A stretch of 64,000 nt of DNA from Paracyclopina nana. Taxonomy: Eukaryota > Arthropoda > Copepoda > Cyclopoida > Cyclopettidae. Positions within the stretch are counted from its first letter, which is position 1. Each line of letters starts with the position of its first letter. Location: the NCBI GenBank assembly GCA_019096065.1, contig JAGUCH010000009.1, positions 1,932,001 through 1,996,000 on the forward strand, read 5' to 3'. A program made the translations under genes and the position numbers. Positions 1 to 64,000 of this stretch are shown here, in pieces. The notes under the pieces are model-generated. The model had not been told where the DNA came from. It worked only from the letters and a program-made list of their open reading frames with translations, and searched no databases.

Positions 1-456
1 ACTCAAGAAGAATAAAATGTACAATCACTGAAACCTCTCATTTTCGGTGCGCGTTACCCTATTACGTAGAGGAGCGGACGGGAGCGGAGTAATTTCTAGA
101 ACACTACTGTTCACGTGGTGCGTTGCTCAATGTCAAGTCTCTTCCCTACTACAACATAAGTAGGAGGTTGCGTGACTTTGCTTGGAATCAAGTTCCGTCG
201 GAACTTTTAAAGAAAAATTGCCTCCAAATGAAGCAAGGGCATGAACACTTTGGTAAATATACAGTAGTACAGCACTGCATTTTATTATTCAATATCAGAT
301 GTAGTAATGATACAGCAAGAATTTGAATAAGATTCATAGTAATAGCATACTTTATAGTTGAATATAACACTGGAGAATACTGATGATGCGTTCTTTCATA
401 AATAAGTTAATAATAAACCAGGGTGGGCAGGAACAATGATGATGATGAAAATACAT
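1..456. other. Left edge, 3' flank of the rickets gene
   Basis: No gene recognised. The stretch lies downstream of the rickets/LGR2 stop codon (minus strand) and must hold its 3' UTR. An AATAAA on the minus strand near 280-287 is a possible polyadenylation signal. Short open frames here lack an ATG start and look accidental. Confidence 0.6.
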
Positions 457-3400
457 TTAAAGATCCGTATTTTTGTACCGAGACTCCTTATGGCGTTGCA
501 ATAAAGCCTGAGCCTCTGGAAGCTGTTCCTCTTCATCTTCCTCTGTCTCTTCAGGATGCCACTCAAAATCCGTGGTCTTGAGGGGATGCTGATCCAGAAG
601 CTTGGCATGAACTTCAGCTTCAGTGGTTGCATTTTCTTCTTCGGGCACAGCCTGCTGGTGGTCTTCCTCGTCTTCCATATTTGGTATACTTTCGCGATCC
701 TGAGAGGATATCGTGCTCAATTTGCGAGGCAAAAACCGGACAGGTGGAGATTCTTCCGGTTCCGGAACTCGCTTTGGGGCTTGAATGAGGTGGATGGTGC
801 GGAAGGTGGTGCCTAAGGGAATGCTGTCAGAGTTGACATTGGGGGTCTCGTCCTCCACGTCAGAGGCCTCCATGTCAGACTCCTCTTCAGCAGCGACAGC
901 TTGGGCCTTGGCAGTTTCGACTAGCTTGTCATAAAGCGCGCGGTATCGGTCATGCGAGTGTAGCGGACATGTGCCTACCTCAGCCGCTGCCGCTACAAAT
1001 CGGCGCGCACTACCTATTCCAGGGGGCTCCTTAAAATTAATTTTCAGATTATTAAGGTGATAAGATAAAGCTTTTTTCGCCATATACCTGGAACTTGACA
1101 GATTTCCCACTCCCAGTTGAATCCCCATCTGCAAGAATTGCAGCCTGCCTAATCAACTTGGGCTTTGCCATCAATGCGGAATTCTCAGTGGCCATGCGAA
1201 TCATGCTGCCTGGCCTCCCCTTGCCGCTGTAATTGGATCCTGTCCTAATCATGGAGTTGTCATTGGAGCTCATGGAAGACCTCGACATTCTCCAGGTGTT
1301 GGTAGAGTTGCTTGAACCTGAATCATTTCTTGAGGAGCTCAATTGGGAGTCCTGGCTTTGCTTCCTGGTGACAGTCCAGGAATTCCTCCTCCTATGATGA
1401 TGATGGTGGTGATGATGCGAGGGTGGCTTTGCTCCTGGTGGGTGCTGACCAACTTTCCAAGAATCTGATCTGGAGCTGCCAAAAGTGTCAGAGGACAGTG
1501 ATGTGTTTTTCTTTGTTTTCTGCTGCTGCTTTTGAATCTCTGCAATTTGATTAGTGTACTCTGAAGCCGTCATCAATTGTCCTTTGCTGTTCATTCCAAT
1601 CACTACATTACTCCTTCGTGAGTCCAATCCACCAGCTCCTTTGACTCCCTGGAAAAACTGCTTCAATTTGTTGAAAGGCCACCTCAAAGGAGTGGGCTTT
1701 TTGATGGCATTGCCGCAACTGCACACTGTGCCTCTTGTGTGACTGCCATGAGAACCAGTGCCACTGTTCAATGAGTTGGTATTAGCCGGTGTTTGTCTGT
1801 TGCTGAAATTGGAGCTATGCCTGCATCTGCCAATGCCTCTGGTCACCCTAGACTCTTCAATGGCCTTGCAAATCATGATGCAGTCCTTTTTGAACTGCTT
1901 GGTCAAAATGGCATAAAGGAAAGGATTGCAGCAACTGTTCAAGGGAAGGATGAAGATGGTGAAAACTTTGGCCTGCTCTAAGTTTATCAGATGAAGGCCA
2001 CATGAGGCAGTAAGTCCGAAGAAAGCAATGGGTGCCCAACAGATGAAGTCAGTAAAGACTAACAAAGCCATTCTCTTGGCAATTCTGCTGTCATTAGAGT
2101 TCCATGCTTGAGAGCCCCTTATGGCACAATACATCTTCAAATAGCACCCCATTAAGATGCTGAAAGCTAACCCATTGATGAGCATGAGAAAGATGACATA
2201 GCCCAAGCTCAAGCCATCTCCAGCCTCAAAGGGGAGGCAGACTGCAAATTTCTTGTAGTCTGACACGCCTATCAAGGGCATGCTAGCCATGATGAGGGCA
2301 AATGACCATCCTGCGCACATAATGTAAGCTGCATGCTTCAAGCTCAACCGCTTGTTGAGATGCATAGCATGGGTGATGGCATAATTCCTCTCTAATGTGA
2401 TGACAGCTAGGGTAAACACACTCAGCTCCGAGCTCAGGACACCCAGGAAACCAGCAGCCTAGAAGCAGACAATATAAAATCCAGTTATATTGCATTTGCA
2501 TCTGTGAGCCAAAGTCATGAATTGTTACCTGGCATCCAGAAGAAAATTGCCAGGAGATGGCATGCTTTCTAAACTCTCCCAACGTGGCAGCATCAACTAC
2601 TGCCAAAAATCCCAAATAGAGGCCCATGCAAAAGTCAGCCATGGCTAAGTTACACACAAGGAATCTGGGAACATCCATTTTGCTTCTGGAAGCTATGAGA
2701 ACAATAACAACACATCCATTTCCTAGAAAACAAGACACAGTTGCATGACAACAACTCCAGCTTCTTGGTTAGACCATTAATTTACCCAGCAAAGCCAAGA
2801 GAAAAACAATCCAGACAGAACATCTCAAGGTCCACCAGTCAAAAAGATCATTACAGGGCATAAAAGGCCCAGGAGCAGGAATACATTGGATGCCAGGCCT
2901 TGGAGTAGGGTAATACTCAACATTTGATATGCTGATGTTGTCCCCCCAAATACTTGAGCCATTATTGGTTGACCAGAGCCCTTCAGTGTTGCTCCATAAA
3001 TCTGGCCCATAATCACCAGGCAAATACACCTCTTCAGTTAGACTGTAGTCATCACCATAATCTGCCACAAAGCTATTCTCATAGGTAGAAGGAAGAAATT
3101 GGCAGCAATGGTAAGCATAGGACATGACCAAGGATTGCACTTTAGGAAACTCAGAGGCCGCTGGAAAATCCACTAGCTTAGGGTTGTTGTGCGTTTTTAT
3201 TTCCACCAAATTTTGCAAGCCCTTGGTTGGGAAATGAGGAAAGTTGTTTGCGCCCAGGTTGCTAAAAATAGCAAGTATGCAGTTACACATCATTAATGTT
3301 TAAAAAACATTCTTCTGACTCACATATCTCTGAGCATTTCACAATCAGAAAAAGCATCTTCATGAATGTCTTCAATTTGGTTATTAGACAAATCCCTAGT

Positions 3401-6400
3401 CAAAGACAAAACTGGTTATGAATTATAAATAGTGACCCTAAAGTGCTTACAATGTTTGAAGGCCTGTGAGTCCTTTAAATGTGTCATTCTCCACTCGTGT
3501 CAAGTTATTGTGACTGAGAAGCAAATCATGAAGCATTACAAGGTCTGAGAATGGGTTTGGATTAGGTCCAAAAGAGGTGATCTTGTTCCAAGCCAAGTCT
3601 CTGAAATAAGCATAGTTGGAAAAAGAGAGCAGCCACTATTATTATTGGCTACTCACAAAACTCTCAAATTGATGCAGCCTGACAAGTCTGGAACAGTGTC
3701 TAATTGATTGCTTTTCAATTCCCTACATGAGATAAAAGTTAGCAAATTACATACTTACAAAAACTCAGAAAAACTTACAAACTTCTTAGTCTAGGGCATT
3801 GCTCACAAATCTGGTGTGGGACATGGGTGAGTTGGGCTCTGTCAAACCTGATCACTTCCAGAGCCTCACTGCCATTCAAGTTTGGAAAGTGAGTTACATC
3901 TCTTGCCTCAGAAATAAGCCTAGAATCAATCATGTTATTTGAATGAAATCAAAAGTATTCTGCTTTGAAACACACAGCTTTTCCAATCTTGGCAGATGAA
4001 TGAAAGCGTCAGGATCAATTGCCTTGATGGGATTGCCCTTCAGTTCTATTTGTCTCAAACGAGGGCACTTTTGTAGACGGTCCTTGACAACTTTCTCGAT
4101 TCGATTTTCCCCAAGGTCTCTACGAAAAAGAGCAAAAACTTTCATTAACTTCTCTCTTCCTTTGAAGGTTCTTCAATTTAGGTAAACGTGTTTTTTCCCT
4201 GTTCTACTTACAAGAACTCCAAAGAATCCAAATGTGTGATGGATTCTGGAATGGTTTCCAACAAATTGGAATCTAAATGAAGCTTGGTCAAAGCTTTCAG
4301 TGGCTCAAAAGATAACAGCGGAATTGATGTAAGCCTATTGGAGGACATTGTTCTGAAAAACGATGATAAAAATTAGAACGGAAGTCAGGTTTGCTCGTAG
4401 AAAACGCAAGAGCTTACAAATTTTTCAAGTTGACCAGGTTTTGAAATGCAGTTTGTGACACTTCACTGATGTCATTCAAGTTCAAATCTAATGAGACTAA
4501 TTTGGGTAACTTTGCAAATGCAGAACTTGGGATGGTTTTCAGCTCATTCCCACTGAGGATGAGAGCTGTCAGTTTTCCCAAGTTGTCGGTGGGGAACATT
4601 TTATCCAACTTATTTCCACTGAGATCGATAATTGAAAGGGTCTTCAGCTTTTGGAAAGCTTTTGTGTTCACAGAGGTTAGCTTATTCCTGGACAAATTTC
4701 TGCAAGGATTAACTTAAGGTTATCATCATGTACTTCGAGAAAAAACCTCATACTAATCTTACAAAAACTCAAGATTTTGAAGGTGCTGAAAAGCATCACT
4801 TGGCACATCTAGAAGTTTGTTGTCGCTGATATCCCTGAAACAAGAGAAAAAACTTAACTCGAAACACGTGTCAAAAATGGGAGCTACACCTGGCTCCTAA
4901 ACTTTTTGTAGGAAAGTTTTTTAGCTTGGACATGCAAGTTACTTTTCTGGCAGAAAAAAGCTCAGCATGCAAAGCCATGAACAGCTGGGGCTATTTTTGA
5001 ATTCAACATACAATTTTCAGTTTTTTCCTGACATGGAACACTCCTAAAAATCCTCTAGCAAGTATTGTTTTACCATCTAGCTTTTATGTAATAGCCATCT
5101 TCTGAGAAAAAGGCTTATCAGCTATGAACTGAGGCGAAAAGGGTTTTAAAAGAGAGTCGTCACTTTCGCCTCACAAGGCCATTATCAATGAGAAGAATCG
5201 TTCATTTCTTATCGAGAATATTGGGGATAGGAATGCCTTGCCAACTTTTGAGGGTTTCACAAAGGAAACGAGCTTTCTCAGCAATGGCATCATCCAACGA
5301 GCCTAAATCGTCTTTCAGGCAGGCCACACCGGGGTAAAGTCCACAATAAAGACCAAAGTAGCAATAAGTTCAAGGTTTTAGGTTGCTCTCAGTTTTCAGA
5401 AAATGAGGTCACAGATCAGTTATTTTTGTACGTGTTTTCCTACTGTATAGTACGTATGAGGAGTGGCATGAATCAGCCTCAGACTAAGGTCGGTGACCTG
5501 GAGACAGCCACTTCAAAAAAGCACTCAAGAGGAGAAGTAAATCTAATTTTGCTCCACCGCTGAATTTCGAAGAAAAGCCAGCAGAAAGGGCACTTTTTGC
5601 ATAGCAGGGCCTCAAATGATGGAGAGATAATGCGTGACTAATGATGAATAAGGCCTTCAAAATTTGGAAGCTACCTGATTAAAAAATGAGTAGATCCAAT
5701 TCATCATGTGAAAAGACCATGAATCAAAATCATGTTGTAAAAATGTTCAAAAATGAGCAATGATTTACAAAAAAGGTTACTGAAAGCTATATTAGCATAA
5801 CTGGGAAAAGTGGGTGACCACATATCATTTCATAATTGGTTGGTGGGGTTAGATCTACTTACTCTATATGGCCTTTCTTTTATGACCAAAAGCTTTTCCA
5901 TGTTCAGTGTTGTACACACATTTGCTGCTCTTTTGGCCTTTAGCTGCAGCAGCAGACATAGCTTGAAAGATTTATTCTTCTATCCTAATTGAACTCACTA
6001 ATAGTACTTGTCTGGTTATCCTGACTTAGAAATTAATGCTCATGGTAGCTATTAATTACAAATTATTTGGACTTAAAAAAAAGTTTACAACACTCTGCTT
6101 TTAGGCCTTGATTAATATTGCTGTGGATAGATGCACTCTACGTTAATGAAGCCTTAATTGCTGAAGCTAATCTTGACCTCATTTCCTAACTGATGATGAG
6201 CTGAGGCCTTCAACAATGCTGATAAGGTGAAGCAACATTATTAAATGATATTTTCATTACAGCATTGCTTTCTTTTCTCAAAGCTATCCCACCAATAACT
6301 ATGAATGCGCATAGTTTTGCTATATTTACGATAATGCTTTTTGGTGGGCCTGAGGCCTAGACAAACATTTATGACAAAGGAGAAAATGTGCATTCCCTAA

Positions 6401-6922
6401 GATCTACGGAATGTTGTTGAACTATTATATGAATATTATATACTATGAATTCAAAAATGGAGTGCAGAGTGCTATTGGTTTGGGAAAATGGCCAACATAG
6501 CGTACAGCTGTAACAACCACATTCTGGAATGGCTTTTAAATTCCCCTAATCTGATTGCCAGGCCATTTGCAAAATGGGAAAAATTCAATAAACTTAAAGC
6601 AGCAGTAGGCCATGGCTGCATAAATTGTGTAAGAATAAAAGGCAAAGATAGTTTCTGCTCTATACCATAAAGGCCTCTAAAGGCATGCTCAACTTTTCTC
6701 ATTGAAAACTTACAAATTTCTTATGAATGCATTATGAGGGAATTTGAAAAAGTCCGAGACGATGCTACTCAAGTTGATCCCCGAGCAATCTAAAGACTCC
6801 TTTGATGGACACGAGCATCCTTTGGGACACTGATGTACTGGCAGTGGTGTGGACTCGGAGGATTTTGAGGGCACTGATGATGCCACGGAGCCCACCAAAA
6901 CAAACCAAACCAGGAGCTTCAT
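457..6922 (-). CDS. rk: Rickets / LGR2-type bursicon receptor (type B leucine-rich-repeat GPCR)
   Basis: Thirteen coding exons (6922-6714, 4834-4763, 4699-4418, 4352-4212, 4119-3976, 3919-3779, 3722-3657, 3600-3451, 3395-3324, 3261-2786, 2722-2529, 2458-1088, 1029-457) sum to 3891 nt, 1296 aa. The start at 6922 opens with a signal peptide (MKLLVWFVLVG...), then an LRRNT cysteine cluster (CPKGCSCPS), about 15 LRRs encoded by phase-matched exons that are near multiples of 72 nt, a hinge with the YAYHCC signature, and a 7TM domain with LLGNG in TM1, LERNYAITHA after TM3 and NPFLYA in TM7. LRR number and hinge fit type B LGRs, and the 7TM text is typical of arthropod rickets. Family role: Gs-coupled bursicon receptor driving cuticle tanning after moulting. 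The C-terminal tail is very long (about 390 aa), with an eight-histidine run and an acidic end. The first intron is 1.9 kb, the others under 100 bp. Confidence 0.93.
4835..6713 (-). other. First intron of the rickets gene, 1.9 kb
   Basis: This is the only long intron of the gene. It lies between the exon carrying the signal peptide/LRRNT and the first 72-nt LRR exon. Donor (gtaagt) and acceptor (tttcag) are canonical. No open frame inside resembles an LRR or another gene. Such a long 5' intron is a likely place for regulatory sequence, but nothing specific can be named. Confidence 0.75.
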
Positions 6923-9900
6923 TGTTGATCTCTTCAAGCTTTTTTCTTCGCCATCATTGTTATCCTCCTCCTCTGCAAAGACAGAAAAAGTATTTAGGTC
7001 ATGGTGAGCAGTTGACACATTTATCTTGCAAAAGAAGATTGCAAAAAACTGCAATAATAGGAGCAGAATGAGATGGTATGCTAGCTATGCTCATTTCTCA
7101 TAGAAATGTCAAAAGGAACAATTAGTGAGACAAAGAGAATGAAATTAGTGAGTGAAATGTAGCTAGTGTTAAAAACTAAATAGTCTGTTCTTACTAACAG
7201 ATGTCTACCGATCAAATTTCCCAAAAAAGTCAATTAGCCTTAATCCTGAGGCCGAGGAAAAAGGCTATTTACAGTCTGGTATAAAGTTTCTCCAAGAAAA
7301 AAGGGTGTTGCCTTTTGAAAAGCAAATTGATGGGCTCACTACACTTTCGAAGATTTGAGCAATGAATGAAAGCAAAAAAAAAAAAAATGAGTCTTCCAGT
7401 TTCAACAATTAGGTAGACAAAAGAGGAAGGAAGGTATATAGTCTGCCTTTCATCAAACATAGCACATAAAAAACTGTTTGCTTAACACTCTCCATATCCT
7501 CCTCACAAGGTGTTTTACCAGAAAAAAGAATTCAATGCTAATTCATACTTTACAACCTCGCAACAAAAGCAGTAAAGCCCTTTCTTTGGAAAGTAACCTT
7601 CAAGCCACATAAACCAAGATATCATATAATGGTTTATGGCTATAACTAGACTATCAGTGTGGCTGCTTTCTGCGCGCAACGAATCGATCTGCACCAAAAC
7701 TTGACCTAGTTTCTCCACCAGAGCCTCACTTACGGCTTGAATTCCAGTAGGCCTTTTCCCCTTGTTAAACAGTTGTTGTATCTAACGCAGTCAACACATG
7801 GATGCGTTCAAGATAATTTTTTTTGGTGGTGGTGGATGTTAACAGACACTATGAATGTCGGCGACTCAAAGCGTAGTCGTGATGATATGGGGCTTTCTCT
7901 TTTCATGCCACTGCTACTACTACTTCGGAGGCGGCTGAAGCTACAAAACGACAGCCGCAGCAGCACAGAATTCTCTATGTAGCACTTGTAATACGATGGA
8001 ACTCGCGAGTGCACCATAAAACTTGTCCCTTAGGCCTAATAGCATAGCTTCGCCAATCAACGTACCAAGATTTAAGGTCATTACCTAAAGCGTATGTCAT
8101 TTACATAGCAAAAAGCTTATCCCTAACAGGGAAGTCACAGAAATATTCATGTTGTCAATCAACAAATGTTTTTACCGCATTTCTGACCTACTTCAAAGTT
8201 TGCACAGTTTTTGCATATGGGATGGAGAAAAACACTTGTTTTGACTATTCTTTGTGGCTTAGGTGGATTTAATTCGAATTTTGATGGCTGCATTTCAATA
8301 GACAAGCCATAAAATGTCCTGAGAAGCTATAAACAATTCGAGAATAACATCATCCGAAAATTGTTTATTTACGACACGCAATAAAGGCCAATTTGTGTGC
8401 TGTCAAGCCCACGGAGAACAAATCAGTCATGCTTGCGAAGTTGCAATAGTCATTCAATCATAAATCATTCAAGATGGTTGACAGTCAGGTGACGTCAGCT
8501 GAAAATAGGCCGGTCATGGTTGTTGAATGTTGGAAAAAAAGTCAATCAATTATGCGCAAACGTTATATTAGCATGACAAGCCTTTACTTTCCAGTACAAC
8601 AATTCTTATTTCATGGGTATTTTGGGGTCTCAGTTATCAGGACATCAAAGTGAAAGCATCGAGCGCACTCTCGAAGTCAACTTTGCGGTGCACGTAGTAG
8701 AAGTAGCTTTTGGGAGAGGCCAACGAACTCGAAATTTTTTAGCATCATCGCTTTTTATGCATATTTCATAAATTGCACAGCGAGGGAGACTTTCCAACAG
8801 CCAACAGCCTTTTTAGATGTAACAGAATTCCTTTTACACATTCACAATAGTATTTCTTTGTAAAATGAATAAGCCTTTATTACATAACAATAAGATATGT
8901 TTTAACAGCTAATTTGACATGGCATTAGAAGCAAATATCTTAATCTTGATTTGGCAGAAGCAAGAATCCTGTAACTGTTTTGCTAATGTATTACATTTTT
9001 TGCAAGTCCTAAGGCAACAATCATCTTTTAAAGAGTGCATTTGCGCCAAGAACCTCTTCAGGCTTTCAGCTAATGAATCCTCTACTATATGAACTTTTCC
9101 ATTAATATTCTTATAATGTGAGTTGCCATAAAAAAAGGGGAAATGCTACATTGCAAGACATAGAAAAGTTGGCGATAAATAAACTTCATGTTGAGGCGCT
9201 ATAAATAGTTCAATATTTGCGAATTCATTCATTCAGCACACCATCATCTAATGAAAGAGACCTTTTGCACACACCCACAGTGTTTCTGAGGCGCAAATAA
9301 GAGTTTTTTCATGCGCAAACAACTTGGTATCTTTTTAAAAATGCGTGGGGGGCAACAGCCTAAAAACGATGCAGACAACCAAATCATTTCCTGGATGCAT
9401 TTTTTGCACTCACTGATGACTTCACTAGTACAGTAAAAATCTAGGTCATGCAGTGTTGCAATTGAAGTTGACAGTGTGAAAAAACGATTGGGCAGTTAGA
9501 GATATTCAATAGGTGGTCACTGATATGCATGGAATTCTGACAAAAAGCTCTACGACGTACGTCCTACAGCTTTTTATTGTTTGTCTAAGATTGTGACTAC
9601 GCAAATGGCAGTTTTATCATAAAAACACACTTGGTGCAAGGAAAGCGGAAATGATCACGTGCTAAGAATTCTTAGGAGAAAAATGCCAAGCTTTGTTTAC
9701 CATATAAGAAAGAATGTGAGAGAAGTAGCAATATGTAATATCGGGGCAGAGAATAAAAGATTAGTATTCATCTATTCATATGAGAACTAGTAATCGTATG
9801 CATGCTAAGAAATGATTTAGGTGTGTATGTAGGCATTACCCAAAATACTTAAAACAGAATTGTCCCAAAAAGATCAGGCACGCCCTACTCACATTGGTAA

Positions 9901-12900
9901 AGAAGGAAATTGCTATTTTTTTCCAAGGAATAAAATGCATTAGTGAAGAAGAGAAACCGGAAGGTCATGAGTGACCACTTTACAAGAACTGATTCTAGAT
10001 AACAGAAGACTTAGAAAAGTCGAAGGTAACTTATTTGAATGTAAAGGGTAGATTGTTCAATTTTTTCTTGTGCTTCTCAAGGTCATATGAGTGGTTGACT
10101 ATGATATAAATCTAATTTTAATAAGACGTGTTCCATGCTAAGATAGAAGCCTAATTCATTCAGCGAATGGCAATGTAACCAATCTATAATGCATAGTATG
10201 GTTGGCAAGTAGCTAACAAAATTATCCCCAGGAAATTGGTGGGACCCAATGAGGCTGACAAGACATTTATAGATTGGAAAAAAATCAAATATGGAAAAAA
10301 CAGTCTAGAAAAAGCGCCTTATCAGCTGAATTCTCCTCGAGACGAATTGAGTTCCGGAATCCGGAAAACTTGCTCATATTATGGAGAAATGAACAAACAC
10401 AAAGACTCAAATAGAAACTTCGGAATAAGCCATAGAAAACAGTTTCCACTTCCAAGGCTATTAAGGCCTCATTTTCGTGGCTGGAAAAACCCTGAGCTTC
10501 GCTAAAAGAAGTAAGATTTGCAGTAACAAGAAAATTCGAGCAAAACACGAAATAAAGTGCCTAGCTCATCAGAATTGAATCAAATAAAGGAAAAATCATA
10601 ATTGGATGTACCAAGAGGTTACCTTTGCTTTGCTAATTCCGAAAGGACAAGATCAAAATAGTGAAAAAGAGATGAACGCATCTTTTGGAGTGAAGTCTCG
10701 GCTGGAGCATAAATGGAGCAATTTGCCCTTTGAAGCTGTGCTACCTCAAATTGCTGTGATTTGCTTGGCACTTTGCCGCTGTGGCAAGTTGCAAGCAACA
10801 TGCGAGCGAAAAACTCACTTTTGACTAATGATCTCACTACAGATTGCTGCAATTTCGTTATAGCATCTAGGCAGAAAACTTTGCTTTCTTCGACAGTTTT
10901 TTAGTCGAGGAACGAAGATAAATTGCTCTGGAAAACATTATGTAGGGAAGTGCTCCCTTAATGCTCATTAACAGGATTTTCAGGCAAGTTACATCAGCTT
11001 TTTCGGGTTTGATGATGAATGCTGGAGATTACAATCAAATGCTAAACATAACTGAAGTTACACGCATCTCTGCAAAGGAAAGCTGAGCTAAAATTTGGAG
11101 CTTTATGCATCACCCAAAAAAAGCTGAACAACTAACATGAGTTGGATTAAATAAGCAAGATGCATCTAGTTGGAACCAGATCCTGCTGGTTAATGATCCA
11201 AAGATAACCAGGACATTTTACCAGGCATCAAAAGCAGATGACTTTTAACTAGCACATTCAGGTTGGATGAAGAATCTTTTTTCACATCAGCGATGATGGA
11301 AGGTGGCACTATTCAAGACAAGCCTCCCAAAAATGACAGGTTCAATACTCAATGCATTCAAGAAAAATAGGACAGAATTTGAATATGGAGATTTGGATTA
11401 CGCAAATCTTGCCTTAAAAAGCTATTGTAAGAAGATTTTCATGATATGTCATAAGCGCAGATAATGGCATTATTTTTTAAGGCTAGGTGCTAAGAAAAGC
11501 GAATTTACTTCCCTTTCTTAGTTGCATCAAAAAAGTGAAGCACAATCAATCTTTCTAGTAAACTCGTTTTGAGATGAGATAAAACCAATCCCTTGACAGC
11601 TCTATTTTAGGCCTATTTTTACAAGCGTTTTGGAGTGAATAAATTGAGTGCTGGAGTACAAAAAGGGATACTCATGAGACTCAAATCATGGCTTCTAAAT
11701 CTTTTAAAAGTGAAATCAGAAAACTCAAAGATTTGCCCCAAAGTTTTGCGGTCAATGCAAGAAAAGGTTTCTCTTTTGGTTTAGTGGAATCGCCGTTTTA
11801 AGTTCCACTAAACTCAATGTATTCGTGCCGATTTCGTACATCCTAGTTCTGCATAGGCAATCAAGCATAACAAAAACTGCAATGGATGTGTCAAGGTTAA
11901 AAAAGAAATGAAAAGGAAATGGAAAGAGTCTTACCTTCTTATTCTGGGCTATGCTTTAGCCCTAATTTAAGATTCCTCCGAGTGTCCTGCACTTCACCCA
12001 ACTCTAGCACTTTTTATCATCACTTTAATGCCGAATGTTTCAGAATTGATTCAGCTCTTGTAACAAACTTAAAAGATGAGGGGACACGTACGAGCATGCC
12101 CCATGTGAGACTACCGAGACTCAACTGACGAGACGTGACGCGTCGCGGGGCATGTAGCATAGCAGGCTTGGCGGGAGCAATGTCTTAAAATACCCAAAAA
12201 TCACTAATAATAATGCTGCCTTTGCTTCAAGTGAAGTGATACGATAGTAAAAAACATAAATGTCATTTGGGAGGGTGAAAAATAGTCAAGTTTATACGGT
12301 AATGTTAATGGGTATGGCTGCATGGGACCTTCTTTTAACCCAGTCCAATCCTTAAGAGTTGGGCAGGTATTTAGAAGGACTCTCACTCTCACTTCTGAAT
12401 TGAGGCTGGCCAACTTAGCGCAGTGCATCCAGCATATCGTTGAGCGCCTTGGCTCATTGGAGGAGCACTATAATATGCCAAATTTATATGGGACACACTA
12501 TACTAGCTTGGCCGCAGCCGGAAAGAAGATCTTCTCCTCCAGGATTCTCATGCTGCCCTTTGAATTTGTCACACATGATGGAATGGGGCGGCCATTTGCA
12601 TGTTCCAGTTTCTCACTTTCCATTTGGGTCTTCAAGCATGTTTTTATTGTAGGGTGGGAGACATAAATTGGTTGCACCATTAATGGTGGCTGACAGGCTC
12701 ATTAAATTATGGGAGCTGATTTGTACGCAGCAGGTGAAAACATGGCTTTAAGCAGGAGTGGACTCTGAACAGGCTTAACCACTAAGACACGTTAACTTAA
12801 ACTTAAGTGATGTCGGTTTGAAGAAGGGCTTGGGGGTTTAACGTTATGAAAAATCCCGCTAATTTTTAATTTGTGAAAAGTTCACGTACCTTGACTCGAA

Positions 12901-13380
12901 GTTCCGTGAAAAGGAGAATAAGGAAGGGATGACAATCCGAAAATACACCGCCGTAGACGAGAGCAGCAATCGTTTCACGTTATTTTCTTGGTACCGCAGC
13001 GTGACCTGCGTCGTTGAGCTCCGATTCTGAGGAATGAAACTGAGAGATTCGGAAATGAGCAGAATTATTTCGAAAAGGCAGCGCTAAAAGAGAAGCAAAG
13101 GGAGCTGGTCAAACTGAGGCTTCATGTCAATTTTTTCACGGCAGATTTAGCCAGCTTATCACGCTTGATTGGCTAAAAAAGCATCATTAATACATCACTA
13201 TTTACTTTTACTAAGAATTCACTCGGAAAATTCAATTAAGTAGCCGTACCTTAATTGAAAACTTCAGAAATTGATTGGCTCGACTTAGCGTTCGATGCAT
13301 GCAACTCAGCTTTAATCGATTCAGCCCCCATGGTCGCAGTCTAGTGTGGCCTCCAAAAAACAGAGGCTGCTGCCCAAAAA
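6923..13380. other. 6.5-kb region without recognisable gene
   Basis: This lies between the divergent 5' ends of the rickets gene (-) and the TMEM272-like gene (+), so it must contain both promoters. It is AT-rich with many short homopolymer runs. Open frames are below about 115 codons, show no recognisable domain and lack paired splice sites. I saw no tRNA, known microRNA or transposon ends. Confidence 0.55.
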
Positions 13381-14934
13381 ATGAGCACAAATTCCCCCGA
13401 GAAGATCATGGAGTCCGAGGAGGCGAGAGAGGCCCTTTTGCACCCCGCAACCTCGAGGCCGGTGCCGATGACAGCTAATGTCATCATCAACCCTCTCGAG
13501 TCCGGAGGCCAAAGCCAGCACCATCGAATGGAGCCAGAGGCCACTGAAACTATTCCCAATGGAGATCGAGGGTCGCCGGGCACCGAGAGTCCTGGAACGA
13601 GCCAAATGTCACCGCCGCCATCATACCATGACATCCCTGGAACGGTTCCTGCTCATCAGGGTGTATCCCGTGGGCCTCCGCCCTCCTACGAAGATGCTGT
13701 TGATCCCAATGGTAAATTTGAGTTGACTCCAGGAATTTAACGCCGGCGTTTGTTTATCTTCATTATTATGCTTCGGCGATTTGGCGATTTTTTTATTCCC
13801 CTCTAACACCGAGCAACATATTTTAATATTATATTTATTTTTAGTACTATGGAGTGATATGGCGTTCTTCTTTGTAATTTAAAAAAATTAATATCGGTTC
13901 ATGTGTTTGCGAAACTAGTAAAAAGTCCACCTAGGCCTAGATAACCGCAACGAGTTGAAGTACGTTCCCTACTGTCAATAAATAAGTTATTAGTCTGGTC
14001 GCATGAATTAATAAATTTTTGATTGTTGAGGTAGCTACAGAGGTGCAATGATTTACGTGCAAGTGGAAAAAATATTATTTTTATGCTGAACTACTGCATC
14101 TGGTTGCGGCATTAACAAATCAAGCATGATAAATTAGAAAGCTCTCGTACATCACATGGTCTGATGCTATAGTGCGTATTCAAGGAAAGGCCCTTTAAAG
14201 GCACATGTAGCGTAGATCCGGAATAGTCTAACAGCATAAATGCCTTTTTTCTGTTTTCAGCTGAGCCACCATCTTATGACTCTCTTTTTGGTCGAATTCG
14301 CGACACGCACAAAGCGTCACGAAATTTCATTGATTTCTTGGCCAAATTGCTTCTGTTGCTCTTGGGAACAATCGGTTGCACAATTGCTTGCAGCGTCACG
14401 GTGGTCATCCCAATTTGCATGATCGTTATCGGATCTATTCACTTCAACGACTGTCCAGCTGAGCCGTACATCCCTCTATTTCTCATTGTTGGAGGTAAAC
14501 CAAAATTAATCACCAAAAGCCGAGTAATGCTCGAAGACGATTATTTTTAGGTGCATTCTCTGTGTTCAAGTACCTGATAAGTGTTGTTACCCGAATACGT
14601 CAAGGAGAGAATGCTCAAGATCCTCCCCAACCTCACCCTGCTCAATCTCTCATCACATGTTTTCTATGTGGTTGGTTCATTACAGGTGAGAAGGCATGCC
14701 ATGGCCCGTTTATTTTACCTTCATAATGATACATTTCAAGGGTGCGTCTGGGTGTATCGCGTGTACAAGCCGAGCTTTGACGAGGATCACCGCGACTCTG
14801 CAGACTATTGCAATGAAACTGTGTACAACTTTGCTTTTTGGATCATCACCATTGCCTACATTTTCTTGGGCCTCTTCACCTCATGCATCTGCTGCTTCAG
14901 CATTGTTTCAGTGGTCTTCAAAAGAGAGTATTAG
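13381..14934 (+). CDS. TMEM272-like membrane protein with N-terminal PPxY motifs
   Basis: Four exons (13381-13711, 14261-14494, 14551-14685, 14741-14934) give 894 nt, 297 aa. The start is a true ATG after an A-rich leader. The N-terminal third is disordered and carries PPPSYHD, PPPSYED and, after the first splice, PPSYDS: three PPxY-type motifs that in other proteins bind WW domains such as those of Nedd4-family ligases. The conserved core follows: FGRIRDTHKASRNFIDFL, a membrane segment with LLGTIGCTIACS, PICMIVIG, and DCPAEPYIPLFLIVGG. A third segment and a C-terminal membrane helix ending in VVFKREY close the protein. The core matches what I remember of invertebrate TMEM272-like proteins, whose function is unknown. 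Confidence 0.8.
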
Positions 14935-15680
14935 GTAGCGGAATATCTCACTCACCAGAAAGAAAAGAAAAGTTATCTATGGTTCATTATTGGTTCAAAA
15001 TGAAGAAATGCTTTTACAACTTTTGCCACCGCATGTCATCATCTTAGTCGTTTTTTCAGATGCTTATTTAATTGATTAAGGGATATGATATTAGTGCATT
15101 ATTATCGGTCCTAAATTACCTACTTATATTACGCAGAAATAAAACAGAATCTATTCAAAACTATCATTGATTGCGGCCCTTGGGGATTTTGTTAAGGAGG
15201 TTATAGCACCAATTGGAGGCAAGAAGTTGAGCCAATCAACTGACTTTTTCAGAAAAATAATAATGAGCAATTCTAAGCAAACCAGTGTTAAGTAACATTT
15301 TAATTAGGCTAGTTAAGTTTGTTATGGAATATATCTAAAGCACTTCATTGTCTAAAGGTCATTTAGGATTTACTGCAGCATGCAGTAACGATCTTGGCAA
15401 AAGTCCAGGGCTACTTTGTGCGAGATGTGGATAAGTAAAACTGCAGCAAAAGTTTTCAAAAAATAGTTCTTGCAGAACATGAATTAAAATAGGAATCACG
15501 CTTTAAAAAGAGTGACTTGGGTACTCGCATTGAATGAAAATAGGAGCTGGTGCCTAGTTTTCCTTGCAGAAGTTACCTGGCTACGCAGTACAGGCCAAGC
15601 CCAGAACAGCTGAACCTACGCCCAGGCCTTTTCATAAAATGGGGAGATAAGGCTAAAGTCAGTATTCAACAAGCTTTAAT
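14935..15680. other. Intergenic, 3' UTR of TMEM272-like gene and P450 promoter
   Basis: An AATAAA at 15138-15143 is the likely poly(A) signal of the upstream gene. The remainder (about 530 bp) must hold the P450 promoter. No other gene is seen. Confidence 0.6.
15138..15143 (+). promoter_or_regulatory. Polyadenylation signal AATAAA
   Basis: The canonical hexamer lies 204 nt after the TMEM272-like stop codon, on the same strand and before the next gene. Confidence 0.6.
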
Positions 15681-17205
15681 ATGGAGTGGTTCGCTTGTCT
15701 CTTGTGCATTGTAGCACTTTTAATCCTCCTCTTCATTTGGCACTCGACTAAAAGCTATGGAAGACTCGAATCCCTTGGGATTCCAGTGATCAAACCTTTC
15801 TTGTGCTTTGGCAGCCCTCCCCTTGACTGGCACAATGTCAGGTGGTATGACTGGTATAGAATGCAGCATGAGAAACTGGGCCACACTTTTGGCCATTACA
15901 TTGGCACTTTTCCTGTGATCAGTACCATCAATCCGGATTTCATCAAAGCAGTTTATGTCAAGAATTTTGAAGAGTTTGGAGATATGGTGGACAACGCAAA
16001 TTTGAAGGACATCATGAAAACGATTGATCTTGCTCAAGGTGAAGACTGGAAGAATTTGAGGAAAATCCTTAGCCCAACTTTTACTAGTGGCAAATTGAAG
16101 AAAATGATTGATCCGATGTCAGAAGTGTCAGCAAAAGCCATTGAAAACTTGAAGAAATTGGTGAAAACTGGCAAACCTATAGAAGTCAAGCACTTTTTTC
16201 AAGCTTACGCCCTGGACACCATATGCAGGTGTGCTTTCAGCATTGACACCAATGCTCTGGAGGATGACGACCACAAACTGATCAAGGCTGGAAGAGAGAT
16301 TTTCCAAGGCTTTGCAATGACGAACTGGATGGAAACCATAGGAAATTTGATCTTCTACTTCTTTCCTGGCTTGGAAACGGTGAGAAATCGATCTAAAGGC
16401 AAAAGCTTCAAAATTAAAAAGTTTGTATTTTTAGACATTTCCAACTATTATGTATCCAGAGTCATTCTACAAATTGCATGATTTAACCAATGACCTTATC
16501 AAAGAGAGGAAGGCCTCCAATGAGAAGTTTGATGACTTTATCGACAAGATCATCGAAGTTTGCAATGATGCCAATGCTCCAGTGTCTCCAGACATGATCA
16601 AAGCTCAGGGGAGCATTTTCTTTGCTGCAGGCTTCGAAACTACGTCAAATTGCCTAAGTACTCTATGCTACACTCTAGCAAAAAATCCAGACATTCAAGA
16701 TAAGCTTTATGAGGAGATTTTAAGCGTTTTGGCCAGCAATGAAGAGATTGATACTGAATCAATCAATAATTTGCCTTACCTGGATGCTGCCATCCACGAG
16801 AATCTACGAATTCATCCTCCAATTCCAATTCAAGAGAGAATTTGCAAAAAGGATGTCGAGGTCGAAGGCCTAAAAGTGAAGAAAGGCACTTACATCCGGA
16901 TGCCTATTTATGCAGCCCACATGAATCCTGATTTCTTTCCGGACCCTGAGGCATTCAATCCGGATCGATTCTTGAAAGAAAATGCCTCGTCAATGAAACC
17001 CTACACGTTTAGAGGATTCTCCGGAGGCCCTAGGATTTGCCTTGGCCAAAGATTCGCCATGGTAGAAATGAAGATTTGCATGGCCCGACTCTTGAAATCC
17101 TTCAAAATCAAGGCTTGCCCAATGACTCAGTTGGAGTACAAAGCTGGAGATCCCTTTATTATGGGATTCGACTCTATATATTTAACGTTTGAAGAGCGAT
17201 CATAA
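15681..17205 (+). CDS. Cytochrome P450, CYP3 clan
   Basis: Two exons (15681-16379 and 16435-17205; 55-bp intron) give 1470 nt, 489 aa, a normal microsomal P450 length. The N-terminus is a signal anchor (MEWFACLLCIVALLILLFIW). Diagnostic motifs in order: I-helix FAAGFETTSN, K-helix ExxR as HENLRIHPP, the FNPDRF segment, and the haem-binding loop FSGGPRICLGQRFA with the cysteine thiolate. The pattern fits the CYP3 clan (CYP3/CYP6-like); the subfamily cannot be set by eye. Expected role: ER-bound monooxygenase in xenobiotic or lipid oxidation. The last codons lie in the first copy of a 135-bp tandem duplication. A second copy of the protein's last residues and stop follows downstream but is not joined to any frame. 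Confidence 0.93.
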
Positions 17206-17455
17206 AATATGTAAAGTGTACAATCTATAGTTTTATATAGATTAGAGTCAAATTGATCGTTAAAACCGATCAACGCGTCCTTTATTCATAGGGTACCATA
17301 CCAATCAATGATGTAGGTAGCGTTTGAAGAGCGATCATAAAATATGTAAAGTGTACAATCTATAGTTTTATATAGATTAGAGTCAAATTGATCGTTAAAA
17401 CCGATCAACGCGTCCTTAATTCATAGGGTCCCATACCAATCAATGATGTAGGTAG
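17186..17455. repeat. 135-bp tandem duplication spanning two convergent gene ends
   Basis: Copies lie at 17186-17320 and 17321-17455 and differ at only about two positions (near 17283/17418 and 17295/17430). Each copy holds the last codons and stop of the P450 on the plus strand and the last 11 codons plus stop of the DEG/ENaC gene on the minus strand, with the 80 bp between them. The event lengthened the stop-to-stop spacing from 80 to 215 bp without breaking either reading frame. The low divergence argues for a recent event. Confidence 0.95.
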
Positions 17456-18772
17456 CCAAGTTCACCACATGGAAAAAAGACATACCTAAGAGAAGTCCAG
17501 CATAACCACCCAGTTCTGCCACAAGCTTGAGTCCTGACATGAAGTAGGTCTCGACCCTGAAGACCCCAATCAGAGTGAAAATTCTTCAAATTATGTTAAA
17601 GCACCTACCTGCATTGAACCCTGACTGGAAAATACAAGTAGGGAACCATTTGAGACTTTGCCAAGCTTTTAATGTTCCTGGAGCCAGAAGTGATTTCAAG
17701 GGAGTGGCAAGAGCGTTTGCAATATTTGTCGAATGAGTAGATGGCTTCTTTCAGAATTTGGTCAGCTTCACTGATTTCCTTTCCACTGGTGCAATACGGC
17801 AGCCCATTAATGTCAATCCATGGAGGAAGGCAACTAGGTCCATCGCTGAAGAGCTTTTGCTCGAGGTGATTTTCAAAGCAAGCATCCTGCCCAATATCAG
17901 AGCAATTATTGCTCCCATTCGGAACCTCAAAGACCTCCTCATAATTGACCTGATTGAAATTTCCTGCTTATAATCTACTTGGTACACGCTTAAAATTGCT
18001 GCTTACTTGAATTTCTGTTTGTTCTGCATGGTTCGTGACGATGCCAGGCTTAAATAAAGTGGTGTGCCAAAAATTATTCTCATCATGGATGAAATTGATT
18101 AGGCTGAATTTCTCATCATTCGCTCTGAAAATTAAGAATATGAAGCAAAAAGAAATCGGGCATTTTTGGATTTCTCACGTCTCAACTTTAGTGTAGTACA
18201 TGCCCAGCTTTTTTATTTTATCTGAAATTTTAAATGTTGCACATTGGCCAAATATGGGGTGACTTCTTCTCTTGAAATAAAGCTCAGCTTCTTCATAATT
18301 TGTCTTGGAAAAATTCCAATTATGCCGATTTGTGTCGTAGTCGATTTCAAAGTACCTAACGTAAAAGTACTTTAAAATTCGAGGCACTTGAGAAAATGTG
18401 GCATTTTCAAACGCCTCCTTTGAACTGAAGTGATTTTTCCAGCTTTCGTTAGCATAAAGCATATTATAGCTTTCAAGGAAAGCTGGCATGTTCTAAAATG
18501 ATTAGCATGATATAGGGTCTATATATCTATTTGTGGCTGAATTCAGTTACTTTTATCTTGGACTTCAAGCAATAGGTGATTTCTGGAATTTGAGTTTCAG
18601 TTTGTGGTACAAATGAGTCGACCATAAATGTTCCTCCATTACAGAATGCCATAATGAGCAAGTAGAATTGGTATACCAAAAGGGCTACTAAAGGTGCATT
18701 TGCAGCTCTTATGGCAACATTCATCAACCAAGCCATGATGAAGAATGATGAAGAGTTCAACTTTCCAAGCAT
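17421..18772 (-). CDS. DEG/ENaC-family sodium channel subunit, unusually short
   Basis: Five exons joined by phase, about 380 aa. Exon 1 (from 18772) holds TM1 (PLVALLVYQFYLLIMAF) and IPEITYCL, the counterpart of the family's post-TM1 FPAVTICN. Later exons give GQCATF, a cysteine-rich segment (PSCLPPW, YCKRSCHS) and YLYFPVRVQC. The last exon gives LVAELGGYAGLLLGMSF, the family's selectivity-filter/TM2 signature (G-x-S equivalent GMS), ending DWYGTL. Family role: trimeric amiloride-sensitive or ligand-gated Na+ channels, including arthropod pickpocket proteins. It is shorter than the usual 450-650 aa because both termini and the finger/knuckle region are reduced. The start is uncertain: an acceptor-like tag just before the ATG could mean a further 5' exon. 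Confidence 0.85.
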
Positions 18773-19195
18773 TTTTTCTAAAGTTCAGTCTAACATTTAG
18801 ATGACATTCAGCTAATTCTATTTACTTTTTCCATATTGGTTGTCTTAATTTGCTTCAATGTCCCTGGTAACTAAAAAATATTTTAACTCATTTATATGAG
18901 TGGATCCAAAATAATTACGGCTCGCTTCTTTCTACTTTTTACAAAAAAATGTCAGCCTCAATGTAATGAAGTAAGTACTATTTTCATGCATTTGAGCCAA
19001 AAAAGGGCACAATGAGAACCTTTCTGTGACATTAGCCTTTAAGGTTACGAATGCACGCAATTTCCTTAGAATCATGGCTTGCTTGGGTTTTTTCCGATCT
19101 GCTTTGTTTTGAATATAGTTTGGGTTGGTCTAATGTCAAAAAGACTTATAAATGCTCTTACAACTCTCTTAATAATTGGCCAACCTGCAAAAACC
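18773..19195. other. Divergent spacer between DEG/ENaC and PCMT genes
   Basis: These 423 bp separate two head-to-head start codons and so contain both promoters. The PCMT frame stays open upstream to 19133 (an in-frame [12 protein letters not shown]...), so a short N-terminal extension is possible. No motif was recognised. Confidence 0.5.
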
Positions 19196-19982
19196 ATGGC
19201 TTGGAGATCATCAGGATCAACCAACACTGAGCTCATGAGTCAGCTGAGGGCCAATGGAGTCATCAAGAGTGACAAAGTTGAGCAAGTGATGAAAAGTGTG
19301 GATAGGAGTGAATTTAGCAAAAGCAATCCTTACATGGATGCTCCTCAAGGCATTGGATTTGGAGTGACAATCAGTGCACCTCACATGGTAATTGACTAAT
19401 GAATTAACCCATTATAATCCTGAGATTGGTTTTTTTAGCATGCTTATGCTCTGGAGCTGTTGAAAGGACACCTGAAAGAGGGCAACAAGGCTTTGGATGT
19501 TGGTTCTGGATCTGGTTACTTGACTGTTTGCTTTGCCAAAATGGTTGGCCCTTCAGGAAAAGTGGTTGGCATTGATCACATTCAAGAGCTTATTGATTGG
19601 TCTGAAGGGAATATCAATAAAAGTCATCCTGACCTTTTGACCTCAGGAAGAATCAAGCTGGTTGTCGGAGATGGCCGACTTGGCCATGCTGAGAGTGGGC
19701 CTTACAATGCCATTCATGTGGGAGCTGCAGCTCCAACTCTTCCCCAATCAGTACATTATAATTTTTGGATATTCATCCATTCGCAATAATTTTGAATATT
19801 TGCAGCTAGTGGATCAATTGGCTCCTGGTGGAAGATTGATAATTCCAGTTGGACCTGGAGGAGGTGACCAAAATCTGGAGCAAATTGATAAAGGCCAGGA
19901 TGGCAGTGTGAAGAGATCCGTTCTGATGGGTGTCAGATATGTTCCTTTGACTGACAAAGAATTTCAGTGCTGGACGGGTTGA
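19196..19982 (+). CDS. Pcmt: Protein-L-isoaspartate(D-aspartate) O-methyltransferase
   Basis: Three exons (19196-19387, 19439-19750, 19806-19982) give 681 nt, 226 aa, the usual PCMT1 length. MAWRSSG at the N-terminus, [24 protein letters not shown], the SAM-binding [50 protein letters not shown] and [12 protein letters not shown] all match the family in order. It transfers a methyl group from SAM to isoaspartyl residues, allowing repair of aged cytosolic proteins. I chose the ATG at 19196 because MAW is the family start and it has a good Kozak context (aaaaaccATGG). An in-frame ATG at 19133 would add 21 residues. The gene is convergent with the GM2-activator-like gene, 35 bp between stop codons. 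Confidence 0.96.
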
Positions 19983-20001
19983 TTTTACTCATTGCGCCCA
20001 A

Positions 20002-20007
20002 AATAAA
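20002..20007 (+). promoter_or_regulatory. Polyadenylation signal AATAAA for the PCMT gene
   Basis: The hexamer is only 20 nt after the PCMT stop codon. Cleavage 10-30 nt further on would place the transcript end at or inside the convergent GM2-activator-like coding sequence. Confidence 0.6.
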
Positions 20008-20017
20008 GTGTACATTA

Positions 20018-21461
20018 TTATTTCAAGGTAACTTTAGCTTCGACACATCCCAAGTGCTTGTTGGCTGAATCATAGGCATCAACTTTGACCTGATATTTGC
20101 CATCGGCTAGCCAAGATGGAATCGGAATGGTAGGAATGTCCAGGCTCAAATTGGCCACTGAATAATCACCCTGAAAAAAATTCTCATGCGTCATTTTTGC
20201 CATGCCAAAAAAATTAACTTCGAACAAGACTTATATAACGCTTTCAGCCTTCTGCCGCCGAACAAAATGATAAGAAAATTAAGGTTGATAAACTTTTTTC
20301 AAGTTGAGGTATTTTAAGGTCACGTTATTTCATTGTACTACTTTGTCTTGCATTGCAGTCGTGACTTAATTGCGTTACTTTATGTTATTTTGAAACCTTT
20401 ATTTAGCTTTTTATTCTACCAAAAGATGTCGCATTTTTCTGCAAAATTTCGCAAGGCAACTATACAATTGCCATAACAAGTACACTGCTTAGCTTGTCCG
20501 GAGATGAATTCACCTCAACAGCAGCAATCAGCCGATTTGGTCGATTTATTGAATGGATTGAAAAATGACAGAAAAAAAGTTAGAAATGCTATATAAAGCT
20601 AGGGTAGCATACGAATGCTATGTCAGCCAATTCTAAGTTTTTATAAATAATTGAAATGACATTACCTTAATCAAAACTAGATAATGGGAAAAAATCGCGT
20701 TATGCGCGTTATCGTCGGAGTCAATTGTCATTGGGCCGTAAGCTAAAAATTTCCCTCGTGGAAACTGCTTAATGGAAAGTTTGATTAACCTTATTCTATC
20801 AATTCACGCTAATTTGAGCTGTTTTCATGGCTAAGAAGTTGTCCAAATAAGAAACTGAAAAATGAGTTAAAATGAGAATTTGGCAATCTGGCAGAACTTC
20901 TCATTCGCGTGAAAACGGCTTTTCAACCACCGTGCAGCTGGTTTTAATTAAATTGCATTGATTTTCCTCTTTAAGTTATTTATCGGACAATCTTCAGTCT
21001 CTTTTCGAATAAAAAAGTATTAGCCTATTATTTATATAATTTCGGAGCATGAAGGACTGTAAGGTACCTGGTGAACAGGACATTTGCAAGGGATATTGAG
21101 TTCCTTGAATTTTTCAGGGCAACTTTGCTTGAAAGGGCTGAGTCCACAAAGATCCTCGTAGTAACATGAGCCCACGTGCTTTTGATCATCGCAAGGAATT
21201 TTGATCCAAATCGGTCCTAATTTCCTCTTCATTGTCACCGTGGCCTAAACAAGGGAAAAATGCATCTTTAAAAATCGCATGCCTCTATAATGTATAAAAT
21301 CAATTCACATGAATGGGAGCAGACACATTCTCTTTCAAACTGACTGAGGCTGAAAGCGTCAGTTTTTCCGGAAAGTGCACAACTTCGGGGCTGATTTCGA
21401 GTTGATTAATGTGGAAGGGATCATCTCTTTTGCCACAATTGGACCACAATCCATTCGTTAG
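20018..21461 (-). CDS. GM2 ganglioside activator-like ML-domain protein (5' exon not found)
   Basis: Three exons (21461-21309, 21244-21068, 20170-20018), all phase 0, encode 160 residues that cover the mature domain: LWSNCGKRDDP, LEISPEVVHFPEKLTLSA, PIWIKIPCDD, VGSCYYEDLCG, NIPCKCPVHQ, IPIPSWLADGKYQVKV and LGCVEAKVTLK. Order, spacing and cysteines fit GM2A (MD-2-related lipid-recognition fold), a lysosomal or secreted protein that lifts glycolipids out of membranes. The first exon, expected to hold only a signal peptide, must lie above 21463; I could not fix it. The intron 20171-21067 is nearly 900 bp. The product may be a digestive or lipid-transport ML protein rather than a true GM2A orthologue. 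Confidence 0.85.
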
Positions 21462-23808
21462 CTGTGTGCATAATAAAAGATCATCAGATTGCGAGCATCT
21501 AGGAAAGTTCCCTTGGACGCTTCAAATAACAACTGTAAAGTTCAGTTCATAGTATATCTCGTATCGAATAAGCTCTACGCATTTCTGTGACATTTCACTG
21601 TGCACTCAAGCTTGACTTGAGCAAGGCTGTAAATATCCTCTTTAAAAGCTACCAGGCTTGAATCAATGCCAGCTCTTCCTCTCCGCCTTAATGCCATACA
21701 AAGACCAGAGCTGTCACCACTTTTGAACATGAAATTAAAGGGACTTTTCCTTCTTTTTACTTCGGCTCCGCAAGAAAATCGCAAGAGCGCGGAAAGAAGG
21801 GAAATGTAAAACTGGCAGCGCCATCTCTTGTTGATCTTACCAAAGTTAAATTTTACTTCAGGGGCGCTCGAAAAATTCACTGGCGACGACTTGGACGACG
21901 ATTTGATATTTTTTGCGCAAGTTAAAGACAAGCGCTTGTGGGATCCATGCCTAAGCTGTGATTTATCCCTCACTCCGTTCGGCGGTAACGGCGGCACGCT
22001 TGAAAAAGGCCGTGAGTGTTGTTTTACTTCGTAAAAAATAATATTACTCTTGCTTTTAAAATCATCAGCCGTAATTGCCTTTACCTAAGACTTAATACAT
22101 TTCATGATACTTTTTTAATTTAATAAGAGCTCTCTACAATCTTGAATAGCTTTTGGGGAAATTGGTGTCTGTAGAAAACTCTCTTAAGGCACTTTTTGAG
22201 AAAGTACTTCATTGTGATTTTACTGAAATTAATATACCGAGGATTTGTCGAATAGCTAACAGTTACAAAAAATATGTAAAATTCCAAGAGAAAAACAAGC
22301 ATTTTGAGCATCGTGGACACCAATAAAAATAAAGATTTCAATTTTTCTCAATCAGTTTGCTTGAAATCTGTCCATCATTCTTATTTCATGAAACCTAAAA
22401 ATAACTTTAAAGCTTGAAGAATAAAACATTATTAATGGCAGTAAGCTCAGGCGAAATTAAAAGGTTTTCAAAATGTCCAAACACTCCTACCTTTTTTGTT
22501 TCATTTCGGCAGATAGCTTTTCATTTCGTCATACCTACTTAACTTTTTTGTTATCTTTTTAATGGCGGAACATGAGCTTTCAAATTACTTATATTTTTCT
22601 CCAATTTCTTTTGGAAGGCTAAGTTCCTTCAGTCAATCAGAAATATTTTGTATTGTAGAAGCGCAACTCAAGCAATATACATTTTTGGTAATTCCGTAAA
22701 TGCACAAGCATTTTCAGAATTATAATTTGAAAAAATCAACTATTTGATGGTCAAAAAATAAAAACTCTAAATCTGAATTATCCAAGAAAGAAAAACTGAA
22801 AAAAGTCCCAACTTGAAGGGGAAAAAACATTTTTTTGTTAAATATCCCAATATGGCCCACCAAAGGCCTGACTACTTGAATTTCGAGAGATGGTTTCATT
22901 CCCCCCATTGTTTCTTTCAGGTTGACAAAGTTTTGGATGAACTCGTTAGGTATTTTGACATAAGGAAGCTGGGAGAGATAAGAAATGCCCCCTGCCAGTC
23001 ATATTTTAGAGAAGACGACGACCCCACCTGGGAAAATGGAGGTGTAATCAAGACACCTCGTTGATTTTACCACCCAAAACTGAAATTCAACCAAGCCAAA
23101 TATATGTATTGCAAGACTCTGCTTCACCTCCATGGTTAGAATACGTTTTTGCTGTGCATAAAGCTTTAATTTCCCTCGTCAAAAAGGCTGTATATATCCT
23201 TTCTATGTTTTATTGCCGAGGAATCCGTCATTGTGTTCTTTGTCGGTTCAATTATTATTCCTCGATTGATATTGAGTGCAGCAAAAAAGATTGCAATTTG
23301 AAATTCTACCCGCTAATTGACTCTTGCTTAGAAATCCGTTTCAAAAACAAAAAGATAGCTCAGGGTCACATCGGATTCCTGCACGAGGTAAAACTTGCCT
23401 TTTTTCGAGCATTTCCGCCGCCGCTGCTGCTGCTGATTTCTTGATTAGGAAAAAAGCTCAGCAAGCCGAGGAAAAAATGCCAGTGGATTTCCATCTTATT
23501 TCGTGGGAGATCTTGCGAGCTCACGTTTACTCTTTGTAATTCACGGGAGATGCACTAATTATTTCCTGAATTTGGCCAACTCCAGAATTGTCACGTTTTT
23601 CTGAGACTGTGATATTTGCTAGTACAGCACAACAACTTCTCCCCTTGGAATCCGGTTTGCCTTTGCACCTCATTTTCGTAGCTCACTGCTAGAGCTTTTT
23701 TGATAGTAAAACGAAGGAAGAAAACGTTCTTATCGGTGCAGTTCAGTGAACCTTTTTCGAGTCAAGTTTTTATTAACAATAGCAGTGACTAAAGTAGTGC
23801 TTTTCCAA
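21462..23808. other. Mostly non-coding, with isolated exon-like open frames
   Basis: The stretch should contain the missing signal-peptide exon of the GM2-activator-like gene. Two open segments have splice-site-like flanks on the plus strand: 21862-22011 (acceptor ttacttcag, donor gtgagt, CpG-rich) and 22921-23064 (acceptor tttctttcag, ending in a stop). They do not join in phase with each other, and neither translation is recognisable. The remainder is AT-rich. An AATAAA on the minus strand near 23768-23773 suits the OCIA-domain gene. Confidence 0.45.
21818..21830 (-). promoter_or_regulatory. CTCF-like / YY1-like motif, weak
   Basis: On the minus strand CAAGAGATGGCGC has the AGATGGCGC core but a poor 5' half. 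It could equally be a start-site element (AGATGGCG) of an unresolved transcript. Confidence 0.25.
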
Positions 23809-24525
23809 TTACTCAAAGCCTTCATCACCATACTTATTTGAGGCTGAACTACCACGTTGTCTTCTTGATTCAGGAGGAATTTCTGGATCGGGGCGAAACT
23901 GCTGCATTTCCCCATAGACGGGTCGACGTTGTTGATGTTGAGCAGCAATGCCGCGATCTTCATCGGGCTGGCGAGCAACTGGAGGAATATAGAGCTTTTG
24001 CTGATCTCGCACTCGGTGCTGATCCCTCAGCATGTCGTATGACATGCCGGTGTTGGACCCCTCCAGCTTGGACTTGACTTCCTCCTCTTCTTCAAACATG
24101 GGAACGACCGTTTCATTGCTGTAATTGTTGGAGGATTCCGGGTCTGGCATTCCGTTGGATTTGCGAATGGCCTTGGCGATTTCAGAGTTGGGAGCATCAC
24201 GGAGGAAAATGTCACGACAGACTGACGCATAGGTGATTTTGCCCAAAAAGTAGCCGGCCGTGGCTGCTCCGATGGTTTTCGGCCAGTGGCCGAACCTCTC
24301 ACTGCCACTGAGTTTGCCTGCTCTGACACCGAACATGACAGCTCCTCCCATGAGCAAAGACAGTGGCAAAGATCGTTGCCAAAACGCGTTGTCCCGACAT
24401 TGCTTCAGCACTTTCTGCTCCTCTGGACTTAAACTTGTCCCCGGTCGCTGAGGATGTCTTCGGTTGAAATTTTCTGCCTGGAAATCGCTCGGATTTTGCG
24501 GCTGCTGCTGGTCTCTTGAATTCAT
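23809..24525 (-). CDS. OCIA domain-containing protein (OCIAD1/asrij-like)
   Basis: Single coding exon of 717 nt, 238 aa, starting at the ATG at 24525 (MNSRDQQQP); the frame continues upstream only through a non-ATG codon. The OCIA domain spans about residues 32-125: LSPEEQKVLKQCRDNAFWQR, a hydrophobic segment (LPLSLLMGGAVMFGV), GHWPKTIGAATAGYFLGKI, then YASVCRDIFL. The C-terminal half is disordered, acidic in the middle and glutamine/arginine-rich near the end. OCIAD proteins sit on endosomes and mitochondria and in Drosophila (asrij) affect blood-cell maintenance and endosomal signalling. That role is family knowledge, not visible here. Confidence 0.9.
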   Translation of the reverse strand: MNSRDQQQPQNPSDFQAENFNRRHPQRPGTSLSPEEQKVLKQCRDNAFWQRSLPLSLLMGGAVMFGVRAGKLSGSERFGHWPKTIGAATAGYFLGKITYASVCRDIFLRDAPNSEIAKAIRKSNGMPDPESSNNYSNETVVPMFEEEEEVKSKLEGSNTGMSYDMLRDQHRVRDQQKLYIPPVARQPDEDRGIAAQHQQRRPVYGEMQQFRPDPEIPPESRRQRGSSASNKYGDEGFE

Positions 24526-24955
24526 TCTCAATATCTACGTACTTTTCGTCACTTTCATGTTTGTTTACGATTTTCGTCTACTTTTGTTGACATTCCAAAA
24601 ACCATCCCACTTGAAGCTAGACTTTTATTCTGTTTGCGCATTAAAGCAAGTGCGTCAGTCGAGTTTGCGCTCAGTGATTTCGCGGATTTTCCAAAACTGA
24701 GTGAAATCTGTAAATGAGTGAAATGATCGCGATCAGAGAGCTGATAAGAAAAGAGAGCTAAGAATAAAAACTTCAAAAAGGTAAGAAAATTTTGACAAAA
24801 TCCTGCTTTTTTATTAGCTTGCGCGAGTTGCAAGAGAGTTAGCTATGAAAATCTGTAAACTGGTTAATCCAATTCACATTTGAGTGTCTGATTATAACTG
24901 TTTCGTGAGTCTCAATTAAGCAAATAGCATAAGAAAAATGATAGCGCATTGAATT
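24526..24955. other. Spacer upstream of OCIA-domain gene and downstream of LNR gene
   Basis: 430 bp between two minus-strand genes. It should hold the LNR gene 3' UTR and the OCIAD promoter. Nothing else recognised. Confidence 0.5.
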
Positions 24956-27900
24956 TCATTTTTTATAGACAGGTTTGACTGTTGTTGTCATGACAGTCGT
25001 TGTGGGCTGAGAAATGCCATAAATTTGCTCAGTTCTGCTTTTGGAAACTATGGCACTCCAGTAATCCTTGTTGAATGTGGCCACTTTGTTGTTTTCATGG
25101 CAAGTGCAGTTTTTGCAGACATTGGTGCCAGGGTAACGTATGTTGGCTCTGCAACAGTCCCCTTGATCATAATTGCAGGCCTCAATATTAGTTTCATCTT
25201 GGCAAATGAAATCTTTCAATTGATTTTGAATATCTTTGGAGCAGCCATTTTCTAAAGAGGAAACGCACGTTGCTTTCCTTTAAGATTGAAACAATAATAA
25301 TAATAATATTACGTGAAGCTAAGGTGTGTTGAGAGTCAGTGGCAACACAAAAGCAGTCAACACAGTTTTTGTCAAAAACTGTGCTTGTACAGCAGTCTCC
25401 AAAATCATACATGCATTCTTCCGTGTTGGCCTCATCATCACAAAATCCATCTCCTAGGAAGTTGAATGGATAGTAGCAATCAGATTCTGAAATTAAAATT
25501 ATGATGATGAACATTTTTTTGAAGATAGCTTCAAACCCTCATAAATTGGGTGCTGAGTGTTATCCAAGTAGCAAGTGCAGTCAACATCTTTAACACATTT
25601 TTGGTCTGAAACCATAGGCTTGCAGCATTCTCCATTATCATATAATCTGTTTTTATTATTCCATGGGCCATCACAGAGTCCATTCTCAACATTTAATGTT
25701 TCTTTGTAGGTCAATGTTAACCTAATTCCTAAAAAAAAAGAAATTATTTGAAAAAACAGTCAAAATTTAGTGTATTTTCAAACCCCAAAATGCTGAGATG
25801 GGCCAAAAATCATTGTTGTGCACATTGGTACTCATTGAGCTGAGAGCAAGGAGCAATTTGTCCTCAGTGTTCCAATGCCTTATTTTCTCACTCATGCACA
25901 TGCAGTCAGTGCATTCTGAGTCATCAATGATTAGTAAGCAGCAGTCTCCAAGATCATGCAAGCATTGTGGTGTATTGAGCTCATCATGGCATTTCCCATC
26001 ACCTAACTTTGTTGTGTCATTTGTGTAACACCCATTCCTGTGCATTGTCCTATGCTTGAAATTTGTTCTGTTGCACCAGCATCCTTGGCCAAAGCAGTTG
26101 TCATCATTGATCAAGGGCATGCAACAATCTCCTCCATCCCAGCCACATTTTTGGTTATTGTTGACTTGATCACAGGCCCCATTGCCCAAAGTCAAATTGT
26201 TGCAAGGATCTACACAAATATGCAATTTGAAACTGAATTTATTTTTAGTGCTATATTAAAGATGTTTCCCACCTGTTTCATTGTAAACAACTCTCATGCA
26301 TGCCCCTCCATCAAACCCACATCTACTGATGTTGAGCTGCTTGTCACATTTGCTGTTATAGCCAGTTCCCCATTTGCTAATGAAGCCATAATTTGGGCAA
26401 CCATTGGCTGAAAAATGTATCTGTCTAGCTAAGAGTGTAGTAGTAAAAAAGCCCTAAAATAACCTCTGAGAGTGGGCATGATGGTGTCTGTGAGATGGCA
26501 TTTACAATCATCTTTGTAGCACTCCATATCAATTAGCATAGGAGAGCAGCACTTGTTGCCATGAAAGTTGCATTGGTGCTTATTTTGGGCGCCAACACAA
26601 CCAGTCACATAATTGTCAATAAGAAAGAGGTTGGTACCTCCAGTAGCCAAGCATTCCTCTTCAGAGCAAAAGCTTTGAAAAAATGCCAAAATGCAAAAAA
26701 GGGGACTACTTTTACCTTGTCTCAAGGGAGTGTAAGCATTTTGGGACATGTACAGGCCCAGTTCAGTGTCATTGCCATACATTGGCGCCATGCATTTGCT
26801 TGCAGCAACTGCGGGCAAGCAACATGCTCCATTGTCCCAGTCACATTCAGGGTTGTTGAATTCTTCATCGCAGACTTCATCAAAAAGATGTACTGAAGCC
26901 CCATCAATTTTGCACGTTGGATCTGTAAAAATTTCAGTCTCATTCAAGCTTCATTTTTCAAAACAAATATTGCTGACGTTCATATTTGGGATGTAGAGTG
27001 TCATCCTTGTGGCAATGACAAGCCTTGCTAGGTGAGGGTGGGCAAAGTGATGACTCTATTTGAGGCAAACAGCAGTCACCCCCATCATAAAGGCAAGTGC
27101 TGTTGTTCATTGTGGGATCACAAAATCCATTTTGTGGGTATTCACCAAAGAAACTGCTGGATTTCTCGCATGCTAAAAGGTTTTAATTAATTTTGAAAAT
27201 TTGATTAATGGCAGTGAAAAAAATATCAAGCAATTTGGAAAGTTTGAGAAATAACTGTGATGTAGTAAGTTTACGCCAAGGTCCTGTAAAGAGTTCAGTG
27301 GTTGTTGTTGAAGTTGTTGTGGTTGAAGTAGTAGTAGCAGTAGCAGTAGTTGTTGCTGTTGTTATTGATGCTGGTGTAGTTGTTCCCATTGTTGTTGTTG
27401 TTGATGATGAATGATTGCTGTGAGTAATAATTTCGGTTGAAGTTGTGCTCATGGTTGTAATTTCAGGTGCTGTTTCTGGTGTTCCACTTGATGGTGACAT
27501 TGTGGTAGAAGTTGGAATTTTAGTTGTACCTCCACTTGTTGTCATTGTAGAACCAAAAGTTGAATTTGTCGCAATGATTGATGTTGTGGTACTTAATTCA
27601 ACTGAGCTGAAGGTTTCAGTCATATTAGTAGTCATATCATTTGTGGTTGTGAAATTATCAGTTTTGGGTGATGAATTCATTGAAGTTCCACTAATTGTGG
27701 TACCATAACTTGGTGCTTCAGTCTCCATTGTTTCATTGGATGTCATTCCAGCTTCACTTGTAGCTTGCGTAGTCCCATGAGTTGCATTTGTGGAACTGCT
27801 CATGGATGATGATGTAGAATTAGATATCATTCCAGTTTCACTTGTTGATGAGGTTGTCTCATAGGACGTATTTGTGGAACTGCTCATGGATGATGAAGTT

Positions 27901-28814
27901 GTATTTGTAATCATTCCTATTCCACTTGTTGATTGTGTAGCATTGCTTGACGCATCTGTGGAACTGCTACTAGAAGGTGTTGTCGCATTTGAAGTTGTTC
28001 CACTTTCACTTGGAGCTTTGGTTGTCCCAATTGATGTATTTGTGGAACCGCCTTGAGATGATGTTGTAGAGTTGGTTGCTCCATTCGATGTATTTATGGA
28101 GCTGCTAACAGATGATGAAGTTGCATTTGTCATGGACCCAGTTTCACTTGTGGATTCTGTAGCCTCGTTGGATGAATTTGTGGAACTGCTTCCAAATGAT
28201 GTTACACTGCTAGCTGATGCATTATTGCTAGCTTCGTTAGTAGAATTTGTGGAACTGCCCTCAGCTGATGAAGTAGTTTTTGGAGTCATTCCAGTTTCAT
28301 TTGATGAATTTGTGGAACTTGCTTCAGATGACGAAGAATCATTTGAAGTCAATCCTGTTTCACTTGATGATTTGGTTGTTTCATTTGATGAATTTGTGGA
28401 ACTTGCTTTAGATGACGAAGAATCATTTGAAGTCAATCCTGTTTCACTTGATGATTTGGTTGTTTCACTTGATGAATTTGTGGAACTTGCTTCAGATGAT
28501 GAAGTATCATTTGAAGTTATTCCTGTTTCACTTGATGATTTGGTCGCGGAGCTGCTTTCAGATGCATTACTAGTTTCATTTTTAATTGTGGAACCACCAT
28601 TTTCATTATCTGTTGATGCTTTGGTTGTTTTTGAGGTAGAGTCTGTTGTTTCTGTAGGCATTATCTAATATCAAACATTTCAAGTTTGTAAATGCAGAAC
28701 CTTACCACTATGATTATTTCGGTACACAGCCACTCCAATCAAAGTAAAAGTGCCTACAGCCGCAACAATGACCAAAGCTATAACGACTTTGGTCAAAACA
28801 CCTTCAACAGCCAT
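24956..28814 (-). CDS. Type II membrane protein with mucin-like stalk and about nine Lin12-Notch repeats
   Basis: About ten exons, roughly 1,100 aa. Exon 1 starts at the ATG at 28814 and encodes a short cytosolic tip and one membrane helix (VVIALVIVAAVGTFTLIGVAVY) with no signal peptide, suggesting type II topology. The next exon joins in phase at an acceptor in GCCTACAG and encodes about 460 residues of Ser/Thr/Asn (many N-x-S/T sites, partly as 28-residue repeats), a mucin-like stalk. Seven or eight short exons then give LNR units, e.g. GFCDPTMNNSTCLYDGGDCC, GACDQVNNNQKCGWDGGDCC and GFCDDEANTEECMYDFGDCC. Most units are followed by a C-x(2-4)-C-x-C tail. No Notch, protease or other catalytic domain was seen. 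LNRs bind Ca2+ and regulate proteolysis in Notch and pappalysins; the role here is unknown. Three units have lost acidic residues (CNFHGNKCC, CGFDGGACM, RLYDNGECC). Confidence 0.85.
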
Positions 28815-29453
28815 TTTATCCTTCCCCAATATTTGTGAAACAAACCAAGGCCAGAATTGATTCACAGATAGGCCTCAAAATTTGCATTTACTATCTAATG
28901 ATTTTTAAAGGAAATCTTGCACCAGGATCTGCTTTATTGAATATTGTAGCTAACCATTTAAAAACATTTATCATTTTTCAGCTGAGAACACTATGACAAT
29001 TTTTTCAACGTTTTTTAGGTGACAAATGAGTTATTCTCATGATGTCCGTTTGGGCCAAAAGCCCACTCAATATTGTCGGAATGTGCCTTGGCCATCATCC
29101 TGCTTCTTCTTTCCCAACTTTGTTCGGGTCAAAAAGTTGAAGTAGTCGAGGAGAAAAAAATCTCCTTGTCATTCGGTGAACGATAGGCATCTGTGTGACA
29201 TACCTAGCAAAATCATAGGCCAATAAATATCTGACAATTCCTCTGTTGTGGTGCAGCCAGAGCTGCCTTACAAGAGTAAAAATTGAATAAGCCAGATGGT
29301 AGACTTATTCGAGTTTCATGCTAATGAGAACATTTGTTAACAGTAGCCTTATTTCTGGGAATTAATGCAAGAGATGCGACAAGCGATAACCTAATGCACG
29401 CTGGGGGGACATTCTCAAAAGAGCTCTGTCACATGCTGGCTTTGCATTAACCG

Positions 29454-29470
29454 CACACACACACACACAC
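29454..29470. repeat. (CA)n microsatellite
   Basis: Uninterrupted CA dinucleotides, about eight units. Confidence 0.9.
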
Positions 29471-29646
29471 GCCCTCAAACTTCAATTTCAGCCCAAATCT
29501 TATGGATCTGCTCCAGCTAAAATCTTGATGTTTCTCCAAGCAATGGTTCCTAGCACGACTTTCCAGCTCATAGCTCACGTGCGTCATTGCTCCCTAAAAC
29601 GCAAGTCACACTCTGCTCCTTTTCATCTGCTTAAGAAATTATTGTA

Positions 29647-29660
29647 CCACCAGGTGGCGC
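29647..29660 (+). promoter_or_regulatory. CTCF-like motif, strong match
   Basis: CCACCAGGTGGCGC fits the CCASYAGRKGGCRS consensus at every position. It lies at the start of a GC-rich island that contrasts with the AT-rich surroundings. Confidence 0.45.
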
Positions 29661-29741
29661 GCTTTGCAACGTGGGCTGCACGGCGGCTGGGCCGTATTGG
29701 CGCGCTTTGCAGCGTGGGCTGCACGGCGGCCGGGCCGTATT
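29656..29741. repeat. 43-bp GC-rich tandem repeat, two copies
   Basis: Copies at 29656-29698 and 29699-29741 begin GGCGCGCTTTGCA and end GGGCCGTATT, differing at about two sites (aacg/agcg, ctgg/ccgg). A partial third start (GGCGCGCGGG) follows. CpG-rich, immediately downstream of the CTCF-like core. Confidence 0.9.
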
Positions 29742-31638
29742 GGCGCGCGGGAAAATTTGAATCGTGGCAGCAGATGAAGAGGGCTCATAAGTGAATCTGA
29801 TAAGCGAGTCAGCATCATTGATCATGGCGCTGATAGATGACCAATCATAGGCTGAGTGTCACATGTGGTTGGTGTATCATCTTGCCATATGATCCATCCA
29901 GAGTGTGGTCCAACCAGATGCCCAAGATTGATAGGGACCGCGACCCCTGCTGGCAACTGGGACACTACCTTTTACGATCAGACAATGGCCCATCAAAAGA
30001 CTGAGAAAACCGTCATCGATTAAAGTGCCTACTAGTAGCCATATTGCTCTATGTGAAAATATGCAGCTACTTCGACTGTCTTAGACTGCTGATGCTATCT
30101 TTGTACAAAGCTCAGCATTCCGGTCTACTTTGAAAAAAAGTATATGTGCATTCAGCAGGGAGTCCGATCATTGCTCGCGTACTTGCCAGTTAACTCGAGT
30201 AATGCACACTGGGAGGAAAAAAGGTGAGAATTTGCTGTGTGTTCTTTATTATTATGGAGAGGTCATGTGACGCGAAGCGGCGCCATTTTTTTAACAGGCT
30301 TTTTTCAAGAGTTTTTTCCATGCTCTTCTCCAGTTGTGTGGTCATTTTTTCTTTCATGGCTGATTAATGAGCGGCCAACTTTGATACATTATTAGCACTT
30401 CATGCATAACATCAAACGGAATTATTGAAGGCTGTAATCGCCTGCATTTATGCGCAGGATTTTCTTTTAATTATCTAGCTCCCACGGAAATCCGGGAAAA
30501 TGGGCTTGTTGATTAAAGCCCATAAATTGTGTGCAAACTATGGCTAAAAAGTCTACCTGAGTTTTTTAAAAGAGGGGTATTTTTTTTCTAGGAACGGCGG
30601 GCTTGGCGGTGACTCGTCTGATATCTGAAACTCACGACTTGTTCAATAAATAATCATTAGTTATTGAGTGTCATCATGATAAACAAAGATATCCCATATT
30701 TTTTGCTCGGACTTTTATTCATGCACGACTTGACCTTTTCGTAGCAAATCGACCCCAGCAGCAGCAGAGGTGATGATGACTTCGTCAATGGGCTTTAAAA
30801 AATTCCCAACTAATTATGGCTCAATCATCTCTCTTTCTTTTTGCCTGGGACGACGGAGGAGAAAATTGTTTGACCCTTATAATTGTGACCCGAGCTGCAA
30901 GAGGAATTTACATAAAACTCGTGAAAATGGCTTAATTGCCAAAGAGTCTGCAAACTGCATGCTTTTTTGAGGGTGAAGAAAAATTTCAAATCTGTCTAGA
31001 AAATGTGGGACTTTTTCTAGCCTGACAAGATCTCTTCTCCCCTTTTTGGGCTGTCATACAAGAAGCTACTTTTTCACCCATTTTTTTCGGGCTGATTCCA
31101 AGATAATTTCGAAATCACGAGCTCATAGTTATATGTAAGGTTCAATTGTGCTTTTTTCGCATGGCAAATTCGCAGTTGGGTGCATTATAATGATATCGAT
31201 TCTCCTTTTTTATAACCAATTGTTATTCCGAGTCTTGTTACCAATAGAGAGTGAGAAAATCCGATTCAAAAGCTATAAATCAGCCCAAAATATTGAGTTT
31301 TTCAATATCTGTAGCTTTTTTTGCAGGTTTTACCTCAAATTGAAAAAAGAAAAATGCCAAAAGAGTAGACGTATCCTTCTGTAAATTAATTCATAATCAA
31401 AAGAGAAATAAATCGTGAAGATTAAGCATGCCTGCAAACTGCCATAAATCCGAGAACAATAGACCTTTACGATCAACTAATGACGTGACTGTTAGTGCTT
31501 TTTATAAAATGCATTCATAGTATTTCATAAGTACTCTTTTGTTAAATGCGAATTTTCGAGTAAGATCTCCACATCACATGAGCATAATTTCTTGTAAAGT
31601 TAATTTATAAAAAAATAGCGTCACAACTTCGTTTCTGT

Positions 31639-32861
31639 TCAAGTCTTGTTAGTTCCTCTTTCTCGGTGGCATTTTTGGATGAGATTGCCGAAATATTTTC
31701 TGTAGCCCCAAGCCACGAATCTCAACAGCCCAAGAAGTGAGGCTTGAGTGAGGATGTCCATGAGGTCAGCATCGGCCATTCCAGAGGTCAAATTGGTCAA
31801 CATCCATCCATCGAGGCCATTGGAGGTCAAAAACTTCCCCTTGAGGCCTCCTTGGAGCAAAGTTCTGAAAAAATTCATTTTAAAAAATTGTTTTCTTAAC
31901 AAACATTTACCAAAAGGAGGTCAAGCCCAAGAATGGCAAAAAAATATTGATGAGATTGCATTTGAAAAACTTTTCTTTTTTTGATGGGGCAGCTTTTTAA
32001 AGTAAGTTCACAATGCTGTACAAGCCTTCAGAAAATGCATAATTCTTGGGTTTGGATGAAAATGAATGACAGCAATTACTTGGCCACAATGTTGGGCTGG
32101 AATAATCCAGCTCCCTCAGATATGAGCTTCGTCTCCTCGGGCTTAGTCTTGTTTTCCTCTTCAAATCCAGGTGTGTCAGTGTCAGGTGGGCAATTGACAG
32201 ACACTCTTATGCCATAGGGAGCCACCTCCATGCCAAGAGCCTCAGCGTAGCCTCTGATGGCAAACTTTGATCCGCAATAGGCCGCAAGGCCATACACTCC
32301 AGCGAGGCCAGCCAAGGAGGAGGTGAAAATGATGGCTCCATTCCTGGATGCCATCATGTCAGGCAACAAAGCCTGGGTGACCATGACAGAGCCCAAGTAA
32401 TTGACCTCGGTCATCCTTCGCACATCAGCTTCTGGAACCTGGTGAGCTCGTCCTGGAGCAGAGAAGCCCGCACAGTGGATAAGCACCTTGACAGGTCCCA
32501 ATTGATCCGTGAGAGGCTTGAGGCTGGCGCGAATATCCTCAACAGATCCGGAGACATCAACGCTCGCATAAGCCACTTTCTGCTCCTCTGGATTGACAAG
32601 GTTGTTGGTCAACAAATCCACGACTTCCTTGAGCTTGTCCGCATTTCGGGCCACAATGGAGACGTTGGCACCCATTTTGATGGCCTCGATGGCAACCTCT
32701 TTGCCAATCCCGGAGGAACCGCCAGTGATCAAGACATGCGCATTTTTCACCTCCACGGGCTTGTTTAACAGCCTCAAAGTCAGTGCAATCAAGAAAATGA
32801 CCAATTGAATGCAGAAACCGACGATGAGAGGCAATGCTAGTATCACCGCCATTGAGGTCAT
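31639..32861 (-). CDS. Kdsr: 3-ketodihydrosphingosine reductase
   Basis: Two exons (32861-32080 and 31864-31639) give 1008 nt, 335 aa, the usual length. The N-terminal membrane helix (VILALPLIVGFCIQLVIFL) is followed by a short-chain dehydrogenase fold: nucleotide loop ITGGSSGIGK, VARNADKL, SVDVSG, HCAGFSAPG, INYLGS-type NYLGSV, FTSSLAG, catalytic YCGSK, and the family-specific PPDTDTPGFEEENKTKP. The C-terminal exon (LTSGMADADLMDILTQ) contains the usual C-terminal membrane region. It reduces 3-ketosphinganine to sphinganine with NADPH on the ER face, the second step of sphingolipid synthesis. It is head-to-head with ETFDH, start codons 384 bp apart. Confidence 0.95.
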
Positions 32862-33245
32862 TATTTTTGTCTATCACAGTTTTATTATTATTATTTTATT
32901 TTTAGCCTATCCTTTTTTCTGTCAAAGTCCAGCGTTGAATGTTGCACAAGGTATTAAAATCGAGGTAGCGCTTTTTTGGTTTGTTTACTAGTTTTCCGTT
33001 TTTGTTCTAATTCTAAGCTGATTATGGCCAATTTCGAAACTTCTAGTCAGCCTCATTATCACTTTTTGTTTTTTGAGCGTGACATGTGCTCATTTATGAG
33101 ACATTTCTGAAAATGCTCGAAGGATAGGAAATGCGCTACCTCGATATAGCAACTTTGATGTGCTTCAAATGTAAACAAGAAAGTTGTCGAACCTTGAACA
33201 TCAAAATAACGTAACCCGTCGGAGAAATCTTGGTCAACTAACAAA
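32862..33245. promoter_or_regulatory. Shared divergent promoter region of KDSR and ETFDH
   Basis: 384 bp between two opposite-facing start codons of housekeeping genes, so both promoters must lie here. The ETFDH start is in an AAAATGGCGGC context that also matches the YY1-type initiator motif common at metazoan housekeeping starts. An open minus-strand frame (33059-33331) crosses it but resembles nothing and lacks ATG-plus-splice support. Confidence 0.55.
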
Positions 33246-35390
33246 ATGGCGGCTTCTTCTGTCGCCTCAAGACTTCTCAAAGTCAAAGGTAAGCCTAGAA
33301 ATTCAACTGACTTTATCATGACATCCGCCATTATCCGTCAATTGCATATTTTGCCAAAAATTGACGCTTACGTAACTCTTAATTAAGCGAAAATTATGCA
33401 TGACAGGCTTAAATTCAGGTTGCTTTCAGGCTGGTGTCCTCTTGGCCTTCGTTACCAAAGCACGTTGACTGCCGCCGGGAATCCCGTTATAACGACTCAT
33501 TACTCGGTGAAGAAGCGAGACAATGATCCGAGGTGGAAGGACGTTGACATGACCCGTGAAGCTGCCGAGTATAATGCTGTCATTGTCGGGGGTGGACCAG
33601 CGGGTCTGTCGGCAGCAATCAGGTTGAAGCAACTGGCAGCTGAAAAGCTGGAAGGTGGCGCAGATGACTTTTCGGTGTGCGTCATCGAAAAAGCTGCCAA
33701 CGTTGGTGGCCATATTTTATCCGGAGCTTGCCTTGAACCCTCCACTTTGACAGAGCTCATTCCAGACTGGAAAGAACGAGGAGCTCCCCTGAACACGCCC
33801 GTAACTGAGGACAAGTTTGCCATATTGACTGAAAAAGGACGAATTCCTGTGCCCATTTTCAAGGTGATTGGACTTTTGAAATGCTTTGGCTTGTTTGTTA
33901 CGATTTTCTCTAGGGCTTCCCAATGCACAATCACGGTAATTACATTGTCAGAATGGGGCATTACGTTGAATGGCTTGGGCAGCAGGCTGAGGAATTGGGC
34001 GTGGAAATTTACCCTGGATTCGCTGCCAATGAAGTCCTCTTCCATGAAGATGGAAGTGTCAAAGGTGTGGCTACCAATGATGTTGGTGTGGCCAAGGATG
34101 GCTCTCCCAAGGATAACTTTGCTCGCGGCATGGAGTTCCATGCACCTGTCACTCTCTTTGCGGAGGGCTGTCGCGGCCAGCTGTCAAAAGACCTGATGAA
34201 AGCTCTCAAATTGAACGATGAGAACGAACAGCAAGTGTACGGCATTGGCATCAAAGAGCTGTGGCAAGTCCGTCCAGAGGTCCATCAACCGGGACGCGTT
34301 GAACACACCGTGGGATGGCCACTTCCAGATGTCAAAACCTACGGTGGCTCTTTCCTTTACCACTTAGCTGATGACAACCTCGTCGCAGTTGGATTTGTGG
34401 TTGGACTCGACTACAAGAATCCCTATTTGAACCCCTTCAAGACTTTCCAGCAGTTCAAAATGCACCCTTCTGTCAGACCTACTTTTGAGGGTGGAACTAG
34501 GATTGGCTATGGTGCCAGAGCCCTCAATGAGGGAGGATTACAATGCATACCCAAGTTGACATTTCCTGGAGGAGCACTGATTGGCTGCTCTGCCGGATTC
34601 ATGAATGTCCCCAAAATCAAGGGAACTCACACTGCGCAGAAATCAGGAATGCTTGCAGCTGAAGCCATCATGGAGGAGCACCTGAAAGGAGAACAACCAA
34701 CCACTGGAGTATATCTCACCAACTTTGAGGACAAGATGAAAAACTCCTCAATTTGGAAGGAGCTGAAGGCTGTCAGGAACGTCAAGCCTGCTTTCGCAAA
34801 GTATGGCCTTTATGGAGGAATGGCGTATACAGGCTTGTTCTATGTCCTTGGACGAGGTCTAGAGCCTTGGACTTATAACCATGGCCACACAGATCACAAT
34901 TCGACCGAGGACAAGGCAAAACATCAGCCCATAGAGTATCCCAAGCCTGATGGCGAGGTCACGTTTGACCTCTTATCCTCTGTGGCCTTGACTGGCACCA
35001 ACCACGAGTCAGACCAACCTCCGCATCTTACTCTCAAAGATGACGATGTGCCCATGGCGGTTAACTACGAGAGGTTCGATGGACCAGAGGGCAAATTTTG
35101 TCCTGCAGGTGAATAAAAAACCTTCGTAATTGCGACTTATGAAGCATTTTAACAACATTTTCCCGAAATAACCTACATTTGGAAATTCTAGCATGCATTT
35201 CTGATTATGATGGACTTTTTCAGGCGTGTACGAATATGTTCCACGCGAGGATGGCAAAGATGGAATGAGACTGGTGATCAATGCTCAAAATTGCATCCAC
35301 TGCAAAACGTGCGACATCAAAGACTACAGCCAAAATATCAACTGGGTGTGTCCTGAGGGCGGCGGTGGACCTGCCTACGATGGAATGTAG
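33246..35390 (+). CDS. Etfdh: Electron transfer flavoprotein-ubiquinone oxidoreductase
   Basis: Four exons (33246-33288, 33430-33863, 33914-35108, 35224-35390) give 1839 nt, 612 aa, close to the family length. The N-terminus ([15 protein letters not shown]) is a mitochondrial presequence. FAD loop [66 protein letters not shown] and the C-terminal 4Fe-4S domain with cysteines in [12 protein letters not shown] and [13 protein letters not shown] are all present. The exon 2 acceptor must be tgctttcag|GC; the upstream alternative breaks the frame. It passes electrons from ETF (fatty-acid and amino-acid oxidation) to ubiquinone at the inner mitochondrial membrane. Confidence 0.97.
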
Positions 35391-36103
35391 TGCTTTCGTT
35401 CTAATATTAATTTCTCTCCGAGGCTTGATACCTCCCATTTTTAGAGCTGTAACTTAAATATATAAATGCTTTTTTGGCAAAATTATGATTGCCCAAGGAA
35501 GTAAATGTAAAATTAACGATGAAACAGGAAAACCAAATCAGCATCAATTCAAAGCCAATTTTTTAGGTAGTTTTGGTTTAATAAATGTAATATGAACAAA
35601 TGGGCTGTTGGCTAAGGTTTTAAAAACATATTCAATGAGGTTAAATGCTGTAAAAGGGATTTTATATACTGTAATACGATTTCCTCGCGTTATAATTCAG
35701 TTTACCGATCCGACTCAGCTCTTTTATGTCACATTTCTTTCTAAGCAATTTGGGGGATATTATAGTTATTTATTTCGAGCTGGGGCACGTAAAGTAGGGT
35801 CATTAAATAGCTGACCTCGGATTTTAAAATGGAAAACTCGAGTACAGCTTTACTCGCCCGAGCCAGCGAGGGCTGTAATTGTACGAGTTTTTAAAATCCT
35901 CGCTCAGCTATTTAATGACCCTGCTTTACGTGCCCCAGCTCGAAATAAATAACTATAAAATCCGAGGTCAGCGAATTTCGATACTACGGGAACTAAGTAT
36001 TTTTGTGTCCGCCGATCTTCTCTAGCCTGGCTGGCATTTCCCTCACATGATACGGAGAGTAACTTCTCTAAAAAGAAACCATAACGGAAAGGCAGTTTTA
36101 AAA
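35391..36103. other. Spacer between ETFDH and 7TM gene, with foldback element
   Basis: The ETFDH 3' UTR and the promoter of the 7TM gene must lie here. The 197-bp inverted repeat at 35761-35957 takes up much of it. A further short inverted copy of part of the arm (tccgaggtcagcga) follows at about 35960-35974. Confidence 0.6.
35761..35957. repeat. Foldback (hairpin) element, about 86-nt arms
   Basis: The left arm from 35761 (TATAGTTATTTATTTCGAGC...) is complementary to the right arm ending at 35957. The outer 53 nt pair with a single T/C difference, and the inner part pairs with a few mismatches around a short GC-rich loop near 35850-35876. No transposase frame. It could be a foldback MITE; if transcribed it would form a long hairpin. 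Confidence 0.85.
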
Positions 36104-37135
36104 ATGTCCTTGCTGGAGAAAGACATGCAAACTGGAGCAGAAAATCTGACTTTTTGGGTTCAAGGTCAAATACTTGAAGACTTCTTCCAAGGACAACCTA
36201 GAATGATCGTAGGCTTTCAGTTGGTCACTCTGTCTTGCCAATTAGTGTCCTTTTTATTTGTACCTTGTATCATCTTTTATGAGTCTAACAGTGGGGATCC
36301 AATGAAGAGGACAATTCTCAACAAATTGGTTATTGGATTAGCATACACCGTACTGATCTTCAATTTGTTAGTCAACTCCTTTATGCAGCTAAGATTTTTC
36401 TCCTCCCAAGCTCTTGGGTACAACATCACTTTGTTTGCCTTCGAATTGCCAAAAACCATTTTGGCCAACATTGGTGTCCTCTTTTGCACTGAATACATTA
36501 TCCTCCGATACCTCACCATTTGCTACTGGAAAAGAGCTCCACCGCCAATCAATGAGGATTTTTTCTTTTTCTTCTTGGCTACTCTCAATGTTTGTCTCTC
36601 TAATTTTTATGGAATCCTTCAAACTTCAGGAGAGATTGTGTCCAAAGATTTGATGTTCATGTTGACAGGGAACATTCCAGAGGAAGACCTTCCGCTCATT
36701 TGGTAAGAACTCAAATTTTAAACGACAACCGAAATGCTTCATCAGAACTTTTTCATTAGCGTTTTTGACTTGCTTGCACTCAACATGTTAATTTTGTTTG
36801 TAACCTTGGAAGTGCATATCTACAGAAAGAAGCGAAAGCTGTTTCCCCTGGGAGTGGAGCACCACAACCAAAATTCTCTTTACAACAACTCGGGGAGCAA
36901 CAAGCAGATCAGGACAACATTTGCGTATGTTATGAGCATGATCATCATGGCTGTAGTGATAGTGGCTTTCTTTTGGAGTCCCAAAAATGGAGTGTCTGGC
37001 ATGGTGCTCAAAATTGCACTAAAATACTACCTCCTAGTCATTGAGTTCTCCATAGTAGCCCCCATTTCACTCATAATAGAAAATCCAAGCATCATAAAAT
37101 TCTGCTGCAATACTCTTCAGCAGTTAGTTCAATGA
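36104..37135 (+). CDS. Orphan seven-transmembrane receptor, divergent family
   Basis: Two exons (36104-36702 and 36760-37135) give 975 nt, 324 aa. The second exon starts at cattag|CG: the closer-looking AG at CATCAG would create an in-frame stop. An upstream in-frame ATG at 36047 would add 19 residues. Seven hydrophobic segments are visible, from IVGFQLVTLSCQLVSFLFV to YLLVIEFSIVAPISLI. TM1-TM2 are joined by MKRTILNKLV, and a basic loop (YRKKRK) follows TM5. It lacks a DRY motif and NPxxY. It looks related in layout to the intronless gene at 43640. Receptor class and ligand cannot be assigned; a lineage-expanded chemosensory or peptide receptor is possible. Confidence 0.7.
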
Positions 37136-37173
37136 ATAATCCAGAATGAGCATGTCTCTTCAAATATATCGCA

Positions 37174-40100
37174 TTATTGGGGATTTTTTGTTAATTCACT
37201 AAGAGCATGAGAAGCTTTGCCTCCAAGGATTTTGCTCTTGATAACCCAAAGCGAATTTCTTGCACTAACATCAGCATCCAAGGGGATATCAGAGAGGCCC
37301 TCGTAGCTCAAAAGACTGTTGATCTCCACTTTGGCCATTAAGTCCACCATTTTGGAGCCTCTCGAGGGCTTCTTTATGTCTAGCCTTGATTTCAGGCTTT
37401 GGCTAATAGAGGCCACGATTTCTGGACAGATGAGGCTCTGATCCTGCCTGGACATGGCAGAAATGATGGCTAGTTGAGGGCCCACAAAAAAGTGTCCAGG
37501 TCTCTCGATTTGCCATTGGAGTTGGAAGGCAGCAATCCAAAAGGCTAAGAGTAGGTCAAGCTTTTCGTGGCTAGCACACTCGTAGAGTAGAGATCCCATC
37601 ACTTCCTCATACTTGTTTGAGTTTGCAGCTGGTGTATTTTCCTGGCGAACAAAGGCCTTGGCAAAGCAACTCACTCCAGGCTCCGAGGAAAACGAGGCCA
37701 GCAAGGCTGATGAGGCAGACAGACTCCAATGAAATGAAGTATCTTGAGTCAAGACTTGAGCTGTCAACGACCGAAATCCCTTTGGATCCTCCTCATATGA
37801 CAAACAGCCGGCCTTCTTTTTTACTCTCAAAAGGCCGTGGCCTTCATTGAGCAATCTGCGAAGAGATTCCAAGTCGTCAAAGGTCACTTTGTGGTATCTC
37901 TCATCATCAATGCTGATTCTCTTCAAGAGATGCAGCTCTGGTAACATACACGGTGCTTTCACCCTCAAATTGAAAGCATCATACCACATTGTCTCTCGAA
38001 ATTCAATGCTCACGTGAGCGAAAACCTGGAATGAAAAGATAAACTTCCATTGCATGAATTTAATGGCTCACGCAGCACAACTTACATTTTTGTTGGTACT
38101 TATGTCCTTCGGTATCAAAAGCCTAGGCTCAGCCGCTAAAACGTACAAGTGTCGCAGAGCCTGGAGGTGATAGCGATTGTCATTGGAGTGAGTTGGGAAT
38201 TTGGGGAAAAATGCAGCCACCAAAGCTGCAACTGACTCAGGCTTGGTATTCAGAGTGAATCGTCCTCCGCCCAAAAATAATAGCCCCAAGCCCATATGCA
38301 AAGCCATGTGTGACCCATAGGTGACAGTTGAATGTATGTTGGGTCCAACTCGTGACCTCAAGAATCGGACCAATCGAATCACATCAAGGTCACCTGTGCC
38401 AGCCATGACCAGTGACAAAGACAAGACAAGTATACATATTGTCTGTTCCATCGTAGCCTTTCCTGCGAGCTCAGCCACGGACCTCTTGGAAATGGCGAGC
38501 AACTTTTTGGTCATTCCATAGAGGGCCTTAAAGGCAGCTTTGTTGGCCGTGCCAGCAAACCTCATGCCCATGGCCAAAGAGGCTCCGGCCACCAAATTGC
38601 AGTAAGCTTGATTGATAGTCTCGTAATCAATGTTCGAGTTCTCGTCATCACTTGGCCTCACCATGCAATGAGGCCTTATTGTGGCCGGAACATGAGACAC
38701 AATCCACTCTGTGCTTGGCAATATTTCGTCCCACATGATGAGGCCCCTGGCTAAAGTTCTTAACATCAAAAAGTCTGGCCTGACAAACTCGAGCAAAAAA
38801 CGAGAATCGGGAGCCTCCAACCACGAGGCCACTCGGGCGTTGCCTGACCTGAAAAACATCAGACCAAGAGCCAATGTGGCACCTGGACTGGTCACGTCAA
38901 TATTGATAGTATCGCCCTCTTGCACTTGGTACGAAGGAGATCGAAACTTGCTGCGGCCTCCACAGAGAGTTTCTGGCCTCGGGCCTCCAACCATATGGTA
39001 AAAAAGGCTTTCGGGAAGATTGAGATCCCTGAGTGCTCCATTGGAGAGAGATTCTCCCTGGCCAAGGGTAATCATTCCAAGGGCTAGTCCAGCTGCCAAT
39101 GAGTAGCTCTCACGATCGGTGCAATTTTCCAATTCTGGACCAGGGGGACGTCCAAGCTCCCCCAAGCAAACTTCAGCCATATGCCTGTGCCCAGTGCCTT
39201 GGTACAAAAGGCCAAGTCCAACCAGACCTGCAACTTGTGTGGTGTGCGACAATGGCAATTCCGTGGCAGTTGGGGGCAATAAAGCTTCCAATTGGGTGGA
39301 TATCTTCTTGGTGGCTAAAATATCCATGCTTCCTCTCTTGGCAGCAGACATGCCCAAAAGCAAGCCAATCGATATCATTTCATTGCCTCGAATCTAACAT
39401 ATATATCATTAAAGAATTTCTTCATAAGTAATAAATAGAGAGAGCTTACCAAGTAGTCGAAGGATTCAAGCTTGCCAAGCTTCGCTAGATGGCCGTTCAG
39501 GCCTAAGGCCATGAGAAAGCCTCCATGTTCCACCTGGTCATTGGGGTTGCCTGCACCATTTGGGGATTCTTTGGGTTTGTTGAAAGTGATCCACGTGGAA
39601 TCAATGATCTCATTGACGTCACTTGGCACACGAAGACCAGCAGCTACTCCGTTATGGAAAGAAGGCCAATGATCCATGTGGGGCACTACATCAATATGGT
39701 CCATTTCGACAGTCGTTCCTCTGGGAGGAGCCTTGCCATTCAGGCAAAGCTTGGGAATAGAAACGGGCTCAGTGGGCAAAGGAAAGGCTGTTTGAAAGGC
39801 CAAAGCACCGCGGCCTACAGGCAAGGCCATTGTTCTTATGCACAGGCTTTGGAGGTTCCTCTCTTGCTCCTCAACGAAATCATGATCAGAGACACCTGGC
39901 TTTTGCTGCACTCCAATAATCACAGGCCTGGCAGATTGGAGCAATTTGCGAACTTCGGAAACTCTTCGGTCCTTTGGCCACCTCAAACGAGCAATTTCGC
40001 TGTCTTCAATGTCATCAAGGCCGTCATCGACATAGCCTTCATTGGCAGGAGATTCGACCATTTTCTGAGGCTCCAAAGATGACGTTTTTGATGGATCAAG

Positions 40101-42871
40101 CTCAGGCCTTCCGATTAGGACATACGCTTTGGGGTTCAAGAGTCCACCTGGAGGTGGCGAGATTCTGCACTCGTAAATGGAGGCTAATATTGGTAAAATG
40201 AATCCGATAGGAATGCTCTGAACTGCCCACCAATTGTAGCCTCTATCCACGAGGAAATCCACAATTCGACCAGCTTTATGCTTGGTCGCCTCCAAAGCTT
40301 TCTTCCGTGCAATTGAGGACTCTGAGGAAAATACGTCTCTGCAATAGTCCTCTGTTTGGACTAATTTGCCTTTGGCAGCGAAAAGGGCGAACACAAGGAG
40401 AATATCTTGCGTTCGATCAGTGACTCCACAAATGATGGGGAATTTGGGCCTTTTTAGCGGCTTGTTCAACAATATGGCTTCTAAGGTTGGAAAGATGCTC
40501 GGTGGGCATGTGTCATGGCCGAAAAGATCAGACGTCTTGATTTTCTCCTGGATTTGGCCAGTTTTGGCCTTGGACGAATCCATGTGGCATACGGTGGGGA
40601 AATCCCTCCAATAATGTTGAACAAAGGCTTCAAGGCCAAGATCAGCAGCGATTCTCGAAAGGAGAGACGCCAAAAGGGGACAATAGTTCCAGCAAAATTT
40701 GTTGAGTTTGCAGTCTTCAAACAGCAAATGCAAAGCCATGAAAACTTTGCAAATGTACGGGAACAAAGGCGATTCTTTGTTGATCACCTGTTGGAATTGG
40801 GAGCCTTTGTTGCTGTTGTCCAGCGGATCCGGTGAGATGTAGTCGATTCCCAGAACAAATGACAATTGTTGCCCAGATTCGTAGTGAGTATTAGTAGCCA
40901 GAAGGTATTGCCAATCTCCGTCACAGCCCTAGGAAAGGAGCAAACCAAAATAGAAAATTCAGCTTTTTCAGGAAGCCAATCAGGGACATTAGCTCAGAGA
41001 AAAAGTACTCTTACATCATCAGAATGTTTCATTTTCTTAGATGAGCACGGTGACGACATTGACGAGTCTCTTGACGCAGTAGCCGATGGAAAACCCTCAG
41101 TGGAAAAATTGATGCTCTCTGTATGGTATCCCATAAGCTTCATAATGCACCTAAAATGCAGGCAGTATTAAAAATGTTTTTGCTTCTTGACCATAGTAGG
41201 CCTTAGGCTAGCTTTTTCATAGAGATAATACGTACTTGGCGAACATGTTCCATTCCTGAGCATTGCTTATGCTCGAAGGTCCGGGGGAGTTACGCAAACT
41301 GTACCATTCTGCCAAAAGAACTGAACAGGTCTCTCCCAAAGCCGATTTCATGGCCTTGAAGCATCTCCCTATGAGGCTAGAAGAGTAGGTCTTGGGCAAA
41401 GCCAAGCGAACGAATGCACCATTGTTGTACTCCAAACATGCAGTGCTATCAAGCACTCCGTGCAGGAATTTTACTGTAGGTGTCTTGACCTCCGAGCTGA
41501 CAGGAGAGAGAAGAACGGAATCATCTGAGAAAAACTTGGGGTCCAAAGCTGAAGCCGGCCTAGATGAGGTCACAATGTTTTGGCTATTGCTACTATCTAT
41601 GTGCAAGGTGGCAATTTCCTGAGCAATGTGAGACATTTGCACACTAGGACTATAGTTGAAATGAACGCCACAAACTCGCACAGCTCCAGAATATAGGCTG
41701 AGCCTGCTTTGATGGTCAAGGGTCAAAATCATGCCGAGCTCATGACACGGAGTAGCATCTGCCAAATCCGGAATAACGCTCAGGGTGAGTCCAAACTCGA
41801 GTATGTCCGGATCATATTCAAGGATATGAAGACCGTTCTTCAAGAAGGCTAGATACTGCTTGCCCACGAGGTCAATAGCCGTAAAGACTTTTCTGCTTGG
41901 ACCAGCTCCACACTGATGTGGTTCGGTCCAAAGGTGCTCCAAGCAGAGGCTTAGATCAGGTGGCTGAGGTTCTTCCGGATTTCGGATTTGTTGGCCTTCA
42001 TTGGCCCCAGCTGTAGAGGCCAAAAGGAGTGAATTAAGCCTGGACTTGGCCACTGAAGGAGAACGGCAAATTCTGCCCAAACTGTTGTTTGGCGTTGGTC
42101 TGGCTGAAGATCTGGCCTCCATTGAGATCGATCTTGAATTGGGAGTGACACTGAACGATGACAACAATCTGCTTGAACTGTTCTTGAAACTGTGCCTCAT
42201 CATTGGCGTGCCAATGACATCAGTGACATTAGCGAGATCTTCCTCATCACATTTTCGGAGCTTCCAAATTGAGTGAAGGCCACAATCGTTGTCATAGGTG
42301 ACCACCAACGAGTTGGAGCTGAGCAATTTGATCACATTCCTCCGGCCTCGACGCCACTCCACCATTTGAGCACCTTTTTTCGCCACGATTCGAGTAAAGT
42401 CCTCGAGGGGATGGTGTAGGGCCAACAGCTGGGGCATATTCGTAGCCTCAGCCACCGTGACATTTCCCTCTAGAACAAGACCGAACGCTGAGGACCAGAC
42501 CCGACCCAAAGGCAAAGGCAATGCCACCAAGAATTCTTCTCCATCTGGAGAATAGATGCGGAGACGGCTTGATTCTCGAATTACAATGTAAGTTCCCTGT
42601 GTTTCGTCGAAATTCGTGAATAAGCTTTGTAAGCATGGATTCTCGCCTAAAAGTTTTTAATTAAGATTGGTCAAATTCTTTGAAAGCAAGAAACGGGCTT
42701 TTGAGTACCGGAAAGTGCCTTGACAGTTTTGCCGGAGTGCCTCACTTCCACACAGTTTCCTTTGCGCCATAACTCTTCTTGAACTTGGTAGCCATCACAA
42801 TCATGCTGACGGATGTCATCCCGGACCCAGCCTCCACCCAGCACCTCCTCCACGACATTGGCGCTGATCAT
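37174..42871 (-). CDS. Anapc1: Anaphase-promoting complex subunit 1
   Basis: Six exons (42871-42709, 42646-41236, 41150-41015, 40928-39450, 39393-38086, 38025-37174) give 5349 nt, 1782 aa (human about 1,944). The N-terminal WD-like part has PELCIDHLWTE-type text (DLSLCLEHLWTEPHQC). The middle has DDGLDDIEDSEIARLRWP, RKLLQSARPV, RTMALPVGRGALAFQ, SFHNGVAAGLRV and GFLMALGLNGHLAKL. The PC-repeat toroid follows with LLLGMSAAKRGSMDI, VGLGLLYQGTGHRHMAEV, CTDRESYSLAAGLALGM, SPSYQVQEGDTINIDVTSPG and SNDNRYHLQALRHLYVLAAE. APC1 is the scaffold of the cell-cycle E3 ligase APC/C in the nucleus. The start at 42871 is the only ATG in the first exon; it lies 68 bp from a hAT MITE. The 3' end nearly touches the 7TM gene (38 bp between stops). 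Confidence 0.97.
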
Positions 42872-42930
42872 TTCAGTGCGCAAAATTCAAATATTTTTAG
42901 CTTTCGGTTTGTTTACATTTTTGCCGCTCT

Positions 42931-42938
42931 GTGCTCAC
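42931..42938. repeat. Target site duplication of the hAT MITE, left copy
   Basis: GTGCTCAC, repeated exactly at 43430-43437 on the other side of the element. Confidence 0.92.
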
Positions 42939-43429
42939 TAGTGATGGAACGAGTTTCAGCTTGGCTTGAAAGCTTGAAGCTTAAACCCAGCTTGAGCTAC
43001 ATAAGCAAAAAGCTTGGGATCGCTCGAACCAAATTTTGAAAAGCTTGAAAAAGCTTGAACCCAAAAATGCAAAGCTTGAAAAAGCTTGACACCAAAAAAT
43101 TTCAAAACTTTATCCATTTTTAATCAAAACAAAAAAGGGCTGATGTTAAAATTAACAAATACTTGAGGGAGTGAAGTGCTTAAATCTAAGTTAAAGCTAT
43201 TTCTGTCATTTTTTGTGCTTTTGGGGTAATTTTGTCAAATCTGGTGACTAATCGCCATTTTTTATGTTTACACACAAAAAAATTGAAAAGCTTGAAAAAA
43301 GCTTGAAATGTGAAATTTTGAGCTTGAAAAAGCTTGATAATAATTTTCAAAAGCTTGGGATCGCTCGAACACTTTTCAAAAAGCTTGAAGCTTGATCAAG
43401 CTGAAAATTTCCGGCTCGTTCCATCACTA
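42939..43429. mobile_element. Non-autonomous hAT MITE, 491 bp
   Basis: Terminal inverted repeats TAGTGATGGAACGAG (42939-42953) and its exact complement (43415-43429) are flanked by a perfect 8-bp target duplication GTGCTCAC (42931-42938 and 43430-43437). An 8-bp duplication and TAGTGATGG ends are hallmarks of the hAT superfamily. The interior has no transposase frame but ten or more AAGCTTG motifs in both halves, plus a repeated AAGCTTGGGATCGCTCGAAC, like the subterminal transposase-binding repeats of hAT elements. Confidence 0.92.
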
Positions 43430-43437
43430 GTGCTCAC
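43430..43437. repeat. Target site duplication of the hAT MITE, right copy
   Basis: GTGCTCAC, identical to 42931-42938. Confidence 0.92.
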
Positions 43438-43639
43438 GCTCAATTGGCGGAAAATTCTTTTCACTCGTTTCGCAACCTCGCATAAAAATAACTCATTAGG
43501 AATAACGACGCATTTACGATTTACCAACGCCGAAAAACAAAAGCATAGCAAGTATGTTTGTTTTCTCTTCCATAAATGGTTGCCATGATTTTGAGGATCA
43601 AAACACGCAGATTCAATCGTACTCAGAGTTTGAGCGAAG

Positions 43640-44485
43640 ATGGTCTCTTGGTCGCTTAAAGCTGGATTTATGGCTTATGCTGTCGTTTCAAGCTCCTTGC
43701 TGCACGTTTTATGGAGCTACATAAAAAGCAAAGCCATTGGCAGGCAAACTTTGCTGGATTTGATGACCAAAGATATCATACGAATTGGACAGATCAACCT
43801 GCTCTTCATGACAGCTATTGTTTTGGTTGGGGATCTCTTTACGCCGATTCCAGACATGGTTGCGATTCCCATCTGTTTAATCATCTATGTCCTTGGGCTC
43901 ATCATGTTTATAGCCATCCTGGAATACATCGTTTTGAGGCTTCTCCTCATTTACAAGGGGGAAAGCTTAAACGAAACGGATGACCTACTTGTCATCCGGA
44001 TGACAAGGCTTGCCACCTGCGTCGTAGCCTGCGTTCTCACCTTCATCGATAATTATCCATTAAACCGAGTCTACGTCAATGGTTACTACATCGAGCTTTC
44101 CAAAAAAGAGGCAACTAATATGGATTACCAAGATAACAAAGCAGCCCTCACATTGCTCCTTCTAACTGACTTTGTGCTTTTGGTCTTCAGCCAGATAAAA
44201 ATCGAGAAGGATAACTCTGAGGCTTTCCAAAATGAGGCATCCGGAGCAAACAGCACCAATCGCTACGAAGTGGGCACGGTTAGGATTATTCTATTGATAG
44301 GATCCCTCTACTTTTTGTCAATCCTGATCTGGTCTCGCACGATCCACAGAAGGCCAGAAAATATCTTCCCCATGTCATTGAGCCTTGGCACTATCGGCTA
44401 CGTAATCGTCCCCTTGGTGTTCATCATGCGGAATGGAAGCATCAGAGCCTACATCAAGCAAAAGTATTGCTGGTGGCTCCAATAG
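43640..44485 (+). CDS. Intronless orphan seven-transmembrane receptor
   Basis: A single open frame of 846 nt, 281 aa, with ATG in a good context (gcgaagATGG). Seven hydrophobic segments: about residues 9-27, 47-66, 70-98, 118-133, 158-176, 203-220 and 232-252. GRQTLLDLMTKDI joins TM1 and TM2, like the MKRTILNKLV segment of the gene at 36104. The third intracellular side is acidic with N-glycosylation-type motifs, and the C-tail is short (IKQKYCWWLQ). No DRY or NPxxY signature. AATAAA at 44590-44595 fits its 3' end. Membership of the same divergent orphan family is inferred from topology and linker spacing, not from strong identity. Confidence 0.7.
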   Translation: MVSWSLKAGFMAYAVVSSSLLHVLWSYIKSKAIGRQTLLDLMTKDIIRIGQINLLFMTAIVLVGDLFTPIPDMVAIPICLIIYVLGLIMFIAILEYIVLRLLLIYKGESLNETDDLLVIRMTRLATCVVACVLTFIDNYPLNRVYVNGYYIELSKKEATNMDYQDNKAALTLLLLTDFVLLVFSQIKIEKDNSEAFQNEASGANSTNRYEVGTVRIILLIGSLYFLSILIWSRTIHRRPENIFPMSLSLGTIGYVIVPLVFIMRNGSIRAYIKQKYCWWLQ

Positions 44486-44589
44486 TCAACCAATTTGGCA
44501 CGAGTATTTATTTCTTTAGAAAAAGTGTAGTAGTTGTCAAAGGTGGAGAAATGTACTATAATAGTGTTTTACTGTGTGTAGCGCAGCGT

Positions 44590-44595
44590 AATAAA
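44590..44595 (+). promoter_or_regulatory. Polyadenylation signal AATAAA of the intronless 7TM gene
   Basis: The hexamer is 105 nt after the receptor stop and 54 nt before the stop of the convergent KLF gene. Confidence 0.6.
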
Positions 44596-44648
44596 GCCTT
44601 CATATTGTTGTACGAACTAGGAGGAAAATCTTCTAGACTTGATTGACT

Positions 44649-47675
<3,027 letters not shown>

Positions 47676-47906
47676 ATTGAATCATCGCGTTTTTGGCACA
47701 ACAATTAATCTTGAGTTGTCACATACTGAAGTCGAGTCCGTTTTGCATGTATTTGTACAAATGTGAAGAACTATGAGCAGATGTGCACGTGCGTGCGAGC
47801 GTGGTGCTCTTTGGCGTAATACTAAACACATTTTTGTATGACTTCACATATGAGCCCGGATCGGCGCACGTTAGGGGCCTTACAAGGAATTCTTCGCTAT
47901 GCCCTA

Positions 47907-48427
47907 CTGCCGTTTACCTTTAAGCCCATTCATATATGCTTCGGTCAGAGAGGAACGACGACGGATCGTGACACGTTCTGAATGATGATCGCTTATTTTT
48001 TATGTTATTTTTGGGCTGAAAGCAATAACTTTTTACCTTGGTGCTAAGTTCAAAGATGTACTTTTTTAAGCTTTGCAAGAGCTTATGTAATGAGCAAGAC
48101 AATTTTCAGCTTTTGATCGAGTTAAGATGCAGCTTAACTTTTCTCTCGCATGAATAATTTTGGTTTATTAGCTTGAAAAGGAAATCGGTAAAGTATATTG
48201 AACACTGTACTTGTTTAAATAGAAAAAGTAAGTATTTCGGTAAGTTTTTGCTGATTTTAATTGAATTTTTTTAATAAAAAGAGGCATATTACGTGATGTC
48301 AAAGTAGCATTGAGAAAAGTTGATTTCAACTTAATTGAAGCCTTAGTTAATGGGTGATGCGTGCGTCAAGAACAAAGGCTATTTTGCATAAATCACCCAC
48401 TGGGCGGGCTTTAAAGGTAAACGGCAG
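47907..48427. mobile_element. TA-flanked inverted-repeat element (MITE-like), 521 bp
   Basis: The ends CTGCCGTTTACCTTTAA (47907-47923) and their complement (to 48427) form inverted repeats of about 21 bp, continuing into GCCC after a one-base offset. A TA dinucleotide flanks each end (47905-47906, 48428-48429), as in Tc1/mariner-type insertions. There is no transposase frame. The element starts about 230 bp upstream of the KLF start codon, so it lies in the KLF promoter or 5' UTR. Confidence 0.65.
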
Positions 48428-48944
48428 TAGAGCTCATCTTCTTGGAGTGTTGCGAACTGGCGCTGGATACAGCCTGTCCGGGCAATTCGGCCACTGAATC
48501 CAAGTCAACAGCAAGGCTCCAAATTGGAACTGCCAATACTTGTGCGCCTCTTTGTCGTCGTCGTGAGCCAACTTGCACTCGCGGCGGAGATTTGAACGCC
48601 ACCATCTTCTTCAAAAACCCAAAAGAGCTTTTTTAAGCCTCGGAATTTCCACTGCACTCGCGGCGCGTTGTTGGCATCCCAATTCCTCATCTTGGCCACT
48701 GCCAAATGATCAATTTAATGCTGGTGATGCCTAAGCTCCTCCAATCGATTTTTGGCAAATTGTACGTACACGGGCATTATATGCCGTATTTGGTTAGAGT
48801 TGATGCAATTTGAGGCAACTTCTTCATGTTAAGCCCGGAAGAAGTCCACCAACTCGAAACTTGCAGTCCATATGCGGAATTGTGGTCGTGAATTGAATGT
48901 TTGCGCTTTAAAAAATTATTTAAGGCGCACGGGTCAGAATTGAT

Positions 48945-48960
48945 GCTGCGCATGCGCAGC
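48945..48960. promoter_or_regulatory. Perfect 16-bp palindrome with an NRF1-type core
   Basis: GCTGCGCATGCGCAGC is a perfect palindrome containing TGCGCATGCGCA, the consensus of NRF1 (ewg in flies). It stands alone in AT-rich sequence, and no adjacent gene was identified. Confidence 0.45.
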
Positions 48961-49508
48961 AAAGTTTGTTGACATGGCCGGTACGCGAGCACCGAGTTGG
49001 TTTCAGCCGATTCAGTCTCAAAAGTAAATAAAGTGAGCGCGTGAAAAAGATCAAAGCAGAAATACACTCCAATCTTTGGTGCACGCGCGCGCAGTTTTTG
49101 ATAAAATTGCCCAAAAGATACAAGCCTCAAATTGTTATGACTCGAAAAGCAATTTTGAGCGAAGAATGCCAAGATCGCATAATCAAATGTTCGTTGAAGG
49201 TAAATGACTTGCTTCATTTTATTCACGCTGCATATGTAGCTTATACATAAAATCAGCCCTGACGACGACAAAAACGGTTGATTCCCAGCACATTATGGAA
49301 AAGTGGTTTATTACTGCTGCGCACAGTGGAATACGTACTATGGAATGATATTTATTTTTTCAAGCCAAGATGAAGGGGGCAAAAAGCTAAATTCCAACCG
49401 AGTTGCTAACTGTGTGTTTTGGGTATGCAGATGAGAGTATGAATGAACAGCCCGCCCGTCATTGATGCAGCTTTATTTCCACTATGGGGGAACCAAATGA
49501 GGAAAACT

Positions 49509-49522
49509 CGCATAGATGGCGC
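49509..49522 (+). promoter_or_regulatory. CTCF-like motif, moderate
   Basis: CGCATAGATGGCGC keeps the TAGATGGCGC core but matches the 5' part of the consensus less well than the other sites. Confidence 0.3.
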
Positions 49523-52500
49523 TGCCAAGCTCCAAAAAGTGCTACTTGATATCAATCAATAATTTGGAGCCAAAAAATAGCAAAATGAGCCAACATTGGC
49601 ACTTGCAGGGTTTTTAGCCTCTATGTTCCCACTGTGGACAAGTCTTAGGCATTGCTACAAGCAACAACCTTTTCTAGCGATTTGCAAACCTTTACTTTAC
49701 GTTGTTTGAGTTGGACATCAAAAGATAACCAGAGATAGGCAGAGTTATAGTGCGCATAAAGAGTCACACTCACACAAAAACCGTTTCCATCTTGGCTCTC
49801 AGAAGATGCAATTAGCGATAAGAATCAAACAAAAGTTTGACAAATAAAATCTAACACCCTTCCAACCATTCTTTTTTTTGCACACTTAACCGCGTATTTT
49901 GGTGTGTGTGCTCACACACTTTTCTGTGCCTTAAAAATGCAGAAAATGACACCTAAAAGTACAAGTCCTATAATTTGCGTTTCGGCTCAACATGATCGGT
50001 TTTGACGTAAATTGATGGCTTTTTTCAAAGCTTCACAAAACCGAATATCACGCTCGCGCCCGCGAACTGATAAAAATTGCTTCAAATCATGAATTCTGCC
50101 ATTTGTTCTGTTATTGCCAGGCTTATTTTGATCGGATATGGAAATGAGCTCGAAAAAAAGGCTACATGTTTTATGTGAGAAAATTCTAAATGGCCTCGCT
50201 CCTTTTCTTAATAAAGCTTTCGATGATTAAAGCTAGTTTGAATTGGCGCCGCTATGCACCACTTTGGCGCTGCTGCTTCTTGGCAACTATGAGCATTAAT
50301 AAAATGGCATTATTTATGATGATGCCATAATTGGCTTTTTTGAACGTAGTGCCCCACTGTGCATTAAGCTATGCAAATTAGCTCGTGTCTTTTTTGAACA
50401 ATTGTTAGACAATTGAGAATAGAATCCTCTTCCTTTTTTCTGGCAATTTTCAAAAGCTTCAAATGACAATAGGATCACACAGTGTGGAAACAACAGCTCA
50501 AGATATGTTAGCGTATGGTCAAATAATGCAATTCCAAGTCGATCACCATGAATTATTTGGTATCAAAAGATACGCCGAAACCAGACATGAAATGGACTCG
50601 TAATTCTAAGCAAGAAATAATATGGCACATTTATATTGTCAACGCTCAAAATTGCCGCGTAATGTTTGCTTAACTGGCTGCAAAATAGTAAACAGAATCT
50701 TTGACATGTGGAATATGCACAAAAAATGCAATCTTTGGCTACCTGAAAAAAAGGGGGCCTTTTTTGGCATAAATTACTGCCATGTTAGGCTTGGGCACTA
50801 CTACAACTACAAATATAGAGAGAATGTCTAGATAATTATCAGCCAAATTGGAAAACCAGTATGAGCAAGTGCAAAGTGTGACTTTTTGTAGCTTGGGGAA
50901 TTCTCATCACTTTGGCATGTGTATTTAACAATCTTACAACACACACTGAAACCTCACCATCTTGAAGGTCATCTTGTAATTTAATAAAGTGATTTGAAGA
51001 AAAAAAGCACAAACCGAATGGTAGAGGGCCTTTAGTTTGCAGGTTTCAGGTGCAATTCTACATTAATCATAACTTAAGCAATTTTTTGGTTGTTACAAAC
51101 TTTGAAAAATAACCCTTTTTCAGGCTTGAAAGTTGAATCATTTCTGGAGGATGACTGGAATGAAACAAGATTTAGCAACACTTAAATTAATGCATATTCT
51201 CCCTCATATTCCATTGTGAAAAGATTTTTTTCAGTTCACTTAAAAGCCTAGAATTATCAGCATATAAAGCTAATTAACTTGCAGTAGCAGCTTCGATATA
51301 AAATAAATGACACTTCTTTAAAAAATATGGCTCTTTTGCCCACCTTCTGGCCGAAATCTATCCTTTGACACCCAGAAAACAAGGCCTTAGCTAGATCGCG
51401 TAACATGATCTTCCGCTGGAAAATGCTTGGATTACACCATAAATCATGGAAGTTCATGCAACTTTGCTATATATTTTGGACGCGAGCGTCAAGATAATCC
51501 TCAATAATTTAATCATATAGAACGAATTTTCAGCCCTTATAATATATTTCCGCCCACCTCCGTCATGAAATCTGGGGGTCACCTAATATTTATTATTCTA
51601 CGTGGCATTCATTTTGATTAATCTTCTAGCATCAGGTTTTCATTTCCATGGGTTGACAGCTTGCACATTATCTTGACCTGACCGGGATTTGGAAATTGAA
51701 ACAAATTCTTGATCGATGAATTTGCTTCGCTTCGTAGAGCACCATAATGTATTCTGAGTCAAAAAATAAATAGTTTCCCAACTCCTCTCCACATATTGCC
51801 CCGTTCATGTACTAACTATTCTTATAAGCAGTTTTTTACGTACTCTGAATAACCGTACATTATTTTCGTTCATCAGCAAATATCCTGTAAGAAAATATTA
51901 AGCTATAGGACAAATTTTGCCCGTAAAAATGCAGCTCGGTCCCGAGCTGAACTTTTAAATTAACTTAAATTACCTGAGCAGATGAAATGAGGGACTCATT
52001 TAATTTATGAGAGGCTTACAAGTCTTTTTTTGCTTTTACCCATAAAGCACAACTAGCGAAATGTCAAGAGCCATTTTTAGTCAAGTTAAATGACATTCTG
52101 GCAATTAAAAATGACACTCTGACACTTCATGGAAGTGTGACTTGGTTTGCATAATAATTGCTGCAAGCCATATACAGCAACGTGACACAAGACGCATAAA
52201 ATTACTGGTAGGTCATCATAAACAGAATGCCCAATAGCATAAAGCAGAGAAGAACGCGCGGCCTTTTTTCATCTATTACAATCGGCCGAAATGGCTTTTG
52301 CCTTTACCTAGAATGATGGTTCAATTAAATTCCGCGTGAGTCTCGTAATGCGCATGCATGCCAAAATTGCCAATAAGCCGCCATGCTTTTTGAGGCAGCT
52401 TTTTTCTCATTTTGGGCTTTATGCCTCCTAAAAGCCTTCCAATGGAATAGTTTTACTAGTGCAGAAGAAAAAAGCCTTTTTTGAGCCATCCTCCCATGTT

Positions 52501-53510
52501 CCCACACAAAAATAAAAATTTGCTGATATTTAGCAAATAACAAGTGCCTAATTTATGCAGCCCCAAAAACTTAATGCAAACGTTTGCATAAATCACTCTT
52601 GTTCTACTGAAAGGCTGATTTGCATTATTTGTGGTGCTCTGATTTTTTTCCTTCGTCAAGATAATTTCAGCACTTTTTTCACTAATTTGTCCCATGATTT
52701 ATACGTCGGAAATGGACCCCCTGCATTGTCCATTTCATTTGCATTTTTCAAAGATGAAGAATTCGAATTAGCCAGCATTTTTTCCGAAGCCTCTGAATAC
52801 ATATGCCTGAAAGTGTATTTTTCGATTCTGACGACCCCGTGAGGACCGGGAATTTGTCTGAAACAAAGGAAAAATGGGGCTGACATTTTGAGCAAGCTTT
52901 TTTGAGATTGCAGGCTAAATTATGACAATTGCTTGCCGCCAAAAATGAGATCAGAGAACACGCAAAGCATGGCAAAATCCCCCAATTTTTTTGTATTCTG
53001 CTTATATAATAAAAAAGCTCAATTTCTTGTAAATAATTAAGCCTCAACGAATTGATTTTCCTTCATTATTACCATTGATTTTGGTTGCAGGCTTTATGAA
53101 AAAAGTCAGCTCTTAACTGCAAAGGTCAAAGGGATTTCCGACAAGTTGTGTCCACAATTAGTGGCAAGAAGTGCGAGAAAAAGTGAGAAGCCCTTTTCTG
53201 ACGAGGCTCAAGGCAAAAATTCAGGAAAATTGCCTATCTCACTTTGTAATCTACAACTTTTGTTTACTATTGCATTCCAAACTAGCCGCTCTTCCTTAAG
53301 CTGACCATTTTGGGGCCAAATGGTTGCAAAAAGAGCCACCCATTTTTCCAGTCAAGGCTCATTCATTTCGTGTTGGTGGAGTTTAGTCAAGGCTTCCTTT
53401 TGATAGCAATTGAATTTTTTGCTAGATTACATCTTTTTCTACAAAAGGATTAACTCTGGCTTCCAGCTGCAAAGAGGCATAAAACTTTGTGGACCTCCAC
53501 CAAAGAGTTT

Positions 53511-53526
53511 GTGTGTGTGTGTGTGT
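53511..53526. repeat. (GT)n microsatellite
   Basis: Eight uninterrupted GT units. Confidence 0.9.
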
Positions 53527-53657
53527 CATCAAATCGGACTTTTTTAGGACTTTGCTGCTGAATGTGCGCGCATCAAGCACGCGGCGGGATCAAGTTTAGG
53601 AACATCTTCCTTTTTTTACATCTCGGACATTCCATTTCGAGTATTTTTGTGAATTTT

Positions 53658-53680
53658 GATGATGATGATGATGATGATGA
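53658..53680. repeat. (GAT)n microsatellite
   Basis: Seven to eight GAT units in non-coding sequence. Confidence 0.9.
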
Positions 53681-55149
53681 CGAGAGGCCACCAACTTGTA
53701 AGAAAACGTTTTGCATCACAAAAGAGCTTTAACTCTGACAGCAAGCTGAATACAAAGTACTGCGTGACGTAAATGTAATAAAACTGCTGCAGTAATCGCC
53801 GCGCGTTAAAGTCTCCCTATTCTAAAGCGAAGAAGAAAAAACCAGCCCAAGATGGCCTACATATTCAGCCAAAAAATGTGTGAATAAGCATTCCTAATGA
53901 TTCATACAAAGCTATACATGTATAAGCTCAGCATATTTACATCTGTCAGAATTCGAAATGCTCGCGCGCGTTTTCGCCTTCAAATTAGTCTCAAACCACC
54001 TAGAAGAGAAGTGTAGTACATATATGTAGTATAGCATATATGCTGTGTGTGATTTATTGAGAAAAGTCATCCTAATGGATGGTTTCTGACTCATTATTCT
54101 TCAAATTCAATTTTAATGAACTTATGCAAAAGTGCAAAAAGGGCAGCGTCACCGGGTAAGACGAAGTGGTAATTTTTTGCATTCTGCTTATTCTTATTTG
54201 CGGGGACAAAATGTTATTTCGCACGCGAATCGAATCTTTTAGCAGCCATTCATTTGCTAACGACCATGAGACCCACATTTATCATGTGACTACATAGGCA
54301 GCAGCGGTCAAAAGTCGCGAAAAGGATGATGCATAAACAACCCCACAAAACAAAAAGCCTGTAGTAATTCCCTAGTAATGCCAGTCTGAAAATCAATCGT
54401 GTCCAAATTGATTAATTTTGGCATACATCAATTCGTCTATGTTCATAGATTACTCCCATGTTATTTTTTTCGCTCTATCATAATTAGTCTTTAAGATATT
54501 CAATTTTAAAAGATTCAAAATGGTGACAAATTGACGTACTCAATGGCGTTAAAAAATTTTCATTAATCTTTAATTTTCGAATTAATATGAAAATTACAGC
54601 ATGTAATCAAGTCATTTCATATTTAATTTTTTTCGAAAACCTAAAAAACAATATCCCTATTTTATTTATATTTATTTCCTATTTCTTTCATTTAATAGAA
54701 ATAAAGTTTACACTTATTTTTATTACAACTGTCAAGCTTCCATTGTACCGAAAATTGTTATATTGAAATGTATACTAATAAAAAATAGTTTAGAATTATA
54801 GGTGTGAATTTTATTACTACTCGATTGTTTCTTTACGGTTCATTTTTAACCTATTAAATCCCTACTTTCTTGATTTTGTATGTAGCTATTTAATCCTGAC
54901 TTTGCTTTTTAACTCACTACAATAAAAATTCACTTTATATAACAATTCTCCTGATTTAGTAGGTAACTAATTTATTACAATTTTGCTACTTTCGCCAATT
55001 GCAAATTGATCCCATTTATATTGGCTCAAAATTGCTTAAAGACTGCAGCCTAATAATCAATTGTCATGAATTTGAATAAAATGAAATTTGTATTTTAATT
55101 GCCTATTAAATTTCCACTTTTTGGATTTAGTAACTCAGTGCTATGTCTA

Positions 55150-55808
55150 GATTTTGATTTTTGGGCCATTGCTAAAAAAACCTTTTCTTAATCCGCCCTA
55201 AATGCTGTTGCTACTCTACACCGAGTCTCATCCGCAAACCTTTCTATACGCTATCAACCATTGTACTAATTCCAGTTTAAATGTAGATTTCTTGGAGTTA
55301 ATTCGTCAGAACTTAAAGTATATTTTGATTTTCGGGCCATTGCTGAAAAAACATGTTCCTAATCCACCCTAAATGCAGTTGCAACTCTACACCAAGTCTC
55401 ATCCTCAAACCTTTCTATAAGCTATCAACCATTGTACTAATTCCAGTTTAAATGTAGATTTCTTGGAGTTAATTCGTCAGAACTTAAAGTATATTTTGAT
55501 TTTCGGGCCATTGCTGAAAAAACATGTTCCTAATCCACCCTAAATGCAGTTGCAACTCTACACCAAGTCTCATCCTCAAACCTTTCTATAAGCTATCAAC
55601 CATTGTACTAATTCCAGTTTAAATGTAGATTTCTTGGAGTTAATTCGTCAGAACTTAAAGTATATTTTGATTTTCGGGCCATTGCTGAAAAAACATGTTC
55701 CTAATCCACCCTAAATGCAGTTGCAACTCTACACCAAGTCTCATCCTCAAACCTTTCTATAAGCTATCAACCATTGTACTAATTCCAGTTTAAATGTAGA
55801 TTTCTGGG
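55150..55808. repeat. 171-bp tandem satellite, nearly four units
   Basis: The landmark GGGCCATTGCT recurs at 55163, 55334, 55505 and 55676, an exact 171-bp period. Units 2-4 are almost identical, unit 1 is about 10% diverged, and the last unit breaks off after ATTTCTGGGAGT. The units contain no open frame. The array is embedded in a very AT-rich block. Confidence 0.93.
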
Positions 55809-56496
55809 AGTATTCATTGTGCGTTTATTCCATGTTTTTAAGAAATTTCAAATCTAACTTAGAAAACTATTCAGAGATGGCTCTGCTTGCAATTCAATAA
55901 TTTGTAAAATTGTTCTTATCTACAACTTTTAGTGGTTTTGAGATTTCAAAAATCTTCATTAATAGATGTTGTTTAGAACAACATGAAAAGTGAGTTAGTA
56001 AGTATCATGAACCTCAGTTTTTATACAAAAACTGAGATTTTTAGAATATTTCAATATTTTATGCTATGTAACACAATATTTTTTAAAGTCAGATTTTTTT
56101 ATGTCTAAAAGACTTACAAATGAAATGAGTCATTAGAGTGGAGTGAGCCTACAAATTTCAGGCTTACCATTTGTACAAATTGTAAATTAAAAATAGAGCA
56201 AAGAAGTAAAATGTAATAAATACAAAATTACATAATTAATAAAAAATCAAGATTAATAGTAAGGAATATAGAAAAAAGTGATTGAAATAATTCACATTTT
56301 AATTAATCCAAACAAATGTAATCAATAATTGACATTTCCGATGAGAAAATATAAGAATATAAGTATGTATTATAACAGTCATAACACAAGTTTTAATAGA
56401 ATTATTTAGGAACAAAATATTGTTGAAATCCAGTTTGATTATAGATTTATTGGCAAAAATAGACATTTCATAGTTAAAAAAAAACAAGTTTGGGAG

Positions 56497-56524
56497 CAAA
56501 AACAAAAACAAAAACAAAAAAAAA
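56497..56524. repeat. (CAAAAA)n / A-rich run
   Basis: Four CAAAAA units end in a nine-base A run. It could be the tail of an old retroposed copy or simple low complexity; no element body was recognised upstream. Confidence 0.6.
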
Positions 56525-57204
56525 TTTAATTTGTGTCTTTTTCCCCATGAATGGGAAAAAAATAGGAATAAAGACTATATAGGTCGAAATTTTAACAATG
56601 TATAAGTCTTTTAATAATTAATATATTAAATTTTTTATTTTATATTGGTAATCCTTAGAGGGTGTTCATTATTACAAAATCAAAAAATAAGTCGTAGCAG
56701 TAAATTTTAGTCATCCCTATTTACAATTTCTTATGTTTAGCGATATAGTTACGGATCAAGCTGTAGTAACTGGCATTACGACACATTTTAATTCACAATT
56801 TAGTCCAACTTAATTCCCTACTATTTTTTGATTTGTTTTGTGGGGAAGCAACCGAGATGACCGGCTCAGAGTTGACCTCGAGGTCACGGCTGATGTTGTA
56901 CAAAAACAATCAGTTCCGGCGCTCACAAAATAGCATACGAATAATGTGCAGGACAAGATGAGTCGTGGACAACATAAGCCATCTTTCATCATGCTACAAA
57001 CGCAGAACCCATAAAAACATAGTCTCCTTCCTTGGTGGCCCAAAATAGAAAGACTCATTCCCTTTATTAATGACTTAATTGTAATTGCGAAATCCTATCC
57101 CTAATGCAGTTTTTTTTACCGCGAGATGGCACTTTTATCTTGAAAGCTCGTTGTTAAATCAAATTCCTTTGAAGGCAATATTCATGTAAGAATGGAGCAT
57201 TTTG

Positions 57205-57218
57205 CCACTAGATGGCGC
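57205..57218 (+). promoter_or_regulatory. CTCF-like motif, strong match
   Basis: CCACTAGATGGCGC fits CCASYAGRKGGCRS at every position. A weaker related string (GCGAGATGGCAC) lies about 90 bp to the left. Confidence 0.45.
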
Positions 57219-60200
57219 TTTCAATTTCATTTAATTATTCAATGAAGGATTCTCAGCCTGACTCGGGGACAAGTGAACACTTGAGCACTTTAGTTTTGAT
57301 ATATTAAAGAGTTCATAAATCTATATTGATCATGCTGTACATGCACTTGCTACCTGTATACATACTCTGTGGTAATAATAAGGTCATATTTCATATCAAA
57401 GTCAAGCATTTTACACTTTTTGTGGCTGCCTCACTGATGAAGAATGAATGGCTGAAAAGCAGCATTTAAAGATGGGCCATGTTGATTTGATTTATTGGCA
57501 GCATGGCCATAAACTCTTTAAGCTATGGCAATGGTGTTGCACTCACAAGTTGTATTGATGAACTTGTTTTATTCTTAGTGACCATCAACGAGTTCCAAGG
57601 CATTTTTATCCTGGCTATTATTCCCAGGCCAAGAATTTGCAGATTTACTGCCAGATAACTAGTATTTACGTTCATCATTTTTAAGGCCCCTCCTCCTTGT
57701 TTTTTCTTTTTAATCAAGAGGCTCGCGAGTGAAAAATTGCAGATGACAAGCACATGAAAAACCTAATGGGTGCTAATTTGTTACCTTATCAGGGGCGAAA
57801 TTAGCACTCATTTCAATCTATCTGCACTTCTGGCCTTCAAATTATGTCGGCTGCCTGCCAAGCTGGGGGCAAACGCTCGATCTGTTTCAATAACAAAAAC
57901 AAAGGGAGCCTAACTGGTACGTAATTTTGCTTATTTGGCCGATTCTCATTTAGGGTAAAAATTACATGCGTTTCCTTCATCTGATGCCCTTTAAGGGAAG
58001 CTGCAGAGCTGCTTCTGAAATAAGTCTTTTGAATGAGCACGTGTTTTTTTGGTGGTTGACTGCGTTTAGTGGATTTGTGGTTTTGGAATTAAGCCGCGCG
58101 GCATCTTCTTGACATACACGCAATTCTGTTACTAAATGTGGGTGCTTTGTGTGTGAGTTTGCTGGCTATTTTTTTTTTTGTGGGAGGAGGCTACAGCAGT
58201 GCCTAGCTGCCACCACTTCAAAAACTGCCCATAAAAAGGTCAAATTTCATGGAAAAATTAGCATTTGTTTGCACACTCTGCTCACTTTCCAAAAAGGCCT
58301 CTAAATGGAGGCTTATCTACTTGGACCAACATTTTTGCCATTATACTCATGTGTTATTATGCTGCATTCCTCTGTAGCAACTTCAAAAAAGTGCCACCTG
58401 CTGATGCACACTTTTTTAGGATTTATTATTGGCCTACCATAAGTTGAGTTGGCTTCAATTAAAAGTAATAGTACTTGCAGCACACTAAGCCGCCCACAGG
58501 CTGGTACCTGGTGTAGCAGAGAGCCCAATTCATTAGAAGTGGAGACTTGTCATGCACTACGTTGAAAAAGCATTAATTTTGGCTTGAATTGCTAGCTGGC
58601 CTACAGACACATGATTAGAGCCCAAAACTTGGCACTCATCGTTAACAATCTGACAATTAATGACTGGAGTTGATTTGCATAAGCGAGAAGCACTATGAAT
58701 CGAATTTGCATCATGAGAAGAAACATGAGCTGTTAATTACACGCACTCTTTATGATAGGCCATTTCCTGTAATAACGATAAAAGCCTTTTTTATTGTCCC
58801 ACAACAGTCCTAATAATGCCCATGCAAAAATTATAAATGAGCTGTGGTGGGCTTAAAAAAGAAAACTTCGATAAAATCCACTCAAGAGTAGGCTGTTAAA
58901 CCTCGTCGTAAAACGCCAATTGAGGAAATCAGCAATAACGACTGAGAGTAATTTATGGAGCGGTTAGGATCTTCCATGGTTCATTTTGTGCGTTGACACC
59001 ACCAAATATTTGCCAAATCGGTTTATGAGTCGAGCTCAAGTGGAAGAATTCCAGTGATTGGCCATTTCCCCTACTTGCAATCAAAAGTTTTCAAGGTATG
59101 AAAGAGTCGTTGCCTCAAAAAGGATGCTTCTTTAGCCCCTGCTTCTCTTTTGCATAGCGCTGTAGTGAAAACAGAGCTACCAGATTTGATCTTTCATTTT
59201 CAAATATATTCGGCTGTCCTTAGGCATGAATGTCATGTTTTAAACGCATTTAAAGATGATCATGACAACGTGCAGCAACGTAAATTGCAATAAGGCTTAT
59301 TGAGGCAACAACATATAGGGAATTTAGTGTTGTCGTGCGTACAAAGCTGAGGAATTGCTCATCGTCGTGTTCAAAGAACAATAATCCTGCATGAGGTTTG
59401 AAGATAGATTTTTGAGAAATGCTGATGGGATAATGAGGTCCAAGTGAGCTGAGGTGCGATCAATTATCTCCTGGCTGGAAAATGTAATTGGCTGCTGGGA
59501 GGCTTTTGTTGCAAAAATGCATGATATTATCCTTTAAATTTACAGCTATAAGCAGGGAAGAAGAATATTTGTAAATACACCAGGGAATCAAATGATGAAT
59601 GAGCCTGAATAATTCACAGAATAAATAATAATGGGTTTTCAATTCCCACTCTTTTTTGCGTGCATACTTTTGATGATGGTCAAATTATCAAGTCCATATG
59701 GATTTACACTTACAATTTTCCCCGCTTCGCATACGAGATTTTTCTTTCTTCATGCTGTATAGTGCTCATGTTCTACGTATAGCAAAAAGTCAAAGCTACG
59801 TCATGTCACGCTTAATAAACTATAGAGGGTCTTTACATTATGCTAATGTATTTTGGCCTCTTCGAACGTCAAGATTGACTTGCGAAGATACCCGCTGACT
59901 AGCAGCGAAGGTCAAATTAGTAATTATTGTCGTGTGTCATGCTGGGTCCCCCTTCTCCATGTTCTTTTACATATAAATCATAGGCTACAAGTTGATGATA
60001 AACATCAGCAATTTTGCTGCCTTAATCTTCTTAGAACGACTCCACCACCAAAAATCTTCGATACGTTGCCATGATGACTTGTTTGGCTAACAACAATCGA
60101 TCGACCTCTGATTGATCTCACATCAATCATTAAGCTCTCAAAACAGCCAAAATAAACAGTTCTCTGGCTGGAAATCCCATTTGCCAACAAAAAGTGCACC

Positions 60201-61058
60201 GAATTGAGATTTGCGAGCATCTTCCACAAATCTTGGCTAATTTAAGCAAATATTAGGTGAGTCTGATTTGACCCACTCAATTTAGCAGCAGCAGCAGCCA
60301 AGCTCAACACCTTTGAATCCCATTCAATCAAGCCGAAATGAGGCAATTTATAAGCTTTTTGTAAAACTTGCCAGTCTTTTCATCTATCGACAATTCATTT
60401 TAGCATCACAATGAGAGATGATCCTCGTACCAGCCATGCAACTCTCACAAGAGCTGCTGCAAAAAATATGTCCTTTTTCGGACATAATGGACACCCTTGT
60501 AATAATGGGCATATTTCACCAGGTATGAAGGCAATTTGAAAAAGGTCAAAGTTGCTTGATTAAACCACCCAAGAGGAGGAGAAGAAGTGACCTACAAAAA
60601 CCAACATTGCTTATGGAGTAAGATAGTAAAATTTCTGAGAAATGTCCGAAATGAAAATAGTCATGTTTGGACGCAATCAGGAAGTTTTCTTTGCTTCGAG
60701 GAAGAATCGTACTTCTATATTAGTCGTGCATTTGAGCCGACAAAAGCTCATCTTCCGATTGAAATATTCATGAAGCTCCTCCTCTCACAAAATTGCAATT
60801 TTCTTTCCTAAGATATGTGCATAACTAATAATAATGCTAAAATGCAGTCACGGGACAATTTCATGCCCACCACCACGCAACCTCTAAATATGATTAATTC
60901 AGCGGGTTATGGAAGAAAACGCCCCTTTTTGTTTAATAGAGGTGTCAAAGTGCTTTTTTCACGGTTGTATTGCGATTTCATATAGCATTTCAGCACTCAT
61001 ATTATGACACATGAATATGCTATGAAAATGCTCACGCCCATTATTAATTTGAGTTTCT

Positions 61059-61146
61059 GCACCAGATGGCGCTCGCTGCTCTCCCTGCGGGCTGGACGGC
61101 TGCGCGGCAGAGTGGGCCGGCACTTGCAAAAAGCGCCATCTAGCAG
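61059..61146. promoter_or_regulatory. Pair of facing CTCF-like motifs around a GC-rich core
   Basis: GCACCAGATGGCGC on the plus strand (61059-61072) and CTGCTAGATGGCGC on the minus strand (61133-61146) face each other across 60 bp of GC-rich sequence (GCGGGCTGGACGGC...). The island lies 560 bp beyond the 3' end of the next gene, at the right end of the desert. Confidence 0.42.
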
Positions 61147-61709
61147 CGTTTTTCAACAGTCTAGACTAGACTGCAGCTATGCCACGCAAAAAGTCTGTAT
61201 CATCATGATGCTTTTTATTGGGCAGCATCGTAAGTACAGTGAAATACAATTGGTTGCAATATTTTGTTCACACATGTCGCATCATCAAGTTCGTGCTGAG
61301 ATGAATAATCACGCCAACCCACACATGGAGAAGAAGAAGAAGAAGTGTTGCTGCTATATGAATTATGCCCATAAAATTGCCCCAGCAAAAAATGCAGCTT
61401 CGGCAGGAAAAAATGCTCATCTTTTGCATAAAGTGCTCAGCTACATTTTTATGCCCATCTCAGAGCATAAATAAAATGCCTCATGATTGATTTCACCCAG
61501 ATGTAGCATACTTTATTTTTGAATTTGAGAGGAAAACAAAGAAGTCATGTTCTCCCACGCAAAATGGCCGCCAGGCAAAATCATAGCATATAGAATGTGG
61601 TACAGAATCAAAAAGCAGATTTTAATTTGAACAGACTCAGTGCCGGTCTAGAATTGAGTTGTCGTGCTCGATTCGTGAGAGAATACGAAATTATATCGCA
61701 TGCTTTTAT

Positions 61710-62384
61710 TCATTTTTTCAGGGTAGTGTTATAAGCCCCAGCTGATAATGTGCCAATGGCAAATCCTGAAAAAAGGCCAGGTAAAAGTCCTTTGCCAATC
61801 ACCAATGAGGCTCCTGAGCCTAAAACAGCTCCACAGAATGCAAAACGATCCGTTGTCATCTGCAGAATGCAATTTACTCTTGCTAAAGGGTTGTAAGATT
61901 TTTTGTATACCATATAGTACCTGGTTGGTATTGTTTCTTATGCGATAACTCCTGTCATAAATGGCTTCTTGAGTTGCATTTCTTATGGCCATTTCAACCA
62001 TTAGTGGAGCAGCAGCAGAGAGGACAGCACAGCCAACTTTTTGTCCCTATTTATTGTTGTTGTTGCCACAACAATGATTATAATTGACTTTTCATTATTA
62101 ATTAAGGAGATAATTACCTTATAGGCGCTAGTGAGCATAGCCTTGAGCGTACGGCCTTTATAAAGGCCTCTAAGGCCACCAACCAAAGCACCAACAATGC
62201 AACCCACCTAAAAGTACGATACATCTAACCTTTTTTTATTAACCTGATAAAACATTGAGCTAACTTGCAAGTTTTTTGTGAGCACGTGGAAATGAAGCTC
62301 CTGCCTGTAATATGGGATGTTTTTGGCCTCTTCGTCACTCAGTTTTGAGCCCAAAAACAGAGTTTTTAGCAGATTCTCCGTCAT
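61710..62384 (-). CDS. Small multi-pass membrane protein, glycine-rich helices, family uncertain
   Basis: Four phase-0 exons encode 161 aa. The start is the ATG at 62384. The third exon must begin at aaatag|GGACAA, because the nearer AG leads to a stop; the fourth begins at ctgcag|ATGACA. Visible features are YYRQELHFHVLTKNLQ, a glycine-zipper-like helix (VGCIVGALVGGLRGLYKG), a second weak helix (VGCAVLSAAAPLMVEM), DRSYRIRNN, and a final hydrophobic stretch (FCGAVLGSGASLVIGKGLL...GFAIGTLSAG). The layout recalls small Tim17-like or DUF1757-type mitochondrial or ER proteins, but I do not recognise the family securely and assign no function. Confidence 0.75.
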
Positions 62385-62879
62385 TGCGAGTTTGTACACA
62401 AAGACCCTTTATTTTGAAGAGATTTAGCTGAATGTTGCTCCAGGTTGCACTTGCAGCTTTCGTTGTCCCCCTAACGGCCGATTTCGGAACTAGGCAACAT
62501 CATCAGTGAAATGCAGCTAAATTATGGGCTCGAATTGTGATTGCTTGCGTTTCGTATCACGTACTAGCAATGTTGCAGCGCACAGTTTAAAAACAATTCC
62601 AAAATGGCTGATTGATAGCATTACATTAGATATTCGACAAACAGGCTCCTCCTATTTGGATATTAGCATATGAGCCCTGCAAGAGTGATGATTCGGACGC
62701 ATGGTGCCAATTTAGTGCAGGCATCCATGGATTAATCATTTTAAAGCAAACATTTTTCTCCTTACTTTGAGTGCAAACATAAAAAATATGCAGGACTATG
62801 TAGCTTTAATTTATTTGATATGCAGCAATACAAATGCTTTTTATTCTTATGACTGCCAAACATAAATGTGATGCAATAT
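62385..62879. other. Spacer between the small membrane protein and kelch genes
   Basis: 495 bp between two minus-strand genes. It should hold the kelch gene 3' UTR and the promoter of the 161-aa protein. No further gene is seen. Confidence 0.5.
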
Positions 62880-64000
62880 TCAGGGTTGTATTGTGGTACT
62901 TCCAAGCCAGTGGTAAAAGCAATTGGAAATAAAGCCTCTTGATCGGTCACTATTTGCAACATTGCCAGAAACAGCACTTTTCAACCAACATGTACCATCT
63001 GAGAGACCTCGAGTCCATAAGACACATCCACTGGTTGAGAAACAAAAGTCTGCGCACTCTTGAGGAGATCCAGTGATTTTATTGGTTATGTCATTCCCCC
63101 CATTATCGATACCATTTTCTATGCAAGCTGCCCACTGAGTGTTGTAGCAATCAAGGCTTGGAAAGTGAGTTGAGGAGATGACAGAGTAAGCATTCCAATC
63201 TTCATCTCCTCCCAATCTGGCATTATTATTTCTCGTCCATTGGTTGTTGTCCCAGTTCATGACATACACATGATTTGGACCCCAATTGCCAACATGTCCA
63301 CTCCACATGACCAATGTCCTTTATCAATTTTAAATGATAGTATAAAAACACTTGCTGTTAATGATTGAGGTTAATACTCACTTTCCTAAATAAGCAAGGT
63401 GCGGCATTTCGGCCCAATTTACAGGAAGACCGGGCATCGATACCCAATTTCCATCAATATTGCTCAAATCTAGATAGTGAACATGGTTTCTTCTACCGAC
63501 TCCTGAAGTGGCCCCACCAGCAACAACTATGGCTTGCCTTCCATCAGGAAAATATACTGGGGAGCAAGCTATGTCATAGGCTGCAATAGGCATTCGCCCC
63601 TTCAACAGAGTCCATGTCCTGGCTCTTGTATCATAAACGTAAGCTGTATCTAGACTAGTTGACTTGCAATTTTCCCCTCCCACCACAAACAGGCGATAGT
63701 CAACTGAGACGGCACAATGTCTATGAAGACCATATGTTTGAGGAAAACTAGGAGACCAAGCCCATGAGTTGAACTCAATGTCGTACTCTTCCATTGTTTT
63801 TTCGCAGGGATTCCCAGTCTCTGGTGTATTCTCTACTGGACTTCCACCAACATCTCCATTGACGCGATACCCTCCAAGAGCATATATTTTGTCATCAACA
63901 TAGTTTAGAGTCATATGTCTTCTGTACCGCATCATACTGGCCATTCCCTCATAGGCTTTTGTGTTAAGATTCAGCTTTCTGCACTCTCTGGATTCTCTGT
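62880..64000 (-). CDS. Kelch/galactose-oxidase-like protein with C-terminal PAN/apple domain (5' part outside window)
   Basis: The frame is open to the right edge, so the N-terminus is missing. The two visible exons join as GGAAA|G at the 63314-63381 intron. Kelch-type blades are visible from the repeated pattern of a hydrophobic strand, GG, and a Y/W pair: DDKIYALGGYRV, DYRLFVVGGENC...TAYVYDTRARTWTLL, and AIVVAGGATSG...VHYLDLSNIDGNW. The last about 90 residues form a PAN/apple-like module (CIENGIDNGGNDI, CADFCFSTSGCVLWTRG, GTCWLKS) ending IQP. Probably secreted or cell-surface; partner unknown. No copper-radical ligands of galactose oxidase could be assigned from the visible part. Confidence 0.82.

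Follow-up and report, generated by a model that had tools for sequence, protein, structure and literature searches.

What kind of protein arises when a hydrophobic start and a long Ser/Thr-rich frame precede an array of Lin12-Notch repeat (LNR)-like units, and do these pieces form one gene? The locus raising this question lies in a window of 64,000 nucleotides from the copepod Paracyclopina nana (contig C9, positions 1932001 to 1996000; the genome comprises 92 Mb in 10 contigs). On the minus strand, ten exons from 28814 to 24956 were joined by hand to a chain encoding a single protein of 1108 residues, with an ATG at 28814, a stop codon at 24958-24956 and a single open frame between them. The order in the gene is an N-terminal membrane helix, a Ser/Thr stalk, nine LNR-like units and a short C-terminal tail. 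The features are, all on the minus strand:

24956-28814, whole gene model, 10 exons, 1108 aa; GT-AG introns, phase 1, one open frame
28722-28787, membrane helix at the N terminus (about aa 10-31) and probable signal-anchor, within exon 1 (28814-28706); from hydropathy and a related frame on contig C2
27275-28651, exon 2, Ser/Thr/Asn-rich mucin-like stalk; from composition and tandem repeat
26978-27172, exon 3, LNR-like unit 1, 8 Cys; from unit alignment and a PF00066 match on the open frame (E 5.8e-5)
26716-26922, exon 4, LNR-like unit 2, 6 Cys, without CxC; from unit alignment, with PF00066 below cut-off (E 0.021) on a frame shared with unit 3
26464-26658, exon 5, LNR-like unit 3, 8 Cys, acidic core lost; from unit alignment
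26273-26407, exon 6, LNR-like unit 4, 4 Cys, without CC and without C..CxC; from unit alignment
25784-26209, exon 7, LNR-like units 5 and 6, 8 Cys each; from PF00066 (E 2.9e-4, two stretches) and an AlphaFold model (pLDDT 88.4)
25537-25728, exon 8, LNR-like unit 7, 6 Cys, without the first and third core Cys; from unit alignment
25313-25486, exon 9, LNR-like unit 8, 8 Cys; from unit alignment
24956-25272, exon 10, LNR-like unit 9 (8 Cys) and C-terminal tail; from unit alignment, with no PF00066 match on the frame

All nine introns are of the GT-AG type, lie in phase 1 and have lengths of 40-102 bp. As the exon edges were placed by hand for phase and GT-AG, the fit at a single junction is by construction, and the chain draws its weight from the fit at nine of nine junctions. 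Since a number of the donor sites appear weak and no stop interrupts the frame across intron 4 (57 bp), the exact exon ends are provisional. An earlier end of exon 7 at the stronger-looking donor 25891 is less favoured, since a partly similar stretch of the paralogue on contig C2 ends at a donor-like site (seen by eye and not a proof). This paralogue also has a partly similar tail after unit 9, again judged by eye. The coordinates and the order of helix, stalk and LNRs given in a preliminary description of this locus are correct; one amendment is that units 5 and 6 share exon 7.

Just downstream of the LNR gene, on the same strand, lies a gene for an OCIA-domain protein (PF07051, E 1.6e-23; window 23809-24534). 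Further genes in the window encode a rhodopsin-family receptor (1052-2458, minus strand), a cytochrome P450 (15657-17205, plus strand), a short-chain dehydrogenase (32076-32870, minus strand) and an ETF-ubiquinone oxidoreductase (33387-35116, plus strand), and pieces of Anaphase-promoting complex subunit 1 are spread over several open frames (37174-42656, minus strand). A tandem repeat of 171 bp (3.9 copies, 97% matches; 55151-55811) lies within the 2-kb stretch of lowest GC content.

The hydrophobic segment covers about residues 10-31, with a best Kyte-Doolittle mean of 2.75 over 19 residues; beyond residue 40, no 19-residue window starts with a mean above 1.0. A membrane helix right after the start codon, as described before, is thus borne out, and a type II topology, i.e., an uncleaved signal-anchor with the C terminus outside, is inferred from it. 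The same segment could be a cleaved signal peptide, by which the molecule would be released. Secretion is common in the LNR proteins (LDPs) of the copepod Oithona nana, of which 49 out of 75 are predicted to be secreted and six to be membranous, three of the six consisting of LNRs only (PMC8301441, partial text). In the window gene and three relatives, however, the hydrophobic stretch is about 20 residues or longer and has no obvious cleavage context by eye, and release is considered rather unlikely.

The stalk, counted over 460 residues from residue 37, contains 258 serines or threonines (56%), 29 N-glycosylation sequons and no cysteine, in line with the length and composition reported for it earlier. 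It includes an 84-bp (28-codon) tandem repeat at 28294-28544. Being long, Ser/Thr-rich, free of cysteine and built in part from tandem repeats, it is mucin-like, and it is predicted to be glycosylated. No Pfam domain was found in the stalk frame by profile search. A match to NCBIfam EbpS (E 0.0011, 18 bits compared to a cut-off of 300) was set aside as low-complexity.

The Pfam profile PF00066, proposed as a check in the preliminary description, recognized the LNR part with 25.9 bits (curated cut-off 21.2, E 1.3e-5) in five stretches. When the four LNR-bearing open frames were searched singly, the score was over 21.2 in two of them (21.7 and 23.9 bits) and below it in one (15.7 bits), and the frame of unit 9 gave no match. 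The remaining units were recognized by alignment to each other and to the units of the C2 paralogue, which brings their number to nine. Apart from PF00066, the Pfam search of the LNR part returned only IFRD_C below cut-off (E 0.24); no further Pfam domain in the gene exceeds its cut-off, which agrees with the earlier remark that nothing else is recognizable.

The units contain, from 1 to 9, 8, 6, 8, 4, 8, 8, 6, 8, and 8 cysteines (64 in the units as cut, 65 in the LNR part), i.e., eight in units 1, 3, 5, 6, 8, and 9. The canonical six-cysteine LNR pattern is not found in each unit: one canonical pair is absent from the aligned units and extra cysteines occur elsewhere. The count of nine stands, but the units are to be called LNR-like and not canonical LNRs. 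They are predicted to adopt the LNR fold. Of the DxxDC core, both aspartates are kept in five of the nine units (1, 5, 6, 8, and 9), and we take this pair to be the Ca2+ ligands; a Ca2+-binding array, as claimed before, is thus supported only in part. In LNRs, Ca2+ is coordinated by aspartate side chains and backbone carbonyls (PMC3145759, in excerpt).

The loss of a core cysteine pair together with the gain of GDCC and C..CxC resembles another known module. Judged by alignment, the units carry a cysteine pattern like that of pappalysin LNR3 plus the C domain: core, GDCC and C..CxC are present, with units 2 and 4 reduced and unit 7 without two core cysteines. This pappalysin module ranked first in the profile search and in a structural second look, whereas Notch ranked first in the single-sequence and Foldseek rankings.

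Whether the stalk belongs to the LNR exons can be judged from related loci. When the N-terminal 51 residues were compared with the genome, one related place besides the window was found at C2:13595838 (44% identity, E 4.6e-4), where a single open frame encodes a helix followed by NGTTLST-like repeats that make up a long Ser/Thr stalk. Some 4 kb further downstream and in the same orientation, LNR-like unit 1 of an extended array lies in one open frame with a second, shorter Ser/Thr stretch. Counting two more places, three other loci of the same genome have LNR units preceded by a helix and then a Ser/Thr stretch, with putative exon joins. The C2 array, the two remaining loci and a fifth locus are:

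C2:13601497-13611343 (L020, L017-L019, L022, L025, L027, L028, L039), four tandem nine-LNR cassettes of about 2465 bp each
C2:12706720, minus strand, hydrophobic start, Ser/Thr stretch and at least eight LNR units; pieces in different frames, joins putative
C9:4695612, plus strand, hydrophobic start, Ser/Thr stretch and nine LNR units with Ser/Thr linkers; pieces in different frames, joins putative
C5:6408989-6412078 (L005), hydrophobic start, short spacer and LNR unit

Separate transcripts for the helix/stalk and the LNR exons are unlikely, because the C2 paralogue has a homologous helix and stalk upstream of a homologous array, because the Ser/Thr stretch there shares its frame with unit 1, and because like layouts occur at two more loci. 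The same observations, together with a phase that fits at every junction, speak against an artefact in which a low-complexity Ser/Thr frame was joined by accident to a real LNR gene. Simple repeats can yield Ser/Thr-rich open frames and several donors look weak, but an accidental join is scarcely credible.

Two further observations concern LNR loci. L031 contains at 1675-2401 (C9:4696399-4697125) a second LNR gene with four near-identical units and Ser/Thr linkers, pointing to internal tandem growth of another unit type. Long single-frame LNR-like arrays with open frames of 403, 397, and 398 aa occur in L021, L023, and L038, respectively, which lie on different contigs and look like a second conserved LNR subfamily.

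The C2 array consists of 36 units (13601497 to 13611265), arranged as four tandem sets of nine with a spacing of 2465-2467 bp. Cassettes 2 and 3 are identical at 2461 of 2462 positions and the other pairs at 91-96%, with gap columns omitted (6 to 600 per pair). Because of this near-identity, the growth of the array would be recent or homogenised, or partly a matter of the assembly. Two of the four cassettes have, in this assembly, a broken reading frame in unit 7.

Seven of the nine window units score best against the C2 unit of the same number (exceptions 4 and 9), as do six of nine in the reverse direction (exceptions 3, 4, and 9); for the units of the third locus (L024), the number-by-number match to the window units is less clean. 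Unit 4 has four cysteines in both genes and the same two core cysteines are absent from unit 7 in both, while unit 2 has eight cysteines in C2, the last two of which the window unit lacks. In the alignment of both arrays, for which one C2 copy per unit out of four was used and C2 unit 2 was trimmed before its last two cysteines, 445 codons could be compared. The differences number 166, 165, and 270 at the first, second and third codon position, and dN amounts to 0.52 (dS is not estimable). Each of the 64 cysteines in the window units is aligned to a C2 cysteine, in 29 cases with the other codon. Judged by this substitution pattern, the array is coding, with strong constraint on the cysteines.

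This bears on the idea of a structural mucin of the glycocalyx, cuticle or gut lining, in which the stalk would be the working part and the array a cross-linking head. A stalk of this composition with tandem repeats is what such a mucin would need, and Ser/Thr-rich frames also follow the helices in L042, L044/L024, and L031; the stalk sequences vary between relatives yet remain Ser/Thr-rich. The strictly kept part, however, is the cysteine framework, and L023, L026, L029, L030, and L038 have LNR-like units but no frame above 33% Ser/Thr, although stalk exons may lie outside these loci of only about 3 kb. A structural mucin is considered unlikely. As to the genome as a whole, profile search gave 80 matches to PF00379, which we take to be the arthropod cuticle domain, and these point to an arthropod; neither COX1 nor an rRNA pattern was found in the assembly.

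The window gene is one of many. With the array as query, 150 matches were listed in the genome (E up to 0.01), and 38 with PF00066 (E up to 0.001). Among the matches listed, 52 LNR clusters can be distinguished at a gap of 5 kb and 56 at 3 kb; these clusters are not genes, they include a Notch-like locus, and only the best candidates were scored. Profile matching gave 118 non-overlapping matches (domain E <0.05), canonical LNRs included, in the window and 28 of 45 loci, the remaining loci standing outside this count and some repeating the same places. In viral contigs, 26 pattern matches were found, none of them being a relative by tblastn.

Taking anchor, stalk and array together, the protein probably binds extracellular proteins multivalently and in part Ca2+-dependently while tethered to the membrane, and belongs to the kind of LDP expansion known from Oithona nana. 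The helix would act as an uncleaved signal-anchor, leaving stalk and array outside the cell, and the stalk would be glycosylated and keep the array off the cell surface. The array would form a string of small modules, stabilised by disulfides and in part by Ca2+, which may bind extracellular proteins multivalently and thus by avidity, in analogy to the Ca2+-dependent partner binding of pappalysin LNR3. This avidity could be tuned via the gain or loss of units, as in the sister gene with four copies of the nine-unit cassette.

A different role, namely as guard or regulator of proteolysis, would have the array shield or present a cleavage site, or offer proteases a decoy or scaffold. For the LNRs of Notch, shielding of a cleavage site is assumed. 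Among the O. nana LNR proteins, 12 contain trypsin and eight metallopeptidase domains, in yeast two-hybrid assays a trypsin-type LDP binds trypsin and another LDP a furin-like protein, and LDP-guided proteolysis was proposed by the authors (PMC8301441, accessible sections). In the window gene, however, neither a heterodimerisation domain nor a protease domain was found, and the array, instead of adjoining the membrane helix, occupies the opposite end of the protein. In addition, the LNRs of PAPP-A are described, in the accessible part of the literature, as binding substrate or inhibitor rather than as shielding. The decoy or regulator of LNR-dependent proteases suggested in the preliminary description has no direct support from the gene, and such a role appears quite improbable.

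Within the preferred reading as a multivalent binder, a more specific proposal can be made tentatively and is itself doubtful: the genes may form a subfamily of their own, so far undescribed, of 'LNR-mucins' anchored in the membrane; in it, the whole multiplication of a nine-module cassette of the pappalysin LNR3 type (from 9 to 36) would tune a multivalent Ca2+-dependent binder for copepod cell recognition, e.g., in male or gamete interactions. The little-understood LNR burst of a small copepod would gain a concrete, testable subfamily with an apparently tethered array and the cysteine pattern of a module, pappalysin LNR3, for which Ca2+-dependent partner binding has already been measured. 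An increase from 9 to 36 modules, cassette by cassette, would amount to a natural experiment on avidity, and if binding partners are found, the reason for the multiplication of LNR genes in such animals becomes directly testable.

Among known systems, pappalysin resembles the module in its cysteine pattern. Pappalysin-1 (PAPP-A) has one LNR3 and C domain at the end of a large metalloprotease, whereas the window gene has nine units behind helix and stalk. No M43 or other peptidase domain was found in it by Pfam search, and it falls outside the pappalysins. A resident pappalysin as parent gene is not supported, as by eye no LNR-like frame lies in the loci of about 3 kb around either of the two M43 matches of the genome. 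Separately, L046 and L047 (C7:5367081 and 5372439) lie next to each other and have metalloprotease-like frames, after which come Thr-rich stretches and a terminus rich in Cys and Lys. Pappalysin LNR3 itself takes part in the Ca2+-dependent binding of substrate and inhibitor, according to the portion of the literature available.

With the negative regulatory region of Notch the array shares the predicted LNR fold, the PF00066 match and the top Foldseek rows. Notch has three canonical LNRs beside a heterodimerisation domain, in contrast to nine non-canonical units here, and EGF repeats, heterodimerisation domain and ankyrin repeats were not found in the window gene by Pfam search. The genome's own Notch-like locus, at C2:12954946, has EGF-like frames (by eye) and three adjacent PF00066 matches. 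Type II mucin-stalked membrane proteins have a similar build, with a helix near the N terminus, a Ser/Thr stalk and a folded head at the far end; unlike in these proteins in general, the head is an LNR array, and there is no family match.

Another close system is the LDP family of Oithona nana, which comprises 75 LNR genes with 178 domains. Of these domains, 156 are LNR-like and have lost two cysteines; 47 of the proteins are LNR-only, and tandem duplications occur as well (PMC8301441, partial text). The maximum described there is 5 LNR plus 13 LNR-like domains, 18 LNR genes are specifically up in adult males, and four other copepods have, in our reading of the same text, at most eight LNR domains each (PMC8301441). 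Yeast two-hybrid assays linked two LDPs to matrix proteins, trypsin, a Wnt5-like and a furin-like protein; the window gene was not identified among them (PMC8301441, in the parts available). As an LNR-domain burst with membrane LNR-only proteins is already published there, the "undescribed system" of the preliminary description is not borne out. Its lineage-specific surface protein holds in so far as the gene is expanded, probably lineage-specific and apparently membrane-anchored, and has a stalk suited to glycosylation besides its LNR array, but it is not undescribed as a kind. Within the literature searched, i.e., the accessible open-access work on LNR proteins, no description of the build of anchor, stalk and LNR array was found; this build with its cassette, the 36-unit relative and the likeness to pappalysin LNR3, which PMC8301441 does not mention in the sections available, appear to be unreported, the gene family itself being known. 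Both copepods share the burst of LNRs (52 clusters at a 5-kb gap among the matches listed here, compared to 75 genes there) and LNR-like domains with at least four cysteines (4-8 per unit here) at dozens of loci, which fits the window gene to an LDP expansion of the Oithona type. By itself, this burst points to Oithona or a relative as the probable source. Unlike the LDPs as described in the available text, only the present genome has the Ser/Thr stalk, the nine-unit cassette and the 36-unit protein.
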